DNA of 64,000 nucleotides, taken from contig NZ_CP013015.1 in NCBI RefSeq assembly GCF_001577525.1, positions 1,879,751-1,943,750 on the forward strand. The letters are read 5' to 3'. This stretch comes from Candidatus Desulfofervidus auxilii (GTDB lineage Bacteria > Desulfobacterota > Desulfofervidia > Desulfofervidales > Desulfofervidaceae). Made by a program: the position numbers and the translations under genes. Under the pieces are notes generated by a model. That model was not told where the DNA came from. It searched no databases and worked only from the letters and a program-made list of their open reading frames with translations. This document shows, piece by piece, positions 1 through 64,000 of the stretch. Numbering within the stretch: position 1 is the first letter of the stretch; every line of letters begins with the position of its first letter.

Positions 1-2
1 TA

Positions 3-1070
3 GACTTTAGTTGGTTTATTGTTTTTGTCCTTTTTAGCTGGACATTGGCTACTTACTACTTTCCTGAACAATATCCTCATTGGTCTATGGAGCTTAATTG
101 GGGCATGGGGTTTTTAGCCTGCCTTCTATTGTTTGTTTCTGTGCTCCTGCACGAACTGGCTCATTCTCTTGTAGCTCAAAGGCATGGAGAAGAGGTAAAA
201 AGTATCACCCTTTTTATCTTAGGAGGAGTAGCACAAATTGCTAAAGAGCCTGAAACTCCTTATATGGAGTTCACCATGGCTATTGCTGGACCTCTGGCTA
301 GTTTTTGTTTAGGAATGACCTTCTTGGGTCTTAAATGGATAGTAACACCCATAAGTGAACCACTCACTGCTTTAACAAAATATCTAGCCTATATCAATTT
401 TATATTATGTGGGTTTAATCTTCTTCCTGGTTATCCTATGGATGGAGGAAGAGTTCTCAAGGCAATTCTTTGGAAAAAAACAGGAAATCTCAAACAGGCT
501 ACCCGATGGGCAGCAAAAACTGGTAGAGGTATTGCTTTATTTTTCGTCTTCTTTGGTCTTTTCCAGATCTTGGCAGGTTTTTGGCTCAATGGACTTTGGA
601 TTCTTTTTATTGGTTGGTTTTTATATCAAGCATCAATAAAAAGTTATCAACAAGTTTTAATAAAAGATTTCCTGAAAGAAATAAAGGCTAAAGATGTGAT
701 GAATTCTGATTTTATTATTGTATCCCCAGATACTACTTTAAAAACCTTGGTAGATGAATATATTTTAAAGAAAGGGCAAAGGGCGTTTTTTGTAGGTAGG
801 GAAGATGAGATTTTGGGCATCATTTCTTTAGAAGATGTCAAAAAAGTAATACCAGAGGGGAGAGGGACATTATCTGTAAAAGAAGTAATGACTCCGAGAG
901 ACCGTTTGCAAACAGTTACTCCTGATGATGATGCCATAAAGGTTTTAGAGCGCTTAACCAGTCTTGATATTCATCAAATTCCCGTAATTATGGATAATCG
1001 GATAATAGGTATTGTCACTCGTAATACTATATTGCATCTTTTACAGGTAAGATTAGAATTGGGCGAATAA
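3..1070 (+). CDS. Site-2 protease family (M50) zinc metalloprotease with CBS domains, 5' truncated by window edge
   Basis: This is an intramembrane metalloprotease of the S2P/M50 family. The zinc motif HELAH is encoded at 150-164 and the distal motif [12 protein letters not shown] at about 417-452. Several hydrophobic segments precede a C-terminal pair of CBS domains (from about 685 on), which usually sense adenylates. An in-frame TTG at 45 could be read as a start, but the frame stays open to base 3 and encodes [16 protein letters not shown], the usual N-terminal membrane segment of this family. The real start is therefore left of the window. Stand-alone M50-CBS proteins of this type are common in Desulfobacterota; the substrate is unknown. 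Confidence 0.88.
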
Positions 1071-1134
1071 GTTCTTAATAAATGCAGGAATTTGTGATAT
1101 ATATTGCTCAATCCTTAATGGAAGGAGTGGTAAT

Positions 1135-1413
1135 ATGGAAAAGGCACGTGCCCATGTAATCATTAAAGGTAGGGTGCAAGGAGTATTTTTTAGGAGTTCC
1201 ACTCAAGACGAAGCCATAAGGCTAGGTCTTACAGGTTGGGTGAAAAATTGCCCTGATGGCAGTGTGGAAGCAGTATTTGAAGGAGACAAAAAGGTAATTG
1301 AAGAAATAATTAAATGGTGTCATAAAGGTCCTCCCTGGGCACGGGTAAATGAAGTGAAAGTTAGTTGGGAACCTTATCAAGGAGAATTTGTGAGATTTTC
1401 TGTGGTTTATTAG
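1135..1413 (+). CDS. acyP: Acylphosphatase
   Basis: A 92-residue protein of the usual acylphosphatase length that hydrolyses the carboxyl-phosphate bond of acyl phosphates in the cytosol. The N-terminal signature [16 protein letters not shown] carries the phosphate-binding loop and catalytic Arg, and the [17 protein letters not shown] segment carries the catalytic Asn and second signature. The ATG is preceded by a purine-rich GGAAGGAG. It lies 64 bp after the M50 protease and faces the tilS operon tail-to-tail. Confidence 0.92.
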
Positions 1414-1444
1414 TATCTGCTCAAAATAGTATTTTGAGTAGATA
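1413..1444. terminator. Hairpin between convergent acyP and tilS
   Basis: An inverted repeat of about 14 bp per arm (ATCTGCTCAAAATA against TATTTTGAGTAGAT, one G-T pair) starts at the acyP stop. It lacks a clear U-tract on either strand. The position between convergent genes suggests a terminator or mRNA-end hairpin, but this is not firm. Confidence 0.35.
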
Positions 1445-1451
1445 ATGAAAA

Positions 1452-1500
1452 TTGCAAAATGCAAAAGAACTCATTTTTTCAATTTGCATTCTGCATTTAA
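1452..1500. repeat. TGCAAAATGCAAA-type inverted repeat
   Basis: The segments TGCAAAATGCAAA and TTTGCATTCTGCA form a near-perfect 12-13 bp inverted repeat around a short A/T-rich loop. A similar low-complexity hairpin built from AAATGCCAAAT-like words lies at about 61838-61905. No coding potential is seen. Confidence 0.5.
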
Positions 1501-1574
1501 TATCTAACTTTCGCCATCCACAATTATAATCTAAGAAAAGCCTTGAGAAAAGGCATATGCGAATTTTGAGTTTT

Positions 1575-1600
1575 CTATGAAAAAGTTGTGCAACCCTTTT
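1575..1600 (+). repeat. Dispersed intergenic repeat, m1 module
   Basis: The word ATGAAAAAGTTGTGCA followed by ACCCCTTTT-like sequence recurs at 12333-12348 in the same orientation and at 61270-61298 inverted. It is the smallest copy of the mosaic intergenic repeat family found at nine places in the window. Confidence 0.6.
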
Positions 1601-1606
1601 TAAGTA

Positions 1607-2998
1607 TCAGGGATTTTGGGTCTTACTTATTTTTAGCATAAGGTAAAGCCTAGTCTCTGAACCAGGTTTTATTCTCTCATCCATAGATAAACCTGCTACC
1701 CAGATAATTTTTTCTTGACTTATAACTAGGGGATACTTTTTTCGTTCAGCGTAAGGTATTTTTAGGTCAATAAAGAAATCCTTTATTTTTTTACTTCCCT
1801 TACCGCCTAAGGGATAGAATTTGTCTCCTGGTTGATAAGGTCTAATCTCTAAGGGAAAAGAAACTTTATCAAAATCTACAAAGACTTCCTTTGGTGTCTG
1901 ATTTATTTTTTCCCCCTTGTTTTCTAGCAATTTAATTTCTAGTGAGATATTGAGCTCTTTTATTTCCACTTTCCCAGGTTTTTCTATCTGATAATAATAA
2001 TCAGGTTGAGGCGGAATAGAGGAAGTAATATAGAGATAATGACCTTCTTTATATCCTAACCAGCCTTTGGGTAAGGAGATAAATTTATGAGGACCTCCAG
2101 GAGAAGCAAGCGCTAAAAGGGCGTTCAAGTGGCGGCGAGTAAAGGGTAAAGGAATTTCTTTCAATAATGCTACCAAAATTCGCCTTTGTAAGGCAGGATG
2201 ATAGGGTCTAAAAAGATTAAGGTCTATTTGTTTTCCCTTAGGGGTTTGTTTTACACTTTTAGCTATGGTTTCTTTTATAATCTTATCCAACCACTCTCTT
2301 TCTTCCTGCCAAATAAGACTCATTTCCAATAGGTTTTCCTTAAATCGGGGATTGAATTTCAAAACTAAAGGAATCAATTGATGTCTGATGCGATTGCGAA
2401 AAAACCGGATATCAAAGTTGGTGCTATCAATCATATAAGGAATTCCTTCTTCCTCAAGGAGCTGTTTTATTTTATCTTTATAGATAAAAATAAGGGGACG
2501 AATAAATTTTTCTCTCTTGATAGGCATTCCCCCTAAATCCACCCAGGCCGTTCCTCGAATCAATCTTCTTAAAATTTCTTCTATTTGGTCATCAGCAGTG
2601 TGTCCCAAAGCCAGCTTATCTGCCCTTGTTTCTTGCAACACCTGATTAAAGAAATCATACCTTAATTTTCTTGCAGCTGCCTCTAAAGAAAGCTTTTTCC
2701 TTCTGGCATAAGCTAACGCCTTCCCATGTCCTATATAAAAAGGCAAATTCAGCTTTTTAGTCATTTCTTCTACAAATTCTGCATCTCTTAATGAAGCCTC
2801 TCCTCTAATACCGTGTTCATAATGCACTACTCCCAGCTTTAGATTGTAATGGGTGCTTAATTGGTAAAGAATGTGCAGGAGGGCAATAGAATCACATCCG
2901 CCAGATACTGCTATGAGGATATGTTCCCCTTTTTGAATGAGGTTATATTTCTCAATAGTTTGTATTATTTGAGGGATAATTTTATCGAACCTTCTCAT
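1607..2998 (-). CDS. tilS: tRNA(Ile)-lysidine synthetase
   Basis: TilS ligates lysine to C34 of the CAU-anticodon tRNA-Ile, changing its codon specificity from AUG to AUA; it is normally essential. The 463-residue protein has the N-terminal PP-loop SGGCDSIALL at about residues 30-39, the HTADDQIEE motif typical of TilS, and the C-terminal substrate-binding domain with PLGGKGSKKIKDFFID. The length suits the two-domain full-size form. It is the last gene of the leftward hflK-hflC-queD-tilS run, starting 5 bp after queD ends. Confidence 0.95.
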   Translation of the reverse strand: MRRFDKIIPQIIQTIEKYNLIQKGEHILIAVSGGCDSIALLHILYQLSTHYNLKLGVVHYEHGIRGEASLRDAEFVEEMTKKLNLPFYIGHGKALAYARRKKLSLEAAARKLRYDFFNQVLQETRADKLALGHTADDQIEEILRRLIRGTAWVDLGGMPIKREKFIRPLIFIYKDKIKQLLEEEGIPYMIDSTNFDIRFFRNRIRHQLIPLVLKFNPRFKENLLEMSLIWQEEREWLDKIIKETIAKSVKQTPKGKQIDLNLFRPYHPALQRRILVALLKEIPLPFTRRHLNALLALASPGGPHKFISLPKGWLGYKEGHYLYITSSIPPQPDYYYQIEKPGKVEIKELNISLEIKLLENKGEKINQTPKEVFVDFDKVSFPLEIRPYQPGDKFYPLGGKGSKKIKDFFIDLKIPYAERKKYPLVISQEKIIWVAGLSMDERIKPGSETRLYLMLKISKTQNP

Positions 2999-3003
2999 CT
3001 AAA

Positions 3004-3375
3004 TTAATCATTTTCCCAATAGCTAGCACAAGTCGTTTCTGACTCCCAGACACTGACCTTCCCCAAGCTAGCCTTAGAAGACACCTTATCTTTTAATGTT
3101 TTAAAAATATACCGAGCAATTAATTCAGAGGTGGGATTTTCTTTATCAAAAGGGGGAATTTCATTTAGATAACCATGGTCTAATCTTTCCAAGCATTCTC
3201 TTAACAAAGATTTGAGCACCTTAAAGTCCATCACCATACCATTTTTTCCTACTTCCTTTGCTTTTATTTCTACTTCTACCTTCCAATTGTGTCCATGCAA
3301 GACTTCACACTTACCATGATAATCTCTTAGCCTATGAGCAGCAGAAAAATATGAAACTACTTTTAAGCTATACAT
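3004..3375 (-). CDS. queD: 6-carboxy-5,6,7,8-tetrahydropterin synthase (QueD/PTPS family)
   Basis: A 123-residue 6-pyruvoyl-tetrahydropterin-synthase-fold enzyme. QueD turns 7,8-dihydroneopterin triphosphate into 6-carboxytetrahydropterin, the first committed step to preQ0 and queuosine. Zinc-binding histidines are seen in FSAAHRL and in HGHNW, with the catalytic Cys in KCEVLHGH. The rest of the preQ0 pathway (queE, queC, queF) is not in this window. It sits between hflC and tilS with almost no spacing, so it is probably cotranscribed. Confidence 0.9.
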   Translation of the reverse strand: MYSLKVVSYFSAAHRLRDYHGKCEVLHGHNWKVEVEIKAKEVGKNGMVMDFKVLKSLLRECLERLDHGYLNEIPPFDKENPTSELIARYIFKTLKDKVSSKASLGKVSVWESETTCASYWEND

Positions 3376-3383
3376 AACAATGT

Positions 3384-4250
3384 TTAACGGCCTTTTTTCT
3401 CTATAGAGAAAAACTTCATTAATGGATGACTGGGGGTGATAATCAACTGAGTTTTTTTATCAAATCCCTTTTGATAAACCTCCATAGATTTAATAAAGGC
3501 ATAAAACTCAGGGTCCTGCCGGATGCTCTTAGCATAAATTTTAATGGCCTCCTCATCACCTTGACCTTTGATTTGCTCTGCTTGCTGAAATGCCTGAGCA
3601 AGAATAATAGCCCGTTCCCGATCAGCGGCTGCCCTGATTTTCATGGCTTGTTCTTTCCCTTCAGAACGGTATCTTTTTGCCTCCCTTTCTCTTTCAGCAC
3701 GCATACGGTCAAATACGTGTCTTTCGTTTTCTGGAGGCAGGTCAGCCCGTTTAATTCTCACATCTACCACTTTAATACCATAATCTGCTGCTAATTGATT
3801 GCTTTTTTGAGTAACTTTTTTCATAAGTTCGCTTCTTTTCTCTGAAACCACTTCCGTAAGAGTATGCACACCCAGTTCTACTCTAAGCTGGGCATAAATA
3901 ATGTCATCTAATCGTGATTGAGCTCCTTCAATGGTCTTTACCGTTTGATAAAATTTTAGAGGGTCTGCAATCTGCCACTTGCTATAATTATCCACCACCA
4001 GATTTTTTTTGTCCTTGGTCAATATCTCAGCTGGAGCAGCATCATAGGCCAAAATCCGGCGTTCAAAATGCATTACTTGCTGAAGGAAGGGAATTTTAAA
4101 GTGTAAGCCCGGTCCCAAAACACCGCCAACAGGTTTTCCTAACTGTAACAAAAAGGCCTGCTCTGTTTGATCTACGGTAAAAAAACACTGCCAGATACCC
4201 AGAAGTAAAATAAAGATAACTATAAAAATGATACCTGAATATTTTCTCAT
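3384..4250 (-). CDS. hflC: HflC, membrane-anchored SPFH/band 7 protein
   Basis: A 288-residue partner of HflK. An N-terminal membrane helix (about residues 5-22) is followed by the VDQTEQAFLLQLGKP start of the band-7 domain and a long helical region rich in Arg and Glu. HflK-HflC forms a large periplasm-facing cage around FtsH and modulates its proteolysis. The start codon overlaps the hflK stop by one base (TAATG), which indicates translational coupling. Confidence 0.93.
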   Translation of the reverse strand: MRKYSGIIFIVIFILLLGIWQCFFTVDQTEQAFLLQLGKPVGGVLGPGLHFKIPFLQQVMHFERRILAYDAAPAEILTKDKKNLVVDNYSKWQIADPLKFYQTVKTIEGAQSRLDDIIYAQLRVELGVHTLTEVVSEKRSELMKKVTQKSNQLAADYGIKVVDVRIKRADLPPENERHVFDRMRAEREREAKRYRSEGKEQAMKIRAAADRERAIILAQAFQQAEQIKGQGDEEAIKIYAKSIRQDPEFYAFIKSMEVYQKGFDKKTQLIITPSHPLMKFFSIEKKGR

Positions 4251-5302
4251 TATTTCCCCCTTGTGGTTAATGAAGTTTTTCTGCCTTCCGGAGAAGGCAA
4301 AGTTTGTGAAGGTTGATTTAAGGGCAAGATAATCTTCTCTACCTTCTCTGGCACAATAATTTCCCTGGTTTGAGCCAAGATTTTCTCCATGGTATCTAAA
4401 TAAATTTGGCTGCGAATAATCTTAGGCGCTTGTTTATAGGCCTTAAGACGGCTCAAAAAGCGTTGCATCTCTCCTTCGGCCCTCTTAATCCTTGTTTCTT
4501 TATAAGCCATGGCTTCATTGATAATCTGTGCTGCCTTCCCCTTAGCTTGAGGCAAAATATCATTTCTATAGGCTTGAGCTTCGTTAATAAACTTACTTTT
4601 ATCCTCTTTGGCACTAGCCACATCTTTAAAGGCCTTAACTACTGCTTGCGGAGGATGGACATCCTGTAATTGGACAGCCACTATGGATATCCCAGCCTGA
4701 TAATTATCTAAAATAGACTGCAATAAAGCTTTGGTTTCCTGTTGAATCCGAAATTTTCCTATAGTTAACACTTCATCAATAGGGGTTTTGCCCACAGTTT
4801 CTCGCATGGATGCTTCAGCAGCATCTTTGACTGTTTTGGGGATGTCTTTTACATTAAATAGATAATGCACAGGGTCTTTAACTTTATATTGGACGATAAA
4901 TTCCACACTCACAATGTTTTCGTCACCAGTAAGCATGAGAGATTCTTCAGGGATAGTGCGATACTGAGCAGGAGGGCCGGCACTAATGGTGCGAAAGCCG
5001 ATCTCTAATCTTCTTACCTTGGTTACCTGTGGCTTTATGACCGTTTCTATAGGATAAGGTAGATGATAATGGGGGCCAGGAGGGGTTGTCCTTACCATTT
5101 TCCCAAATCTCTTTACTATTCCTACTTGAGAAGGAGAAACAATATAAATGCCCGAAGCCAGCCACAAAATGACTAAAATAATAAAAAGCACAGGCCATCG
5201 CATGGACTGTTTGAATTTTTTCCATTTTGCCTCCCACTGCTTTACCACCTCAGGAATTTTTACTTCTTTTTTAGCTTGATATTCTTCCCAATCAAATGGC
5301 AT
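4250..5302 (-). CDS. hflK: HflK, membrane-anchored SPFH/band 7 protein
   Basis: A 350-residue band-7 protein with a membrane helix at about residues 37-55 (VLFIILVILWLASGIYIV), then YIVSPSQVGIVKRFGK, typical of HflK. The family partner HflC follows directly. The start is supported by GGAAGGAG a few bases upstream. It is first in the leftward operon to tilS. FtsH itself is not in this window. Confidence 0.93.
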   Translation of the reverse strand: MPFDWEEYQAKKEVKIPEVVKQWEAKWKKFKQSMRWPVLFIILVILWLASGIYIVSPSQVGIVKRFGKMVRTTPPGPHYHLPYPIETVIKPQVTKVRRLEIGFRTISAGPPAQYRTIPEESLMLTGDENIVSVEFIVQYKVKDPVHYLFNVKDIPKTVKDAAEASMRETVGKTPIDEVLTIGKFRIQQETKALLQSILDNYQAGISIVAVQLQDVHPPQAVVKAFKDVASAKEDKSKFINEAQAYRNDILPQAKGKAAQIINEAMAYKETRIKRAEGEMQRFLSRLKAYKQAPKIIRSQIYLDTMEKILAQTREIIVPEKVEKIILPLNQPSQTLPSPEGRKTSLTTRGK

Positions 5303-5349
5303 TTATTTTCTCCTTCCCTAAATATTTTTTTCAGCTTAGACGGAATAAT

Positions 5350-5475
5350 GAAAGAGGTCAAGTCCAAAATCCGCGATTGATTTTTTATTCTAACGTCTCC
5401 GTTCGCAGACAGGTTTTAGGACTTTTGCAGGAGATTTTTTTGGGGAAATTTGGGGTCAAACCTACAAAATACATT
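5350..5475. repeat. Dispersed intergenic repeat fragments
   Basis: GGTCAAGTCCAAAATCCGC and GATTGATTTTT at about 5355-5385 recur near 57108-57145 and, inverted, near 9085-9105. The segment AAATTTGGGGTCAAACCTAC at about 5449-5468 recurs inverted at 61305-61330. These are two modules of the mosaic intergenic family. A 60-codon open frame across this stretch has no protein-like features. Confidence 0.5.
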
Positions 5476-5583
5476 TAATTGCCCCCTAAGTTAGCTGCAA
5501 TAAACTCTTACAAAATTGTTATGAAATTGTCAACTTTTTTCAAAAACCACCGACTGCCAACTAATCTATGCTGATTATGTAGC

Positions 5584-5732
5584 GCTGGATCTAAAGAGGC
5601 AATAGTTTATCAATGATATGGGTTGCAACAAGTGGAACTGGCACGAGAATTTCCTCAGCTTTCCTTATCATCAATTTATGATGCTCTTTCCTACTATTAT
5701 ATGACAATAAAAAGGAAATTAATTTGGCTTAG
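5584..5732 (+). pseudogene. Decayed DUF433-family antitoxin-like fragment
   Basis: Translating from 5590 gives SKEAIVYQ, a TGA at 5614-5616, then YGLQQVELAREFPQLSLSS and IYDALSYYY. After a one-base shift near 5700 it continues YDNKKEINLA and stops at 5730-5732. The ELAREFPQLSL...YDALSYYYDNKKEI pattern is what I expect from the C-terminal half of DUF433 proteins, often antitoxins paired with PIN-like toxins. The in-frame stop plus the frameshift mark it as a relic. No recognisable N-terminal half or toxin partner was found. Confidence 0.45.
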
Positions 5733-6099
5733 TAATTATAAATGATATATGCCCCTTGGCTTTAAGGACATTATTTCTATTTTCCAAAGGGTGTTATTGA
5801 GCCAGCAAGGGTGACTGATTTTAGCAATATACCAGTGAGTATCTTTGAAAACATATAGCCTGGACAATTTGTCAAATGAGCATTACTTGTGTACATTTTT
5901 GCCCTTGGAGAGACAAATTTGGTCTAGTTAAGTAATTATAAAATAGTATAAATCTAATGACACTACCTACAATTTAGTAGAACCTATTTTCTTAATGCAC
6001 TATTATGTGTGGCATGAAATTTGCTTAAAGCATAATAACAATGACTAAATGGTAACAACAACTAAAAACGGGAAATTGAGAAGAATTTTTTAATTTTGG
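5733..6099. other. Gene-free stretch, nothing recognised
   Basis: This AT-rich stretch lies between the DUF433 relic and the promoter region of the FG-GAP gene. I see no open frame with protein-like composition, no tRNA-like cloverleaf and none of the shared repeat modules. It may hold the remains of a toxin partner of the DUF433 relic, but I could not read one. A TTGACA at 6100-6105 with a weak downstream -10 could serve the gene at 6152. Confidence 0.4.
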
Positions 6100-6151
6100 T
6101 TGACATCTTATTAACAAATGTGCTAAAAGACAAATAATTTTGGAGGGAAAA

Positions 6152-8176
6152 ATGTTCCAAAAAAAGTCAATTTTTTTTATAGGATTAATGTTTTTACTAA
6201 TCTTAAATGGATTGGGAGAGGCAACAGAATTAAGCCTTCCTGGGTCTCCTACTTGTGCTACAATTGCAGATTTTAATGGGGATCTCAAGTCAGACTTGGC
6301 CATAGGCACAGATGGAGCCATTCTTATTTATTCAGGAAACGGAGGGGGTTCCTTTTCTGGTCCCACTATTATTGCCTTTAGTGGTCTTCCTAATGTGATA
6401 AAGGCAGCGGATGTAAACGGTGATGGAGGAGTGGATTTGATAGTGAGTGACAAGAAAATGGGAAGGATAAAAATTTTATTGAATAAGGATGGTGAATTTG
6501 AATCTATACACATAGAAAATGACTCTAGGGCAGCAAATGATATTGTATTATATGACTTTAATGCTGATGGTTATCTTGACATGGCCTTGGCTGAAAACAA
6601 TCAAATTTCTATTTTGTATGGTTTGGGAAGCTACAACCCCAAAGAAAATACCTGGTTTATAGCAGGAGAAAATTGTTCCATTCCTACGGGAACTCTATCT
6701 GCTATAGGAAAGGCAGATTTCAATAAAGATGGTCTAGCAGATATAGTAGTGGCGGCTGGAAATATGCTTTATGTCCTAACCCAAGAAACTGCAGGTTTTA
6801 CCATTACTGCTCAGGCACAAGCAGGATGGCATCCTGTTGCCTTAGCTATAGCTGACTTTAATCATGATTGGGTTTTAGATGTAGTAGTAGCCAATAAAAG
6901 CAATAGTATAGGACTTTTTTACGGGACTGCAGCGGAAGGTGGATATAGTTTCGAACATCCTGTTTATTATTCTGTGGGTTATTCCCCTTCTTCTCTGGAT
7001 ATAGCTGACTTTAATAGTGACAATTATTTGGATATAGCCGTAGGCTGTGAAGGCAGCAATGCTGTATATTTTTTATTAAGCACAGGTTTAGGTAATTTTA
7101 CACCTTCAGATAAAACTATATCTACTGATAGTCGTCCCATTAAAGTTTTAGCAACGGACTTTGACAATAATGGAAAGATGGATTTATTAACAATAAATCA
7201 AAATACAGTGAAGATTTTTAAAGACCAAGAAATTTCAGCGCAGCTTGATTTTAAACTTTGTGAAGTAGATATAAAAATAAGAAAAAATGGTGAGGGTGAC
7301 CCACTTGATGGACCTTTAACGATTACCACCAATGTTAATGATAAAATCGAAGTTTTTGGGTCACTTAACCCAAATGATTGTCATGGTTACACAGCAGATT
7401 TTTATTTACTGCTTAATACTATCACTCCTGACCTCAGCGGGGAAGAAGCAGAAGCCGAAACAAATACCTATTCAATTACAACTAGTGGGATTACACAAGG
7501 AGAGGCACCTTTTGCCACAGACTTAAATATTACAAACATTCCTGAAGTTCCTCTGTGGTCTTTTTCTACACAGGACTTAGCAAGGGAAATAGGCTGTGGT
7601 TATTACAGTATAATTGGCAAATTAGTAATCAAAGGGGCAACCGGATTAACCTATTATGTGAGCGATGCAGCAGAGTTTGGTATCACGGGCCGTATTATAA
7701 GTGATCCTCCGATTGTAAATGTAAACGTCAATACTGATGCTGGTAGAGTTAAAGCCTATGCAACTGTGGAAGCAAATAGTGCTGCAAGCCTAATAGCCTT
7801 TGCCTATCTTTGGATTGATTGCTCCAGGACAGATACCTTTACCCTAGAGGTAGACAATGAGACTCAAACAGTAACAAAGACTTCTATATTTAAAGAATGG
7901 TATACTCCAACAGGTTGGCATACTTACGGAAAATATTATTATTATGATGAAGAAAACGGAGAGATAGCAGAAGCTGAAGAAGGCACAGAGCCTGAATACA
8001 TACCTCCATTTACAGTGTGGTCAGTAGCAGACCTTACTGACTATCCTTTATTTGATTTTCCTAGCTCCTATTTCCCATCTGGTTATGCCTGTGAAGTCCA
8101 TGCCGGATTTATCATTAAAAATTGGGATGGAATGGATTATTCAGTATTTGATTATGATTCATTTTACAATTACTAA
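6152..8176 (+). CDS. Exported FG-GAP/VCBS repeat protein
   Basis: A 674-residue protein predicted to be exported. The signal peptide MFQKKSIFFIGLMFLLILNG ends near GEATE. The first half carries seven Ca-binding FG-GAP/VCBS-type repeats: DFNGDLKSDLAIG, DVNGDGGVDLIVS, DFNADGYLDMALA, DFNKDGLADIVVA, DFNHDWVLDVVVA, DFNSDNYLDIAVG and DFDNNGKMDLLTI. This is a beta-propeller as in integrin-like surface proteins. The C-terminal 300 residues are beta-rich and unrecognised. I chose ATG 6152 because GGAGGG lies just upstream; the TTG at 6140 would put the ribosome site inside the gene. The barrel gene follows after 11 bp. Confidence 0.85.
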   Translation: MFQKKSIFFIGLMFLLILNGLGEATELSLPGSPTCATIADFNGDLKSDLAIGTDGAILIYSGNGGGSFSGPTIIAFSGLPNVIKAADVNGDGGVDLIVSDKKMGRIKILLNKDGEFESIHIENDSRAANDIVLYDFNADGYLDMALAENNQISILYGLGSYNPKENTWFIAGENCSIPTGTLSAIGKADFNKDGLADIVVAAGNMLYVLTQETAGFTITAQAQAGWHPVALAIADFNHDWVLDVVVANKSNSIGLFYGTAAEGGYSFEHPVYYSVGYSPSSLDIADFNSDNYLDIAVGCEGSNAVYFLLSTGLGNFTPSDKTISTDSRPIKVLATDFDNNGKMDLLTINQNTVKIFKDQEISAQLDFKLCEVDIKIRKNGEGDPLDGPLTITTNVNDKIEVFGSLNPNDCHGYTADFYLLLNTITPDLSGEEAEAETNTYSITTSGITQGEAPFATDLNITNIPEVPLWSFSTQDLAREIGCGYYSIIGKLVIKGATGLTYYVSDAAEFGITGRIISDPPIVNVNVNTDAGRVKAYATVEANSAASLIAFAYLWIDCSRTDTFTLEVDNETQTVTKTSIFKEWYTPTGWHTYGKYYYYDEENGEIAEAEEGTEPEYIPPFTVWSVADLTDYPLFDFPSSYFPSGYACEVHAGFIIKNWDGMDYSVFDYDSFYNY

Positions 8177-8187
8177 GGAGGGGAAAA

Positions 8188-8871
8188 ATGAGAAAATACT
8201 TGATTGGTTTGGTAGTGGGCGTTTTTATGCTGGTAAGTGGCCTAGCTGAAGCTCAGACTATATCTGATACCAGCCACAAAGTAGGGATTGGCTTCAGGGT
8301 AAATGGGATTTTGCCTTCAGAAGACACCTTTTTTGACCATGAGTTAGACACAAAAAATCAGGCTATGCTAGGGGCAAGTCTTAGTTATGGAGTAAATGAG
8401 TGGCTTACTTTAGAAGCTGCCTTTGATTATTCATTGGATATAGACCTTAAGGATAAGACAGATAATGTAAAAATAGGGAAGATCAATGTCTATCCTTTGA
8501 CCTTCTCTGCCCAATTGCGTTATCTAACAAAAGACCCTCAATATTATACCTGGATGGTGCCTTATATTACCCTTGGTTTTGGGTATTATTTCGTGGATGG
8601 TGATGTGGCAGGTGAGTATGAAAAACATTGGGGAAATGAGGTAAACTTGGATTTTGATGGTGCTTGGGGAGGTCATGTAGGTTTAGGCATAGACTTTTTT
8701 GCTAGCGAAAGTTTGGCTGTAGGTTTTGAAGCCCGCTATTTTTGGGCCAGTGGAGAGGTAGAAAGAGCAGTTGATACACCTGTAGGTCCGTCAAAAAAAG
8801 AAGTTGATTATGATTTAAATTCCTGGATGATTGGGGCTAATATCAAATATTATTTTGATTTTGGCAAGTAA
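8188..8871 (+). CDS. Outer-membrane beta-barrel protein
   Basis: A 227-residue protein with a clear signal peptide (MRKYLIGLVVGVFMLVSGLAEA-Q). Alternating aromatic and polar strands such as LTLEAAFDYSLDIDLKD and YITLGFGYYFVDGD suggest an 8-stranded OmpA/OmpW-like barrel, and the C-terminus (IKYYFDFGK) is strand-like. AGGAGGGG precedes the ATG. It is 11 bp from the FG-GAP gene and probably cotranscribed. The specific function is unknown. Confidence 0.75.
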   Translation: MRKYLIGLVVGVFMLVSGLAEAQTISDTSHKVGIGFRVNGILPSEDTFFDHELDTKNQAMLGASLSYGVNEWLTLEAAFDYSLDIDLKDKTDNVKIGKINVYPLTFSAQLRYLTKDPQYYTWMVPYITLGFGYYFVDGDVAGEYEKHWGNEVNLDFDGAWGGHVGLGIDFFASESLAVGFEARYFWASGEVERAVDTPVGPSKKEVDYDLNSWMIGANIKYYFDFGK

Positions 8872-8898
8872 AGAATGGATTTCTTAAGGGCTTTGTTT

Positions 8899-9110
8899 AA
8901 TGCTTGATACTTAAAAATCGCAGTAACTTTAAAAGAAAGCCCACCTGCCTGTGCTACGCCTGCCTGCGCAGACAGGCAAATGTAGTAAAATAAAGCAAAT
9001 TTTTTAAAAATAGCTTCACCTAAAAGGTGAAACAACAAACACCAAAGGTTATAAAAGGAGCACTCGCTGCGGTTGGAATTTTATCCAAAAATCAATCGCT
9101 GTTTTGGGAG
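8899..9110 (-). repeat. Composite intergenic repeat with palindromic insert
   Basis: Read on the minus strand, this spacer matches 27958-28076 over about 110 bp (CACCTTTTAGGTGAAGCTA, then TTTGCTTTATTTTACTAC, then CTTTTAAAGTTA). Its other end matches 51427-51520 (AACACCAAAGGTTATAA, GGTTGGAATTTTATCC). The CCTGCC/GGCAGG palindrome occupies about 8942-8979. The repeat fills the whole gap between the convergent barrel and tatD genes. Confidence 0.75.
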
Positions 9111-9869
9111 TTAACCAAGATTGAACAGCTTTTTGGCGTTTTCGGTGGTTTTTAAAGCAACCTGTTTTAAACTCACTTCTTTTATATCTGCCACTTTTTG
9201 GGCAGTATAATGCAAAAAAGCAGGCTCGTTTTGCTTGCCTCTCATAGGCACAGGGGCAAGAAAAGGGGCATCGGTCTCTAAAAGGAGGGATTCCAGAGGG
9301 GTCTTTTTTACTACTTGTTTAAGTTTAGTAGACTTGGGGAAAGTAACTATCCCAGGGATGGAAATATAAAAACCAGCCTTGATACATTTTTCTGCAAAGG
9401 AAACATCTCCAGGGAAACAATGCCAAACACCTTTACAGGATAGTCCTTCTGTTTCTACCAATATTTGCCAGGTTTCTGAAATAGCCTCTCGGCAATGAAT
9501 AACAATGGGTTTCCCTAGTTTCTGAGCTAGTTTAATTTGTCTTTTAAAGGCATTTATTTGAATCTCTCTAGGAGATAAATTCCGATAAAAGTCTAGGCCA
9601 ATTTCTCCAATGGCTACTACTTTTGGATGGGAGGCTAGAATTTCTAATTCTTTATAAACTTCGTCTGTTGATGTTTTTGCCTCATGGGGATGCACTCCCA
9701 CTGTTGCCCATACAAAATTATAGGTTTCTGCTATTTCCACTGCCTTTCTGCTGGTTTTTAAATCAATGCCTATAGTTACAATAAAATTCACCTGATTTTC
9801 CTTGGCCCGCTGTAGTGCCCCCTTTAAGTCTTTAAGCATATCTAAGTGACAATGAGTATCAATGAGCAT
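9111..9869 (-). CDS. tatD: TatD-family metal-dependent hydrolase
   Basis: A 252-residue TIM-barrel hydrolase of the TatD family, with 3'-5' DNase activity in characterised members. Metal ligands are seen at the N-terminus (DTHCHLDM), the central Glu in AIGEIGLDFYR, HCREA, and the C-terminal ETDAPFLAP motif. The length is normal. Its ATG overlaps the stop of the upstream M23 peptidase gene by one base, so the two are translationally coupled. Confidence 0.93.
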   Translation of the reverse strand: MLIDTHCHLDMLKDLKGALQRAKENQVNFIVTIGIDLKTSRKAVEIAETYNFVWATVGVHPHEAKTSTDEVYKELEILASHPKVVAIGEIGLDFYRNLSPREIQINAFKRQIKLAQKLGKPIVIHCREAISETWQILVETEGLSCKGVWHCFPGDVSFAEKCIKAGFYISIPGIVTFPKSTKLKQVVKKTPLESLLLETDAPFLAPVPMRGKQNEPAFLHYTAQKVADIKEVSLKQVALKTTENAKKLFNLG

Positions 9870-11212
9870 TACTTAAGAAGCCCGTTTTGTATCATTTTCT
9901 GAGTGATGTTATTTTTTACCCAATGGGCATCCCACCACTCAACAGGATTAACAAATTCTCCTTGAACCAAGATGCTGAAATGTAAGTGGTCACCTCCAGC
10001 CAAACCAGTAGTGCCAGTATAGCCAATAACATCCCCCTTTTTCACCCGCTGGTTTTTTTCTACTTGAAAGTTGCTTAAGTGCCCATATAGACTAAACAAC
10101 CCCAAACCATGGTCAATAATAATAGTATTGCCATAAATGCCCAGATAATCTCTATAAACCACTATGCCATGATTAGCTGCAATTACTGGGGCATGGGCAA
10201 TGGACGCAATATCTACCCCTTGATGAACAGAATGGCTGATGGGCTTACCTTTATAATAATAGGTGCGTTGGTCAACAAAGCCAGCCCTCCTTGCCCCGCG
10301 GGGACGGATGAAAGCACCCTGCCACAGAGGTGTTGGTTGAGAAATACTGCATATCCGCCTTATTTCTTGATGATTTTTTTTACGAAGTTCTGTATTGACT
10401 TTAACAAATGTCTCTAAATATTTTCCCCTCAAATTAGGATAGATGTTCCAAAATTCAGGCATTTTAGCCTGAAGAAAGGCATCAGAAATATTGATTTTAT
10501 CATGTCTAAATTTCCGAGGGAGCAAATGGTAATAAAAACCTATTTCTCCTCTATTACCTGCTTTATCTTCTCCTACCAGGCGATAAACAATGTTCTTTGG
10601 TGCATAATAAGGATAAGCAAATAGGCACAGATAAAGACCTTGCCATTGATAACCAGGATAAAAAAGCTCACTTGCCTTGACTCCATGATTCAACAGTGGC
10701 TCTAAAGCACGATAAATAACTAACCCACTACCTCCCTTAGCTATATTGTGGCTTCGAGTGAGGACTTCTATAGTGGGTAATACAGTATCAATGATAACAC
10801 CATATCTTCTTTCTGAAAAATTTCCTTTGCCCCAGTGCCAAAAGGAATAGTCTCGTGCAGAAACAACGAAAAAGGCAGGACCATCATGAACCCCTAATTT
10901 TTTAGGAATAACATTAAGATTAATCCTTTGGTTATATATCTTATCCTCTCGGGAGAAGCGTTTATAAAAAATAGGGTGATTTTTGTTATCTTGCTCAATA
11001 AAAACCAAGCATTCCTTCAACCCCAACCCTTTTTCCCTAAAACTGATAGTAAATTCTTCACTGGCAGGTAAAAAACCAGCAGGTTCAGGAGATAAAACTA
11101 TTTCTGGGACTTTGGTTTCAAAAAATCTACTCAAGGCCACAATTCCCCCTACTAACAAAATAACGATGACACTTATGATTAGCCTTTGTTTATTCAATTT
11201 GCCTGTTTTCAA
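9869..11212 (-). CDS. Membrane-anchored M23 (LytM) peptidoglycan endopeptidase
   Basis: A 447-residue protein with an N-terminal signal anchor (about residues 10-30: LIISVIVILLVGGIVALSRF) and a long extracytoplasmic region. The C-terminal LytM domain (about 325-430) shows HQGVDIAS with the first zinc His and Asp, a Gly-rich beta core, SLYGHLS and HLHFSI with the last ligands. Such proteins cut peptide cross-links or activate amidases. All zinc residues appear present, so it is probably active. It sits between cbpA-like and tatD on the leftward strand. Confidence 0.85.
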   Translation of the reverse strand: MKTGKLNKQRLIISVIVILLVGGIVALSRFFETKVPEIVLSPEPAGFLPASEEFTISFREKGLGLKECLVFIEQDNKNHPIFYKRFSREDKIYNQRINLNVIPKKLGVHDGPAFFVVSARDYSFWHWGKGNFSERRYGVIIDTVLPTIEVLTRSHNIAKGGSGLVIYRALEPLLNHGVKASELFYPGYQWQGLYLCLFAYPYYAPKNIVYRLVGEDKAGNRGEIGFYYHLLPRKFRHDKINISDAFLQAKMPEFWNIYPNLRGKYLETFVKVNTELRKKNHQEIRRICSISQPTPLWQGAFIRPRGARRAGFVDQRTYYYKGKPISHSVHQGVDIASIAHAPVIAANHGIVVYRDYLGIYGNTIIIDHGLGLFSLYGHLSNFQVEKNQRVKKGDVIGYTGTTGLAGGDHLHFSILVQGEFVNPVEWWDAHWVKNNITQKMIQNGLLK

Positions 11213-11233
11213 TGGAAAACCCCCTTAATTAGT

Positions 11234-12145
11234 CTATAATCCTAACCTAGCTAACTCTTCTATCAACCGTTTTTGCTCAGGTGTAAGATATTTAGGAACT
11301 TGAATAATGACTTGAACAAATAAGTCTCCTCTTCCTCCTTTTAAAGACGGCATCCCCTGACCTTTTACTCTTAATTTGGTATGAGACGGAGTGCCTGGGG
11401 GAACCTTTACCTCTAAGGTTTTACCTTCCAAAGTAGGAACATGGATAGTGGTGCCTAAGGCAGCTTGAGAAAAAGAAATAGTGCGATTAATGTATAGATG
11501 GTCACCTTCTCTTTTAAATAAAGGATGTTCTAATACTCTAATTCTTACATAAAGGTCTCCAGGTATCCCTGTGGGACCAAGCTCTCCTTTACCAGCTATC
11601 CTCAGTTTTTGGCCAGTATTTATACCACGAGGTATTTTTATAGTAATCCGTTCTTGCCTGCCACTCCGCTCATAAGCAATAGTTTTCTCACCACCTCTAG
11701 CTGCTTCTTCTAAACTAATAGGAAGTTCATAAATTAAATCAGGCCCCTTTACAGGTGTCCGTCTAGGTTGTTCATAATCAAAAGGACCGGTCCTGAAGTA
11801 TACCCTTCTTGACCTTCCTGGTTTTCCCCCAAAGATGTAGGAAAAGAAATCTTCTGTACTAAACCCCAAGTCTTTAAAAATGTCCCCAATGTCAAAGTTG
11901 CGAAAAATATCTTCAGTAGTATATTGTTGATGAAAACTGGCCCCCATAGTATCATACTGCTGACGCTTTTTGGGGTCACTCAAAACTGCATAAGCCTCGT
12001 TGATTTCTTTAAATTTTTCTTCTGCCTCCTTACTTTTATTCCGATCGGGATGATATTTTAAAACCAAACGGCGATAGGCACGTTTAATCTCTTCCTGCGT
12101 AGCATTTCTAGGAACACCCAAAATCTGGTAATAATCCTTAGTCAT
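11234..12145 (-). CDS. cbpA: DnaJ-class co-chaperone without zinc fingers (CbpA/class B type)
   Basis: A 303-residue J-domain protein. The J domain with the HPD tripeptide (KYHPDRN) spans residues 1-70, followed by a Gly/Phe-poor linker and two beta-sandwich substrate-binding domains ([21 protein letters not shown] onward). The CxxCxGxG zinc fingers of class A DnaJ are missing, which places it with CbpA-type co-chaperones that stimulate DnaK ATPase. No dnaK or grpE is adjacent. Confidence 0.88.
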
Positions 12146-12207
12146 CTTTCACCTCTGTTGTTTCTAAAGTAATTCCTTCCAGTAAGGATGTCAAGAAATA
12201 TCAAATC

Positions 12208-12560
12208 AGGACTTTCCCCAGAATTTTTAAAAGCTTTCTAAAAAGAAAGATAAGGTAAGCTCCTCAAATCCGTAATAACTTTAAAAGAAAACGGTCAAAT
12301 ATAGTAACTGACCTTACGCACAGTATGATAACATGAAAAAGTTGTGCACCTCTAGTAGTATGATAATTGTTTTTTCAATTTTAAGCCATAACATTATAAA
12401 AAACCATTTTTTAAGGGTTGTGGTCAAAAAACTTTTTTCCTTTCAACCAACTCTACTTTTTAAAAAGGTTAGACGTATTTCCTTATTCCACTTATTGAAC
12501 GCCAAAAATCCTTAATTCATTCCTGCCTGCCTGCCGGCAGGCAGACAGGGATGTTTTTTG
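12208..12560. repeat. Largest composite intergenic repeat locus
   Basis: Bases 12208-12328 match 61149-61268 in the same orientation (GGACTTTCCCC, TAAGGTAAGCTCCTCAAATC, CTTACGCACAGTATGATA). The m1 word follows at 12333-12348. Bases 12395-12432 match 57205-57258 inverted. Bases 12450-12551, including a GC-rich palindrome at 12521-12551, match 19490-19625 inverted. The repeat occupies most of the 510-bp space between the divergent cbpA-like and mreB genes. A 60-codon open frame across it is not a convincing protein. Confidence 0.75.
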
Positions 12561-12652
12561 GGAAACTCCAAGTTAAAGAAAAAAATTTCTTCCCATTGAT
12601 AAAATCTAACAATTTTGGTAGTGTTTAGGAAAATTTAAAATTAAAGGAGTAA

Positions 12653-14502
<1,850 letters not shown>

Positions 14503-14516
<14 letters not shown>

Positions 14517-14982
14517 AAAAAAATTTTTATTCTTCGGATTGTGGCCTGGGATTTGGTTTTTATTGGCTATCTTCCCCTATTTTTGTTGGTTTGGCAAATT
14601 TAGTTTTATTTTATTTTGGTTATCAGGGATTTACATAGCTATATTCGGAAATAAGCCTTATTTATGGTTGGGTTTTTGGGGTGGATTACTGGATGTGTAT
14701 AAAGGTAATACCTTGGGGCCTTATTTTACTGCTTTTCTTTGTATGGGATGGTTAATTAGCAAAACTAAGCACAAATTTATCCCAAATTTCCCCAACCAGA
14801 TGATATTGAGCTTTTTAACCATTCTATTCTTACATGGGTGGTGTTATGGCTGGGAAATAATATTTGATTTAAATAAAAATGGATATAAAATGAAAGAAGT
14901 TTTATTTTTTGCCTTAGGCGGGGCATGTTTGGCCCCTCTTATTTTTAAATTTTATAATATTTTTACTCAAGATGTCCCTTAA
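14503..14982 (+). CDS. mreD: Rod-shape determining protein MreD
   Basis: A 159-residue, very hydrophobic protein with about five predicted membrane segments, the size and place of MreD between mreC and PBP2. The sequence itself is weakly conserved in this family, so the assignment rests on topology plus gene order. It overlaps the start of the PBP2 gene by 11 bp. Confidence 0.8.
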
Positions 14983-16762
14983 TAAAGATTGTATTTTAGA
15001 CAACTGGGGAAAAAGACTTAAGCTCTTTCGTTGGTTAATTTTATGTTTTTTTTTAATTATTATCCTTCGTCTATTTCATCTCCAAGTGGTTAAAGGAGAA
15101 TTCTATGCCATTCGAGCAGAAAACAACCGGCTGGAAATTGAATCAATTCCTGCCCCCAGAGGAGTTATCTATGATAGAAAAGGGCGAATTTTGGCTACTA
15201 ATCGCCCTTGTTTTTGTCTTTTACTCTACCCTCAAAAACTTCCTCATAAGAAGCATATTTTGGAGTCTTATGCCTCATTCCTAGCTCCTATTTTAAAAAA
15301 ATCTCCCTCTGAAATAATGTCTATGCTTAAAAAAAGCTTAGTATATCCCCTAAGGCCTATTTATTTAAAGAAAGACCTAACCTGGGAAGAAGTAACCACT
15401 CTGGAATCATCCCACTATTTTTTCTCTGCCTTGAAAATACATGTTATTCCTTTACGTTTTTATCCTCATTGTTCTTTGGCCTGCCATCTTCTTGGTTACG
15501 TCAGCCTTATAAGTGCAGAAGAAATTAAGTCAATGCCTGAAGCAGAGCCAATCGACTTTATAGGCAAAATTGGTATAGAAAAACTCCTCCAATCCACTCT
15601 GGCTGGGAAAAAAGGGAAACGTTTTTTAGAAGTAGATGCCTTAGGTCACATCAGGCGTGTTTTAAAAGAAACACCACCTATTTCAGGTAATAACCTATAT
15701 TTAACTTTAGATGCTAAATTACAAGCCTATGCTGAACAGTTACTTAAAGGCAAAACAGGTGTTATTGTGGCCCTTTCCCCCAAAACTGGAGAAGTTTTGA
15801 CTTTAGCTAGTAATCCTGGTTTTGACCCAAACTTATTTGTGAATGGAATGGATAAAAAAACTTGGCAAAAATTAAAAGATAATCCCCAAAATCCTCTTCA
15901 AAATCGAGCTACCACGGGAGTTTATCCTCCAGGTTCTATATTAAAAATAGTTACTGCTTTAGCTGCCTTGGAAAATAAAGTCATTTCTGCCCACACCAAA
16001 ATTAATTGTCCAGGGAAATTTCTCTTTGGGGACCGTGTTTTTCGGTGTTGGAAAAAGGGAGGCCATGGTGTACTTGATATAAAAAGGGCCATTATTCAAT
16101 CCTGTGATGTCTTCTTTTATCAACTTGGTGCTTGGTTAGGTATTGAAAAATTAGCAGATTATGCCAAACAATGTGGTTTTGGTCAATATAGCGGTATTGG
16201 CATTGAAGAAGTTTCAGGCCATGTGCCTGCATCCCCTAATAAGTGGCCAAAGGGAGAGGCCTTAAACATGGCTATTGGTCAAGGCTCTTTTTTGGCTACC
16301 CCTCTACAAATTGCCCAATTTTTTGCTGCCTTGGCCAATGGAGGTAATATTTATCGCCCCAGAATTGTGTTAAAGATAGTTGGACCAAAGGGCAAAATCG
16401 TTGAAGAAACAAAACCAAAAATAAACAGCAAATTGCCTATTTCAACCCATAATTTAAAGCTTATCAAGGAAGCCTTAGCAGGAGTAATAAATGACCCTCG
16501 CGGCACTGGTTATAATGCACGCTCGCACCGCGTGGTTATAGCTGGTAAGACAGGAACAGCTCAAGTGATTTCTTTACCTCAAAAGAAGCTTTCTAAATTA
16601 CCAGTTTCTCATAGAGACCATGCCTGGTTTGCTGGTTTTGCCCCTGTAAAAACACCTCAAATTGCAGTGGTAGTGCTAATTGAACATGGAGGACATGGTG
16701 GAGCTACGGCTGCTCCTATTGCCACCAAATTAATAGAGGCATATTTAAATGAAAATAGCTAG
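14972..16762 (+). CDS. mrdA: Penicillin-binding protein 2 (peptidoglycan DD-transpeptidase)
   Basis: A 596-residue class B PBP of the elongasome that cross-links peptidoglycan with RodA. An N-terminal membrane anchor (about residues 17-35) precedes the dimerisation domain (APRGVIYDRKGRILATN). The transpeptidase domain has the active-site tetrad SILK with Ser322 in PPGSILK, the second motif in QSCDVFFYQ, and KTGTAQ. All catalytic residues are present. It overlaps rodA by 14 bp. Confidence 0.95.
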   Translation: MSLNKDCILDNWGKRLKLFRWLILCFFLIIILRLFHLQVVKGEFYAIRAENNRLEIESIPAPRGVIYDRKGRILATNRPCFCLLLYPQKLPHKKHILESYASFLAPILKKSPSEIMSMLKKSLVYPLRPIYLKKDLTWEEVTTLESSHYFFSALKIHVIPLRFYPHCSLACHLLGYVSLISAEEIKSMPEAEPIDFIGKIGIEKLLQSTLAGKKGKRFLEVDALGHIRRVLKETPPISGNNLYLTLDAKLQAYAEQLLKGKTGVIVALSPKTGEVLTLASNPGFDPNLFVNGMDKKTWQKLKDNPQNPLQNRATTGVYPPGSILKIVTALAALENKVISAHTKINCPGKFLFGDRVFRCWKKGGHGVLDIKRAIIQSCDVFFYQLGAWLGIEKLADYAKQCGFGQYSGIGIEEVSGHVPASPNKWPKGEALNMAIGQGSFLATPLQIAQFFAALANGGNIYRPRIVLKIVGPKGKIVEETKPKINSKLPISTHNLKLIKEALAGVINDPRGTGYNARSHRVVIAGKTGTAQVISLPQKKLSKLPVSHRDHAWFAGFAPVKTPQIAVVVLIEHGGHGGATAAPIATKLIEAYLNENS

Positions 16763-17837
16763 ATTTTGCCTTACCACTTCAGGTCAGATGTTGTTTGTTC
16801 TCACAACCTTGGTAAGTATTGGCCTGCTTAATTTATACAGTGCTACTTATTATTTGGGGCCAAAGGCTATACTCTTTAAAAAACAACTATTTTGGACGGG
16901 CTTGGGTTTTATCACGTTGTGGGTATTCAGCACAATAGACCATCGCAAATTGCGTATTTATGCTTATCATATTTATACCATTACTGTATTGTTGCTTTTT
17001 GCTCTTTTGGTTCTTGCTCCTCCTTTATTGGGAACAAAAAGATGGTTTGCCTTAGGTCCCATTTCCATTCAACCTTCGGAGTTGGCTAAAATAGTATTCA
17101 TTATTACCATAGCCCAATATTTGAGTGAAACCAAGCTAGAAAGTCAAACCCTAAAGGTATTCTTAAAGGCCTTGATATTGACGGTTATTCCTGTATTCCT
17201 AGTAGTCCTAGAGCCAGATTTAGGCACAGGAGTAATTCTTTTAATCCTATTTGGGAGTATATGTATCTTAAGCAAGGTGTCCAATAAAATACTTTTAGTT
17301 ATGGGGAGCTTAACCATTGCCTTTTTGCCCTTTATCTGGAAGTTTATGCTTAAAGATTACCAAAGAGCAAGGATTTTGGGATTTTTATTTCCCCACAAAG
17401 ACCCATTAGGGATTGGTTACCATGTTTTACAATCAAAAACTGCTATTGGGTCAGGAAGGCTGTGGGGGAATGGATTTTTAAAAGGAACCCAGTCCCAACT
17501 GCATTTTCTGCCTGAACATTACACTGACTTTGTCTTTTCTGTATTTGCAGAACAATGGGGCTTTATGGGATGTATTATATTATTAACCCTTTATCTTTTG
17601 CTTATTTTGATGGGAATTAAAATCTGTCAGCGTGCTAATCATCCCTTTGCATTTTTACTGGCAGGAGGCATTACAGCTTTGTTTTTTTGGCAAGTGTTTA
17701 TTAATATTGCCATGACCTTGGGGCTCTTACCTGTTGTAGGAGTGCCTTTACCCTTTATGAGTTATGGTGGTTCTGCTATGTTGGTTAATTTTATAGCTGT
17801 GGGTATATTGATAAATATTGACATTAAAAATTCTTGA
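16749..17837 (+). CDS. mrdB: RodA, SEDS-family peptidoglycan glycosyltransferase
   Basis: A 362-residue polytopic SEDS protein that polymerises lipid II in the elongasome. Recognisable blocks are LGTKRWFALGPISIQPSEL, LEPDLGTG and the C-terminal LPVVGVPLPFMSYGGSA. RodA rather than FtsW is supported by the mreBCD-PBP2 context. It ends 12 bp before folD. Confidence 0.95.
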   Translation: MKIARFCLTTSGQMLFVLTTLVSIGLLNLYSATYYLGPKAILFKKQLFWTGLGFITLWVFSTIDHRKLRIYAYHIYTITVLLLFALLVLAPPLLGTKRWFALGPISIQPSELAKIVFIITIAQYLSETKLESQTLKVFLKALILTVIPVFLVVLEPDLGTGVILLILFGSICILSKVSNKILLVMGSLTIAFLPFIWKFMLKDYQRARILGFLFPHKDPLGIGYHVLQSKTAIGSGRLWGNGFLKGTQSQLHFLPEHYTDFVFSVFAEQWGFMGCIILLTLYLLLILMGIKICQRANHPFAFLLAGGITALFFWQVFINIAMTLGLLPVVGVPLPFMSYGGSAMLVNFIAVGILINIDIKNS

Positions 17838-17849
17838 GAGGAGGAAATA

Positions 17850-18710
17850 ATGGGAAAAATCCTTGATGGTAAAGCATGTTCAGCTCAAATTCGAGCAGCG
17901 TTGGCCAGTGAGATAAAAACCATTATTTCTAAGGTGGAAAGGCCACCTTGTTTAGCGGTTATCTGGGTAGGGGAAAATCCGGCTTCAGCTACTTATGTTA
18001 AGGCAAAGGGGAAGGCATGTGAAAAAATAGGGATGGATTTTCAATTACACCATTTGCCTGAAACCGTGACTGAGAAAGAATTGATAGCGTTAATTCATTC
18101 TTTAAATAAAAACCACAATGTAGATGCGCTGTTGGTGCAACTACCATTACCTAAGCAAATTTCAGAAGAGAGTGTGGTTTCTGCCATTTCTCCTGAAAAG
18201 GATGCCGATGGGTTTCATCCATACAACTTAGGAAGATTGATAATGGGAAACCCTACTTTTATTCCTTGCACTCCAGCAGGTATATTGGAGCTATTGCATA
18301 AAAATGAAATAGACACTACAGGAAAGGAAGTAGTTATTGTGGGTAGGAGCAATATTGTAGGTAAACCCCTAGCTGTGCTTTTAATGCAGAAGGCATTGGG
18401 TAATGCCACAGTTACTGTGTGTCATACAGCAACTAGGGACCTTGTCTTTCATACTAAAAGGGCAGATATCTTGATTGTAGCTGCTGGAAGGCCCAGAATG
18501 ATTAAGGCAGATATGGTAAAAGAAGGAGGGGTAGTAGTTGATGTAGGGATCCATCGCACAGAACAAGGCCTTTGTGGAGATGTGGACTTTGAGGAAGTGG
18601 AGCCAAAGACTTTTGCTATCACTCCTGTGCCTGGTGGTGTAGGCCCTATGACAGTAGCCATGCTTTTAAAAAATACTGTGCTGGCATGGAAAGGAAGATA
18701 TAAAGTTTAA
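17850..18710 (+). CDS. folD: Bifunctional methylene-THF dehydrogenase/methenyl-THF cyclohydrolase
   Basis: A 286-residue cytosolic one-carbon enzyme interconverting 5,10-methylene- and 10-formyl-tetrahydrofolate. Signatures seen are ATYVKAKGKACEKIGM with the catalytic Lys, LVQLPLP, PEKDADGFHPYN, GRSNIVGKPLA and the C-terminal TPVPGGVGPMTVAML. GAGGAGG lies just before the ATG. It follows the rod-shape genes directly, so it is probably cotranscribed. Its stop overlaps the stop of the convergent unknown gene by 4 bp. Confidence 0.96.
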   Translation: MGKILDGKACSAQIRAALASEIKTIISKVERPPCLAVIWVGENPASATYVKAKGKACEKIGMDFQLHHLPETVTEKELIALIHSLNKNHNVDALLVQLPLPKQISEESVVSAISPEKDADGFHPYNLGRLIMGNPTFIPCTPAGILELLHKNEIDTTGKEVVIVGRSNIVGKPLAVLLMQKALGNATVTVCHTATRDLVFHTKRADILIVAAGRPRMIKADMVKEGGVVVDVGIHRTEQGLCGDVDFEEVEPKTFAITPVPGGVGPMTVAMLLKNTVLAWKGRYKV

Positions 18711-19375
18711 ACTTGAGGCCAAATCTTTTTCCCTTGATACCAAATTTCGCCTTTATTGTTTTGGCTAAAGGCAGAAAGACTAAAACCTTTAACCTTACCA
18801 TCAATAATTAACTTTCCACCTTTCATAAAATAAGCAGTCCAGGAACCAGCATTTCCTGTAATTCTTAAATAAGATTTTTCCTGATTTTCATAGCCCAAAA
18901 GAGAAATAGCATTCTTTAGTTTTTTGGTATTCAAATTAACATTTATGGGTTCAATCTGTTTAAATTCTTTACCTTTTTCCATTTCTTCCTTGATGTACTG
19001 ATTTACTGTTCTATTTAAAAGAAGAGAAATAAGAAGACCTAAAGTAACCGTAGAATATTTTTTCTCCTCATATCTTTCTATTAATTGATTTAATACTTCC
19101 TCCAAATATTGAGCCTTAATTTCCTTTATTTTGACAATGACTTCTTGAGAAAGTATATTAGCAGTATCTTTAGGAATACGCCTTACTTGATTTTTCCATT
19201 CATCATATAGTTTCTCAATTTCATCCACAATTTCTTTAACTTCCTTTTCCTTTTGTTTAACTTCTTTAAATTTATTTTGGTAGGCTATTTTTCTGTTTCT
19301 TATTGTTTTCTCTATCTCTGTTTCTGAAATATTTAAGACCCTTTCTGCTAACTTCTGAATTTTTTGACGCAGCAT
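18707..19375 (-). CDS. Unknown coiled-coil protein with a GXGXG-like C-terminus
   Basis: I do not recognise this 222-residue protein. The N-terminal 110 residues are strongly charged and helical (KEVKQKEKEVKEIVDEIEKL), resembling coiled coils such as those of V-ATPase subunit E, but without a clear family match. The C-terminal third has ITGNAGSWTAYFMKGGKLII, similar to the beta-helix turns (GNAG...MKGGKIIV) of GXGXG domains in glutamate synthase and formylmethanofuran dehydrogenase. No signal peptide or membrane span is seen. It stands alone, convergent with folD and divergent from the exopolysaccharide operon. Confidence 0.6.
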   Translation of the reverse strand: MLRQKIQKLAERVLNISETEIEKTIRNRKIAYQNKFKEVKQKEKEVKEIVDEIEKLYDEWKNQVRRIPKDTANILSQEVIVKIKEIKAQYLEEVLNQLIERYEEKKYSTVTLGLLISLLLNRTVNQYIKEEMEKGKEFKQIEPINVNLNTKKLKNAISLLGYENQEKSYLRITGNAGSWTAYFMKGGKLIIDGKVKGFSLSAFSQNNKGEIWYQGKKIWPQV

Positions 19376-19484
19376 ATTTTTTATTTTATGCTCTTAATTG
19401 AATGCTGTAAATGCTTTATTTACAAAGTTATCCCTGCAACAATTTTATATTTGAACATTCCCCAAAATTTAGGCGTTAATCTTT

Positions 19485-19650
19485 AAAAACATCCCTGTCT
19501 GCCTGCCGGCAGGCAGGCCTGTCTGCCGACAGGCAGGGATGAATTAAGGATTTTTGGCGTTCAATAAGTGGAATAAGAAAATACCTTAAGGTTAACTTCT
19601 TTAAAAAGTAGAGTTAGTTAAAGGAATAAAATGTCTTAATGTGCATCTGA
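19485..19650. repeat. Composite intergenic repeat with doubled palindrome
   Basis: This is inverted relative to 12450-12551 (GAATTAAGGATTTTTGGCG, TTCAATAAGTGGAATAAG, AAAAAGTAGAGTT). The right end, AAGGAATAAAATGTCTTAAT, matches 27938-27958 and, inverted, 51365-51385. The GC-rich palindrome at about 19493-19538 is present twice in tandem, where 12521-12551 has one copy. Confidence 0.75.
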
Positions 19651-19674
19651 TTTTTTTAAACAGCCTGCATATTC

Positions 19675-19703
19675 TTGACAATAATCGATAAAAAATCTAC
19701 AAA
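19675..19703 (+). promoter_or_regulatory. Candidate sigma70 promoter of the exopolysaccharide operon
   Basis: A TTGACA box at 19675-19680 and TACAAA at 19698-19703 are separated by 17 bp. Transcription would start about 15-20 bases before the ATG at 19727. The match is by eye only. Confidence 0.4.
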
Positions 19704-19726
19704 GATAAAAAATATAAGGTTTTTCT

Positions 19727-22108
19727 ATGAAATTTTACCGATTTAGCATTTTTCTGATTATTATCTTAAGTATTGCCTGTGGTAGTGTGGAAGAAAGGAG
19801 GGATAAGTTTTTTCAAAAGGGTCAACTGCTCTTTGAAAAGGGAGATTATGTTAAGGCCCGCCTGGAGTTCAAAAATGCTATTCAAATAGACCCCAAATTT
19901 GCTAAAGGATATTATATGGTAGGTTTGTGTGCATATCAATTGAGAAATTGGTCAGAGGCCTTTGCCAATTTCCAACGGGCCATAGAATTAGACCCCCATC
20001 TATATGATGCCCAGATAAAAATTGGTCAGTTCTATCTTTTAAGTAAAAAACCAGAAAAGGCTTTGGAAAAGGCAGAGTTTGTCCTAAAAAATGCCCCTGA
20101 AAATATAGATGCCTTAATGTTAAAGGCTAGGGTATATAAAGCCAAAAAGGCATTTTCTAAGGCTATCCAAATTTCAAAACAGGTGATCAAACTTGTTCCT
20201 AAAACTTACGCAGCCTACGTTTTTCTGGCACAAATTTATTTCACCAATAAACAGTTTTCTAAAGCAGAAAATATACTTAAGCAAGGTTTAGAAAAAAATC
20301 CTAAGGATTTAAACTTTTATATTGCCCTAGCTAGTTTTTATGCTACTCAAGGAAAGTTATCTCAGGCAGAAGAATATTATAAAAAGGCCATAAATTTGTC
20401 CCCAGAAGATAAGAAATTACAGATATTGCTGGCTAATTTTTATGCCCGCTCCGGGCAGTTTGATAAAGGGGAAAAAATCTTAAATTCTCTAATAAAATCT
20501 GAGCCTAAAGATTACAAATATCGGCTTGCCCTGGCCGGATTATTTATGGAAAAAAAAGATTTAGAAGGGGCAAAAAACGTTTTAGAACAGGCTATAAGAG
20601 ATTTACCCAAACAAGCAGAGCTTTATCTCAGATTAGCTAATTTATATATCTTAATGGGACAGGGTCAAAAGGCCGTTTCAATACTTAAAAAATGCATAGA
20701 AACACTACCTGATGACCCTCTTGTTTATGAGGCCCACAATAGCCTAGCTAGGATTTATCTGAAAAATAAAGATTATGACCAGGCATACCAAGAGATTGAT
20801 TTGGTCTTAAAGGAAAAACCCAAAAATCTAACTGCACATTTTCTAAAAGGTAAATATTATTTGGCACAAGGGAAGGGACTGGATGCCATCAGTGAATTCA
20901 GGGTTGTTTTGGAAGAACAGCCTAATTTTGCAGAAGTACATTATCTACTGGCTCAGGCCCATCTTTTGAACAACGAACCCCTTTTGGCAAAAGAGGTGTT
21001 GAAAAAGGCCATAAAACTGGCCCCTAAAGCGTTAGAAATACGGTATCTTTTGGCTGATGTTTATATAAAAGAAAATGATTTGGGACAAGCAGAACAGGAG
21101 CTCAATAAAATTTTAGAAATAGCTCCTAAACAACCACTGGCACTTTTAAAACTGGGAGATTTATACCTTCATAAAGGTAAAATTGAGAGGGCTGAGAAAA
21201 AATATTTAAAAATTTTAAAAATAAATCAAAGAGATGTCCTTGCAAATTATAAATTAGGAATCGTTCAGAGACTTAAAGGACAGCCTGATAAGGCCATAGA
21301 ATATTTTAATAAGGCACTGAATATCAAAAAGGATTTCATAGATGCCTTTTATCAGCTTGTTAACACCTATGTGGCCCAAAAGGCGTTTTCTAAGGCTATA
21401 GCAGCTTGCCAAAAATATTTAGATACCGTCCCAAAATATAAACCAAATATCTATGTTTTATTAGCTAAAGTTTTTATAAATCAAAACAATCTTTCTAAAG
21501 CAGAAGAAGCCCTTTTAAAGGCCCTGGAGGCTAATCCTCATTTCTTACCTGCTTATTTTAATCTGTCCACAGTCTATTATTTAAATTATAGAAAAGAAGC
21601 CCCTAAACATTACAGAGAATTTATTGAAAAAAAGTTCAATAGGGCGGCAGAGGCCTGGTTTGTGTTGGCAAATTTTTATGAAAGAGAAAAGGATTACCAA
21701 CAAGCAGAGTTTTATTATAAGGAAGCCCTAAAGAGAAATCCTGAGTTTGTATTGGCTGCCAACAACCTGGCTTTCCTTTATGCAGATAAAAATGATGCCA
21801 AAAATATAAAACAAGCCAAGAAATTAATAGAAAAGGTATTAAAGAAATATCCCCAAAAAGCCACTTTTTGGGATACTGCTGGTTGGGTTTATTATCGTTT
21901 GAAACAATATGATAAGGCTATTTCTCATTTAAAAAAGGCTATCCAGATAGCGCCTTCTACACCTGTTTATCACTACCATCTGGGGATGGTTTATAAAGCG
22001 AAGGGGGAGTTGAATTTGGCCAAAACAGAGCTAAGAAAGGTAATAGAGAGTGAGGGGGAATTTGAAGAGAAAAGCTTGGCAAGGAAGGTTTATAAAGAGA
22101 TTAAATAA
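19727..22108 (+). CDS. prsT: TPR-repeat lipoprotein of the PEP-CTERM/exosortase system (PrsT-like)
   Basis: A 793-residue protein made almost wholly of TPR units (more than 15, e.g. GDYVKARLEFKNAIQIDP, NWSEAFANFQRAIELDP). An N-terminal lipoprotein-like signal has Cys18 after FLIIILSIA. Long TPR lipoproteins called PrsT accompany exosortase-linked exopolysaccharide loci, probably as assembly scaffolds; the exact role is not settled. It is the first gene of an operon whose later members all match that system. Confidence 0.75.
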   Translation: MKFYRFSIFLIIILSIACGSVEERRDKFFQKGQLLFEKGDYVKARLEFKNAIQIDPKFAKGYYMVGLCAYQLRNWSEAFANFQRAIELDPHLYDAQIKIGQFYLLSKKPEKALEKAEFVLKNAPENIDALMLKARVYKAKKAFSKAIQISKQVIKLVPKTYAAYVFLAQIYFTNKQFSKAENILKQGLEKNPKDLNFYIALASFYATQGKLSQAEEYYKKAINLSPEDKKLQILLANFYARSGQFDKGEKILNSLIKSEPKDYKYRLALAGLFMEKKDLEGAKNVLEQAIRDLPKQAELYLRLANLYILMGQGQKAVSILKKCIETLPDDPLVYEAHNSLARIYLKNKDYDQAYQEIDLVLKEKPKNLTAHFLKGKYYLAQGKGLDAISEFRVVLEEQPNFAEVHYLLAQAHLLNNEPLLAKEVLKKAIKLAPKALEIRYLLADVYIKENDLGQAEQELNKILEIAPKQPLALLKLGDLYLHKGKIERAEKKYLKILKINQRDVLANYKLGIVQRLKGQPDKAIEYFNKALNIKKDFIDAFYQLVNTYVAQKAFSKAIAACQKYLDTVPKYKPNIYVLLAKVFINQNNLSKAEEALLKALEANPHFLPAYFNLSTVYYLNYRKEAPKHYREFIEKKFNRAAEAWFVLANFYEREKDYQQAEFYYKEALKRNPEFVLAANNLAFLYADKNDAKNIKQAKKLIEKVLKKYPQKATFWDTAGWVYYRLKQYDKAISHLKKAIQIAPSTPVYHYHLGMVYKAKGELNLAKTELRKVIESEGEFEEKSLARKVYKEIK

Positions 22109-22144
22109 TAAAAAATGACTTTACAAATAGGAGGCATTTTTGCC

Positions 22145-23074
22145 ATGAAAAAGTTTACTATATGTTTTATAATATATTTTTGTGTGATAAGTTTTAGCAA
22201 AATTGCAGCCAGTGAAAAAGGAACTTTCATAAAGGAGATTCAAGTTAAATCCCAAGCCAAGACATTGGAAATAGAACTTATAGCTAATGGTCCTATTTCT
22301 GAGTATCGTTCTTTTACCACAGATAAACCAACTAGATTAATAATAGATACTTCTTTGTCTGATTGCAAAATCCCAAAAGTTTATCCTTTAAACAACCCTA
22401 GTTATTCCCAGATACGGTGGGGAATTAATAAGGGGAAGTTGCGTCTGGTCATTGATTCTAACTTAAAGCAAATCCCTCCTTATGAAATTTCTACTCAAAA
22501 CAATATATTGAAAGTAGTGCTTGATTCAGAAAAAACATTATCTCCTGTTACTCCTGTTAAAAAGGCTGAAAAGGTTGAAAAATTAGAACAAGGAGGCTTC
22601 CTTTTAGGCCCAGAAGATATATTAGAAATTTCTGTTTGGAAGGATGAAACATTGACCAAACAAGTGGTTGTTCGTCCTGATGGAAAGATTTCCTTTCCCT
22701 TAATTGGAGAAATCCAAGCTGCAGGACGCACTGTAGAGGACCTAAGAAAAGAAATAATTGAAAAACTCAGTGAATTTATATCTGACCCTGTGGTAACAGT
22801 TATGGTAATTGGTATAAACAGCTATAAAATTTATGTCATAGGCAAGGTGAATAAACCTGGGGCATACACAGTAGGCAGATCAGTAAATGTCATGCAGGCC
22901 TTGAGTATGGCAGGTGGTTTTTCACCCTTTGCTGATTTAGATAATATCAGTATCCTTCGGGAACAAAATGGAAAGCAAATCAGAATAAAGTTCAATTATA
23001 AAGAAGTGGCCAAGGGGAAACACCTAGAAGAAAATATATTGCTAAAAAGAGGTGACGTGATTGTTGTTCCATAA
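22145..23074 (+). CDS. Wza-type polysaccharide export protein with N-terminal AMIN domain
   Basis: A 309-residue exported protein. After the signal peptide (MKKFTICFIIYFCVISFSKIAA) comes an AMIN-like beta domain (IQVKSQAKTLEIELIANG ... LRLVIDSNL). Then comes the poly-export domain (LGPEDILEISVWKDETLTKQV) and one SLBB domain (YVIGKVNKPGAYTVGRSVNV). Such proteins form the outer-membrane or periplasmic exit of capsule-like polymers; in exosortase loci they are usually this short type. I chose ATG 22145 because AGGAGG at 22129-22134 would lie inside a gene starting at 22115. It overlaps the next gene by 14 bp. Confidence 0.85.
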   Translation: MKKFTICFIIYFCVISFSKIAASEKGTFIKEIQVKSQAKTLEIELIANGPISEYRSFTTDKPTRLIIDTSLSDCKIPKVYPLNNPSYSQIRWGINKGKLRLVIDSNLKQIPPYEISTQNNILKVVLDSEKTLSPVTPVKKAEKVEKLEQGGFLLGPEDILEISVWKDETLTKQVVVRPDGKISFPLIGEIQAAGRTVEDLRKEIIEKLSEFISDPVVTVMVIGINSYKIYVIGKVNKPGAYTVGRSVNVMQALSMAGGFSPFADLDNISILREQNGKQIRIKFNYKEVAKGKHLEENILLKRGDVIVVP

Positions 23075-24257
23075 GTGCTCTATTTGGAGATTTTTTTTAT
23101 TGTTTCTATTTCTATTCAAATCCGGTTATCTCTGGAGTGAGCAAAGGTTAATAAATGCATCCATAGCCGTGAGAGAAATGTATGATGATAATATATACTT
23201 GTGTTCCACCGTGGAAATAGATGATTTTATCACCCTCATCAGACCCGAAGTGAATATAGATGTTAAAACTGAACGAACGGATATTAAGGGAGGAATTACT
23301 TTAAATGTTCAGAGGTATGCTGATGAAAGTCAACTAAATACTACTGATCAAATTTATGCCCTTACTGCCAGTTTTTTGAGTTCAGAGCGGCTGAGCCTTG
23401 GGCTAGATGGAAGGTATACAAAGGACACAACCTTGGAAACAGAGTTGACAGAAACAGGGATAGGATTAATTAGAACTATAAGAAAAAATTATTTCTTTAG
23501 TCCATCTGCTACTTATATCTTATCAGAAAGAGATAGCTTGACTATTACCCCATTTTATACCCGCACCAATTATCAGTCACCAGATTATAGTGATTACTGG
23601 GTAAGTGGAGTTAATTTGAATTATAGACATCTCTTAAAAAACGAGCGTCTTTCTTTAATAGGCCAAGCAGGATATAATTATGTTAAATTTAAACCCAGTG
23701 AGTCTATTTATGAAGGACATTATCATAATTGTCAAATTTATGGGGGTATAAATTATCTTTTCTCTGAAACTATTACTATGAATTTTCTCATTGGATTGAG
23801 GTATACAAATTCAAAAATGACATATTGGTGGTATCCTTTTATTATTCTCTATAAAGACAAAACCGTGGGGTGGGTAGCTGATGCAAGCTTGTCTAAAACC
23901 TATGAAAGGGGTTCACTTACCTTGGGGGCACGCAGGGAAATCTTACCCAGTGGCTGGGCAGGCCAGCTAGAGACAAACAGATTTTACATATATTTTGTAA
24001 ATAAGTTTACTGAGAGATTACAAGGGAGAATAAATATCTCTTACTATAAAGGGGAATATCCAAGACCAATGGGTATGGAAATCAGTGATTATAGCTACCA
24101 TACTTGGCATATCATACCAACATTACACTATTATTTAACGAAACATCTAGCTATAGAGCTAAATTATTCATATACTTCTTATAAAAGCACCATTCATTCT
24201 GATAGAAATACGGTTTTTTTGGGAATTAGGTGGGAAGGGCAATATTTATGGGAGTAA
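23061..24257 (+). CDS. Exopolysaccharide-locus outer-membrane beta-barrel protein
   Basis: A 398-residue protein with an N-terminal hydrophobic export signal (FFLLFLFLFKSGYLWS). Many amphipathic strands follow (LSLGLDGRYTKDTTLETE, FFSPSATYILSERDSLTI, RGSLTLGARREILPS), the C-terminus being FLGIRWEGQYLW. Size, strand pattern and position match the TIGR03016-type barrel of PEP-CTERM-associated exopolysaccharide loci, thought to carry or stabilise the polymer in the outer membrane. No ATG is available near the N-terminus; TTG 23061, inside the exporter tail, is the best start. Confidence 0.75.
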   Translation: MLFHKCSIWRFFLLFLFLFKSGYLWSEQRLINASIAVREMYDDNIYLCSTVEIDDFITLIRPEVNIDVKTERTDIKGGITLNVQRYADESQLNTTDQIYALTASFLSSERLSLGLDGRYTKDTTLETELTETGIGLIRTIRKNYFFSPSATYILSERDSLTITPFYTRTNYQSPDYSDYWVSGVNLNYRHLLKNERLSLIGQAGYNYVKFKPSESIYEGHYHNCQIYGGINYLFSETITMNFLIGLRYTNSKMTYWWYPFIILYKDKTVGWVADASLSKTYERGSLTLGARREILPSGWAGQLETNRFYIYFVNKFTERLQGRINISYYKGEYPRPMGMEISDYSYHTWHIIPTLHYYLTKHLAIELNYSYTSYKSTIHSDRNTVFLGIRWEGQYLWE

Positions 24258-24265
24258 CATAAAAA

Positions 24266-26008
24266 ATGCAGAGTGATACTGAAAGGGTTCCAAAAACATT
24301 AGGTGATTATATCAGGATTTTTCAAAGGCGAAAAAAAAGCATCCTCATTCCATTTTTCTTACTGTTTTTTACCACTTGCATCATTGCCTTTTCACTCCCT
24401 TCTGTTTATCGCTCCAGTGCCACTATCCTTATTGAGGAACAAGAAGTGCCTCCTGAATTTATCAGAAGCACAGTTACTGGCTATTTAGAAGAGCGTCTTC
24501 AAACCCTCACCCAACAGATTATGAGTCGCCCTAGTCTATTGGAAGTAATAAATAGATTTAATCTCTATGCAGATTTACGAGATAAATATACCATAGATGA
24601 AATTGTAGAAAAAATGCGTGATAGCATTAAATTAGAAACCATCAGCACAGAAGCTTCCAATCCTCGTGGAGGAAGGCCTGTTTCTGCCACAGTAGCTTTT
24701 ACTATTTCTTATGAAGGAAAAAATCCTGACATTGTGCAGCGAGTCGCCAATCATCTAGCCTCTTTATATCTGGAGGAGAATTTAAAAAATAGAGAAGAGA
24801 AGGCCAAAGGCACTACCCAGTTTTTAGAAAATCAACTGGAAATCCTCAGAAAACAAATTGCAGATTTGGATCATAAAATTGCGGCATTTAAGGAAAAACA
24901 CTTGGCTGAGCTACCTGAATTGATGCAATTAAACTTAGAAACCTTGCGCAGAATGCAAAATGAAATAAATAACATAGACCAACAAATAAAAAACTTAGAA
25001 GAGAGAAAAATTTATTTACAGGGGCAATTGGCCACCATAAGTCCATATTCATCCATAATTACTGAGACCGGGGAACGTATATTGGGTCCAGAAGACAGGC
25101 TTAAGATATTACAGAGCCAATATCTTACTTTGATGGCCACTCTTTCTCCTAAACATCCAGATGTGGTAAAGGTCAAACGGGAGATAGAAAAACTAAAAAA
25201 TGAGGTTAAGAACAAGGAAAGTTTACCAGATAAGGTTAAAAGATTAAAAAATCTGAAGGCTCGTTTAGTGGAATTAAGGGGACGTTTTTCTGAAAAACAC
25301 CCTGATGTAAAGAAAATTAAACGGGAGATTGCCTCTTTAGAAAAGGAAATAGAGGACGTTTCAAAAAACACAAATACTACTATAGCCAAAGAACCTGATA
25401 ATCCTGCCTATATTAACCTCTCTACCCAAATTTCATCTACAGAGATAGAAATCAAAAACTTAAAACAACAGAGGGAAAAATTGAAAAAAAGGTTAGAAGA
25501 TTATGAGAAACGCTTAGAAAAAATGCCAGAAGTAGAACGAAAATATCAGGAAATGCTTCGGGATAAGGTCAATGCAGAAACTAGATACCGGGAGTTAATG
25601 AATCAACTGATGGAGGCCAAGTCAGCCCAAGGACTGGAAGAGAGTCAAAAGGGAGAACGTTTGACTATAATTGACCCTCCTCACCGTCCGGAGAAACCAT
25701 ACAAGCCAAATCGTCCTGCTATTATACTTATAGGGTTTATCTTAGCCCTGGGGGGAGGTATTGGAATGGGTTCTATAATGGAATATACAGACCGTTCAGT
25801 AAAAGGTGTTACTGACATTGCTAGTATTACCGATGTTCCAGTCTTAGTGGTTTTACCTAAAATTAAAACAGAAGAGGAAGAAAAACAGGAGAAAAGAAGG
25901 AAACGGATTTATGCCATCATTATCGCCCTGGCCATAATTGTTTTTATCATCATCGTTCACATTTTCTTCATCAGACTGGATATTTTGTGGACTAAAATTT
26001 TTAGGTAA
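24266..26008 (+). CDS. Polysaccharide chain-length determinant (Wzz/GumC family)
   Basis: A 580-residue inner-membrane co-polymerase. The first membrane helix lies at about residues 25-45 and the Wzz domain begins YIRIFQRRKKSILIPFF. A long periplasmic coiled coil follows, with the exit helix after KPYKPNRPAI at about 485-505 and an extra third helix near 555-575. The periplasmic part holds two copies, about 48 residues apart (starting near 278 and 326), of a unit RLKxL...SxKHPDVxKxKREI, an internal duplication. It matches the exosortase-type chain-length protein by context. Confidence 0.88.
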   Translation: MQSDTERVPKTLGDYIRIFQRRKKSILIPFFLLFFTTCIIAFSLPSVYRSSATILIEEQEVPPEFIRSTVTGYLEERLQTLTQQIMSRPSLLEVINRFNLYADLRDKYTIDEIVEKMRDSIKLETISTEASNPRGGRPVSATVAFTISYEGKNPDIVQRVANHLASLYLEENLKNREEKAKGTTQFLENQLEILRKQIADLDHKIAAFKEKHLAELPELMQLNLETLRRMQNEINNIDQQIKNLEERKIYLQGQLATISPYSSIITETGERILGPEDRLKILQSQYLTLMATLSPKHPDVVKVKREIEKLKNEVKNKESLPDKVKRLKNLKARLVELRGRFSEKHPDVKKIKREIASLEKEIEDVSKNTNTTIAKEPDNPAYINLSTQISSTEIEIKNLKQQREKLKKRLEDYEKRLEKMPEVERKYQEMLRDKVNAETRYRELMNQLMEAKSAQGLEESQKGERLTIIDPPHRPEKPYKPNRPAIILIGFILALGGGIGMGSIMEYTDRSVKGVTDIASITDVPVLVVLPKIKTEEEEKQEKRRKRIYAIIIALAIIVFIIIVHIFFIRLDILWTKIFR

Positions 26009-26014
26009 GGCAAA

Positions 26015-26824
26015 ATGGGTAAAATTGAAGAGGCCTTAGAAAAGGCAAAAAAAATGCGAGAGAAAAAAGAAGAGACCCCTTCGCCAGAGATTCCTTTATC
26101 TCCAACATACGCTCAGACAAAAGTTATCCCCACCGACCTTTTAAATTTAGAAAAAAATAAGATTATTGCTGCTACTAAATCTAAAGAAGCTTATGAATAT
26201 TACCGCTTCTTGAAGACACAAATATTACATCGCATGGAAAAAAATGGATGGAACTGCCTTCTTATTACTAGTGCTTTACCAGGTGAGGGGAAGACATTAA
26301 CCGCCATCAATCTAAGTATCACCTTGGCCAGAGAAATCACCAAAACTGTCCTCCTAATGGAAGCAGATTTAAGGAATCCCTCTATAGCTGAACTTCTGCA
26401 AATTTCTGTTCAAAAAGGATTGGCTAATTACTTGATAGAAAAAGATTGTCCCCTTTCTGAATGTTTAATCAATCCTGGTTTTGAACGGTTGGTCATTTTA
26501 CCTGCAGGTAAGATTGTTGGAGATGCCACAGAAATAATGGGCTCTCCCAAAATGCAAAGCTTGCTTCAGGAGGTAAAAAATCGTTATAAAGACCGTTATA
26601 TCTTAATTGACTCTCCACCTCTTCTGACATTTGCTGATGCCCTAACCTTATCCCCGTATGTAGATGCAGTCTTATTAGTAGTAGAAGTCTACAAAACTAC
26701 CATTGAACAAGTAAAGAGAGTCTTGGAGCTACTGGAAGAAAAACCTTTGCTGGGGATAGTATTGAACAAGGCACCTATACCAGAAAAACCAGGATATTAC
26801 TCTTCTTATTATTATTCAGAATAA
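26015..26824 (+). CDS. Bacterial tyrosine autokinase (CpsD/Wzc kinase domain type)
   Basis: A 269-residue cytosolic BY-kinase that pairs with the chain-length protein just upstream. The Walker A motif is PGEGKTLTAINL, A' is VLLMEADLRNPS, and Walker B is YILIDSPPLL. The C-terminus ends in a tyrosine cluster (GYYSSYYYSE), the usual autophosphorylation tail. This split kinase form is the one found in exosortase-associated loci. Its stop and the next ATG overlap by one base (TAATG). Confidence 0.9.
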   Translation: MGKIEEALEKAKKMREKKEETPSPEIPLSPTYAQTKVIPTDLLNLEKNKIIAATKSKEAYEYYRFLKTQILHRMEKNGWNCLLITSALPGEGKTLTAINLSITLAREITKTVLLMEADLRNPSIAELLQISVQKGLANYLIEKDCPLSECLINPGFERLVILPAGKIVGDATEIMGSPKMQSLLQEVKNRYKDRYILIDSPPLLTFADALTLSPYVDAVLLVVEVYKTTIEQVKRVLELLEEKPLLGIVLNKAPIPEKPGYYSSYYYSE

Positions 26825-27945
26825 TGTACCTTAATTTTTACGGACTAAAAGAAAAGCCCTTTCAGCTTCTTCCTGACCCTAGTTATTTCTTTTTGAGTTC
26901 CAAGCATAAAACCGCCCTTAATTATCTAGAATATGGAATTTTAAATAATGTAGGCTTTATTGTTATTACTGGAGAAATCGGTTCAGGAAAAACCACCTTG
27001 ATTAAGAAGTTCCTCAGCCAGTTAGAGAAAAAAATCATTACTGCTGTTATTTCTAATACCAATGTGGAATCAAAGGAATTTTTACAAATGCTTTTACAAG
27101 AATTAGGTATTGAATATAGTAAAGAAGAAACCAAGGCTGATTTGCTGAACCATTTGCACCATTTCTTAATTGAAAAATATGCCTCTAGACAGCAAGTGGT
27201 GCTTATTGTAGATGAGGCCCAAAATCTACCATCTGCTGTCCTTGAAGAAATCAGGATGATTTCAAACTTACAGACAGAAAAAGAATTTCTTATTCAGATA
27301 ATATTAGTAGGACAACCTCCCTTGAGAGAAAAATTATTACATCCCTCTTTAGAGCAATTTTTACAACGGGTGAGTCTAAGTTATCACTTATTCCCCCTGA
27401 ATGAACAAGAAACCAAGGATTACATAAAACATAGACTTAAATTGGCAGGGGCAAGATATCCTATCTTTTCTGAGGAGGCATTAAAAGCTGTATTCAAACA
27501 CAGCCAAGGTGTCCCTCGTATAATTAATACCCTGTGTGAGGCGGCTTTAGTGTATGGATTTGCAGATGAAAGGCGGGAGATTGGAGCTGAAATTATAGAA
27601 ACCATCATTGAAGAATTGTATCCTTACAGGTTAAAACAACCAGAGGAAAAACAACCATCTTTATGGACAACTGAAAGTCCTACAACGGTTATGAAAGAAT
27701 CTGATGGCCCTTCATTACATGATATGGAAAAACGCTTAACTAATTTAGAAAATACTGTTTATAACCTTCAACGAAAAGAAATTTTTTTATTGTATAAAAT
27801 TATCTCACTCCTGGAAATGATAAGAACAGAAAGACAGGAAAGCGATTTTCCAATTGATTTACAAAAAATACATAATCAAATTCAGAAAATTTATCAATTA
27901 GAAAAGGAAGTAGCGGAGATAAAAAAGGCAATTAAAAAGGAATAA
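26824..27945 (+). CDS. Exosortase-system ExeA/GspA-like AAA ATPase
   Basis: A 373-residue AAA+ ATPase. It starts MYLNFYGLKEKPFQLLPDPSYFF, typical of the ExeA/GspA family, with Walker A GEIGSGKTTL at about residues 52-61 and Walker B VVLIVDEAQNLP. The C-terminal third is a coiled coil (DMEKRLTNLENTVYNLQRKE). An ATPase of this type is a standard member of PEP-CTERM exopolysaccharide loci and may power envelope assembly; its substrate is unknown. It is the last gene of the operon begun at 19727. Confidence 0.85.
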   Translation: MYLNFYGLKEKPFQLLPDPSYFFLSSKHKTALNYLEYGILNNVGFIVITGEIGSGKTTLIKKFLSQLEKKIITAVISNTNVESKEFLQMLLQELGIEYSKEETKADLLNHLHHFLIEKYASRQQVVLIVDEAQNLPSAVLEEIRMISNLQTEKEFLIQIILVGQPPLREKLLHPSLEQFLQRVSLSYHLFPLNEQETKDYIKHRLKLAGARYPIFSEEALKAVFKHSQGVPRIINTLCEAALVYGFADERREIGAEIIETIIEELYPYRLKQPEEKQPSLWTTESPTTVMKESDGPSLHDMEKRLTNLENTVYNLQRKEIFLLYKIISLLEMIRTERQESDFPIDLQKIHNQIQKIYQLEKEVAEIKKAIKKE

Positions 27946-28080
27946 AATGTCTTAATATGGAAACTTTAACATGGCCACCTTTTAGGTGAAGCTATGTTTT
28001 TAAAAATTTGCTTTATTTTACTACATTTGCCTGCCTGACGGCAGGCAGGTGGGTTTCTTTTAAAGTTATTACGGATTTAG
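27938..28080 (+). repeat. Composite intergenic repeat with palindrome
   Basis: It begins at the stop of the ATPase gene with AGGAATAAAATGTCTTAAT. It matches 51345-51385 and 8920-9040, both inverted. The palindrome lies at about 28029-28052, followed by CTTTTAAAGTTATTACGGAT, which recurs inverted at 12269-12290 and 61209-61228. Confidence 0.75.
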
Positions 28081-28094
28081 GGCATATTTTATAG

Positions 28095-28123
28095 TTGACA
28101 TATAGTCATTATTTTATTATTAG
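28095..28123 (+). promoter_or_regulatory. Candidate sigma70 promoter for the LuxR-type regulator
   Basis: TTGACA at 28095-28100 and TATTAG at 28118-28123 have a 17-bp spacer. It lies just after the repeat and gives a leader of about 90 bases before the ATG at 28221. The assignment is by eye. Confidence 0.4.
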
Positions 28124-28220
28124 TATGCCATTGAAATAGAGGAATAATAGGTTTTAGTTTGTCAATTGGAACTGCTAGAGGAAGGATTACTAGCTATGTA
28201 AAGGATTGGTTATAGTATAG

Positions 28221-28862
28221 ATGATTAAGGTTTTAGTTGTCAGCGATAATCAAATATTTAGAGAATTGTTATATGAATATCTGTCTTCATTAGAAGAAAT
28301 ATCGGTAATAGGGAAAATTAGTCTTGATGAAATAGAACACCATTCCTACTTGCTTTCTTCGGATATAGTTCTTTTTTTAGAGAAATGTGATTCTATGACC
28401 ATTAAAAGAGACATTTTGGCTCTAAAAAAGAATTTTCCCAAGGCAAAAATTATCTTTCTTTCTCTTAGAGATATCCGGGGAGATATGGAATTAAATGTAA
28501 TAAAAATGGGAGCCAAAGGATTTTTGTGTGCCAAGGATTCTCTAAAAACCTTGATTCAAGCCATAAAATCATGCTATAATGGGGAAATATGGGCCACCAG
28601 AAGGTCCACTAATATTATTATTGATAACTTACAGGGGAAGATAATCACGAGAAAAAAAGACGAAGTAGACATTTTAACCCCTCAAGAAAAGAAAGTCTTA
28701 ATTCTATTGGCCTCTGGTTTTAAAAATGCAGAGATTGCCCAAAAACTTTTTATCAGTGAAAAAACGGTAAAAACTCACATAAATAAAATATTTAAAAAGA
28801 TTAAGGTTACTAACAGGTTACAGGCGGCCTTGTGGGCCTCCAAAAATCTCAGTCGAACATAG
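28221..28862 (+). CDS. NarL/LuxR-type response regulator with degenerate receiver
   Basis: A 213-residue protein with an N-terminal receiver-like domain (about 1-120) and a C-terminal LuxR helix-turn-helix (LTPQEKKVLILLASGFKNAEIAQKLFISEKTVKTHI). The phosphoacceptor position after beta-3, normally Asp in LLD, reads DIVLFLEKCD, with Leu in place of Asp. The N-terminal acidic pair is reduced to one Asp (VSDNQ). The conserved Lys (LCAKDS) remains. It probably works without phosphorylation. No sensor kinase is nearby. It lies between the polysaccharide operon and the PEP-CTERM genes, making it a candidate regulator of either. Confidence 0.85.
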   Translation: MIKVLVVSDNQIFRELLYEYLSSLEEISVIGKISLDEIEHHSYLLSSDIVLFLEKCDSMTIKRDILALKKNFPKAKIIFLSLRDIRGDMELNVIKMGAKGFLCAKDSLKTLIQAIKSCYNGEIWATRRSTNIIIDNLQGKIITRKKDEVDILTPQEKKVLILLASGFKNAEIAQKLFISEKTVKTHINKIFKKIKVTNRLQAALWASKNLSRT

Positions 28863-28978
28863 GACTAAAGTTTTATATTCCCTAAAAAATACACCCCTTA
28901 AAATACAACCCAAAATACATCTTTTTTGTGATGGAAATTGTGTTAAAATTGTTATAATTTAATTTTTAAATTAATCTA

Positions 28979-29302
28979 ATGAAACAAGAGAGAAGGTCAT
29001 TTGAAAGATTTGATTTAGAGCTGCCAGTGGATATAAAATGGAAGGACCACTCTGGCAAAATGCGAGAAAATAGCAGTATCAGTGAAAATATCAGTGGCGG
29101 AGGTATTTATATCATCCTTAATAATCTCATAGAAAAAGACGCTGAGATTGAACTTTGCTTTGACCTTCCTATTATTTCTGAAGAGGCTAAGAAGACCCGA
29201 GTGGTTGCTAAAGGAAAGGTGGTTAGAAGGGTAGAAAATAGGCCAGGTTTTGGACACGGGATAAAGTTTATAAGTTATAAATTCGTAAGGATAGAAAACT
29301 AA
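28979..29302 (+). CDS. PilZ-domain protein (c-di-GMP receptor type)
   Basis: A 107-residue single PilZ domain. The bipartite c-di-GMP motif is visible: an RxxxR at the N-terminus (ERRSFERFDLELPV) and NxSxxG in ENISGGGIYI. It is therefore likely able to bind c-di-GMP, and it sits 21 bp before the first PEP-CTERM gene. This suggests that c-di-GMP controls the matrix system. A TATAAT at 28953-28958 lies just upstream but without a good -35. Confidence 0.85.
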   Translation: MKQERRSFERFDLELPVDIKWKDHSGKMRENSSISENISGGGIYIILNNLIEKDAEIELCFDLPIISEEAKKTRVVAKGKVVRRVENRPGFGHGIKFISYKFVRIEN

Positions 29303-29323
29303 AATATTTCAAAAGGAGAAAAA

Positions 29324-30022
29324 ATGAAAAATTTTATGGCTATCTTAATGGCCATGCTTTTCCTTCTGGGAATGATAGTAGAAGCACAGGCTGCTCTCAT
29401 TACCGCCGAAGATATTAAAAATGGAGGTATCAGTGGTTTGTTCACCTCTAGTGCTTTAGGAGGAAGTTTTGCCTTAAAGGCAATGCGTGGTAGTGGCGAT
29501 GCTTATTATAAACAAGATGTGGTGGGTATCGAGAGTGGTGAGGTAAGTGGTGAGATTGATCTTGATGGCGAGAGTATCACTATTACATTTACTAAACCCT
29601 TTATTTTAAGCGACCTGGAGCTCGGTTTATTATTTAAGTCAGGCAATCGTAGTGATACGGTAAATGAAAAGGCCAAAATTGTGGCAGATGGAATAGCTTA
29701 TTATTTTGAAGTTACAGACAGCACAACCGCTAATTGGACTGGTTCAGGTAGTGTAAATAACTTATCCCCTGGGCTAAATGGCTATAATGGTCTTTGGCAG
29801 ATTTCTAATCCATTTGGGGACACTCCAGTTAGCAAACTTGAATTTTATGCAGTTCAACAAGGTTCAGGTGGTCATGCTGATTCTGATTTTGGCATCTATC
29901 AAGTGCAAGGAGCGGTGGTTCCTATTCCTTCAACTATCTTGCTCCTTGGTTCAGGATTAATTGGAGCTTTTGGCTTAAGAAAAATAAAAAAGGAGTGGAA
30001 GAGAAATGAAAAGACTTCTTAG
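29324..30022 (+). CDS. PEP-CTERM sorting-domain protein (1)
   Basis: A 232-residue secreted protein. The signal peptide (MKNFMAILMAMLFLLGMIVEAQA) is followed by a beta-rich domain (DIKNGGISGLFTSSALGG ... LEFYAVQQGSGGHAD). The C-terminal tripartite signal is VPIPSTILLLGSGLIGAFG with a basic tail (RKIKKEWKRNEK), the substrate mark for exosortase/archaeosortase-type processing. AAAAGGAG precedes the ATG. Its tail overlaps the next gene by 17 bp. The paralogue at 30006 is a shortened copy of it. Confidence 0.88.
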   Translation: MKNFMAILMAMLFLLGMIVEAQAALITAEDIKNGGISGLFTSSALGGSFALKAMRGSGDAYYKQDVVGIESGEVSGEIDLDGESITITFTKPFILSDLELGLLFKSGNRSDTVNEKAKIVADGIAYYFEVTDSTTANWTGSGSVNNLSPGLNGYNGLWQISNPFGDTPVSKLEFYAVQQGSGGHADSDFGIYQVQGAVVPIPSTILLLGSGLIGAFGLRKIKKEWKRNEKTS

Positions 30023-30440
30023 TGTATTGGTTGGGGTATTTTTTCTTCTAGGAAGTGCGGTATTGGCAGAGGCCTATCCCATAACGGCACAGGATATTTC
30101 TAATGGAGGTACTAGTGGCCTGTTCAGTTCCAGTGTTTTAGGGGAAAATCTTGCCTTAAAGGCAATGCCTGGTAGTACTACTGGTGAACCTTATGATGGC
30201 AAGAATGGCTATAATGGACTGGGACATATTTTTTCTGATCTCTTTAGCAATACTGCTGTTAAAACACTTGAATTTTATGCAGTTCAACAGGGTTCAGGTG
30301 GCTCTAATTCTGACTCTCACTTCAGCATCAACTGTAATGTCCAAGTCGCTCCGGTTCCCATTCCTCCAACTATTCTCCTTCTTGGCTCTGGTTTACTGGG
30401 TTTTGGCCTACTTAGCAGAAGAAAAAAGGTAAATACTTAA
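30006..30440 (+). CDS. PEP-CTERM sorting-domain protein (2), shortened paralogue of (1)
   Basis: A 144-residue secreted protein. Signal peptide (MKRLLSVLVGVFFLLGSAVLAEA), then AQDISNGGTSGLFSSSVLG and KTLEFYAVQQGSGGSNSDS, both closely matching protein (1). About 80 central residues of (1) are missing, so the two ends are joined directly. The PEP-CTERM signal is VPIPPTILLLGSGLLGFG with RRKK. The ribosome site AGGAG lies in the tail of gene (1), implying coupling. It may be functional or a decaying copy. Confidence 0.82.
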   Translation: MKRLLSVLVGVFFLLGSAVLAEAYPITAQDISNGGTSGLFSSSVLGENLALKAMPGSTTGEPYDGKNGYNGLGHIFSDLFSNTAVKTLEFYAVQQGSGGSNSDSHFSINCNVQVAPVPIPPTILLLGSGLLGFGLLSRRKKVNT

Positions 30441-30460
30441 TCAAGCAAACCTATATATCA

Positions 30461-30490
30461 AAGGCAGGGCTACTAAGTAGCCCTGCTTTA
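30461..30490 (+). terminator. Rho-independent terminator after PEP-CTERM gene 2
   Basis: A 13-bp stem (AAGGCAGGGCTAC with GTAGCCCTGCTTT) has a TAA loop and an AT-rich tail. It is part of the shared 3' module of the PEP-CTERM genes. Confidence 0.75.
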
Positions 30491-30640
30491 TTATTTGGCA
30501 TATACAACTATAGTATTATATTTTTAAAAAATAAGACTCTTGAAATACAACTAGAAATAAGCCCTTTGGAGAATTTACAATGGTTAGGAGAATTTGTATA
30601 GTGTATGAAGGATTTATCTCTAAGTTAAAGGAGGGTAAAG

Positions 30641-31381
30641 ATGAAGAAGTTTTTCTTGATGCTACTGGCAGTGAGTACATTTATTTGGAGTGGTAGTGTT
30701 TTGGCCTATACTATTGATGATACTGTTAACGTCGGAAAGGGCACCACATTAGGTAGTGAATCAAGTGCTAGTGAATGGCTTGACTATATAGGAGACCACT
30801 TTGACACTGAAGGTATAGATGTGAACATGACAGGGAGTAATATAATTATTACCATGTACACTAATTTTGATGGTTTATACACTTATAGTGGAGATAACTT
30901 CTACGCAGCAGACCTGGGGCTTGATTTAAACCTGGATGGGACATATGAGTATGGAGTTGTTTTAACGCATGGTACAGGAGGAGACCAAGATTATTCAGCA
31001 GCACTTTACAAAGATGGGACATGGAACTCGTCTTATGATGTCTTGGAAGGTAAAACTATAAATGATCTCTACTATGGTGAATTTTATCCTGAACCTTCAA
31101 GTAGCCGTGAGGCATGGGTAAAGATGGAAGGCGGCAGTTATAAGGGAGATGTTAATATAAATATAACCTCATCAGGTAGCCTATATGCGTGGACATTAGA
31201 GATAGATAAGACCCTCTTTGGCTCAGATTTAGGCGATAAGATGGGTATTTTTTGGGCTACTGGTACCTGTGCCAATGATGTGGTTGAGGGTGTGGTTCCC
31301 ATTCCTCCAACCATTCTCCTCCTTGGCTCTGGTTTACTGGGTTTTGGCTTACTTAGCAGAAGGAAAAAGGGAAATACTTAA
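30641..31381 (+). CDS. PEP-CTERM sorting-domain protein (3)
   Basis: A 246-residue secreted protein with signal peptide MKKFFLMLLAVSTFIWSGSVLA. A beta-sandwich-like mature domain (VNMTGSNIIITMYTNFDG ... WTLEIDKTLFGSDLGDKMGIFWATGTCAND) is unrelated to (1) and (2). The C-terminal signal VPIPPTILLLGSGLLGFG plus RRKK is almost identical to that of (2), also at DNA level. AAGGAGGG precedes the ATG. The function of the mature part is unknown. Confidence 0.85.
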   Translation: MKKFFLMLLAVSTFIWSGSVLAYTIDDTVNVGKGTTLGSESSASEWLDYIGDHFDTEGIDVNMTGSNIIITMYTNFDGLYTYSGDNFYAADLGLDLNLDGTYEYGVVLTHGTGGDQDYSAALYKDGTWNSSYDVLEGKTINDLYYGEFYPEPSSSREAWVKMEGGSYKGDVNINITSSGSLYAWTLEIDKTLFGSDLGDKMGIFWATGTCANDVVEGVVPIPPTILLLGSGLLGFGLLSRRKKGNT

Positions 31382-31401
31382 TCAAGCAAACCTATATATC
31401 A

Positions 31402-31434
31402 AAGGCAAGGGTCCCTTAGGAGCCCTGCCTTGTT
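31402..31434 (+). terminator. Terminator hairpin after PEP-CTERM gene 3
   Basis: AAGGCAAGGGTCCC and GGAGCCCTGCCTT form an imperfect stem followed by TTGTTTATTT. It is homologous to the hairpins at 30461 and 32193. Confidence 0.6.
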
Positions 31435-31575
31435 TATTTAGCATATCCAACTAAGGTATTATATTTCTTCCAAAATAAGACTTTTGAAATACAACTAAAA
31501 ATAAGTCCTTTGGAGAATTTACAATGGTTAGAGAAACTCATACAATATATTAAAATATGAAAAGGAGGTGAAAAC

Positions 31576-32172
31576 ATGCATTATATGAAAAACTTGGGGA
31601 TGTTTTTTTGCACTATAATTTTAGTCTTTATGCTTGGAGGAGTAACTGAAGCCGCAACTTATACTTTTCAACCAACTCCAGCAGATCTCTATGATTTAGA
31701 TCACTATTGCTATTATACATGGGGTATTGATTGGGATATACCAGCAGGCGAAATCATTGTTTCTGCTTCATTATTTTTTGACGATATCCGTAATTGGAAT
31801 AAAAAATCCAACGACCTATGGGTGCATCTTTTGGATTCGGCAAATACAGGTGTTACTGAATATGGAGATGGCGAAGGCGGGGGTGATAACTTTAGTGGCC
31901 AAGGTATTCTATTGCACCATTGGCAAGACCTTCCAGCATCTGCACAAGATATCACTTATGATTTTGATCCATTTGAAATTGCTACTTTGAATACTTACGT
32001 TACAGACGGGAATTTTGGCCTTGGGTTTGACCCTGATTGCCATTACTATAACAATGGGATTACCTTAAACATAGAAACAGCTCCAGTCCCCATCCCTACC
32101 ACTATTCTTCTGCTGGGGTCTGGTTTGTTAGGTTTTGGGTTGTTGAGTAGAAGGAAAAGGGTAAATACTTAA
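31576..32172 (+). CDS. PEP-CTERM sorting-domain protein (4)
   Basis: A 198-residue secreted protein. AGGAGG lies 7 bases before ATG 31576. A signal peptide (MKNLGMFFCTIILVFMLGGVTEA) is followed by a beta-rich domain with AGEIIVSASLFFDDIRNW and WVHLLDSANTGVTEYGDG, then the C-terminal VPIPTTILLLGSGLLGFG and RRKR. The mature domain differs from the other three, while the tail and the following terminator are shared with (2) and (3). Confidence 0.85.
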   Translation: MHYMKNLGMFFCTIILVFMLGGVTEAATYTFQPTPADLYDLDHYCYYTWGIDWDIPAGEIIVSASLFFDDIRNWNKKSNDLWVHLLDSANTGVTEYGDGEGGGDNFSGQGILLHHWQDLPASAQDITYDFDPFEIATLNTYVTDGNFGLGFDPDCHYYNNGITLNIETAPVPIPTTILLLGSGLLGFGLLSRRKRVNT

Positions 32173-32192
32173 TCAAGCAAACCTATATATCA

Positions 32193-32222
32193 AAGGCAGG
32201 GCTCCTTAGGAGCCCTGCTTTA
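32193..32222 (+). terminator. Rho-independent terminator after PEP-CTERM gene 4
   Basis: A perfect stem AAGGCAGGGCTCC with GGAGCCCTGCTTT around a TTA loop, the third copy of the PEP-CTERM terminator module. It ends the rightward gene block before the convergent atp operon. Confidence 0.75.
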
Positions 32223-32320
32223 TTATCTCTTCTAGAAAGTTTCTTTATCATTCTAAAACCTGACTTTTTAAGCTAAATATTTAGGAAAAATAAATCACTT
32301 AGAAATTCGTTTTATTAATA

Positions 32321-32348
32321 AAAAAGCGCCCCGAGAGGGGCGCTTTTA
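32321..32348 (-). terminator. Intrinsic terminator of the atp operon
   Basis: On the minus strand GCGCCCC and GGGGCGC flank a short loop and are followed by six T. On the plus strand the same hairpin is followed by TTTTAAAA, so it may act in both directions between the convergent PEP-CTERM and atp transcripts. Confidence 0.85.
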
Positions 32349-32378
32349 AAAACATCTATAAAACTAACTTTTTTTCTA

Positions 32379-32819
32379 CTACTCTTTAATCTCTGCTGGT
32401 GGGATTGACTCTACCAGCCCTGCATATCTGGCTACTTTTAACCTCATCATTGCCCGTCTTAAGGCCGCTTCTGCCCTAGCCACATCTATATTCTCTTTCT
32501 TTGCTAGTCTTTTTAGGGCCCTTTCTCTAGCCTTCATTACCCTCTTAACATTTATTTCACGTGCCAGTTCAGCCGCTTCAGCCAGAATACTCACTTTATT
32601 TTCAAAGACTTCACAAATACCTCCTGCAATAGCCATATAATCTATTTTCCCATTTTTTTTATATCGCCCTGGACCAATTTCTAGCAAACAAACCATAGGG
32701 GCGTGTCCAGGCAGAATCCCAAACTCACCTTCTACGGCAGTAGCCACTACCATGTCTACCTCTTCCCTCAAGACCAAACGGTCCGGAGTAATAACTTCTA
32801 AAAGGATTTTCCCTGCCAT
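32379..32819 (-). CDS. atpC: ATP synthase F1 epsilon subunit
   Basis: A 146-residue rotor-stalk subunit that couples gamma to the c-ring and can inhibit hydrolysis. The N-terminal beta-sandwich (LEVITPDRLVLREEVDMVV, EGEFGILPGHAPMVCLL) and the C-terminal helical hairpin (RVMKARERALKRLAKKENID) are both present. It is last in the leftward atp operon, 19 bp after atpD, and upstream of the intrinsic terminator. Confidence 0.95.
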   Translation of the reverse strand: MAGKILLEVITPDRLVLREEVDMVVATAVEGEFGILPGHAPMVCLLEIGPGRYKKNGKIDYMAIAGGICEVFENKVSILAEAAELAREINVKRVMKARERALKRLAKKENIDVARAEAALRRAMMRLKVARYAGLVESIPPAEIKE

Positions 32820-32838
32820 AATTACTTCCTCTTTATTT

Positions 32839-35146
<2,308 letters not shown>

Positions 35147-35163
35147 TTATTAGTCACCCTCCA

Positions 35164-36687
35164 TTAGGACAAACCTTTTTTGGTCTTAAATTCAGCATTA
35201 AATTCGGTCAGAGCCTTGGCCATCAACTCATCTGTTGCTTTATCTATCTCATTTTTCTCCTTTATACTGCTAAAAATCTGCGGATATTTAGACTCAATAA
35301 ATGGATATAACTCCTCTTCGTATTCTCTGAGGACTTCTACAGGGAATTCGTCCAAGAATCCCCTTACACCTGCATAGATAATGGTCACCTGTTTCTCCAA
35401 GGGTAATGGTTGATATTGAGGTTGCTTCAAAATTTCAACCAATCTTGCTCCTCTTTCCAGTTGTTTCTGAGTAGCCTTGTCTAATTCCGAGCCAAAGGCG
35501 GCAAATGCTGCTAATTCTCTATATTGAGCCAAGTCTAGCCTTAAACTACCTGCTACTTGTTTCATGGCCTTCACCTGGGCGGCACCACCCACACGGGAAA
35601 CAGAAAGACCAACATTGATGGCAGGACGAACACCTGCAAAGAAAAGACCTGGTTCTAAATATACCTGACCATCAGTGATAGAAATAACATTGGTAGGAAT
35701 ATAAGCGGAAACGTCTCCTTGTTGGGTTTCAATAATCGGCAATGCAGTTAAAGAACCACCACCTAATTCTTCATTCAATTTGGCTGCCCTTTCTAATAGA
35801 CGGGAATGATTATAGAAAATATCTCCTGGATAAGCTTCACGACCTGGTGGTCTTCTTAAAAGTAAAGAGACTTGACGGTAAGCCCAAGCTTGTTTAGTCA
35901 GATCATCATAAAGAATTAGGGCATGTCTCTTGGTATCTCTAAAATATTCTCCAATGGCACAACCAGAATAAGGGGCAATGTATTGCAATGTAGCCGGGTC
36001 ACTGGCGGTAGCAGAGACTACCGTAGTATACTCCATGGCTCCATACCTCTGCAAGGTATCCACAATAGTTGCTACTGTGGATCTCTTTTGGCCGCAAGCT
36101 ACATAGATGCAATAGACATCGGTTTCCTTCTGGGCTAAAATAGCATCAATACATATAGCTGTTTTGCCAATCTGACGGTCACCAATAATTAACTCCCGCT
36201 GTCCTCGTCCAATAGGAGTCATAGCATCTATGGCCTTAAGCCCGGTATAACAAGGCTCTTTTACTGGCTGTCTCTCAATAACCCCTGGGGCTTTAAACTC
36301 AATTCGCCGGAATTCCTTGGCTTCAATAGGACCTTTCCCATCCAAGGGTCTTCCCACGGGATCAATCACACGCCCAATAACTGCATCTCCTACTGGAATC
36401 TGAGCAATCCTACCGGTGCGTTTTACAATATCCCCTTCCTTAATATGGATGTCTTCACCCATAATAGCAATACCCACATTATCTTCCTCAAGATTCAGAG
36501 CAAGACCATAAATTTCTCCAGGAAACTCTATTAGCTCCAAGGCCTCACATTTCTCCAAACCATAAACACGGGCAATTCCATCACCTACAGAAAGCACCAC
36601 TCCAGTCTCGCTGACATCAATCTCCTTTTCAAACCCTTTAATTTGTTGCTTAATAATTTCGCTGATTTCTTCTGCTCTAATTTGCAT
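35164..36687 (-). CDS. atpA: ATP synthase F1 alpha subunit
   Basis: A 507-residue non-catalytic nucleotide-binding subunit. The P-loop [48 protein letters not shown] and the Arg-finger region in [15 protein letters not shown] are present. Length and order are standard. Confidence 0.98.
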
Positions 36688-36689
36688 CT

Positions 36690-37241
36690 TTATACCTCAC
36701 CTCTTTTTAAATTTTCCTTTAAAATATTTAATTGTCTCCTTATACTTCCATCATAAACCATGTCCCCTATTTTGGTAACAACACCACCAATAAGCTGGGG
36801 GTCTTCCTTTATTTCTAACACTACTTCTTTCTTACCTGTTACTTCTTTTAGTCTTGCCTTAATTGCTTCCAAAATATCGTCTGTAAGAGAAACAGCTGAT
36901 ATAAGTTCCGCCCTACAAATACCCTTATATTCATCTAGTAAAGTGGCATAATAATTAAAAATATCCTTAAGATAAAGCAATCTCTTTTTATCAAAAAGCA
37001 GAGTTAAAAATCTTTTCATTATTTCTGATAAATTTGCTTTTTCTAGAATAGTTTCTAATACCTGTTTACGCAAGCTCTTTTCAAATAGGGGTGTAATTAA
37101 ATAAGACTTTAAATCCTTATTTGCTTCTAAAAAATCAGTGATTTCTTTTAATTCCTTTCCATACTCTTCTACTTTATTATCTTCTAACCCTACCTTGAAA
37201 AGAGCCGTTGCATACCGACGGGCAATTCCTATTCCTATCAA
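36690..37241 (-). CDS. atpH: ATP synthase F1 delta subunit
   Basis: A 183-residue peripheral-stalk cap that joins alpha3beta3 to the b/b' dimer. The N-terminal helical bundle begins [18 protein letters not shown] and the C-terminal part has the conserved [25 protein letters not shown]. Spacing to atpA and atpF is 2 bp on each side. Confidence 0.95.
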
Positions 37242-37243
37242 CT

Positions 37244-37897
37244 TTATCCTCCCATCTTTGCTAAATATTCTTCAACAATCTTTTTTTGGTCTTCTGTTTT
37301 AAAATTCTCTTTTATAATGTCTTCAGCCATCTTGGTAGCCATTTCTGCAATTTCAGCCCTAAGTTCTTCTTTAGCCATCTTGGCCTCTTGCACTGCTGCG
37401 CGTTTTGCTCCCTCTTTAATTTGCTCTGCCATCTTATTGGCTTCTTCAATAATTCTTTTTTTCTCAGCCTCTCCAGCAACAATAAATTCTTTAATAATCT
37501 TTTCTTTTTCTTTATCTAATTGAGCTAACTTTGCTTCATATTCCAGAAATTTTTGGCGAGTAAGTCGCTTTTCCTTTTCTAGGTCTTCTAAAGTTGTTTT
37601 TATCTGTTCTTCCTTTTGATTTAAGGCATTACGCACAGGCTTGGCAGTAAGTTTATAGATAATGGCCGCAAAGATGAAAAAATTGAGGGCACGCCACAGA
37701 AGGTCAAAAAATTGATGCCTAGTATAATGATGAGCTTCGTGTCCTTCATGAGTTACTTCATGTTCTGCAGCCTCATGAGCAACTGGTCCATGATGTTCTT
37801 CAGTAGCCATAACATAACACATTCCCATCACTAAGCTAATACCACACACTAACACCAAAATAAAAAAGACTCGTGCCACCTTATGATTTCTATCCAT
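37244..37897 (-). CDS. atpF: ATP synthase F0 b subunit with signal peptide and His-rich N-terminal segment
   Basis: A 217-residue stator subunit. The start ATG 37897 is preferred: GGGAGG lies about 10 bases upstream, while a start at 37942 would put that site inside the gene. Residues 8-30 form a signal-like hydrophobic segment. Next is a histidine-rich stretch (EEHHGPVAHEAAEHEVTHEG, then HEAHHYTRHQ), the true membrane helix (LWRALNFFIFAAIIYKLTAKPV), and the long cytosolic coiled coil. It overlaps the b' gene by 8 bp. A signal-like extra N-terminus is, to my knowledge, common in deltaproteobacterial b subunits; the His-rich segment would face the periplasm. Confidence 0.88.
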   Translation of the reverse strand: MDRNHKVARVFFILVLVCGISLVMGMCYVMATEEHHGPVAHEAAEHEVTHEGHEAHHYTRHQFFDLLWRALNFFIFAAIIYKLTAKPVRNALNQKEEQIKTTLEDLEKEKRLTRQKFLEYEAKLAQLDKEKEKIIKEFIVAGEAEKKRIIEEANKMAEQIKEGAKRAAVQEAKMAKEELRAEIAEMATKMAEDIIKENFKTEDQKKIVEEYLAKMGG

Positions 37898-38330
37898 GGC
37901 TAAGTGGCCTCCCCAAGATTTTTTCTGCAATATCTGAAGCAAACACCTTTATCTCCTCTTTCAATTTTTCACGTGTTTCTTGCATTTCTTTAGCAATACC
38001 AGCCTTCACTTTAGTTAATTCCTCCTCAACTTCACTATGGACCTTTGCTAAAAGACTCCTTTCTTCCTCAGTAGCTGCTTTTCTTAATGCCTCTTTTTTA
38101 GCCAATCCTTCCTTTTTAGCCTCTTCTATGGCTAACTGAAATTGCTTTAACCTATCCTCTGCTTCAGTCTGAAGCTTACCAATTTCATCTTGGTCTGACT
38201 GTATCTTCCTTTCCCTTTTTTTGATGGCCTCCCGAATAGGCTTAAAGAGAAGCATGTTTAAGATAAAAATCAATAAGAGAAAATTAACCAACTGGATTAA
38301 AAGAGCCTTGTCAATAGTTATACTAATCAC
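37890..38330 (-). CDS. atpF': ATP synthase F0 b' subunit
   Basis: A 146-residue second stator subunit. One N-terminal membrane helix (ALLIQLVNFLLLIFILNMLLF) precedes a continuous coiled coil (KRERKIQSDQDEIGKLQTEAEDRL). It pairs with b, as in phototrophs and Desulfobacterota that use a b/b' heterodimer. It is the first gene of the leftward operon. Subunits a and c are not next to it. Confidence 0.92.
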   Translation of the reverse strand: MISITIDKALLIQLVNFLLLIFILNMLLFKPIREAIKKRERKIQSDQDEIGKLQTEAEDRLKQFQLAIEEAKKEGLAKKEALRKAATEEERSLLAKVHSEVEEELTKVKAGIAKEMQETREKLKEEIKVFASDIAEKILGRPLSHG

Positions 38331-38431
38331 CCTCTTACCCCTCCATTTAGATTAACATTGTCCTTTTACAACATTTTGAAACATTTGTCAAAGGTTTTTT
38401 TAAATTTTTTGTCAAGTTAAATATTGACTAA

Positions 38432-38460
38432 ATAATATATGTCTAAAACGCAAATGTCAA
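38432..38460 (-). promoter_or_regulatory. Sigma70-type promoter of the atp operon
   Basis: On the minus strand a perfect TTGACA (38460-38455) is followed after exactly 17 bp by TATTAT (38437-38432). The start would lie about 90-100 bases before the b' ATG. Two more TTGACA boxes lie closer to the gene (38415-38410 and 38394-38389) but have poorer -10 partners. Confidence 0.55.
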
Positions 38461-38586
38461 TAAGTAAATATTTATTTTTTGTAAAAATCTTTTTCAGGCT
38501 TTATTGCCATTTAGGTCTGTGTTTGCAAAGAGTTATCATACCCTTAATAAACTGGTAGCCATGAATCTAAAGAAAAAAGACTTCTA

Positions 38587-38618
38587 ATAAAGGCCCATTC
38601 TTTTAAGAATGAGCCTTT
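38587..38618 (-). terminator. Terminator of pilY1
   Basis: On the minus strand AAAGGCTCATTCTT and AAGAATGGGCCTTT form a 14-bp stem (one G-U pair) a few bases after the pilY1 stop, with a short AT-rich tail. Confidence 0.7.
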
Positions 38619-38620
38619 AA

Positions 38621-41600
38621 CTATTCTTCAATCCAGAATTGGGCTTTATTAGGCATAAAAATTCCTTTTTGTGTTACCTCTACTACCTGACCGGTAGAAA
38701 GCTGGATATAAGTTACAAGTTTGTCGCCTACTTGTTTAGTAACAATGCTCTCACCAATAGCTGGCGCTCCTTTACCGATACCCACACTTTTTTGAATTTC
38801 GTTATTTTTAAATCCTGTAGCAAGCAAGATAGCCGGTTCTTTGTAAGCTATACCTGCCTTATAATAGAGGGAAAATAGGCTACTATCTCCACCAAAACCA
38901 CAAATATCACAATTTGGTGTAAAGGTAGTAAACATAGCTAGTTGACCTACTACACCTGGTTTAGAAATACAACGTTCTGCCGGACTACCGGTATGAAGTT
39001 CTATCTTCCAGCCATCAAAATCATTAGCAATATGTTTTGCACAATCATCCCAGTCACTATAAGCACCACAGCCACTTACACTAACACTATTAAGGTCTAC
39101 TTCTGTTACTACCTTGTCACCACAATTGCAACCACCACTACCGTCCTTAGCTGGAGTCTTACAACTTCCATCTGTATTATATTCACAACACTCCACCTCT
39201 CCGCCTTCACACATGCAGATATAATCAACTGGCGTTGCCATTACCTGCACATTGGTAGCATCAAAGATATTTGTTACCGCAGTATTACATGTATAAGTTT
39301 TGTTAATAGGATTCCAACAAGTATCTTTCATGCCATAGAGATATTGCTGGCTTTCATCTGTCTTATCTGTTTCCCCAAAATATTTCCCTGTGCCAAAGAA
39401 GCACCATAAGTTACCTGCTTCATCAAAAGTCAGTTCAGGCGAAGCAGTTATAGGGGCACCTGCATTATAAAGAGTAGTAATACTCCAATTGTTTGGACCT
39501 TTCTCATCTGTCAAAATCCTCAGCATATCGCCTATAACATTACTTCCCTGCCTTTTCACAGTGCCACAATAAATGGCATCTACTGTATAATCATGGTCAG
39601 GGTCTACGGCAATGCAATCGCCTATATAGGTGTGATTACCTACCGATAACTTCTTTATTAAGGTACCAGTCTTTAAATCAATTACATAAATGTAACCTCT
39701 ACTTGAAGGTGTATCTCCTTCATAATCTCTTGGGCCAGAGCCTAAAACCACATACCAGTTTCCATTTAGACCATCATCTTGTCTTGGACCTCCTGCATCT
39801 GGATTACCAATCCTTACAATAGCAGGATAGGAAGTAGTAAACCCCAAATCATTATCAGTAAATTCCCAGAGTAAATCAGGATTTTCTGGGTCAGTAATAT
39901 CTAGGGCAAAGATAGAGGATAGACCTACCCTCTTCCCATGAAGTCAGGGGGCACCACTAGGTGGATTAGGACTGCCTCCAAATCTCATTTCACCAATTAG
40001 GATAGTAGCCCAATTTTTGGTTATGGTATTCCCATCAGAGGTGGTAACTGAAATGGGCACACTATGACTTGTTTGGATACTGGCATCAAAAAGCATTGCC
40101 CTCTGGTCCACATAATAGATGTGGCAATCATCATATTTTAGATTAGCCAGATATTTCAAATAAGGCAGGGCATTCATGGGAATATATGCCCAGAGTTCTT
40201 TAGCTATATCATCGCCTTCCAGTTTAGCCTCTAAATCAGGATTTTTTTTGCACAAATACCCTTCATCACAATCTTTATCAGTTTCGCATGTATTATTAGT
40301 ATAACTATTTGAACCTGGGTCATAGCAAAATTTATCTCTTAATTTTCCTAAATAAAAACAATGTAACATACCATCATTTGCCCCCACAAAGAGATAATCA
40401 TCACGTTTAATGGTAGGTGAAGGAGTGCCTTGATGAGGGTCATATACCTTTTGTTCTATAAATCCTGGGTAGCTCTCATTACTTGAAGAATAAGTTTTAT
40501 CCTGATAACGAATATGATAAAGATTTAATGGAAAATGAGATAAAATTCTAGGAGTAGAATAAACAATATCACCTAGTTTCCAAATATGGGTTTCCCCGTT
40601 CAGGGTCAACTCCCTGCTCCTATGTCCGGTTTCATTACATGTCCCTGCATCGCTGTCTAAACATATATCGGTATCTATTCCTCTTATGTAATTGATAATA
40701 TTTGCTGCATCATTGTCATCATAAGCCCTTAAATAGTCTTTTAAGGTAGAAGCATTGGCTGTGGTAAAACCACCACTTAAAAAAGATGAACCATCTGTTG
40801 AGGTATAAATGGTTCTATCGTCTAAATCCCTTTCCCACAATTTTTTACCCACATCCCAGACAGTCTTTACATCAGCTAATGTCTTTGTTTCGGCTGGGAA
40901 GCAAGGAGAGGTTACTTTGCCTGTATCATCTGAGTTATATAGATGAATTTTTGTTTTATCCCCTTCTAGGAAATATTTCATCACTTTATCCTGATCTAAA
41001 ATCAATTTTTTGTCCTCTGTGGTATTTTCTCTAATCTGTCCCCATGCATCTATCCAAAAACCCTTTAAGTGCCCTAACCAAGAGAGTTCTTCATTGGTTT
41101 CCTCATTTGTGAATGCAGGTAAGAAATAGGCCTGGCAGAAGATACCACTACCCCTAGTAGAGGTGGAAAGCATGGAAACTGCAGTACCAGAAGAGGCACG
41201 CTTGAGAATATCGGCAAACACCTTAGAAAGCTTCTCTTCTAATTTTAAGGGATTGGCCACAAAAAAATAGGTATCTGGTTTCCCATCTCCATCTTTGTCC
41301 CATTCATTAGATAAGTCAGGCTTATTATTATTGTTTATATCTTCAAAACCACCCCATTTTGCCGCATACCAAAGAGGGTTTTTTAAAAGGGTAGCTGCTG
41401 AAGAACCAGAAATAGTAAATGTCTTTTCCCAAGTTAAAGGCATACTAGCAACTACTAAAGGTGTATCGCCATCTCCAGGTGGAGGAGCGGTATCACTGTC
41501 TTTTACTGGCAAATAAAGCCCATCTTCACTGGTTCCAGAAATGACAAATCCCAAAACCTGGTCTATGCATCCAGCAGCATAGTCTGAACTCAAGGTAATT

Positions 41601-44323
41601 TTGACTTGATTAGCAGGCAAGGCAGGATCACAAGCATCTCCCACACAATACTCATATTTTACAACGCTATCCATATCATGGTCTGCTCCTTGCTCAACAT
41701 CTTCAAAATTTATTCTAAACTTTCCATGAGTAGGTGTAATCTCTGTCACATAAAAATCTACAATCTGATTAGAAGGACAGTAAGCATTAGGAGAACAATT
41801 GCTGATAGTTAAACCTCTATTAGCATCGTATGTCAAGATGCATTTTTGTGCGCAGTAATTATATACATTAAGGCATCCGCTAACAGATTTACCCACAGGA
41901 ACCAGAGTAACGGTATGCTCGCCCACTTGAATCTTTATTTCAGGCACAGGAGAAGAAAGGGCTACACTATAGGTAGTTACATTTTCTGCCTTTGTGGGGT
42001 CAGCAAAATTATTTTTAAATTCCGTATGTCCATAATAAGCAAGGGCCGCTGAATAATAACTACCTTGTTTGGTAGGTTCTTCAGGACATAAGCCTCTAAC
42101 CTTACCCAGGTCTGAGACATTTTTAGAAGAACAAATAAAATCGTATACACCATTACTTTCTCCTATAAAATAATTTGCGTTTGAAATACCTTCCTCATCC
42201 CCTATGGTTTTGGCTAAATCAGATACATCTAAATCAGAAAGGTCACCTGAATAACTTTCAAAAGAACTTCCAGGCACAGTATCAGAATCATAACTGGGAT
42301 TGATATCACTGATAATTACTATGGAAGGCTTAGAACACCAGGGAAACAATTCAGGAGGCTGAAGGGTATTTCCACCCTTTCTAATACCCCAATCAGGCTT
42401 AGGGAGGAGTAATCCTGTATCATTAGAACCACTATAAGTAAATTCTGATGTAGGACTTTCCTTACCTGCAAAATACCTCAAAGTTTCATAAATCATTTCT
42501 GCAATGGGATTGCCCCACATGCGGCACTCGCCTTCATTTAGGGGATGGGTAGTAATCCATCCACAGGTATAGCTTCCTTGATAGCTATAATCGGAATATC
42601 TAAATCCTACTGTTTTTAACCTATCTAGAGTGAGTATAATGTTACCTTCGGTATTTTCCGAACTTTGGAATATGCCTGTCTGGGAATTTATCTCATCTGA
42701 AATAGACCATATATTTTTTCTTAGCACCCCACCACTTAAATTTTTGGTGTAAGAGCCGGTTATCAATCCAAAATAAAGTTTGGCTTTATCTACACAAAAT
42801 CCTTCACCAGTTCCGCAATCACTGTCTGTATTGCAAGATTTATAACTTACAGAACACACTTTTGTTCCATCCCCTTCTCCAAATTTTTGTAAAAGTCCAA
42901 TAGGTTTATAATTTCCATTGGGATACTGTTTACAGTTGGTTTCAACACCCACAGATGAATCACAAACCTTTACTCTAACATAGTATTCACCATCTGGTGT
43001 GCCCAAACTGTTGTCACAAACAGGCCTTTCTTTTGTTGCCCATTCCCATATCCTATTAGATTTATTCAGTAAAACCCTTATCCTGTGAGGAGCACCTTCG
43101 CTGGTAGAAGTTACACAAAAAAGGTGTCTTTCACACTCAACTGTTCCCCCTCCACTTGCGGGTTCACCAGTAACAATAAAATCCCTGGTTTTTAGCCTAC
43201 ATGCATCATCTATATTAGGTGCACGAATATTTAAAGTGCTACTTCCAAATTTTGTCCAAGCTGTATCACCTGGTTTTTTATACCACACAATTACACCATC
43301 ATCTCCATGGTTTTCGCGCAATCTTACTATAATTCTATGCCATCCGGTGGAAAGATAGATATTTCCACTATGACTATTCTGGCAACTTTGACAAACAGTG
43401 CATCCACAACTTGAACATCCACAAAACCAATGACCTCCATAATAGTTTGCCACCACTATACCATCAATCTCTACTTCTGAGCCATCGTCAGAATCAATGG
43501 CAAATTGCCAAGTGCCGGCGGAAGTTACTTCAAATTCAGCCACAAGCAGATAATTCCCTGTTTCAATTCTGTTTCTGTTTGTGTAATTATTAGTAGTATC
43601 CATCTCAGTTATGTATGAATGACTTGAATAATGACACAAGGAGTAGGAATTTAATAACTCTTCATGGTTATTTCCATATACTCCGCTTTGGTCATCATCA
43701 TATATCACAAATAATATCTCACCTGTTTTATCCCAGCTTACAGGTGTGGTGGGAATGGTGCATGAACCTGAAGGTGGATCAAAAGGAGTGAGCAGCCTAG
43801 TATCATCACCAAAATACTCCTTTCCCCAGCTATGAGCATCCTGAGGGATATAGCCACCTTCTAAAACTGTCTCTGATGAAGAATCCGTGCTTCTATATCC
43901 TCCATAAAGCACCTTTCTTAAAACATCCATCCTAGACATAGAAAGCCAGTTCAAAAAATTTCCGCTCCATTCATCTTCTCCACCACAATATTTATTAGAT
44001 GTGGTTCTGGTAGGAACAAATTTAGCAGCGGCTCCAGAACCTGTATATTTGTAACATTTATAAGGGTCAAAATATCCATAATAGTCTATGGAGTGTTTGT
44101 AGCCCACATCAAGCAGTCCATCTTCATCCAAATCTGAGGCATCATTATAGGCCTCATAATAGAGTTTATGGTCTCTTCCCATAAGAAGCATTACCAGAGG
44201 TGGACCTTGAGCTGAGATAAAAGGAGGCACAGCACAATAATTATCCATGGTTCGAGTGAAGGCCAATCTTCCTCCTATTAATGATATAAAACTTATAAGG
44301 AAAATAAATAACATTTTTTTCAT
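38621..44323 (-). CDS. pilY1: PilY1-like type IV pilus adhesin, single frame with in-frame UGA (candidate selenoprotein)
   Basis: A 1900-codon frame read as one gene, with TGA as codon 1460 (39946-39944). A signal peptide (MKKMLFIFLISFISLIGG) is followed by a PilY1 N-terminal region (PPLVMLLMGRDHKLYYEAYNDASDLDEDG). A PA14-like domain lies at roughly residues 190-375, with a Cys-rich loop CGCSSCGCTVCQSC at about 300. The C-terminal PilY1 beta-propeller runs from about 1290: WATILIGEMRFGG before the TGA, then IFALDITDPENPDLLWEFTD and GYIYVIDLKTG after it. A second Cys-rich region lies near 1620-1660. PilY1 acts as pilus-tip adhesin and calcium-dependent pilus regulator in studied species. The downstream half has no ATG or ribosome site, so it is not a separate gene. 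A nonsense mutation cannot be excluded, but the SECIS-like stem argues for selenocysteine. Confidence 0.85.
39914..39946 (-). promoter_or_regulatory. UGA codon plus SECIS-like stem-loop in pilY1
   Basis: On the minus strand TGA (39946-39944) is followed by 18 bases, then GGTC at 39925-39922. The stem AGAGGGTA (39933-39926) pairs with TATCCTCT (39921-39914), 8 bp including one G-U, leaving GGUC as the loop. The E. coli fdhF SECIS has, as I recall, the same GGUC loop at the same 18-base distance. The bulged U of fdhF is not evident here; the G-U pair three steps below the loop may replace it. Confidence 0.7.
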
Positions 44324-44628
44324 CTTTTATACCTCTCTATTAAAATTTCAGTAACCAGATTGCCTATAACCTTTACAGTGACCCAATCTCCGATTTTAAT
44401 ATCTCTTAAAGATGCAGGATTTTCAAAAAACGCCCCATTTACTTTTTTGTGAATGGCCACTCTGCAATCTTGAGTAATATAAAAATCTTTTCCCGAAACA
44501 TTTATATAGCCTTTAGAAATAGCATTCACTTTGCCATTAAAATAATAATGGCCGTGTGTAAATCCTGTATGTGTCAGAAAAAACAGCATAATTCCTATAA
44601 AGGTCAAACACAACCACCTTTTTCTCAT
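44320..44628 (-). CDS. Small exported protein upstream of pilY1
   Basis: A 102-residue protein. A signal peptide (about residues 5-25, CLTFIGIMLFFLTHTGFTHG) precedes a small beta-rich domain (GKVNAISKGYINVSGKDFYI ... IKIGDWVTVKVIGNLVTEILIE). The last part resembles the OB-like DUF5666 fold. The stop overlaps the pilY1 start (ATGA), so the two are coupled. AGGAGGAG precedes its ATG. It probably acts with PilY1 in the periplasm or at the surface; the exact role is unknown. The usual minor pilin genes are not adjacent. Confidence 0.8.
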   Translation of the reverse strand: MRKRWLCLTFIGIMLFFLTHTGFTHGHYYFNGKVNAISKGYINVSGKDFYITQDCRVAIHKKVNGAFFENPASLRDIKIGDWVTVKVIGNLVTEILIERYKR

Positions 44629-44733
44629 ATTCTCCTCCTGTATTCCTTCTTTTATTTAATTACTATATTTATCGTGAAAAAATCGTGAATAAATTGTGTT
44701 GATTTCTCACAACGAGAATGCTAAATTCAAGAT

Positions 44734-45558
44734 ATGTCTAGGATAGTAAAGATAGGAAACGTTGAAATTGGTGGAAAATCTCCTCTGGTCTTAATTTCTG
44801 GACCATGTGTGATTGAAGGGGAAGAAATCACTTATCAAACCGCCCTTTTTTTGAAGGAATTGACACAACGGCTCAATATTCCCTTTATTTTTAAAAGTTC
44901 TTATGATAAGGCTAATCGCACTTCTAAAGACTCTTATAGAGGCCCTGGGTTAAAGGAAGGCCTGCGGATTTTAAAATCTATAAAAGAAGCATTAAAAATA
45001 CCTGTAATTTCTGATGTACATTGCGTTCAAGAAGTAGAACTAGCGGCACAGGTGCTAGACATAATTCAAATTCCGGCCTTTTTATGTCGGCAAACGGATT
45101 TGATATATGCGGTGGCTGATACAGGATTACCTGTAAATGTTAAAAAAGGGCAATTTCTTGCTCCTTGGGATGTGGAATATATCATTGAAAAAATTACTTC
45201 TCGGGGTAATGAGAATATTTTAGTTACTGAAAGGGGCAGTTGTTTTGGATACAATAATTTAGTAGTAGATTTCCGTTCTCTGGTGATTATGCGGCAATTT
45301 GGTTATCCCGTAGTTTTTGATGCCACCCATAGTGTCCAACTGCCTGGTGGTAAAGGAAGGACTTCTGGAGGGCAAAGGGAATTTGTTCCCTATTTGGCAA
45401 GAGCGGCAGTAGCCATTGGCATAGATGCCCTGTTTATGGAGGTTCATAAAGTGCCTGAGGAAGCATTATGTGATGGCCCTAATGCCTGGCCATTAGAGAA
45501 GTTAGAAGAATTATTGCGAATTATCTTAAATATAGAAAAGGTTATAAGGGATGTATAA
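44734..45558 (+). CDS. kdsA: 3-deoxy-8-phosphooctulonate synthase (KDO 8-P synthase)
   Basis: A 274-residue enzyme condensing phosphoenolpyruvate with arabinose 5-phosphate to KDO 8-phosphate for the LPS core. Signatures: LISGPCVIEGEE, FKSSYDKANRTSKDSYRGPG, FLCRQTDLI and FDATHSVQLPGG. The Cys in GPCVIE and the C-terminal CDGPNAWPL suggest the metal-dependent class. No Shine-Dalgarno is visible: a weak TTGATT/TAAATT pair ends only 6 bases before the ATG, so the mRNA may be leaderless. kdsC overlaps or nearly touches its end. Confidence 0.96.
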   Translation: MSRIVKIGNVEIGGKSPLVLISGPCVIEGEEITYQTALFLKELTQRLNIPFIFKSSYDKANRTSKDSYRGPGLKEGLRILKSIKEALKIPVISDVHCVQEVELAAQVLDIIQIPAFLCRQTDLIYAVADTGLPVNVKKGQFLAPWDVEYIIEKITSRGNENILVTERGSCFGYNNLVVDFRSLVIMRQFGYPVVFDATHSVQLPGGKGRTSGGQREFVPYLARAAVAIGIDALFMEVHKVPEEALCDGPNAWPLEKLEELLRIILNIEKVIRDV

Positions 45559-45559
45559 C

Positions 45560-46048
45560 ATGGATCATAAAACTCTATTAAAACGTTTAACACATATTAA
45601 AGTGCTTTTAACTGATGTAGATGGGGTATGGACAGATGGTAGCTTAATTTATGGGAAAGGAGGCGAAGAAATAAAAAGCTTTCATGTTCATGATGGATTG
45701 GGGATAAAAATGCTTTTAGAAAAAGGTATAGACATAATAGTGGTTTCTGCTCGGTATTCAGAAGCCGTTCAGAAAAGGTGTTTGGAATTGGGAGTTAAAA
45801 ACATATATCAGGGAATTCAAAATAAAACAGAAATCTTGGATAAATTGATGAGAAAATATACCCCTGAAGAAATTGCTTATGTGGGAGATGATTTGCCTGA
45901 TTTGGCTATTTTCCCTAAGGTAGGGGTGGCATTTGCAGTGTCCAATGCAGTAAAGGCGGTGAAAGAAAAAGCCGATTATGTCACAGTTATACCAGGAGGG
46001 AAAGGGGCTTTACGAGAAATTGCTGATTTAATCTTAAGTGTGCGGTAA
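45560..46048 (+). CDS. kdsC: KDO 8-phosphate phosphatase
   Basis: A 162-residue HAD-family C0-cap phosphatase that releases KDO from KDO 8-P, the step after KdsA. The nucleophile motif is LLTDVDGVWTDGSL, followed by VVSARYS, and YVGDDLPDLAIF carries the magnesium-binding Asp pair. I prefer ATG 45560 over 45551 because AAGGG (45546-45550) is properly spaced from it. The KDO isomerase and CMP-KDO synthetase genes are not here. Confidence 0.93.
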   Translation: MDHKTLLKRLTHIKVLLTDVDGVWTDGSLIYGKGGEEIKSFHVHDGLGIKMLLEKGIDIIVVSARYSEAVQKRCLELGVKNIYQGIQNKTEILDKLMRKYTPEEIAYVGDDLPDLAIFPKVGVAFAVSNAVKAVKEKADYVTVIPGGKGALREIADLILSVR

Positions 46049-46119
46049 TAAAGCCTAACCAATTGCCTTTTATGGCTAAATATGGTAATGTGGATTAAAA
46101 TTAGAAAGGGAGAAATATT

Positions 46120-46578
46120 ATGCAAGAATTAATTAATAAGACAATTATTCACGGAGTATATATAGTTACTACCAAGTCAGGGGAACGTAAGAATGGAATG
46201 ACCGCTGCTTGGGTATCACAGGTTTCTTTTAAACCCCCCTTAATTATGGCTGCCATTGCTCCAGCGCGTTATACCCATGGCTTGATCAAGTCTTCTGGTT
46301 ATTTTGCTGTGAATACACTTGCTCAAGACCAGAAGGAATTGGCTAAACACTTTGGTTTCCGTTCAGGAAGGAAGGTGGATAAATTTGCCCAAATTCCTCA
46401 TACTGAAACCGGCCATGGTTCTCCTATTTTAAAAGATGCCATAGCTTATATAGAATGTAAGTTAACCAACACCTTTGAGGCAGGTGACCATACTCTATTT
46501 ATTGGGGAGGTAATTGAAGGTGAGGTTTTAAGACCTGATAAAAGGCCTCTTTTATTTGTTTGGGAGGAATTCTTTTAA
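46120..46578 (+). CDS. Flavin reductase-like FMN-binding protein
   Basis: A 152-residue split-barrel flavoprotein. HGVYIVTTKSGERKNGMTAAWVSQVSFKPPLIMAAI is the N-terminal FMN-binding signature of the flavin-reductase domain family, and HTLFIGEVIEG the C-terminal one. Members reduce flavins or act as NAD(P)H:FMN oxidoreductases; the substrate cannot be told. AAAGGGAG precedes the ATG. Confidence 0.88.
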   Translation: MQELINKTIIHGVYIVTTKSGERKNGMTAAWVSQVSFKPPLIMAAIAPARYTHGLIKSSGYFAVNTLAQDQKELAKHFGFRSGRKVDKFAQIPHTETGHGSPILKDAIAYIECKLTNTFEAGDHTLFIGEVIEGEVLRPDKRPLLFVWEEFF

Positions 46579-46589
46579 TCTTTAAAAGC

Positions 46590-48089
46590 ATGAATTTGCA
46601 TAATTTTCCTTCAGAAATAAGGCCGTTTTTATTGCCTAAGCCTCAAGGTAATTTGGTTTATCAATGCCTTGAGTGTGGAACAGAGTATCCTATTGAAGAG
46701 TTTCTTTATACCTGCCCCAAGTGTCAAAATATCTTTATGTTACCTGATAAGGAGTTTGAGCGTTTAAAAGAGATAGATGGGAAAATTTGGCGTCAAATTT
46801 TTAATTATCGTAAGATGCTCAATATACCTGCCTTAAAAGGCATTTTTTTGTTTCATGAATTTATTGCCCCTATTATTCCCTTAGAAGATATCGTTTATCT
46901 GGGAGAAGGACACACCTCTATTGTAAAGGCAAACCAATATCTCCAGGAACTAGTAGGTTGCCGTTTTTACTTTAAAAACGATGGACAAAACCCCAGTGCT
47001 TCTTTTAAAGATAGGGGTATGGCCTGTGCCCTAAGTTATGTGAATTATTTGATACATACTAAAGGATTAAAAGAAGTCTTGGCCATTTGTGCCTCTACTG
47101 GAGATACCTCAGCCTCAGCAGCCCTTTATGCCTCCTATTTGCGGGGTAAGGTAAAATCGGCTGTGTTGTTACCTCAAGGTAAGGTTACTGCTCAACAGAT
47201 GGCCCAACCACTAGGACATGGGGCCTATGTATTTGAAATTCCAGGTGTATTTGATGATTGTATGAAGGTGGTAGAAACATTGGCAGACAACTATCATGTG
47301 GTTCTTCTCAATTCCAAAAATCCCTGGCGTATCAAAGGACAGCAATCTTATTCTTATGAAATTGCCCAGTGGTTTGATTATGACCTGAAAAACAAGGTAA
47401 TAATAGTGCCCATTGGAAATGCTGGTAATATAACTGCTATCATCAATGGTTTTCTCAATTTTTATAAGGTGGGCATTATAGAAACATTACCCAAAATTAT
47501 TGGTGTCCAATCAATTCATGCCAATCCTGTTTATCGTTATTATCTTGAACCTGATCCTAAAAAGAGGGTTTGGCAACCAGTAAAGGTCAAACCCAGTTGT
47601 GCCCAAGCGGCCATGATTGGTAATCCTGTTTCTATGCCACGAGTAATAAGTTCAGTAGAAGAATACAACAAATTGGCAGGTAAAAAACAGGTATTTGTGG
47701 TTGAAGTTACAGAACAAGCTATCATGGACTGGATGCTTATTGCTAACAGAAATGGTCATTTTGCCTGCACTCAAGGAGGAGAATCCCTGGCAGGTCTGGT
47801 GCAGGCACTAAAAGAAGGTATAGTAAATTCAGAAGAAGAGGTTATATTAGACTCCACCGCTCACATGCTCAAGTTTATTAGCTTTCAACAGATGTATTTT
47901 GAAGACAAATTTCCCCCTGAATATGAAGTGAGCCCCAGAGAAGAACTAAAAAATACCCCTCAATTAGTAAGACCAAGTGATATCACTTACTTTCCTGATG
48001 AGAAAATTTTAGGGCCAGAAGAATTTAAAGAATTTATTACCAAAACAGCAAGGACTATTGCTGATTGGCTCAACTTAAAGAAAAAATAA
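46590..48089 (+). CDS. thrC: Threonine synthase
   Basis: A 499-residue PLP enzyme turning O-phosphohomoserine into threonine. An N-terminal zinc-ribbon-like segment (CLECGTEYPIEEFLYTCPKC) is followed by the PLP lysine motif NPSASFKDRGMA, the phosphate loop PIGNAGN and the C-terminal barrel. It is the longer form with the extra domain. ATG 46590 is chosen; an upstream TTG at 46560 lies inside the flavin reductase gene and is less likely. glmU starts 5 bp after its stop. Confidence 0.93.
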   Translation: MNLHNFPSEIRPFLLPKPQGNLVYQCLECGTEYPIEEFLYTCPKCQNIFMLPDKEFERLKEIDGKIWRQIFNYRKMLNIPALKGIFLFHEFIAPIIPLEDIVYLGEGHTSIVKANQYLQELVGCRFYFKNDGQNPSASFKDRGMACALSYVNYLIHTKGLKEVLAICASTGDTSASAALYASYLRGKVKSAVLLPQGKVTAQQMAQPLGHGAYVFEIPGVFDDCMKVVETLADNYHVVLLNSKNPWRIKGQQSYSYEIAQWFDYDLKNKVIIVPIGNAGNITAIINGFLNFYKVGIIETLPKIIGVQSIHANPVYRYYLEPDPKKRVWQPVKVKPSCAQAAMIGNPVSMPRVISSVEEYNKLAGKKQVFVVEVTEQAIMDWMLIANRNGHFACTQGGESLAGLVQALKEGIVNSEEEVILDSTAHMLKFISFQQMYFEDKFPPEYEVSPREELKNTPQLVRPSDITYFPDEKILGPEEFKEFITKTARTIADWLNLKKK

Positions 48090-48094
48090 AATTT

Positions 48095-49450
48095 ATGTTA
48101 GAGTTTGTCCCCCTGGTATTGGCAGCAGGTAAAGGCACTAGAATGAAATCAGCATTTCCTAAGGTGTTACATTCCCTTTTAGGTAAACCTATGGTCATCT
48201 ATGTTTTAAATGCCTTAAGGGCAGCCAAGATTTCTCCTAAAATAGGAGTTATCATCGGATACAAGGCCCAAGAAGTCCAGGCAGCGATTGCAGCGCCAGA
48301 TATAGATTTTATTTTACAACCTCAACCCATGGGCACAGGGCACGCAATAATGTGTGCACAGCCATTTTGGGAAAAGGCAGAAAATGTGTTGGTATTAAAC
48401 GGAGACTTACCTTTGATTCAAACAGAGATAATTATAGATTTAATAAACTTGCACCAAGAAAAGAAATCAGATGTAACTTTTATCACTGCCCTAATAAAAG
48501 GCGAAACCCAATATGGAGTAGTCATTAGAAACAAAGCAAAGAAAGTTAAAGGAATAGTGGAGGTTGCAGAAAGAAAGAAAGTCTACCATCAATGTGAAAT
48601 TAACGCAGGTATATATTGTTTTAAGACCAAATTTTTAGAAGAATTTTTGCCTTTGTTAAAACCCAGTGTGAAAAAAGGAGAGTATTATATTACTGACCTT
48701 ATCAATCTGGGCGTTTCCTACCATAAAAACATATCTACTAAAACAGTTGATTTAGAACAGGTTCAGGGAGTAAATAATAGGTGGGAATTGGCTCTGTGTG
48801 CAAGGATTCTGCAACATAGGATTTTGGAAAAACTCATGCGGGATGGAGTTACCATTATAGCTCCAGAAAATACCTATATTGAGCCAGATGTAGACATAGG
48901 CAGTGATACTGTGATAGAGTCAGGAGTCCACCTTAAGGGGCAAACAAAGATTGGTAAAAATTGTTTTATTGGCACTGGAACGGTAATAGACAATAGTATG
49001 ATTGCCGATGAGGTAATAATAAAACCCTATTGTGTGATTACCGAAAGTCAGATAGAAACCAAGGCTACTATTGGTCCTTTTGCTCACCTCAGACCATTAT
49101 CCCATATTAGTTCTGGAGCAAGAATTGGGAATTTTGTAGAGGTTAAAAAGAGTTATGTAGGTGCTGGAAGTAAGGCTTCACACCTCACTTATTTAGGTGA
49201 TACTCAAGTGGGGGCAGAAGTCAATATTGGAGCAGGGACTATTACTTGCAATTACGATGGCAAAAGGAAACATAAAACTACTATTGAAGATAGGGCCTTT
49301 ATTGGTAGTAACACCGCTCTGGTAGCTCCAGTAAAGATAGGGAAAAATGCTTTAATTGGGGCAGGCTCCGTAATTACCGAAGATGTTCCAGCGGATACTT
49401 TAGCCATTGCCAGAGGTAAACAAGTGCATAAACCCAGAAGAAAGAAATAA
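48095..49450 (+). CDS. glmU: Bifunctional GlmU (GlcN-1-P acetyltransferase/UDP-GlcNAc pyrophosphorylase)
   Basis: A 451-residue cytosolic enzyme making UDP-GlcNAc for peptidoglycan and LPS. The N-terminal uridyltransferase has LAAGKGTRMKSAFPKVLH, QPMGTGHAI and NGDLPLI. The C-terminal left-handed beta-helix acetyltransferase shows hexapeptide repeats (GSDTVIESGVHLKGQTKIG) and AGTITCNYDGKRKHKT. ATG 48095 gives the normal N-terminus; the TTG at 48065 lies within thrC. It overlaps glmS by one base. Confidence 0.97.
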   Translation: MLEFVPLVLAAGKGTRMKSAFPKVLHSLLGKPMVIYVLNALRAAKISPKIGVIIGYKAQEVQAAIAAPDIDFILQPQPMGTGHAIMCAQPFWEKAENVLVLNGDLPLIQTEIIIDLINLHQEKKSDVTFITALIKGETQYGVVIRNKAKKVKGIVEVAERKKVYHQCEINAGIYCFKTKFLEEFLPLLKPSVKKGEYYITDLINLGVSYHKNISTKTVDLEQVQGVNNRWELALCARILQHRILEKLMRDGVTIIAPENTYIEPDVDIGSDTVIESGVHLKGQTKIGKNCFIGTGTVIDNSMIADEVIIKPYCVITESQIETKATIGPFAHLRPLSHISSGARIGNFVEVKKSYVGAGSKASHLTYLGDTQVGAEVNIGAGTITCNYDGKRKHKTTIEDRAFIGSNTALVAPVKIGKNALIGAGSVITEDVPADTLAIARGKQVHKPRRKK

Positions 49451-51273
49451 TGTGTGGAATTGTCGGTTATATTGGCCAAAGAAATTGTTCTACTCTTTTA
49501 TTAAATGCCTTAAGAGGTCTGGAATACAGAGGATATGATTCAGCAGGGATAGCCATTATTCAAAATGGTCAAATATTTTGTCATCGGGTTCAAGGAAAAC
49601 TGGTTGTTTTAGAAGAATTGTTAAAAAGAGAGCCTTTAACTGGCAGTATTGGCATTGGGCATACCCGCTGGGCCACCCATGGTATCCCCTCTGAGGCAAA
49701 TGCCCACCCTCATGTAGTAGATAATATTGCCCTAGTCCATAATGGAATTATTGAAAATTACTCTCTCTTAAAAAACAAATTACAAAAAAAGGGGGCAAAA
49801 TTCCTCTCTCAAACAGACACCGAGGTAATTGCCCATTTAGTGGCCTTTTCTTTAAAAGAAACCAATGATTTTGTTAAGGCAGTGTATAAGGCTATTTCCC
49901 AATTAAAAGGAAGTTTTGCTTTAGCTATGTTATGCACAAAGGAGCCAGATAAACTAATTGGAGTTAGATGTGAAAGTCCATTGATTGTTGGATTGGCTGA
50001 GAATGAAAATGTTTTGGCTTCTGATGTCCCTGCTATTTTGCCATATACCAAAAAGGTTATTTTTTTAAATGATGGTGAAATAGCTATCTTATATAAGGAT
50101 AAGGTAGAAATAAGAGATTTTCAAGGAAATCAGCTTCCTTTTCATATCAAAGAACTACCTTGGTCTCCGGTAATGGCCGAGAAGGGTGGGTATAAACATT
50201 TCATGCAAAAGGAGATTTTTGAACAACCTAGAGCAATTACAGATACTGTCAGAGGACACATTGATTTGGATAGAGATAAACTGGTATTTGAAGAATTCCC
50301 ATTGACAAAAAAGGCCTTTAAAAAAATAGAAAAAATATGGATAGTTGCTTGTGGTACTTCCTACCATGCGAGTTTAGTAGGAAAATATATGATAGAAAAA
50401 ATGGCCTTGGTTCCAGTAGAAGTGGATTTAGCTTCAGAGTTTCGTTATCGTGAGCCACTTATTAATCAAAAAATGCTGTTGGTAGTGATTTCTCAATCAG
50501 GTGAAACCGCAGATACATTAGCTGCTCTGAGGGAAGGTAAAAAAAGAGGAGCCAAGACTTTAGGTATTTGTAATGTCTTGGGCTCCACTTTGCCTAGGGA
50601 ATGCGATTATGTGATTTATACTCATGCTGGGCCAGAAATTGGTGTGGCTTCAACTAAGGCATTTACCACCCAGTTAGCTATACTTTATCTGCTTAGTTTG
50701 TATTTTGCTAAACTCAATGGAAAGTTGACCGAAATCAGAACATTTTTAGAAGACATGCTTAGGCTTCCACATCAAATAGAAATTATTTTAAAGGGAGCAG
50801 AGGTTGTTGAAAAATTAGCCCCCCAATATGGTAATGCCCATAATTTTTTATACCTGGGTCGAGGAATTTATTACCCTATTGCTATGGAAGGGGCATTAAA
50901 ATTGAAAGAAATTTCTTACATTCATGCTGAAGCTTATGCAGCCGGAGAAATGAAGCATGGCCCTATTGCTCTAATAGACGAAAATATGCCAGTAGTAGCC
51001 TTAGTGCCAAAGGGAGAAACCTATCCTAAAATGCTTAGCAACATAGAAGAAGTGATTTGTCGCCAAGGGAAACTCATTGCCTTGACAGAAAAGAATTGTA
51101 AAGAGATAGGAGAAAAGGCAAATGAAGTAATTTATATCCCCAGTTCAAACCCATTTTTAAAAACCATTTTGTTTACTATCCCTCTTCAACTCTTTGCTTA
51201 TTATATGGCTGTATTTAAGGGAACAGATGTTGACCAACCCAGAAACCTAGCCAAAAGCGTGACCGTAGAGTAA
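49450..51273 (+). CDS. glmS: Glutamine:fructose-6-phosphate aminotransferase (isomerizing)
   Basis: A 607-residue enzyme that makes glucosamine 6-phosphate, the entry to amino-sugar synthesis. The N-terminal Cys nucleophile follows the initiator Met (MCGIVGYIG), with GHTRWATHG in the glutaminase domain. Two SIS domains (CGTSYHASLVGKYM, SQSGETADTLAALREGK) and the C-terminal PRNLAKSVTVE complete it. It is coupled to glmU through TAATG; no glmS ribozyme can precede it, since there is no leader. Confidence 0.98.
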   Translation: MCGIVGYIGQRNCSTLLLNALRGLEYRGYDSAGIAIIQNGQIFCHRVQGKLVVLEELLKREPLTGSIGIGHTRWATHGIPSEANAHPHVVDNIALVHNGIIENYSLLKNKLQKKGAKFLSQTDTEVIAHLVAFSLKETNDFVKAVYKAISQLKGSFALAMLCTKEPDKLIGVRCESPLIVGLAENENVLASDVPAILPYTKKVIFLNDGEIAILYKDKVEIRDFQGNQLPFHIKELPWSPVMAEKGGYKHFMQKEIFEQPRAITDTVRGHIDLDRDKLVFEEFPLTKKAFKKIEKIWIVACGTSYHASLVGKYMIEKMALVPVEVDLASEFRYREPLINQKMLLVVISQSGETADTLAALREGKKRGAKTLGICNVLGSTLPRECDYVIYTHAGPEIGVASTKAFTTQLAILYLLSLYFAKLNGKLTEIRTFLEDMLRLPHQIEIILKGAEVVEKLAPQYGNAHNFLYLGRGIYYPIAMEGALKLKEISYIHAEAYAAGEMKHGPIALIDENMPVVALVPKGETYPKMLSNIEEVICRQGKLIALTEKNCKEIGEKANEVIYIPSSNPFLKTILFTIPLQLFAYYMAVFKGTDVDQPRNLAKSVTVE

Positions 51274-51339
51274 ATTTAAATAGTTTTTATTTTAAAGAAT
51301 TTGCTAGAGGAAAAGGTGATGTCTTATAATTTCTGTAAA

Positions 51340-51515
51340 AAGGGTGGCCATGTTAAAGTTTCCATATTAAGACATTTTATTCCTTTCAACCAATTCTAGT
51401 TTTTAAATAGGTTAGTGAAGTTAACCTAAAAGGTGAAACAACCAACACCAAAGGTTATAAGGAGTGCTTGCCGCCCGCCTGCCGTCAGGCAGGCAGGTTG
51501 GAATTTTATCCAATT
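51340..51515. repeat. Composite intergenic repeat with palindromic insert
   Basis: Bases 51345-51385 match 27938-27980 inverted (GGCCATGTTAAAGTTTCC). Bases 51427-51520 match 9019-9086 (CCTAAAAGGTGAAACAA, ACCAAAGGTTATAA, GGTTGGAATTTTATCC). About 21 extra bases holding the palindrome (51474-51497) sit between segments that are adjacent at 9066-9074. Part of the repeat can be read as PACRQAG-type peptide, which is an artefact of the palindrome. Confidence 0.75.
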
Positions 51516-51571
51516 TTACAGGAAATTTGGGACTTGACCGAGTTTAACCAACCCACCAAACTGAGACTTCA

Positions 51572-52672
51572 TCAAAGGGCGCTTTGTCGCTTGAGCTTCT
51601 TTACCTTTTCCATCAGCTCCATAAGTTTGGGTTGTTCTTCTCCTTTCCACTGGTCTCTAACAGCAATAATTTCATCTAGCCCAGCAAAAAAGGCATCTAC
51701 CACTTTAGGGTCAAAGTGTTTTCCCCTTTCGTTTTTTATATGGGTTTTGGCCCTTTCTAACTCCCATTCTTTTTTGTATATTCTAGGGTTAATTAAAGAA
51801 TCAAAGGTATCTGCTAAGGCCATAATCCTGCCTGAAAGTGGGATTTCTTCTCCTTTTAGACCTGAAGGATAGCCGGTACCATCCCATCTTTCATGATGTG
51901 TGAGGGCAATCTCACTAGCTAACTTCAATAAAGGTAAATCTGTTCCAGCCAAGATTTCAGCACCAATAAGAGTATGAAGTTTTATAATCTCAAATTCCTC
52001 TGGAGTAAGCTTGCCTGGTTTGAGCAAGATGCTATCAGGAATTCCAATCTTACCAATATCGTGCATTGGTGATGCATGGGATAGAAGTTCACACTGCTTG
52101 GCAGAAAGTCCCAATTTTTTAGCTATAATATAGACATACTTACTGGTTCTCATAATATGGTCGCCTGTCTCATCATCCCTAAATTCTGCTGCCTTACCTA
52201 ATCTCCTCACAATTTCTAATTGAGTGAGCTTAAGTTCTTCATAGGCTTTATGTAAGGCTTGTGTTCTCTTTTCTACTAACTTTTCTAGTTCATCTCTGTA
52301 AGTTTTTAATTCCAAAATATTTCTCACTCGTAATTGTAACTCAACAAGGTCTATAGGTTTATTGAGGAAGTCTTGACAGCCTAAAGAAAGGGCCTTTAAC
52401 CGAGTTTTTCTTTCAGAATAGGCAGTCAAGACAGCAACAGGAACACGATTTTTTTGAGGCATTGTGGAAAACTTCTGTAAAAAGGTAATTCCATCCATTA
52501 CAGGCATGTTAATATCCAAGATAATTAGGTCAGGAAGGACGAGTTGCATTTTTTCAAAGGCCTCCTGCCCATTACTAGCCTTAATGATAATATATTCATC
52601 TTTCAGGTGCTCTTCCAAAAGTTGACAAATATAATCCTCATCATCAACTATAAGAATTGTTTGATGTGCCAT
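51572..52672 (-). CDS. Response regulator with HD-GYP phosphodiesterase domain
   Basis: A 366-residue RpfG-like protein. The receiver domain (1-120) has the acidic pair in VDDEDYI and the phosphoacceptor in LIILDINMPVMDG. A coiled-coil linker is followed by HD-GYP, with ASPMHDIGKIGIPDSILLKPG, HTLIGAEIL and HHERWDGTGYPSGLKG. All metal residues of the c-di-GMP hydrolysing type are present. Together with the PilZ protein it shows that c-di-GMP signalling operates here. No kinase is adjacent. Confidence 0.93.
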   Translation of the reverse strand: MAHQTILIVDDEDYICQLLEEHLKDEYIIIKASNGQEAFEKMQLVLPDLIILDINMPVMDGITFLQKFSTMPQKNRVPVAVLTAYSERKTRLKALSLGCQDFLNKPIDLVELQLRVRNILELKTYRDELEKLVEKRTQALHKAYEELKLTQLEIVRRLGKAAEFRDDETGDHIMRTSKYVYIIAKKLGLSAKQCELLSHASPMHDIGKIGIPDSILLKPGKLTPEEFEIIKLHTLIGAEILAGTDLPLLKLASEIALTHHERWDGTGYPSGLKGEEIPLSGRIMALADTFDSLINPRIYKKEWELERAKTHIKNERGKHFDPKVVDAFFAGLDEIIAVRDQWKGEEQPKLMELMEKVKKLKRQSAL

Positions 52673-52771
52673 ATTTTCATTTTAACACATTAATTAGCTA
52701 TACTTCAAGGGTATAGAAAGTAAACAAATCATTCCCTTGCCTCTATATTAGATTTTAGATATGCTCTAAAC

Positions 52772-54994
52772 ATGTTTAGTGCCTTTATCCTACTTGGTCT
52801 GGCAGCCACTCTGGGGCAAATTCTATTTTTGCGGGAATTAATGGTTCTTTTTTCTGGGACAGAAATTACTCTGGGCATTGCTTTAGCTAGTTGGTTAATA
52901 GGAACAGGATTAGGTAGCATGTTGGTAAAATGGTTAAGAAAAATTGAGTTAAGTTATTTTTTGCTTTCTTTTTCCTTTCTTTCCCTCATATTGCCTATAT
53001 CTATAATCCTCATTCGCCTGACAAAACCTATCATAGGAATAGGGGAAATTCCTTCTATTCCTGCTATCCTAACCTTAACCTTTCCTCTAATTCTACCTTA
53101 TGCCCTTTTAACAGGAGGATTGTTTACCCTTGGGTGTGAATGCTTAACTAGGTTTTTAATTGAAGAGGAAAGAGTGATTACCAAAGTTTATCTGGGAGAA
53201 GCTATAGGGGCAGGCTTGGGAGGACTTGTTTTTTACTTTATTTTGTGTCCTTATTTTCAATCTCTTCAAATTAGTCTTTATCTTTCTCTTTTAATAGTTA
53301 TTTATGGTAACTTTCAGGGGAAGTGGATCAAACAAAGGACTTTAAAAATAATAAACTTTTTAATTATGATTATTCTTTTAGTTGCTGCCATAAATTGGAA
53401 AGTGTTGGAAAAAAAGAGTAGAAATTGGCAATGGAAACCTTATAAAGTGCTTACTGCCCAAGATACTATATATGGACAATTAACATTTTTAAAAAATCCT
53501 AATCAAATTATCCTCTATGAAAGCGGTCTTTATACCTTTACTTACCCTGATTTGCCTACTATTGAGTATTCTGTTCATTTTGCCCTTTTACAACACCCTA
53601 AGCCCCAGCGGGTATTACTTATTGGTGGAGGAATTTCTGGGAGCTTAAATGAAATTCTCAAACATCCCTCAGTAAAAAAGGTGGTATATGTAGAACTAGA
53701 CCCTACTTTAATTAAACTAGGTTCAAGGTATTTACCTAAAGAAATAAGCTATGTCTTAAAAGACAAAAGAGTAAAATTGATTTATCAGGATGGGCGTCTT
53801 TTTATTAAAAAGGCCCAAGAAAAATATGATGTCATTATTCTATGTCTGCCTGATCCACTCACTGCCCAGTTAAACCGTTTTTATACCCAAGAGTTTTTTA
53901 GAGAAATAAAGGATATTCTAGATAAAAAAGGGGTATTTTGTCTGGGAGTCTCTTCTGCTCCAGACATTATTGGGATGGCCTTAGGTGAATTCTTAAGGAG
54001 TGTTTATTTTACTATTAAAAATGTATTTCCAGATGTGGTGGGCTTCCCAGGAGATACTGCTTATTTTTTTGCCAGTCCTACTAAAAATACACTAACTGAG
54101 AAAATAGATATCTTAATAAGAAGGCTTAAAAAAAGAAGTATCAAAGTTAAATATGTGCAAGACTATTATCTTCAAGCAGACCTTTCTCCTTTTAAGTTAG
54201 CTTATTTTCGTTCTGTTTTAGAGAAGAAAAAACAGGTAGACTTAAATACTGACTTAAAGCCACGATGTTATTTTTATAGTTTAGTGTTGTGGAGCACTAC
54301 TTATTTTCCTGCTTTAAGAGGAATGGTTTTAAAATTACATTCTCTAAAGCTATCTCATTGCTTAGGGGCTATGGGCATATTCAGCCTATTTCTATTCTGT
54401 CTTAGGAGGCGATTTAACACTTTGCCTTTATTAAATGCGGTAGCTACCACAGGCTTCACTGAAATTAGCTTAGAAGTGATAGTTTTAATCAGTTTTCAAG
54501 TATTTTATGGCTATGTCTATCATGAGCTGGCAGGGCTTATTACGGCATTTATGATAGGGCTGGCTATAGGAAGTCTAATATTTCATAAATACTCCTTCCA
54601 GCCATTTATAAAATGGCTTTTTTTTCTTCAGGTAGGATTAACCCTTGTTTGCTTTCTTTGGCTAGGAATAATTTATGCACTTTATAAATATAATCTAATA
54701 CTCCATTATACCCCTTTATTTAATTTATTGTTTCCATTATTTTTGGGATGTACAGGAACATTAGGGGGAATGCAATTTCTCACTGCCAGTGAAACATACC
54801 GAAATTTAGGAAAAACTATAAAAGAAACAGCAGCTACTCTTTACAGCACTGATTTGTTGGGTTCAGCCTTGGGAGCCATTTTAACCAGCCTAGTATTTTT
54901 ACCTCTTTTGGGTATCCCTGCCACTTTAATTTTGCTGGCAGTATTGAACCTGTTAGCCTTTGTGTTACTGTTTTTTGTTGACCAAACACCATAA
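52772..54994 (+). CDS. Polytopic membrane protein with spermidine-synthase-like methyltransferase-fold domain
   Basis: A 740-residue fusion. About six membrane helices (residues 1-215) lead into a cytosolic spermidine-synthase-like domain (about 220-470) with VLLIGGGISGSLNEIL and VVYVELDP for the nucleoside, and CLPDPLTAQLNRFYTQEFF near the active site. A second membrane bundle follows (about 500-740). The usual D-T/S-DP is LPDP here, typical of this membrane family, whose substrate is not known. It may not make spermidine. Its last 154 bp overlap the convergent radical SAM gene. Confidence 0.85.
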   Translation: MFSAFILLGLAATLGQILFLRELMVLFSGTEITLGIALASWLIGTGLGSMLVKWLRKIELSYFLLSFSFLSLILPISIILIRLTKPIIGIGEIPSIPAILTLTFPLILPYALLTGGLFTLGCECLTRFLIEEERVITKVYLGEAIGAGLGGLVFYFILCPYFQSLQISLYLSLLIVIYGNFQGKWIKQRTLKIINFLIMIILLVAAINWKVLEKKSRNWQWKPYKVLTAQDTIYGQLTFLKNPNQIILYESGLYTFTYPDLPTIEYSVHFALLQHPKPQRVLLIGGGISGSLNEILKHPSVKKVVYVELDPTLIKLGSRYLPKEISYVLKDKRVKLIYQDGRLFIKKAQEKYDVIILCLPDPLTAQLNRFYTQEFFREIKDILDKKGVFCLGVSSAPDIIGMALGEFLRSVYFTIKNVFPDVVGFPGDTAYFFASPTKNTLTEKIDILIRRLKKRSIKVKYVQDYYLQADLSPFKLAYFRSVLEKKKQVDLNTDLKPRCYFYSLVLWSTTYFPALRGMVLKLHSLKLSHCLGAMGIFSLFLFCLRRRFNTLPLLNAVATTGFTEISLEVIVLISFQVFYGYVYHELAGLITAFMIGLAIGSLIFHKYSFQPFIKWLFFLQVGLTLVCFLWLGIIYALYKYNLILHYTPLFNLLFPLFLGCTGTLGGMQFLTASETYRNLGKTIKETAATLYSTDLLGSALGAILTSLVFLPLLGIPATLILLAVLNLLAFVLLFFVDQTP

Positions 54995-56100
54995 ATAGGG
55001 AAGCCACAATAACCACATCGTCCTTTTTTGATATAAATGGCTTCAATATAATAACCCAGTCTTCTGACAATAAGCTTGTGGCAGTGAGGACAATAGGTAT
55101 TTTCACCAGGATGTCCAGGGACATTACCAATATAAACATATTTTAATCCTGCTTTTAAGGCCAAATCTCTAGCTTGCTCCAAGGTTTGGACAGGCGTGGG
55201 AGGGAGATTTTTTAGTTTATATCGGGGATAAAAACGGCTAAAATGAAGAGGGATGTAAGAACCTAAAGTCTCTTTTATCCATTCTACCATCTCTCTGATT
55301 ATCTTCATATTGTCATTTTTAGTAGGAATAACTAGATTAACAATTTCTATATGAACACCTTGTTCCTTTAAAATCTTCAAAGTATTCAATACTGGTGCTA
55401 AGTTTCCTTCGGTCTCTTGTTGATAAAATTTTTCACTGAAGGCCTTAAGGTCAATACAAGCTGCATCTAAATATTTACATAGTGCTTTAAGGGGTTCAGG
55501 ATTGATATAACCATTAGAGTGACAGGTGTTTAAAATATTTTCTTTGGCAGTTATTCGGCCAATATCATACATATATTCATAAAAAATGGTTGGTTCTACA
55601 TAAGTAGAAGCAATAGCAGAACAATTGTATTCCTTGGCTAAGGCAACTACTTTTGATGGGGGAAGGTCATAATTTAAAGTCTCTTCTGGTTTGGCTTGAG
55701 AAATCTCCCAGTTCTGGCAGAATTTGCAATCAAGATTACATCCCGCAGTAGCTATAGAAAACACACCGCTCCCGGGTAAGACATGAAAAAATGGTTTTTT
55801 CTCAATGGGGTCAATGTGAACTGCACAGGGATTACCATAAACCAAACTATAATAAATACCCTCTCTATTTTCTCTTACCTCACAATAGCCCCTTTGTCCA
55901 TCAGCTACCACACAGTGTTTAGGGCATAGGGTGCACATAATGCTTTTATTATTGAGTTTTTTAAAATAGGGAGAGCGTTTGGTTTTAATAAGACCTTGTT
56001 TAAGATTTATGCTTCCTGCCCAACTTGGTATAAAAGAGAAACCAAAAGAAGCAAAAATACATACAGTTTGCTTTAAAAACGCTCTACGTGAGTAAAGCAT
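54841..56100 (-). CDS. AmmeMemoRadiSam-type radical SAM protein with Tat-like signal
   Basis: A 419-residue radical SAM protein. The SAM-cluster motif CNLDCKFCQNW is present, plus CTLCPKHCVVADGQRGYC near the N-terminus and a C-terminal CPHC...CGYCG pair. This pattern matches the AmmeMemoRadiSam family (PflA-like). The N-terminus MLYSRRAFLKQTVCIFASFG looks like a twin-arginine signal, unusual for a radical SAM enzyme. ATG 56100 is preferred, with GGAG upstream. The last 45-50 residues after GFPIYGVW lie antisense to the membrane protein and look like an added tail. It overlaps the FAD oxidoreductase gene by 17 bp. Confidence 0.85.
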   Translation of the reverse strand: MLYSRRAFLKQTVCIFASFGFSFIPSWAGSINLKQGLIKTKRSPYFKKLNNKSIMCTLCPKHCVVADGQRGYCEVRENREGIYYSLVYGNPCAVHIDPIEKKPFFHVLPGSGVFSIATAGCNLDCKFCQNWEISQAKPEETLNYDLPPSKVVALAKEYNCSAIASTYVEPTIFYEYMYDIGRITAKENILNTCHSNGYINPEPLKALCKYLDAACIDLKAFSEKFYQQETEGNLAPVLNTLKILKEQGVHIEIVNLVIPTKNDNMKIIREMVEWIKETLGSYIPLHFSRFYPRYKLKNLPPTPVQTLEQARDLALKAGLKYVYIGNVPGHPGENTYCPHCHKLIVRRLGYYIEAIYIKKGRCGYCGFPIYGVWSTKNSNTKANRFNTASKIKVAGIPKRGKNTRLVKMAPKAEPNKSVL

Positions 56101-57058
56101 ATCTATCTCCATATTTCTTTAGAATCCCATCTACCGTCCTTTTGGCTGAATTAAATGCCCCCATAATAGTGCCTTTTTTAACTACTAAATCTCCCACCAA
56201 AAAAAGGCCTTTAACATTGGTTTCACCATCTTCTGAAACCTTGGGTTTTTTCCCTTCTACTTCAACTCCTATGGAGCGGAGGAAGGCTTGAGGGCTTGAG
56301 CCACCTAGACAGTAATCTATGGCATCAAAATACATCTTTTGGCCGTCTTTGAAATGAACACATACCTGATCATCTTGGGGCTCAAGGCCTTCAATGTCAG
56401 TATTCATCATCAATTTGATGCTGCCTTGCTTACACTTATCTTCTATGGCACAAAGGTTGATTGGATTGAGCCTAAAAAATTTAGGTCTCCGATAAGACAA
56501 AAAAACTTCATTTTTCTCACATAAAAAACAAGCTGCCTCCGCAGCAGTATTTCCACCTCCTACCACTAAAATTTTTTTGTTTTCCAGAGGTTTGGCAGGT
56601 ATACCAAAAAATACTTTGTCAGAAATTGCTTTAGGAATTTTATATCCTGGTTTAACTGGTCGCCCGAAAATACCAATAGCTACCACTACAATAGGGGCCT
56701 CAAAAATGGCCTCTTTACCAGCATGGATTTCAAAACAATCATTTTTTTTCTTTATTTTATTTACTTCATGCCTAAATCTAATATCCAAACTATATTTTTC
56801 TACCACTTCTTTCATAAAATCTAAAAATTGTTCTCTAGACATGGTATCAATAGAAAGTTTCCCTATGGGTTTCACTTTGACCTTCATGAAAAATGGGTCC
56901 ACTCTTTTACCTTCATGGTAAAGCCGAACCATAGTATCACAGATATGGTCTGTTTTTTCTAAAATAACTATCTCATTTAAACCTGCTTCTTTGGCCTCAA
57001 CCGCAGTGGCTATCCCAGCCGGGCCTGCCCCAACGATTGTCAATTTAACTTTTTCCAT
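56084..57058 (-). CDS. FAD-dependent NAD(P)-disulfide-oxidoreductase-fold protein (thioredoxin-reductase/YpdA-like)
   Basis: A 324-residue two-dinucleotide-fold flavoprotein. FAD motif LTIVGAGPAGIATAVEA at the N-terminus, NAD(P) motif KILVVGGGNTAAEAACFL at about 160-180, and GLFLVGDLVVKKGTIMGAFNSA near the C-terminus. The CxxC redox pair of thioredoxin reductase is missing, which suggests a YpdA-like or ferredoxin-NADP-type function. ATG 57058 is chosen because GGAGG lies just upstream; a start at 57070 would contain that site. It is probably cotranscribed with the radical SAM gene. Confidence 0.85.
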   Translation of the reverse strand: MEKVKLTIVGAGPAGIATAVEAKEAGLNEIVILEKTDHICDTMVRLYHEGKRVDPFFMKVKVKPIGKLSIDTMSREQFLDFMKEVVEKYSLDIRFRHEVNKIKKKNDCFEIHAGKEAIFEAPIVVVAIGIFGRPVKPGYKIPKAISDKVFFGIPAKPLENKKILVVGGGNTAAEAACFLCEKNEVFLSYRRPKFFRLNPINLCAIEDKCKQGSIKLMMNTDIEGLEPQDDQVCVHFKDGQKMYFDAIDYCLGGSSPQAFLRSIGVEVEGKKPKVSEDGETNVKGLFLVGDLVVKKGTIMGAFNSAKRTVDGILKKYGDRYALLT

Positions 57059-57107
57059 ATTTTCCTCCATATTCTTTACTAACTAGTATATCGCAGTAAG
57101 GAGGAGG

Positions 57108-57345
57108 GTCAAGTCTAGCCCCTTTTAAAATCCGCAATTGATTTTTGAGGTTGAGTATTGAAAGAAAAAGTTTTTTCTTTCTCGCCAACCCTAAATATTT
57201 GTATGGTTGCGGTCAGTTTTTTGACCGCAACCCTTAAAAAATGATTTTTTATAATGTGCGTAAGGTAAGTTGCTATATTTGCCTGTCTGCCCCTGCCCGA
57301 CGGGAGGCGGGTGGGTTTTCTTTTAAAGTTACTACTGTTTTTGGC
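57108..57345. repeat. Composite intergenic repeat with palindromic insert
   Basis: GGTCAAGTC and AAATCCGCAATTGATTTTT at 57111-57145 match about 5355-5385. GACCGCAACCCTTAAAAAAT at 57223-57242 matches 12410-12425 inverted. TGTGCGTAAGGTAAG and TATATTTG (57255-57280) match 12297-12320 inverted. The palindrome is at about 57281-57314, followed by TTTTCTTTTAAAGTTAC. It includes its own hairpin TTGCGGTCA...TGACCGCAA at 57205-57228. Confidence 0.75.
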
Positions 57346-57347
57346 CC

Positions 57348-58682
57348 CTATTCCATGTAATAATCCAAGCCCCAATGAGTAATTTGTTCTTCTTCCATCA
57401 AAAATCTTAAGGTATTTTTTAACTTCATCAACTGAATAAATAGGTCGTGTTCGGGATACAGCTCTTCTTTGCACATGGGGCTCTTAAAATAAAAAGAGAG
57501 CCATTCTTGCACCCCATAAAGGCCTGCGCGTTGAGCAAAATCTGAAAATAAAGCCAAATCTAAAACTACAGGTGCAGCCAGAATGCTATCACGGCACAAA
57601 AAATTGACTTTAATTTGCATTTCATATCCTAGCCAACCAAAGATGTCTATGCAATCCCAGGCCTCTTTATTGTCTCCCCTAGGAGGATAATAGTTAATCC
57701 TGACTTTGTGGTAAACGTCCTTATAAAGTTCAGGATAAACATGGGGTTGGAGAATATATTCTAAAACAGAAAGTTTACTTACCCGTTTAGTCTTATAAGA
57801 AGCTTCATCGTCCAGAACTAAACCATCTCTATTACCTAAAATATTAGTAGAAAACCAACCTTTTAATCCCAATAACCTTGCTTTAATTCCGGGGGCAATA
57901 ATGGTTTTTAACAGTGTCTGTCCTGTTTTAAAATCCTTTCCAGCAATAGGCACTTCCCGATTTTCTGCCATTTCTACCAACGCAGGAATATCTACGGTAA
58001 GATTTGGGGCCCCATTGACAAAGGAGATTCCGCTATCTATAGCTGCATAGGCATAAAGCATACTAGGTGAAATGTTAGGGTCGTTTTTTCTCAGAGCCTC
58101 TTCAAATTTTTCCAGTGATTGATGCACCTCCTGGGGAGTAATGTAAGCCTCAGTGCTTCCACACCATACCATTACACAGCGTTCTAGTTTGTTTTTTCGC
58201 TTGAAGTCCTCAATATCTGCTTTAAGGGCAGCAATTAAGTCCAGATAATTAGTCTCTTTTTTAAAATATTTAGCCTGTAAGTTATGCACAAACTCTTGTT
58301 TAAATACTGCTGGGTAGGGTTTAATAGAAGACAGAAAATCTTTTAAATCCTCCACCAAATTTTTTTCTAGCACTTTAGCCTTTAAACATGCCTCATAAAG
58401 ATTATCTTCATAAATATCCCAACCTCCAAACACCAAGTCTTCTAAATTAGCTAGATTAATAAACTCTTTTATTTTGGGTATTCTTTTCTCTGTCCTTTTC
58501 CCCAGCCGAATAGTGCCCATTTGAGTCAAAGAGCCTATAGGCAAGGCCATACCTCTTCTGACAGCCTCCACACCCGCAATAAAAGTGCTACTTACTGCCC
58601 CAGCTAATCCTGGTAATAACACACCTAAACGTCCTTTTGCTGGTAAGATATTATTTCCTTTACGTATTTTTTCAGCCTTCAA
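57348..58682 (-). CDS. ino1: Myo-inositol-1-phosphate synthase
   Basis: A 444-residue NAD-dependent isomerase converting glucose 6-phosphate to inositol 1-phosphate. The N-terminal nucleotide-binding segment is GVLLPGLAGAVSSTFIAGVEA. Family blocks include VWCGSTEAY, AAIDSGISFVNGAPN, VPIAGKDFKTGQTLLKT, WFSTNILGNRDGLVL and GDNKEAWDCIDIFGWLG. Such genes in bacteria feed inositol phospholipids or, in thermophiles, di-myo-inositol phosphate. No inositol-phosphate cytidylyltransferase is next to it. Confidence 0.92.
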   Translation of the reverse strand: MKAEKIRKGNNILPAKGRLGVLLPGLAGAVSSTFIAGVEAVRRGMALPIGSLTQMGTIRLGKRTEKRIPKIKEFINLANLEDLVFGGWDIYEDNLYEACLKAKVLEKNLVEDLKDFLSSIKPYPAVFKQEFVHNLQAKYFKKETNYLDLIAALKADIEDFKRKNKLERCVMVWCGSTEAYITPQEVHQSLEKFEEALRKNDPNISPSMLYAYAAIDSGISFVNGAPNLTVDIPALVEMAENREVPIAGKDFKTGQTLLKTIIAPGIKARLLGLKGWFSTNILGNRDGLVLDDEASYKTKRVSKLSVLEYILQPHVYPELYKDVYHKVRINYYPPRGDNKEAWDCIDIFGWLGYEMQIKVNFLCRDSILAAPVVLDLALFSDFAQRAGLYGVQEWLSFYFKSPMCKEELYPEHDLFIQLMKLKNTLRFLMEEEQITHWGLDYYME

Positions 58683-58704
58683 CTCTATCCTCCTTTCATT
58701 ATTA

Positions 58705-59364
58705 TTATTTATAAGAAGCTAATGTTGCATTTAATGCTATTCCATCCCATTCAACTAAAATATAACCCTGAGCAATTGTGCCTGGATTTAAAATAAGGGT
58801 TTTACCAATTTTATCTATATTGCGTGCCTCATGAATATGACCTGTTAAACACAATTCCGGTTGTTCCTTCTCAATGAACTCCCGGATGACCCTACTTCCT
58901 ACATGCTCACCCCTTCTTACTATATCCACTTTTGTCCCAAAGGGAGGGGTGTGAGAAACAAGAATTTTATGAGAAACATTTTTTATTTCTTCATAAGCAG
59001 TATATAAAAAGGCAGCTATTTCTTGCTCACTATATTCAGTGGGTGTATTAAAAGGTGTTGGTGTAGAGCCCCCTACGCCAAACACTGCTAATTCCTCCTC
59101 AAGTCTATATCCATGTCCATGGAGATTTATTCCTAAATTTTCAAAATAATCATTTATTTCTAAAAAGTCCATATTTCCTATCTGGGCTAAGATATGGGTG
59201 TTATAATATCTAATATAATTAATAATTTCTTCTGCCTCTTTTTTACCTCCACAGTTAGTTAGATCTCCAGTAATGATTGTCCAGTCTGCAGAAGGGAGTT
59301 CTTTAATCTTGTCTATATAATTTATTTGATTATGAACATCCCCAAAAACTACCATGTTAAGCAT
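58705..59364 (-). CDS. Calcineurin-like metallophosphoesterase
   Basis: A 219-residue phosphoesterase with the metal motifs VVFGDVHNQ, ITGDLTNCGG, GNMDFLE, VSHTPPFGT and TGHIHEARN. All five blocks are intact. It is close in layout to small Icc/YfcE-type hydrolases; the substrate is unknown. Its start lies within the tail of the upstream radical SAM gene (16-bp overlap). Confidence 0.85.
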   Translation of the reverse strand: MLNMVVFGDVHNQINYIDKIKELPSADWTIITGDLTNCGGKKEAEEIINYIRYYNTHILAQIGNMDFLEINDYFENLGINLHGHGYRLEEELAVFGVGGSTPTPFNTPTEYSEQEIAAFLYTAYEEIKNVSHKILVSHTPPFGTKVDIVRRGEHVGSRVIREFIEKEQPELCLTGHIHEARNIDKIGKTLILNPGTIAQGYILVEWDGIALNATLASYK

Positions 59365-60404
59365 ATTGGCTTTTTCTCCAAAGTAACGATTTTTATTTCT
59401 TCTCTTTTTAACTCTAAATCAGAAAAAATAGCAATCCTTTTTTGGGGGAAATATGTTTTTAATTTTTGATAATTTTTCTTTCTTTGGCCCATAACTTGTG
59501 AAATTTTCGTTGGATGAACAAAAATATTTATTATTTTAGCTTTAGAGAAATATTGTTCTAAAATAATCCTAACCTTTTCTAAAATAATAGCCGATTTTAC
59601 CAGTTCTCCAAAGGCAGGATGCCACGGACCGGCCAAGATGTGGCCAGGTTGCAACAAACTCTCACTAGTTTGAAGACCTATCCGGATTACAGGAATATTG
59701 GCCTTTTGAAAAATAAGCACCATTTCTTTACAAATCTTCACTGCCTCAGTTAAAGAGAGGGGAAGGTATTTTTTTTCTTCCCACCACTTGGCTAAAATAG
59801 TATCTTTTATTACTAAGGTAGGATAAATTCTAATAAAATCAGGCCTCCATTTGAGTATCCCATCAATGGTTTTTTTACGACTTTCTGCTGATTCTTCAGG
59901 CAATCCTGGCATAAGCTGCCAGCCCAATTGAAAGCCATGGATTTTTATTAAATCCGTTGCCTTATAAACAGCCTCTGCATCGTGTCCCCGTTGGCAAACA
60001 TCTAATACTTTATTATCAAGGGACTGAACACCTAACTCAATAGTTTTTACTCCATAAGTTTTTAACTCAGTTAGCACTATTTTATTGATGGCATCTGGTC
60101 TAGTAGAAAGACGAATACTGTGAACCTGACCCGTTTGGACATATTGAAAGGCCAAAGTTAATAGTTTTTTCCGCCACTTAGGATTTAGAGCAGTAAAACT
60201 TCCTCCATAAAAGGCAATCTGAATATGTTTACGCTTGGGATGTCTTTTACGCAAAAGAAAAAATTCAATCTGATTTTTAATTTGTTTCAAATCTAAATGA
60301 GGCTTTACTCCGGTAATAGTGGGTTGATGGCAATACACACACCGGTGTAGACAACCTAGTTGAGGAATAAAAATAGGAATAATGTAAGGCTTGGATATAA
60401 GCAT
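59349..60404 (-). CDS. Elp3/HemN-like radical SAM protein
   Basis: A 351-residue radical SAM enzyme. FIPQLGCLHRCVYCHQPTITG carries the CxxxCxxC cluster, with FYGGSFTAL and LSTRPDAIN typical of the Elp3-type barrel. IELGVQSLD and LMPGLPEES follow. The GNAT domain of true Elp3 is missing. It starts 15 bp after rnc ends and is probably in the same transcript. Its substrate, possibly an RNA, is unknown. Confidence 0.87.
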   Translation of the reverse strand: MLISKPYIIPIFIPQLGCLHRCVYCHQPTITGVKPHLDLKQIKNQIEFFLLRKRHPKRKHIQIAFYGGSFTALNPKWRKKLLTLAFQYVQTGQVHSIRLSTRPDAINKIVLTELKTYGVKTIELGVQSLDNKVLDVCQRGHDAEAVYKATDLIKIHGFQLGWQLMPGLPEESAESRKKTIDGILKWRPDFIRIYPTLVIKDTILAKWWEEKKYLPLSLTEAVKICKEMVLIFQKANIPVIRIGLQTSESLLQPGHILAGPWHPAFGELVKSAIILEKVRIILEQYFSKAKIINIFVHPTKISQVMGQRKKNYQKLKTYFPQKRIAIFSDLELKREEIKIVTLEKKPICLTW

Positions 60405-60418
60405 AATTTATACATCTC

Positions 60419-61099
60419 CTATTTTAATCGATTAAGCGCTTGTTTAGCCGCCTCTTGCTCTGCCCTTTTTCTGGACCTTCCTACTCCTTTTCCCCACAAT
60501 TTACCATTAATAAATACACCTATAGTAAATTGCTTGGCATGGTCAGGCCCTATAATATTTAAAACACGGTAAGCAGGAAGAATATGACATTGTTTCTGAA
60601 GAAGTATTTGCAATCTAGTTTTAAAATCTGATGTATTTTCAGGAGACAACTTTTTTAACCAAGGTTCAAACCAGTTTCTAATAACCCCACAAACTGTAAG
60701 GAAATCACTATCAAGATAAATTGCTCCTATCAAAGCTTCTAAAGTATCTGCCAAAATAGTCCCCTTTTTGTTGCCTCCTGATTGTCTTTCTCCTTTTCCT
60801 AAACGCAAAAAATCACCTAGACAAAGAGACTTAGCTACTTTTGCCAAAGTGGTTTCCTCTACTAAACAGGCCTTTAATTTGCTAAGCTCACCTTCTTTTA
60901 GATGAGGATACTCATAAAAAAGATAATTCCTGACAGCTAGCTCTAGCACAGCATCACCGAGAAACTCCAATCTTTGATTACTTTCAACTTGGTTTTCGGA
61001 TGCATATGAAGAATGAGTCAAGGCCTGTTTTAAAATAACCTGATTTTTAAAATTATATCCTATTTTTTCTTCTAAATCTTTGAGTTCTTCTTTCACCAA
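60419..61099 (-). CDS. rnc: Ribonuclease III
   Basis: A 226-residue double-strand RNA endonuclease for rRNA and mRNA processing. The signature NQRLEFLGDAVLELAV is the catalytic motif with the metal-binding Glu and Asp, and DTLEALIGAIYLDSD is the second active-site block. The C-terminal dsRNA-binding domain has AKQFTIGVFINGKLWGKGVGRSRKRAEQEAAKQAL. The length is normal. Confidence 0.97.
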   Translation of the reverse strand: MVKEELKDLEEKIGYNFKNQVILKQALTHSSYASENQVESNQRLEFLGDAVLELAVRNYLFYEYPHLKEGELSKLKACLVEETTLAKVAKSLCLGDFLRLGKGERQSGGNKKGTILADTLEALIGAIYLDSDFLTVCGVIRNWFEPWLKKLSPENTSDFKTRLQILLQKQCHILPAYRVLNIIGPDHAKQFTIGVFINGKLWGKGVGRSRKRAEQEAAKQALNRLK

Positions 61100-61148
61100 A
61101 ATCTAAAAATAAAATAGAAAAACAAGGAGGTCAAGGGATAAGTTACTT

Positions 61149-61335
61149 GGACTTTCCCCAGAATTTTCAGAAGCTTTCCGAAAAGAAAGGTAAGGTAAGC
61201 TCCTCAAATCCGTAATAACTTTAAAAAAACGGTCAAATATAGTAACTGACCTTACGCACAGTATGATATAAAAGGGGTTGCACAACTTTTTCATAGATGA
61301 ATTGTAGGTTTGACCCTAAATTTCCTATCAGATAA
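61149..61335. repeat. Composite intergenic repeat without palindrome
   Basis: Bases 61149-61268 match 12208-12328 in the same orientation. They hold an unoccupied palindrome site at about 61228-61240. Then an inverted m1 (GGTTGCACAACTTTTTCAT, 61276-61294) and TAGGTTTGACCC at 61306-61317, matching 5449-5468 inverted. The repeat fills the space between rnc and the small membrane-protein gene. Confidence 0.75.
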
Positions 61336-61413
61336 TCCATTTTACCTCAGTTGTTGTATTCAATTTGCATATAACGACAAAGCTTACCTGCCGCAGTGGA
61401 GCAAAGAATGCTT

Positions 61414-61746
61414 TTATCTTAGTATTTCTCTAAACGAGAAAAAAACTATAGCTAGACTTATTATCATTCCTAAGACACAAAATGGACATACTGGCAAGCC
61501 CTTTTGGGCAAAGGGATTCAACCCTTTTATTAAGGCTATGGCAGCAAAAATGGATACCAGACTTCCAAAGATTATTCCACAAATTAAGGCATATCTTAAT
61601 TGTTTCAGTCCCAAGAAAAATATACCTAACCAGACAAGACACATAACATAGACAAAAATAGGTGCAGATTTTTTTAGGACAATAGGGATAAAGATAATAG
61701 CCAAAAAAGCTATAAATGCAGCTATAAGTATCAAGGTCAATATCAT
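61414..61746 (-). CDS. Small membrane protein of unknown function
   Basis: A 110-residue protein with about four hydrophobic helices (MILTLILIAAFIAFLAIIFI, FVYVMCLVWLGIFFLG, LICGIIFGSLVSIFAAIALI, MIISLAIVFFSF). A CPFC pair in QKGLPVCPFCVLG lies before the last helix. It is not similar to a family I know. It lies upstream of the rnc group and downstream of the acyl-CoA ligases on the same strand. The composition is consistent with a real gene. Confidence 0.6.
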   Translation of the reverse strand: MILTLILIAAFIAFLAIIFIPIVLKKSAPIFVYVMCLVWLGIFFLGLKQLRYALICGIIFGSLVSIFAAIALIKGLNPFAQKGLPVCPFCVLGMIISLAIVFFSFREILR

Positions 61747-61837
61747 TTATTCCCCATGATTATGGCTACATCTTCATAAGTATTAGGAATGGGCAGGGCT
61801 ACGTCAAAGTCAGGCCATAAGCAATTTAAAAAAATCC

Positions 61838-61905
61838 AAATTTCAAAATCCAAATGCCAAATGGCTTGATTTGACATTTGAGCTTTGTCATTTGTCATTT
61901 TAAGA
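61838..61905. repeat. AAATGCCAAATG-type low-complexity hairpin repeat
   Basis: Words AAATCCAAAT, CAAATGCCAAAT, ATTTGACATTTG and TTTGTCATTTGTCATTTT are arranged as a near-palindrome around GGCTTG. A 61-codon frame through it gives a NDKAQMSNQ-type peptide, an artefact of the repeat and not a gene. Confidence 0.6.
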
Positions 61906-61920
61906 TTCTGATATCCCATT

Positions 61921-63390
61921 TCACCCATTTATTAATTCTGTCTTTTTAATCTTGCCTAAAGGAGTTTTGGGCAATTCATTTCTAAATTCAATCACCCGTG
62001 GAACTTTATAGCCAGATAATTTCTTGCGGCAAAAGTGAATAATTTCTTGAGGGCTTATTTGTAAGCCATTTTTTGAAACCACCACTGCCTTAACTACTTC
62101 TCCTCTTAATCCATCCTGCACACCTACTACGGCCACCTCAGCTACCTTTGGGTGTTCAGCAATCACAAACTCCACTTCATTGGCGTAGACATTAATACCA
62201 CCTGTAATAATCACTTCCTTTTTCCGACCAGTAATATAAAGATAGCCCTCTTCATCCAGATATCCTAAATCGCCTGTATAAAGCCAGCCATCTTTTATTA
62301 TCTCTTTAGTCAATTCAGGCTCTTTGTAATAACCAGGCATAACAAACCAGCCTTTTAGCAATATTTCTCCTATTTCGTTGCAAGGTAGTTCATCACCTTT
62401 ATCATCTACAATCTTTATCTCTACCCAGGGAGCAGGTTTACCAAGAATTCCTTTCCTAAACCGTTTTTCAGGCGGGGCATTTTTGGGTAAAAGGACATTT
62501 GGGGCCGCCGATTCGGTCAGGCCCCAGCCAGTAATTCCTGTCACATGGGGAAATCTTTCTTCAAATTCTTTCAATAACCTTGGTGAGGCAGGAGCGCCAA
62601 AATAAACAATAAGTTTTAAAGAATCAAGTCTTACTTTATTTATCTCCCTTGTCTTTAGCATCGCTTCTAAAATAGTTGGAGGTACCCAGGAAGCAGTAAC
62701 ACCATAAGTCTCTATATCTTTTAGAAAACGACCTGGAGTGAACCTTTCTCCCAGGACTAGGGTGCTACCTGTACAAGCAAGCATAAGAAGATAGACAAGC
62801 CCCCCTGCATGGGAAAGAGGGACATAGCAAATAAGCACTTTAAAGGGTTCAATCAGGTCAAAATATTTCATAGTAGCCACAGGGGAATCCAAGTGTCGAT
62901 AGGTTAAAGGAATGGCCTTAGGTCTTCCAGTAGTGCCAGAGGTGTAAATAATGATTGCCAGTTCCTTTTCTTTTATCAACTCCTCTCTTGGAACCGCGCT
63001 TTGAGAGTTATTTATCAGATTGTCTATATCTGTGATAGTTTTTTTAAAAGAAGGCAGGTCAAAGGTAAAAAGTTCTTTAGCTATAAGATAATTGACTTCT
63101 GCATGGGCCAAGATATTTTTTAATTCATGTTGTTTTATTGAAGGGTCTAAAGGCACAACTGTAACCCCAAGGCCAAGGGCAGCTAAATAGGCATAGATGT
63201 ATTGTGGGCAATTGGGGAGGTAAATAGCTAGCTTTTCTCCTTTTTTCATCCCCAATGTTTGAAATGAAGTCATAAGCCTTTGGACCTTATTTAATAGCTC
63301 AGGGAATGTCTCTTTCTGGCCTTTATAAACAAGCGCTAGTTTGTCAGGATAGTTTTTGGCTGTATAGAGTAAACTTTCATAAATATTCAT
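61921..63390 (-). CDS. AMP-forming acyl-CoA ligase (ANL superfamily)
   Basis: A complete 489-residue adenylate-forming enzyme. The phosphate loop IIYTSGTTGRPKAIPLTY, the A5 motif TGITGWGLTESAAPN, A7 GDLGYLDEEGYLYITGR, A8 KKEVIITGGINVYANEVEFVI and the catalytic Lys near LPKTPLGKIKKTEL are present. It activates a carboxylic acid with ATP and CoA; the chain length cannot be told. The neighbouring gene at 63392 is a close paralogue in tandem, 1 bp away. Confidence 0.9.
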   Translation of the reverse strand: MNIYESLLYTAKNYPDKLALVYKGQKETFPELLNKVQRLMTSFQTLGMKKGEKLAIYLPNCPQYIYAYLAALGLGVTVVPLDPSIKQHELKNILAHAEVNYLIAKELFTFDLPSFKKTITDIDNLINNSQSAVPREELIKEKELAIIIYTSGTTGRPKAIPLTYRHLDSPVATMKYFDLIEPFKVLICYVPLSHAGGLVYLLMLACTGSTLVLGERFTPGRFLKDIETYGVTASWVPPTILEAMLKTREINKVRLDSLKLIVYFGAPASPRLLKEFEERFPHVTGITGWGLTESAAPNVLLPKNAPPEKRFRKGILGKPAPWVEIKIVDDKGDELPCNEIGEILLKGWFVMPGYYKEPELTKEIIKDGWLYTGDLGYLDEEGYLYITGRKKEVIITGGINVYANEVEFVIAEHPKVAEVAVVGVQDGLRGEVVKAVVVSKNGLQISPQEIIHFCRKKLSGYKVPRVIEFRNELPKTPLGKIKKTELING

Positions 63391-63391
63391 T

Positions 63392-64000
63392 TTAAATTAA
63401 CTCCGATTTTTTTATTTTACCACTACTTGTTTTGGGAAGTTTTGGTCTAAACTCTATCACCCTGGGCAATTTATAACTGGCCAATTTCTGGCGGCAATAA
63501 GAAAGTATCTCTTGAGGACTACATGGTTCTTTTAAGGTAATTATGGCCTTAATCAATTCTCCCCTTAGTTTATCTGGTGTGCTTATTACTGCTACTTCTT
63601 TTACTTTTGGATGTTCAGAGATAACAAACTCTACTTCATTAGCATATACAGTGAGTCCTCCAGTGATAATTACCTCTTTTTTTCTGCCGGCAATATAAAG
63701 ATAACCTTCTTCGTCTAGATAGCCCAAATCTCCTGTACAAAGCCAGCCATCTTTAATCACTTCTTTTGTTAATTGAGGTTCATTATAATAGCCCTTCATC
63801 ACAAAAGGGCCTTTAAGTAATACTTCTCCTATTTCACCAGGAGGAAGCTCATTGCCTCTGTCATCCACAATCTTTACCTTTACCCAAGGGGCAGGTTTTC
63901 CCAAAATGCCCTTTTTAACTCTTATCTCCATAGGTGCATCCAAGGGTAAGATTATATTTGGGGCAGTGGATTCTGTCAGACCGTAACCGGTGATCACATT
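63392..64000 (-). CDS. AMP-forming acyl-CoA ligase, cut by the right edge of the window
   Basis: The C-terminal 200 or so residues of a second acyl-CoA ligase. VITGYGLTESTAPNIIL, GDLGYLDEEGYLYIAGRKKEVIITGGLTVYANEVEFVI and LPKTSSGKIKKSEL match the complete paralogue next to it closely. The N-terminal part lies beyond base 64000, and the reading frame is open there. This is a tandem duplicate. Confidence 0.88.
   Translation of the reverse strand, partial: NVITGYGLTESTAPNIILPLDAPMEIRVKKGILGKPAPWVKVKIVDDRGNELPPGEIGEVLLKGPFVMKGYYNEPQLTKEVIKDGWLCTGDLGYLDEEGYLYIAGRKKEVIITGGLTVYANEVEFVISEHPKVKEVAVISTPDKLRGELIKAIITLKEPCSPQEILSYCRQKLASYKLPRVIEFRPKLPKTSSGKIKKSELI

Follow-up and report, generated by a model that had tools for sequence, protein, structure and literature searches.

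The in-frame TGA of the pilY1-like gene

The question raised by this locus is whether a TGA codon inside a pilY1-like gene ends the protein or is read as selenocysteine (Sec). The gene lies in the window, a stretch of 64,000 nucleotides from the genome of Ca. Desulfofervidus auxilii (HotSeep-1), a heat-loving bacterium that partners archaea in the anaerobic oxidation of methane. Features are listed in Table 1. Analysis of the 1,900 codons of the pilY1 frame revealed exactly one stop, the TGA at codon 1460, and neither frameshifts nor further stops. Upstream of the TGA the ORF encodes 1,459 aa; the downstream piece has 408 aa if read from the first start-like codon, a TTG at 39847, 97 nt downstream of TGA-1460. 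Between the TGA and this TTG, 32 codons specify a conserved stretch of the propeller (GLSSIFALDITDPENPDLLWEF); the sequence upstream of the TTG contains no Shine-Dalgarno-like run. A preliminary description of this DNA had claimed a single in-frame TGA, continuation of the propeller over the 32 codons after it and a downstream TTG without a ribosome site, and all three claims are confirmed.

Table 1. Features of the pilY1 locus (positions in the window) and the predicted peptide across residue 1460
Feature	Position	Strand	Description
pilY1-like gene, predicted Sec-PilY1	38621..44323	-	1,900 codons, one in-frame TGA
TGA codon 1460, predicted Sec codon	39944..39946	-	identical codon is TGA in G001
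Upstream part	39947..44323	-	1,459 codons: signal-like N-terminus, N-terminal half, first propeller strands
Downstream part	38624..39943	-	440 codons: remaining PilY1 propeller, under purifying selection
bSECIS-like hairpin AGAGGGUA[GGUC]UAUCCUCU	39914..39933	-	folding of the RNA after the TGA; counterpart in G001
Small exported-like ORF, 102 aa	44320..44628	-	overlaps pilY1 start by 4 nt (ATGA)
Predicted tryptic peptide spanning residue 1460			FGGSPNPPSGAP-U-LHGK

The Pfam family T4P_PilY1 (PF05567) matched residues 1465-1668 with 53.5 bits (cut-off 28.1), and a structure model of the C-terminal 655 aa showed the PilY1 propeller fold with a mean pLDDT of 83.5, matching the fold of the P. aeruginosa PilY1 C-terminal domain (3HX6) with an E-value of 2e-21 and a TM-score to the target of 0.63. 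The PF05567 match directly after the TGA and the agreement of the C-terminal model with 3HX6 indicate that the TGA cuts one domain. The gene product is very probably a single uninterrupted PilY1-type protein that is exported and would carry Sec at UGA-1460, and we infer a pilus-tip location for it. In the window TGA serves as an ordinary though infrequent stop, ending five of the 50 long ORFs, pilY1 included. Downstream of pilY1 lies an ATP synthase operon, and pilin operon context is absent. One readable propeller match was found in the genome (one contig of 2,540,211 bases). The 102-aa ORF at the start of pilY1 is 84% identical to a counterpart adjoining pilY1 in the relative G001 and has no match in Pfam or NCBIfam.

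TGA conservation and selection in relatives

The genome of Ca. D. auxilii (G000) was compared with those of four relatives from the same family (G001-G004), of which G001 belongs to another genus. The pilY1 gene of G001 has a TGA at exactly the codon equivalent to 1460 in a frame of 1,657 codons that is otherwise open, and the two proteins share 66% identity. Thr occupies this codon in G002 and G003, Thr or Val in further close relatives, and PilY1 matches in G004 are weak and partial only. Across the phylum, 204 of 395 genomes have a PilY1 match; among the matches listed (about 200 genomes with a match), a TGA inside PilY1 was found in G000 and G001 only. As the two TGA-containing genes share ancestry, they are not fully independent witnesses.

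Comparison of the part after the TGA between G000 and G001 revealed a dN of 0.26 and a dS of 1.50 (dN/dS about 0.17), and for the first 33 codons after the TGA a dN of 0.18 and a dS of 0.55. The post-TGA part is under purifying selection. A dS of 1.50 means that synonymous sites downstream have almost reached saturation, and yet the protein, the TGA and the hairpin have been retained.

In the upstream part, dS between the two genes is 0.66, below the value for the downstream part. Among the relatives examined, the N-terminal half is common to G000 and G001 only, the others having a different N-terminal half, and the G001 protein lacks about 210 residues (about 187-399). The lower upstream dS, the differing N-terminal halves and the gap in G001 suggest recombination or domain exchange.

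Putative bacterial SECIS downstream of the TGA

Folding of the RNA after the TGA revealed a hairpin with an 8-bp stem and a 4-nt loop, beginning 10 nt past the UGA with its loop 18 nt past it. The G001 counterpart, AGAGGGUA[GGUC]UACCCUCU, likewise has 8 bp and a 4-nt loop 18 nt beyond the UGA. In the E. coli K-12 fdhF gene a GGUC loop also lies 18 nt past the UGA, so loop and distance are those of the pilY1 hairpin. The SECIS stem of fdhF carries a bulged U, which the pilY1 stem does not have. Published constraints on bacterial SECIS elements (bSECIS) are a loop of 3-9 nt, a stem of 4-16 bp, a spacing of 16-37 nt, a G within loop positions 1-2 and a minimum free energy at or below -7.5 (PMC13188914); the hairpins of G000 and G001 alike fall within all of them. 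Among 4,535 TGAs from sampled parts of the same genome, pilY1 TGA included, 24 (about 0.5%) were followed by an equal or better hairpin, and 0.24% of the 4,535 matched the energy of the G001 hairpin.

The one G-U pair of the stem is a G-C pair in G001, by way of a change from Ser to Pro at a position where 66 of 70 aligned proteins have Ser. This single substitution hints that selection may have acted on the RNA over the protein at this site. The GGUC hairpin is absent from orthologues having Thr or Val at the Sec-aligned codon, and an Rfam search gave no SECIS match. The motif TGA-N17-AGGTCT by itself is not rare, with 0.55 occurrences expected per window, and its weight lies only in place, stem and conservation.

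Components for Sec decoding

Analysis of the G000 genome revealed a tRNA-Sec with a tca anticodon (UCA), SelB (392.8 bits) and SelD (392.5 bits), the last with an in-frame TGA at SGUAAK. SelA, SelB and SelD were all found in G001-G004, with a TGA in every SelD, so that all five family genomes have an in-frame TGA in this gene; SelD production would therefore itself depend on Sec insertion. In both G000 and G001 the TGA of selD is followed, at about 20 nt, by a different hairpin, CCAGG[GGA]CCUGG. Proteins scoring above the SelB family cut-off occur a second time in three relatives (G002:C57:5727-7571, G003:C15:3854-5695 and G004:C36:54577-56439), and G000 and G001 have only one SelB-like protein each. 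The tRNA-Sec of G000 (G000:C1:1096001-1116000) is found among three near-identical transposase-like copies holding short N runs.

In surveyed bacteria, SelB and SelC form the signature of Sec decoding and always occur with selA (PMC1273633). Matches to selA were found in G001-G005, including all four family relatives, and none in the readable part of G000, where at least 40 kb reads N. The search for Sec machinery proposed in the preliminary description thus yielded tRNA-Sec, SelB and SelD, but no selA in the readable genome. The G000 contig reads N over 1783601-1824000 and also at the samples 1765001 and 1775001, not at 1750001, and about 9 kb separate selB from the end of the N stretch. The distance between selA and selB is 2.4 kb in G003; in G001 selA adjoins rho, and the same spot in G000 is without selA. 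A small gene constantly next to selA in the relatives is also absent from readable G000. The N stretch near selB, the proximity of selA and selB in G003 and the loss from view of the neighbouring gene together indicate that selA is probably located in the unreadable stretch. With 40 kb or more of N close to selB, gene absences in this assembly are unreliable and that of selA is uninformative; the missing SelA was accordingly rejected as a refutation of Sec insertion.

Residues aligned with the predicted Sec

In the structure model, the Sec site is predicted directly after a conserved Pro (Pro1459) in a loop between propeller strands (model residues 201-225). Position 1460 is occupied in the aligned homologues by Thr, Val, Ile or further residues, or falls in a gap; 0 of 69 have Cys there. 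It had been expected that Cys and UGA would exchange at this codon; UGA occurs in two genera and Cys in none of these homologues. What stands of the earlier interpretation is a PilY1 selenoprotein with Sec at 1460, supported by TGA conservation, hairpin, purifying selection after the TGA and the presence of tRNA-Sec, SelB and SelD; the Cys/UGA exchange does not. A Cys pair (GGAC...CVKTP) is frequent in the Sec-site loop of related PilY1 proteins and absent from the G000 protein. A Cys/Sec pair in this loop was considered and rejected, the CVKTP Cys lying about four residues upstream of the aligned position. Both TGA-encoded proteins have 13 Cys positions in common, predicted Sec included.

The occurrence of Thr, Val or Ile, and never Cys, in homologues means that Sec would be no replacement of a known redox Cys. 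A Sec at a non-Cys position, as the alignment predicts, is unusual for selenoproteins. Redox chemistry of Sec at the pilus tip is speculative, and is offered as a hypothesis because the active-site Cys is not there in homologues.

Probable Sec insertion and competing explanations

By far the likeliest reading of the sequence data is Sec insertion at codon 1460 of PilY1, to which we assign a probability of about 0.88. The hairpin 10 nt past the UGA would act as a bacterial SECIS, its GGUC loop would recruit SelB carrying Sec-tRNA(UCA), and Sec would be inserted at UGA-1460 instead of termination. The inserted residue would sit in the C-terminal propeller, in the loop between two strands and right after the conserved Pro. 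What it does there is the weakest step: the preferred, though doubtful, guess is a solvent-exposed selenol making a reversible selenylsulfide or metal contact on the adhesin of a strict anaerobe that lives attached to archaeal partners. That Sec arose at a non-Cys adhesin site where selenium tunes protein length or arms the partner-contact surface with a selenol is an unlikely proposal.

Genome-wide reassignment of UGA was rejected, as other genes end in TGA and Trp is not what aligns with codon 1460. Reading of UGA-1460 by a near-cognate tRNA (e.g. Trp), with the hairpin merely stimulating readthrough and Sec not inserted, would agree with the lack of Cys in homologues, and the inserted residue is not readable from sequence alone; yet the genome encodes tRNA-Sec, SelB and a SelD whose gene contains a TGA, and the loop and spacing of the hairpin are those of a known SelB-binding element, which leaves this explanation very unlikely. 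Slightly less probable again is a true stop, which would leave either a pair of neighbouring genes or a PilY1 in two pieces, the second restarting further down. TGA is normal as a stop in the genome and a TTG is available 97 nt downstream, but this TTG has no ribosome-binding site, the 32 codons ahead of it are conserved propeller sequence, the split would cut what is modelled as one propeller fold, and all other relatives have a single frame. The absence of the TGA from most relatives might point to a sequencing error or to decay of pilY1, an explanation rendered practically negligible by the identical TGA in the independently assembled genome of another genus, by purifying selection on the post-TGA part and by the otherwise intact 1,900 codons.

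A variant compatible with Sec insertion is a selenium-gated switch, in which low selenium would give a stop at the UGA and a product missing most of the propeller, and sufficient selenium the full adhesin, Sec itself being perhaps structurally neutral. The predicted Sec lies in a loop where relatives have Thr or Val, so that chemistry there is not obviously needed, and a product ending at the UGA would be without the greater part of the conserved C-terminal domain. Against this, some termination at UGA is general in selenoprotein genes that are no switches; we regard the switch as distinctly improbable.

Comparison with known proteins and significance

The C-terminal propeller resembles PilY1/PilC, the type IV pilus tip adhesin (PF05567; P. 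aeruginosa PilY1 C-terminal domain, PDB 3HX6), in sequence and fold. The Desulfofervidus protein differs in its predicted Sec in an inter-strand loop, in an N-terminal half common to G001 only among the relatives compared and in the lack of a pilin operon. Like bacterial selenoproteins such as SelD and the FdhF of E. coli, the predicted Sec-PilY1 is encoded with an in-frame UGA in a genome with Sec machinery, the GGUC loop being placed as in fdhF; unlike them, it would be a large exported adhesin, not a redox enzyme, with a Sec site that has no Cys homologue. A TonB-dependent receptor identified by deep-Sep (PMC12013277) is also a cell-surface selenoprotein candidate in Desulfobacterota, but its family has Cys-containing homologues, whereas the PilY1 site has none.

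Most known selenoproteins are redox enzymes whose homologues carry Cys. Search methods depend on Cys/Sec pairs (PMC13188914) and would miss Sec at a site held by Thr or Val in relatives. No literature linking PilY1 to selenoproteins was found in a search that left aside the work of Haft and colleagues (2023, 2025) on new families, and recent selenoproteome reviews make no mention of pili. The sequence evidence makes Sec-PilY1 a candidate for a new family of selenoproteins.

For the syntrophy between HotSeep-1 and ANME-1, PilY1 is listed as an adhesion protein of possible importance (PMC10553843), although the locus meant there may differ. If true, the Sec reading would add to the cell-surface selenoproteins a kind not reported before, and Sec-PilY1 makes an effect of selenium on attachment to the archaeal partner a testable question.

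Follow-up and report, generated by a model that had tools for sequence, protein, structure and literature searches.

The locus considered here raises the question of whether a GC-rich palindrome, present in some copies of a repeat and absent from the same place in others, moves in its own right or only goes where the repeat takes it. It lies in a window of 64,000 nt (the whole stretch of DNA that was analysed), positions 1879751-1943750 of a single-contig prokaryote chromosome of 2.54 Mb. Intergenic regions of this genome are occupied by AT-rich modular interspersed repeats, within which the GC-rich palindromes are found at fixed places, and the copies in the window are all placed between genes. 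AT-rich modular repeats are seen in the window at 5356-5480, 8907-9115, 12180-12580, and 57130-57345, part of them with inverted CCAAAATCCG-like termini, and these repeats may make up a separate MITE family. The window also contains, at 30348-32226, three copies of a 147-nt repeat that lie where similar small genes end, with a terminator-like hairpin inside.

The palindromes, about 200 in the genome, are assembled from a few discrete 20-bp units, of which alpha (CCTGCCTGTCGGCAGACAGG) is foremost. An 18-bp core, allowed up to 3 mismatches, finds about 200 matches per strand genome-wide, as compared to 0 for a reversed-pattern control. I took the census of units from 0.29 Mb sampled around palindrome sites, where most palindromes are accounted for by four 20-mers (Table 1). 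Single-strand folding and counting reveal a common plan: a 4-nt tag, CCTG or CCCG, followed by a perfect hairpin with a 6-bp stem and a 4-nt loop. In most units, both in this genome and elsewhere, position 3 of the tag covaries with position 4 of the loop (T3-A14, C3-G14). The REP-like layout, together with the strand asymmetry of the units, suggests that the unit is recognised as a folded single strand.

Table 1. Units, filled and empty sites, and loci considered in this study. Single coordinates and ranges in the second column are those of the window; L numbers denote loci; copy numbers are from the 0.29 Mb sample.
Feature	Position	Strand	Details
Unit alpha			CCTGCCTGTCGGCAGACAGG; 35 copies; imperfect 20-mer
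Unit beta			CCCGCCTGCCGTCGGGCAGG; 19 copies
Unit gamma			CCCGCCTGCCTGCGGGCAGG; 15 copies
Unit delta	28030..28049		CCTGCCTGACGGCAGGCAGG; 5 copies
AT-rich modular host repeat enclosing palindrome	57130..57345	+	some copies with inverted CCAAAATCCG-like ends
30-bp compound palindrome, site A filled	57282..57311	+	CCTGTCTGCC plus 20-bp beta-type unit CCTGCCCGACGGGAGGCGGG; exact empty site at genome 1398140
Single 20-bp delta unit, site A filled	28030..28049	+	CCTGCCTGACGGCAGGCAGG
33-bp compound palindrome, site A filled	8944..8976	-	
Empty site A, ATTTG-ACCG-TTTTC variant	12285..12305	-	
Empty site A, same ACCG variant as 12285 copy	61217..61244	-	
Palindromic insert of 27 bp, flanked by AGGAGTGCTTG and TTGGAATTTTATCC	51471..51497	+	9066 copy has 6-nt CTGCGG instead
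45-bp two-unit palindrome, site B (between AAAAACAT and GATGAATTAAGG)	19493..19537	+	nearly empty at genome 248656 and at genome 1665540
Palindrome CCTGCCTGCCTGCCGGCAGGCAGACAGGG, site-B-like position	12522..12550	-	
GIY-YIG gene at tRNA	L262, L150, L158, L172, L176, L193, L243, L246, L249, L268, L283, L287, L288, L332, L334, L344, L357		

The site that drew attention to the locus, here called site A, is the junction of ATTTG with TGGGTTTTCTTTTAAAG (also written with TGGGTTTTC), and at this junction, as at others, units are either there in full or missing, with base precision. As the preliminary description maintained, related flanks enclose palindromes of different lengths: site A holds 30, 20, and 33 bp at 57282, 28030, and 8944, and its occupant differs among copies, being delta, a gamma-type unit, or a compound form. 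The same description took the flanks to be adjacent at 12285 (with only ACCG between) and nearly so at 61217. Both of these sites are indeed empty, but they carry ACCG rather than TGGG, and the exact TGGG empties lie elsewhere in the genome, at 1398140, 1654036, and 1074634. The interruption of a second repeat module at 51474, said to be intact at 9066, is likewise real, except that it amounts to a 27-nt insert at 51471-51497 as against the 6-nt CTGCGG of the other copy. Two further copies of that site contain 20-bp units.

Clean comparisons come from pairs of sites with AT-rich flanks. In one, CCTGTCTGCCGACAGGCAGG stands between TTTAAAAACATT and GATGAATTAAGG at genome 2038401, versus the same flanks uninterrupted at 248657. 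Two other pairs differ by 20 bp (900994 versus 111551) and by 30 bp (1966161 versus 637262). Target bases are neither duplicated nor lost in these filled/empty pairs, and flanking microhomology is absent from them. Units are also found within units. In 10 cases one, two, or three units lie inside alpha, always exactly between its tenth and eleventh bases, and at least four different compositions are represented: alpha enclosing gamma, beta, gamma beta, or gamma beta beta. The independent nesting events are fewer than ten, since duplication of an entire composite may lie behind some of the cases. Off-centre matches found in the search for nesting are tandem arrays, save a few that resemble fused or truncated units.

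The palindromes are probably, on this comparison of copies, a family of miniature mobile units of about 20 nt, each a tag plus a hairpin, and the repeated insertion of a unit of roughly 20 bp is well supported. The earlier proposal that the palindrome itself moves or expands gains support from the discrete 20-bp units, the exact filled/empty pairs, the different units at one site, the nesting, and the head-to-tail arrays in which units also occur.

The units are not confined to this genome. The exact alpha 20-mer was matched in at least 119 genome contigs, which belong to many phyla; chance alone would yield about 0.5 in 257 Gb (by the arithmetic of this study). Its carriers include isolates of Bacteroidota and metagenome-assembled genomes (MAGs) of Patescibacteria, Nitrospirota, Omnitrophota, Neomarinimicrobiota, Planctomycetota, Verrucomicrobiota, and others, and it is also present in 23 stretches of viral contigs. 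Unit matches were found in all 26 of the alpha-bearing genomes that were checked, reaching about 190 in G321 and about 90 in G310, both strands counted. Those of G321, a MAG of Bacillota (locus L135), are mostly of a sister unit, CCCGCCTGCCGGCGGGCAGG. Within the phylum of the window genome, 10 of 297 genomes have at least four unit matches, and four relatives from its own family have none. A search of the literature for the core sequence returned only unrelated papers.

Alpha sites elsewhere provide a broader view of the target. At 116 sites with different flanks in other genomes there is no excess of duplicated flanks. The base at -1 is G in 67 of them and that at +3 is T in 61, a preference not seen in the single units of the window genome itself. 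Over 97 sites, insertion favours hairpin loops (mean percentile 0.595, p = 0.002), an enrichment that is significant but weak, and insertion at hairpin loops only was rejected as a rule.

What might move such a unit? Tag, hairpin, and the covariation between tag and loop are all reminiscent of REPs, and the units may be imagined as REPs whose RAYT (TnpA-REP) once moved them and has since been lost from the window genome. The preliminary description had looked to a REP-associated Y1 transposase as the agent, an expectation that the genes do not bear out. I searched for RAYT/TnpA-REP in the window genome, the 26 unit-bearing genomes, and 32 chosen genomes of the phylum. The window genome has four Y1 genes, all of the IS605 type (three beside tnpB, one truncated), and no RAYT gene. 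The palindrome-rich relatives G112, G158, G140, G214, and G227 do have Y1 genes of a RAYT-like type, roughly 220-350 aa long and in several unit-rich relatives numerous, which speaks for the idea, but at the loci inspected in palindrome-rich genomes no units flank them. The unit-richest of the 26 genomes, G321, has no Y1 match, and the alpha-bearing loci of other genomes contain just two Y1 ORFs, each more than 1.5 kb from a unit. Locus L320 has a 165-aa RAYT-like Y1 gene flanked by several copies of a different palindrome, TCAGCCCTTTAGGGCTGA, likely a separate REP family. RAYT was rejected as the agent for want of a link in cis at the RAYT loci inspected or at Y1 ORFs near units, and the tag, CCTG or CCCG, is not GTAG. 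A lost RAYT is an unlikely explanation.

The units might instead be static parts of larger repeats, the filled and empty states having arisen once, by insertion or deletion, and then been spread and mixed by transposition of the repeats and by gene conversion. Many copies do sit in shared larger repeats, and one repeat, with 35 copies, provides the strongest case of presence and absence at one position. It begins with AGGACTTCGTCAAAGTAATTTTAACGGAG, and its right end is variable. Sixteen copies are filled and 19 empty (the latter found with a search pattern consisting of the two flanks joined), all at the identical base position (e.g., filled at 166248, empty at 123557); 15 of the filled copies contain one alpha and the other a nested 41-bp form. 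A 7-bp duplication occurs in six of the 19 empty copies and in none of the 16 filled ones. On a tree of the 35 copies the filled state is scattered, requiring 12 changes, as compared to a mean of 11.8 when labels are shuffled; of these changes, no fewer than three are required by branches with good support. The preliminary description had conceded that simple deletion in one lineage might account for the empty sites; for this repeat the tree excludes a single ancient deletion as their source. Filled and empty states are intermingled with polymorphisms close by, as expected from gene conversion, which may contribute to the pattern; filled copies could also owe part of their number to repeats copied with the unit already inside. 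As a full account, however, static palindromes seem to me improbable: the same 20-mer occurs at many unrelated flanks here and at 116 different flanks elsewhere, one site is occupied by different units, and central nesting is left unexplained.

Replication slippage or template switching at hairpins, lengthening and shortening palindromes in place with no mobile unit, is consistent with the arrays, nesting, and partial units and may add to the compound forms, but as sole cause it is contradicted by the dispersal of an identical 20-mer to unrelated sites and unrelated phyla, and by clean insertions without flanking microhomology, and it can hardly be credited.

If the unit is mobile, a different neighbour, one that does recur, deserves consideration as the source of the enzyme. 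In 13 of 119 alpha contigs (from the at least 119 known), a small GIY-YIG ORF lies within 30 bp of alpha, in most cases with a broken 5' half of a tRNA gene between them; in about 105 of the 119, alpha has no such ORF in its vicinity. The arrangement is that of a small GIY-YIG gene inserted at a tRNA gene, with a 5' tRNA relic before it and an intact tRNA gene after it. The window genome has an example at about 204852 (L262), consisting of the 5' half of tRNA-Asn, a 19-bp palindrome, the GIY-YIG gene, and an intact tRNA-Asn. In GIY-YIG loci taken from alpha-bearing genomes, 10 of 10 clear 5' tRNA relics contain a hairpin insertion of 19-36 bp, a rate that is not unbiased because the genomes were chosen for holding alpha, and several 3' relics carry one as well; relics with such hairpins occur in several phyla. 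A search of the literature turned up no description of this combination of GIY-YIG gene, tRNA relic, and hairpin. In L172 (3400-4300), five near-identical 5' halves of tRNA-Arg, each with alpha and four of them spaced 116 bp apart, adjoin one GIY-YIG gene, the result of either serial insertion or tandem duplication.

Insertion into intact tRNA genes was rejected: no tRNA gene spans an insertion junction, and what adjoins the GIY-YIG genes are relics of either the 5' or the 3' part of a tRNA gene. A C-terminal motif, tried as a marker of the tRNA-linked GIY-YIG proteins, failed to separate them. The sequences of the relic inserts vary, and genomes without exact alpha have relics with other hairpins; accordingly, the relic is not proof of the enzyme and may be a place where insertion is favoured or tolerated. 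Nor is the association universal, since G227 has 8 unit matches and, as its sole GIY-YIG match, a 671-aa frame resembling UvrC, and since so many alpha contigs have no such ORF nearby.

The small GIY-YIG nucleases whose tRNA-linked genes carry hairpins are nonetheless the leading candidate for the mobilising enzyme, tentative as that identification is, and the one ground for ranking them first is their recurrent neighbourhood; next comes an HUH enzyme, undescribed or since lost. Mobility of the unit would proceed as follows. A unit, moving as folded single-stranded DNA or as an extruded hairpin, would enter a new site with target bases neither duplicated nor lost, the cutting and joining presumably carried out by a structure-specific nuclease supplied in trans. 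Some target sites are the loops or centres of other hairpins, another unit included, and nesting would follow from this. Units within AT-rich interspersed repeats would also travel along with those repeats.

As judged from the comparison of copies, the unit is discrete, is present or absent exactly, nests, and has spread to unrelated contexts and phyla. The most comprehensive statement would be that the 20-nt units, each a tag plus a hairpin, form one family and constitute a genuine mobile element across many phyla, making no target duplication, preferring hairpin tips, and moved by small tRNA-associated GIY-YIG nucleases whose leader, the tRNA-gene relic, is its most constant home. In its entirety that statement is doubtful. 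Presence or absence at the same spots of repeats, nesting, and the recurrence of the same 20 letters across many bacterial phyla together suggest one of the smallest mobile DNA units known, and if this is correct, then 20 bases of hairpin would be close to the lower size limit of a mobile element, the same one active in many phyla.

It remains to place the units among known systems. A MITE has terminal inverted repeats with a target-site duplication; the 20-bp unit, taken by itself, has no target duplication. The small dispersed repeats of cyanobacteria are very small mobile repeats, 21-27 nt in length and found inside other repeats. They probably differ from the units in sequence and they come from another phylum, and I know of no palindromic cross-phylum 20-mer among them; they are the subject of Elhai et al. 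2008, a study cited in PMC3116915. Rickettsia palindromic elements are longer. They and the CGTC-tagged REPs are short palindromes that bear a tag and for which no dedicated transposase is known (PMC3733652, in which the word "nested" is absent), but the units lack a CGTC tag at one end.

Closer comparisons can be made to two systems. REPs and REPINs, associated with RAYT, are extragenic palindromes of 20-50 nt with a 4-nt GTAG tag before the hairpin, high copy number, and strand asymmetry (Bertels and Rainey 2011, PMC3116915; PMC8266576). The units are similarly short tagged palindromes, in about 200 copies, mostly between genes and strand-asymmetric, but their tag is different, no RAYT is present in the window genome or flanked by units at the loci examined, they nest at the exact centre, and one 20-mer is common to many phyla. 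The GC clusters of yeast mitochondria are GC-rich palindromes of 42 bp within an AT-rich genome; at a given fixed site they may be present or absent, they undergo merger and shuffling, and they are flanked by an AG target-site duplication, with the help of endonucleases proposed for them (PMC4478555). The units are likewise GC-rich, optional at fixed sites, merged, and shuffled, but they belong to a bacterial chromosome, are 20 bp rather than 42, and make no AG duplication. In layout the family is like REPs (PMC8266576), and in behaviour like GC clusters (PMC4478555), but it departs from each in defining features that were tested. It is best read as a family of miniature mobile hairpins akin to both, perhaps moved by a GIY-YIG nuclease. 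If that is true, bacteria would have an equivalent of the mitochondrial GC clusters, for which the mobilising enzyme is a matter of debate as well, and the units would offer a candidate enzyme family for both.
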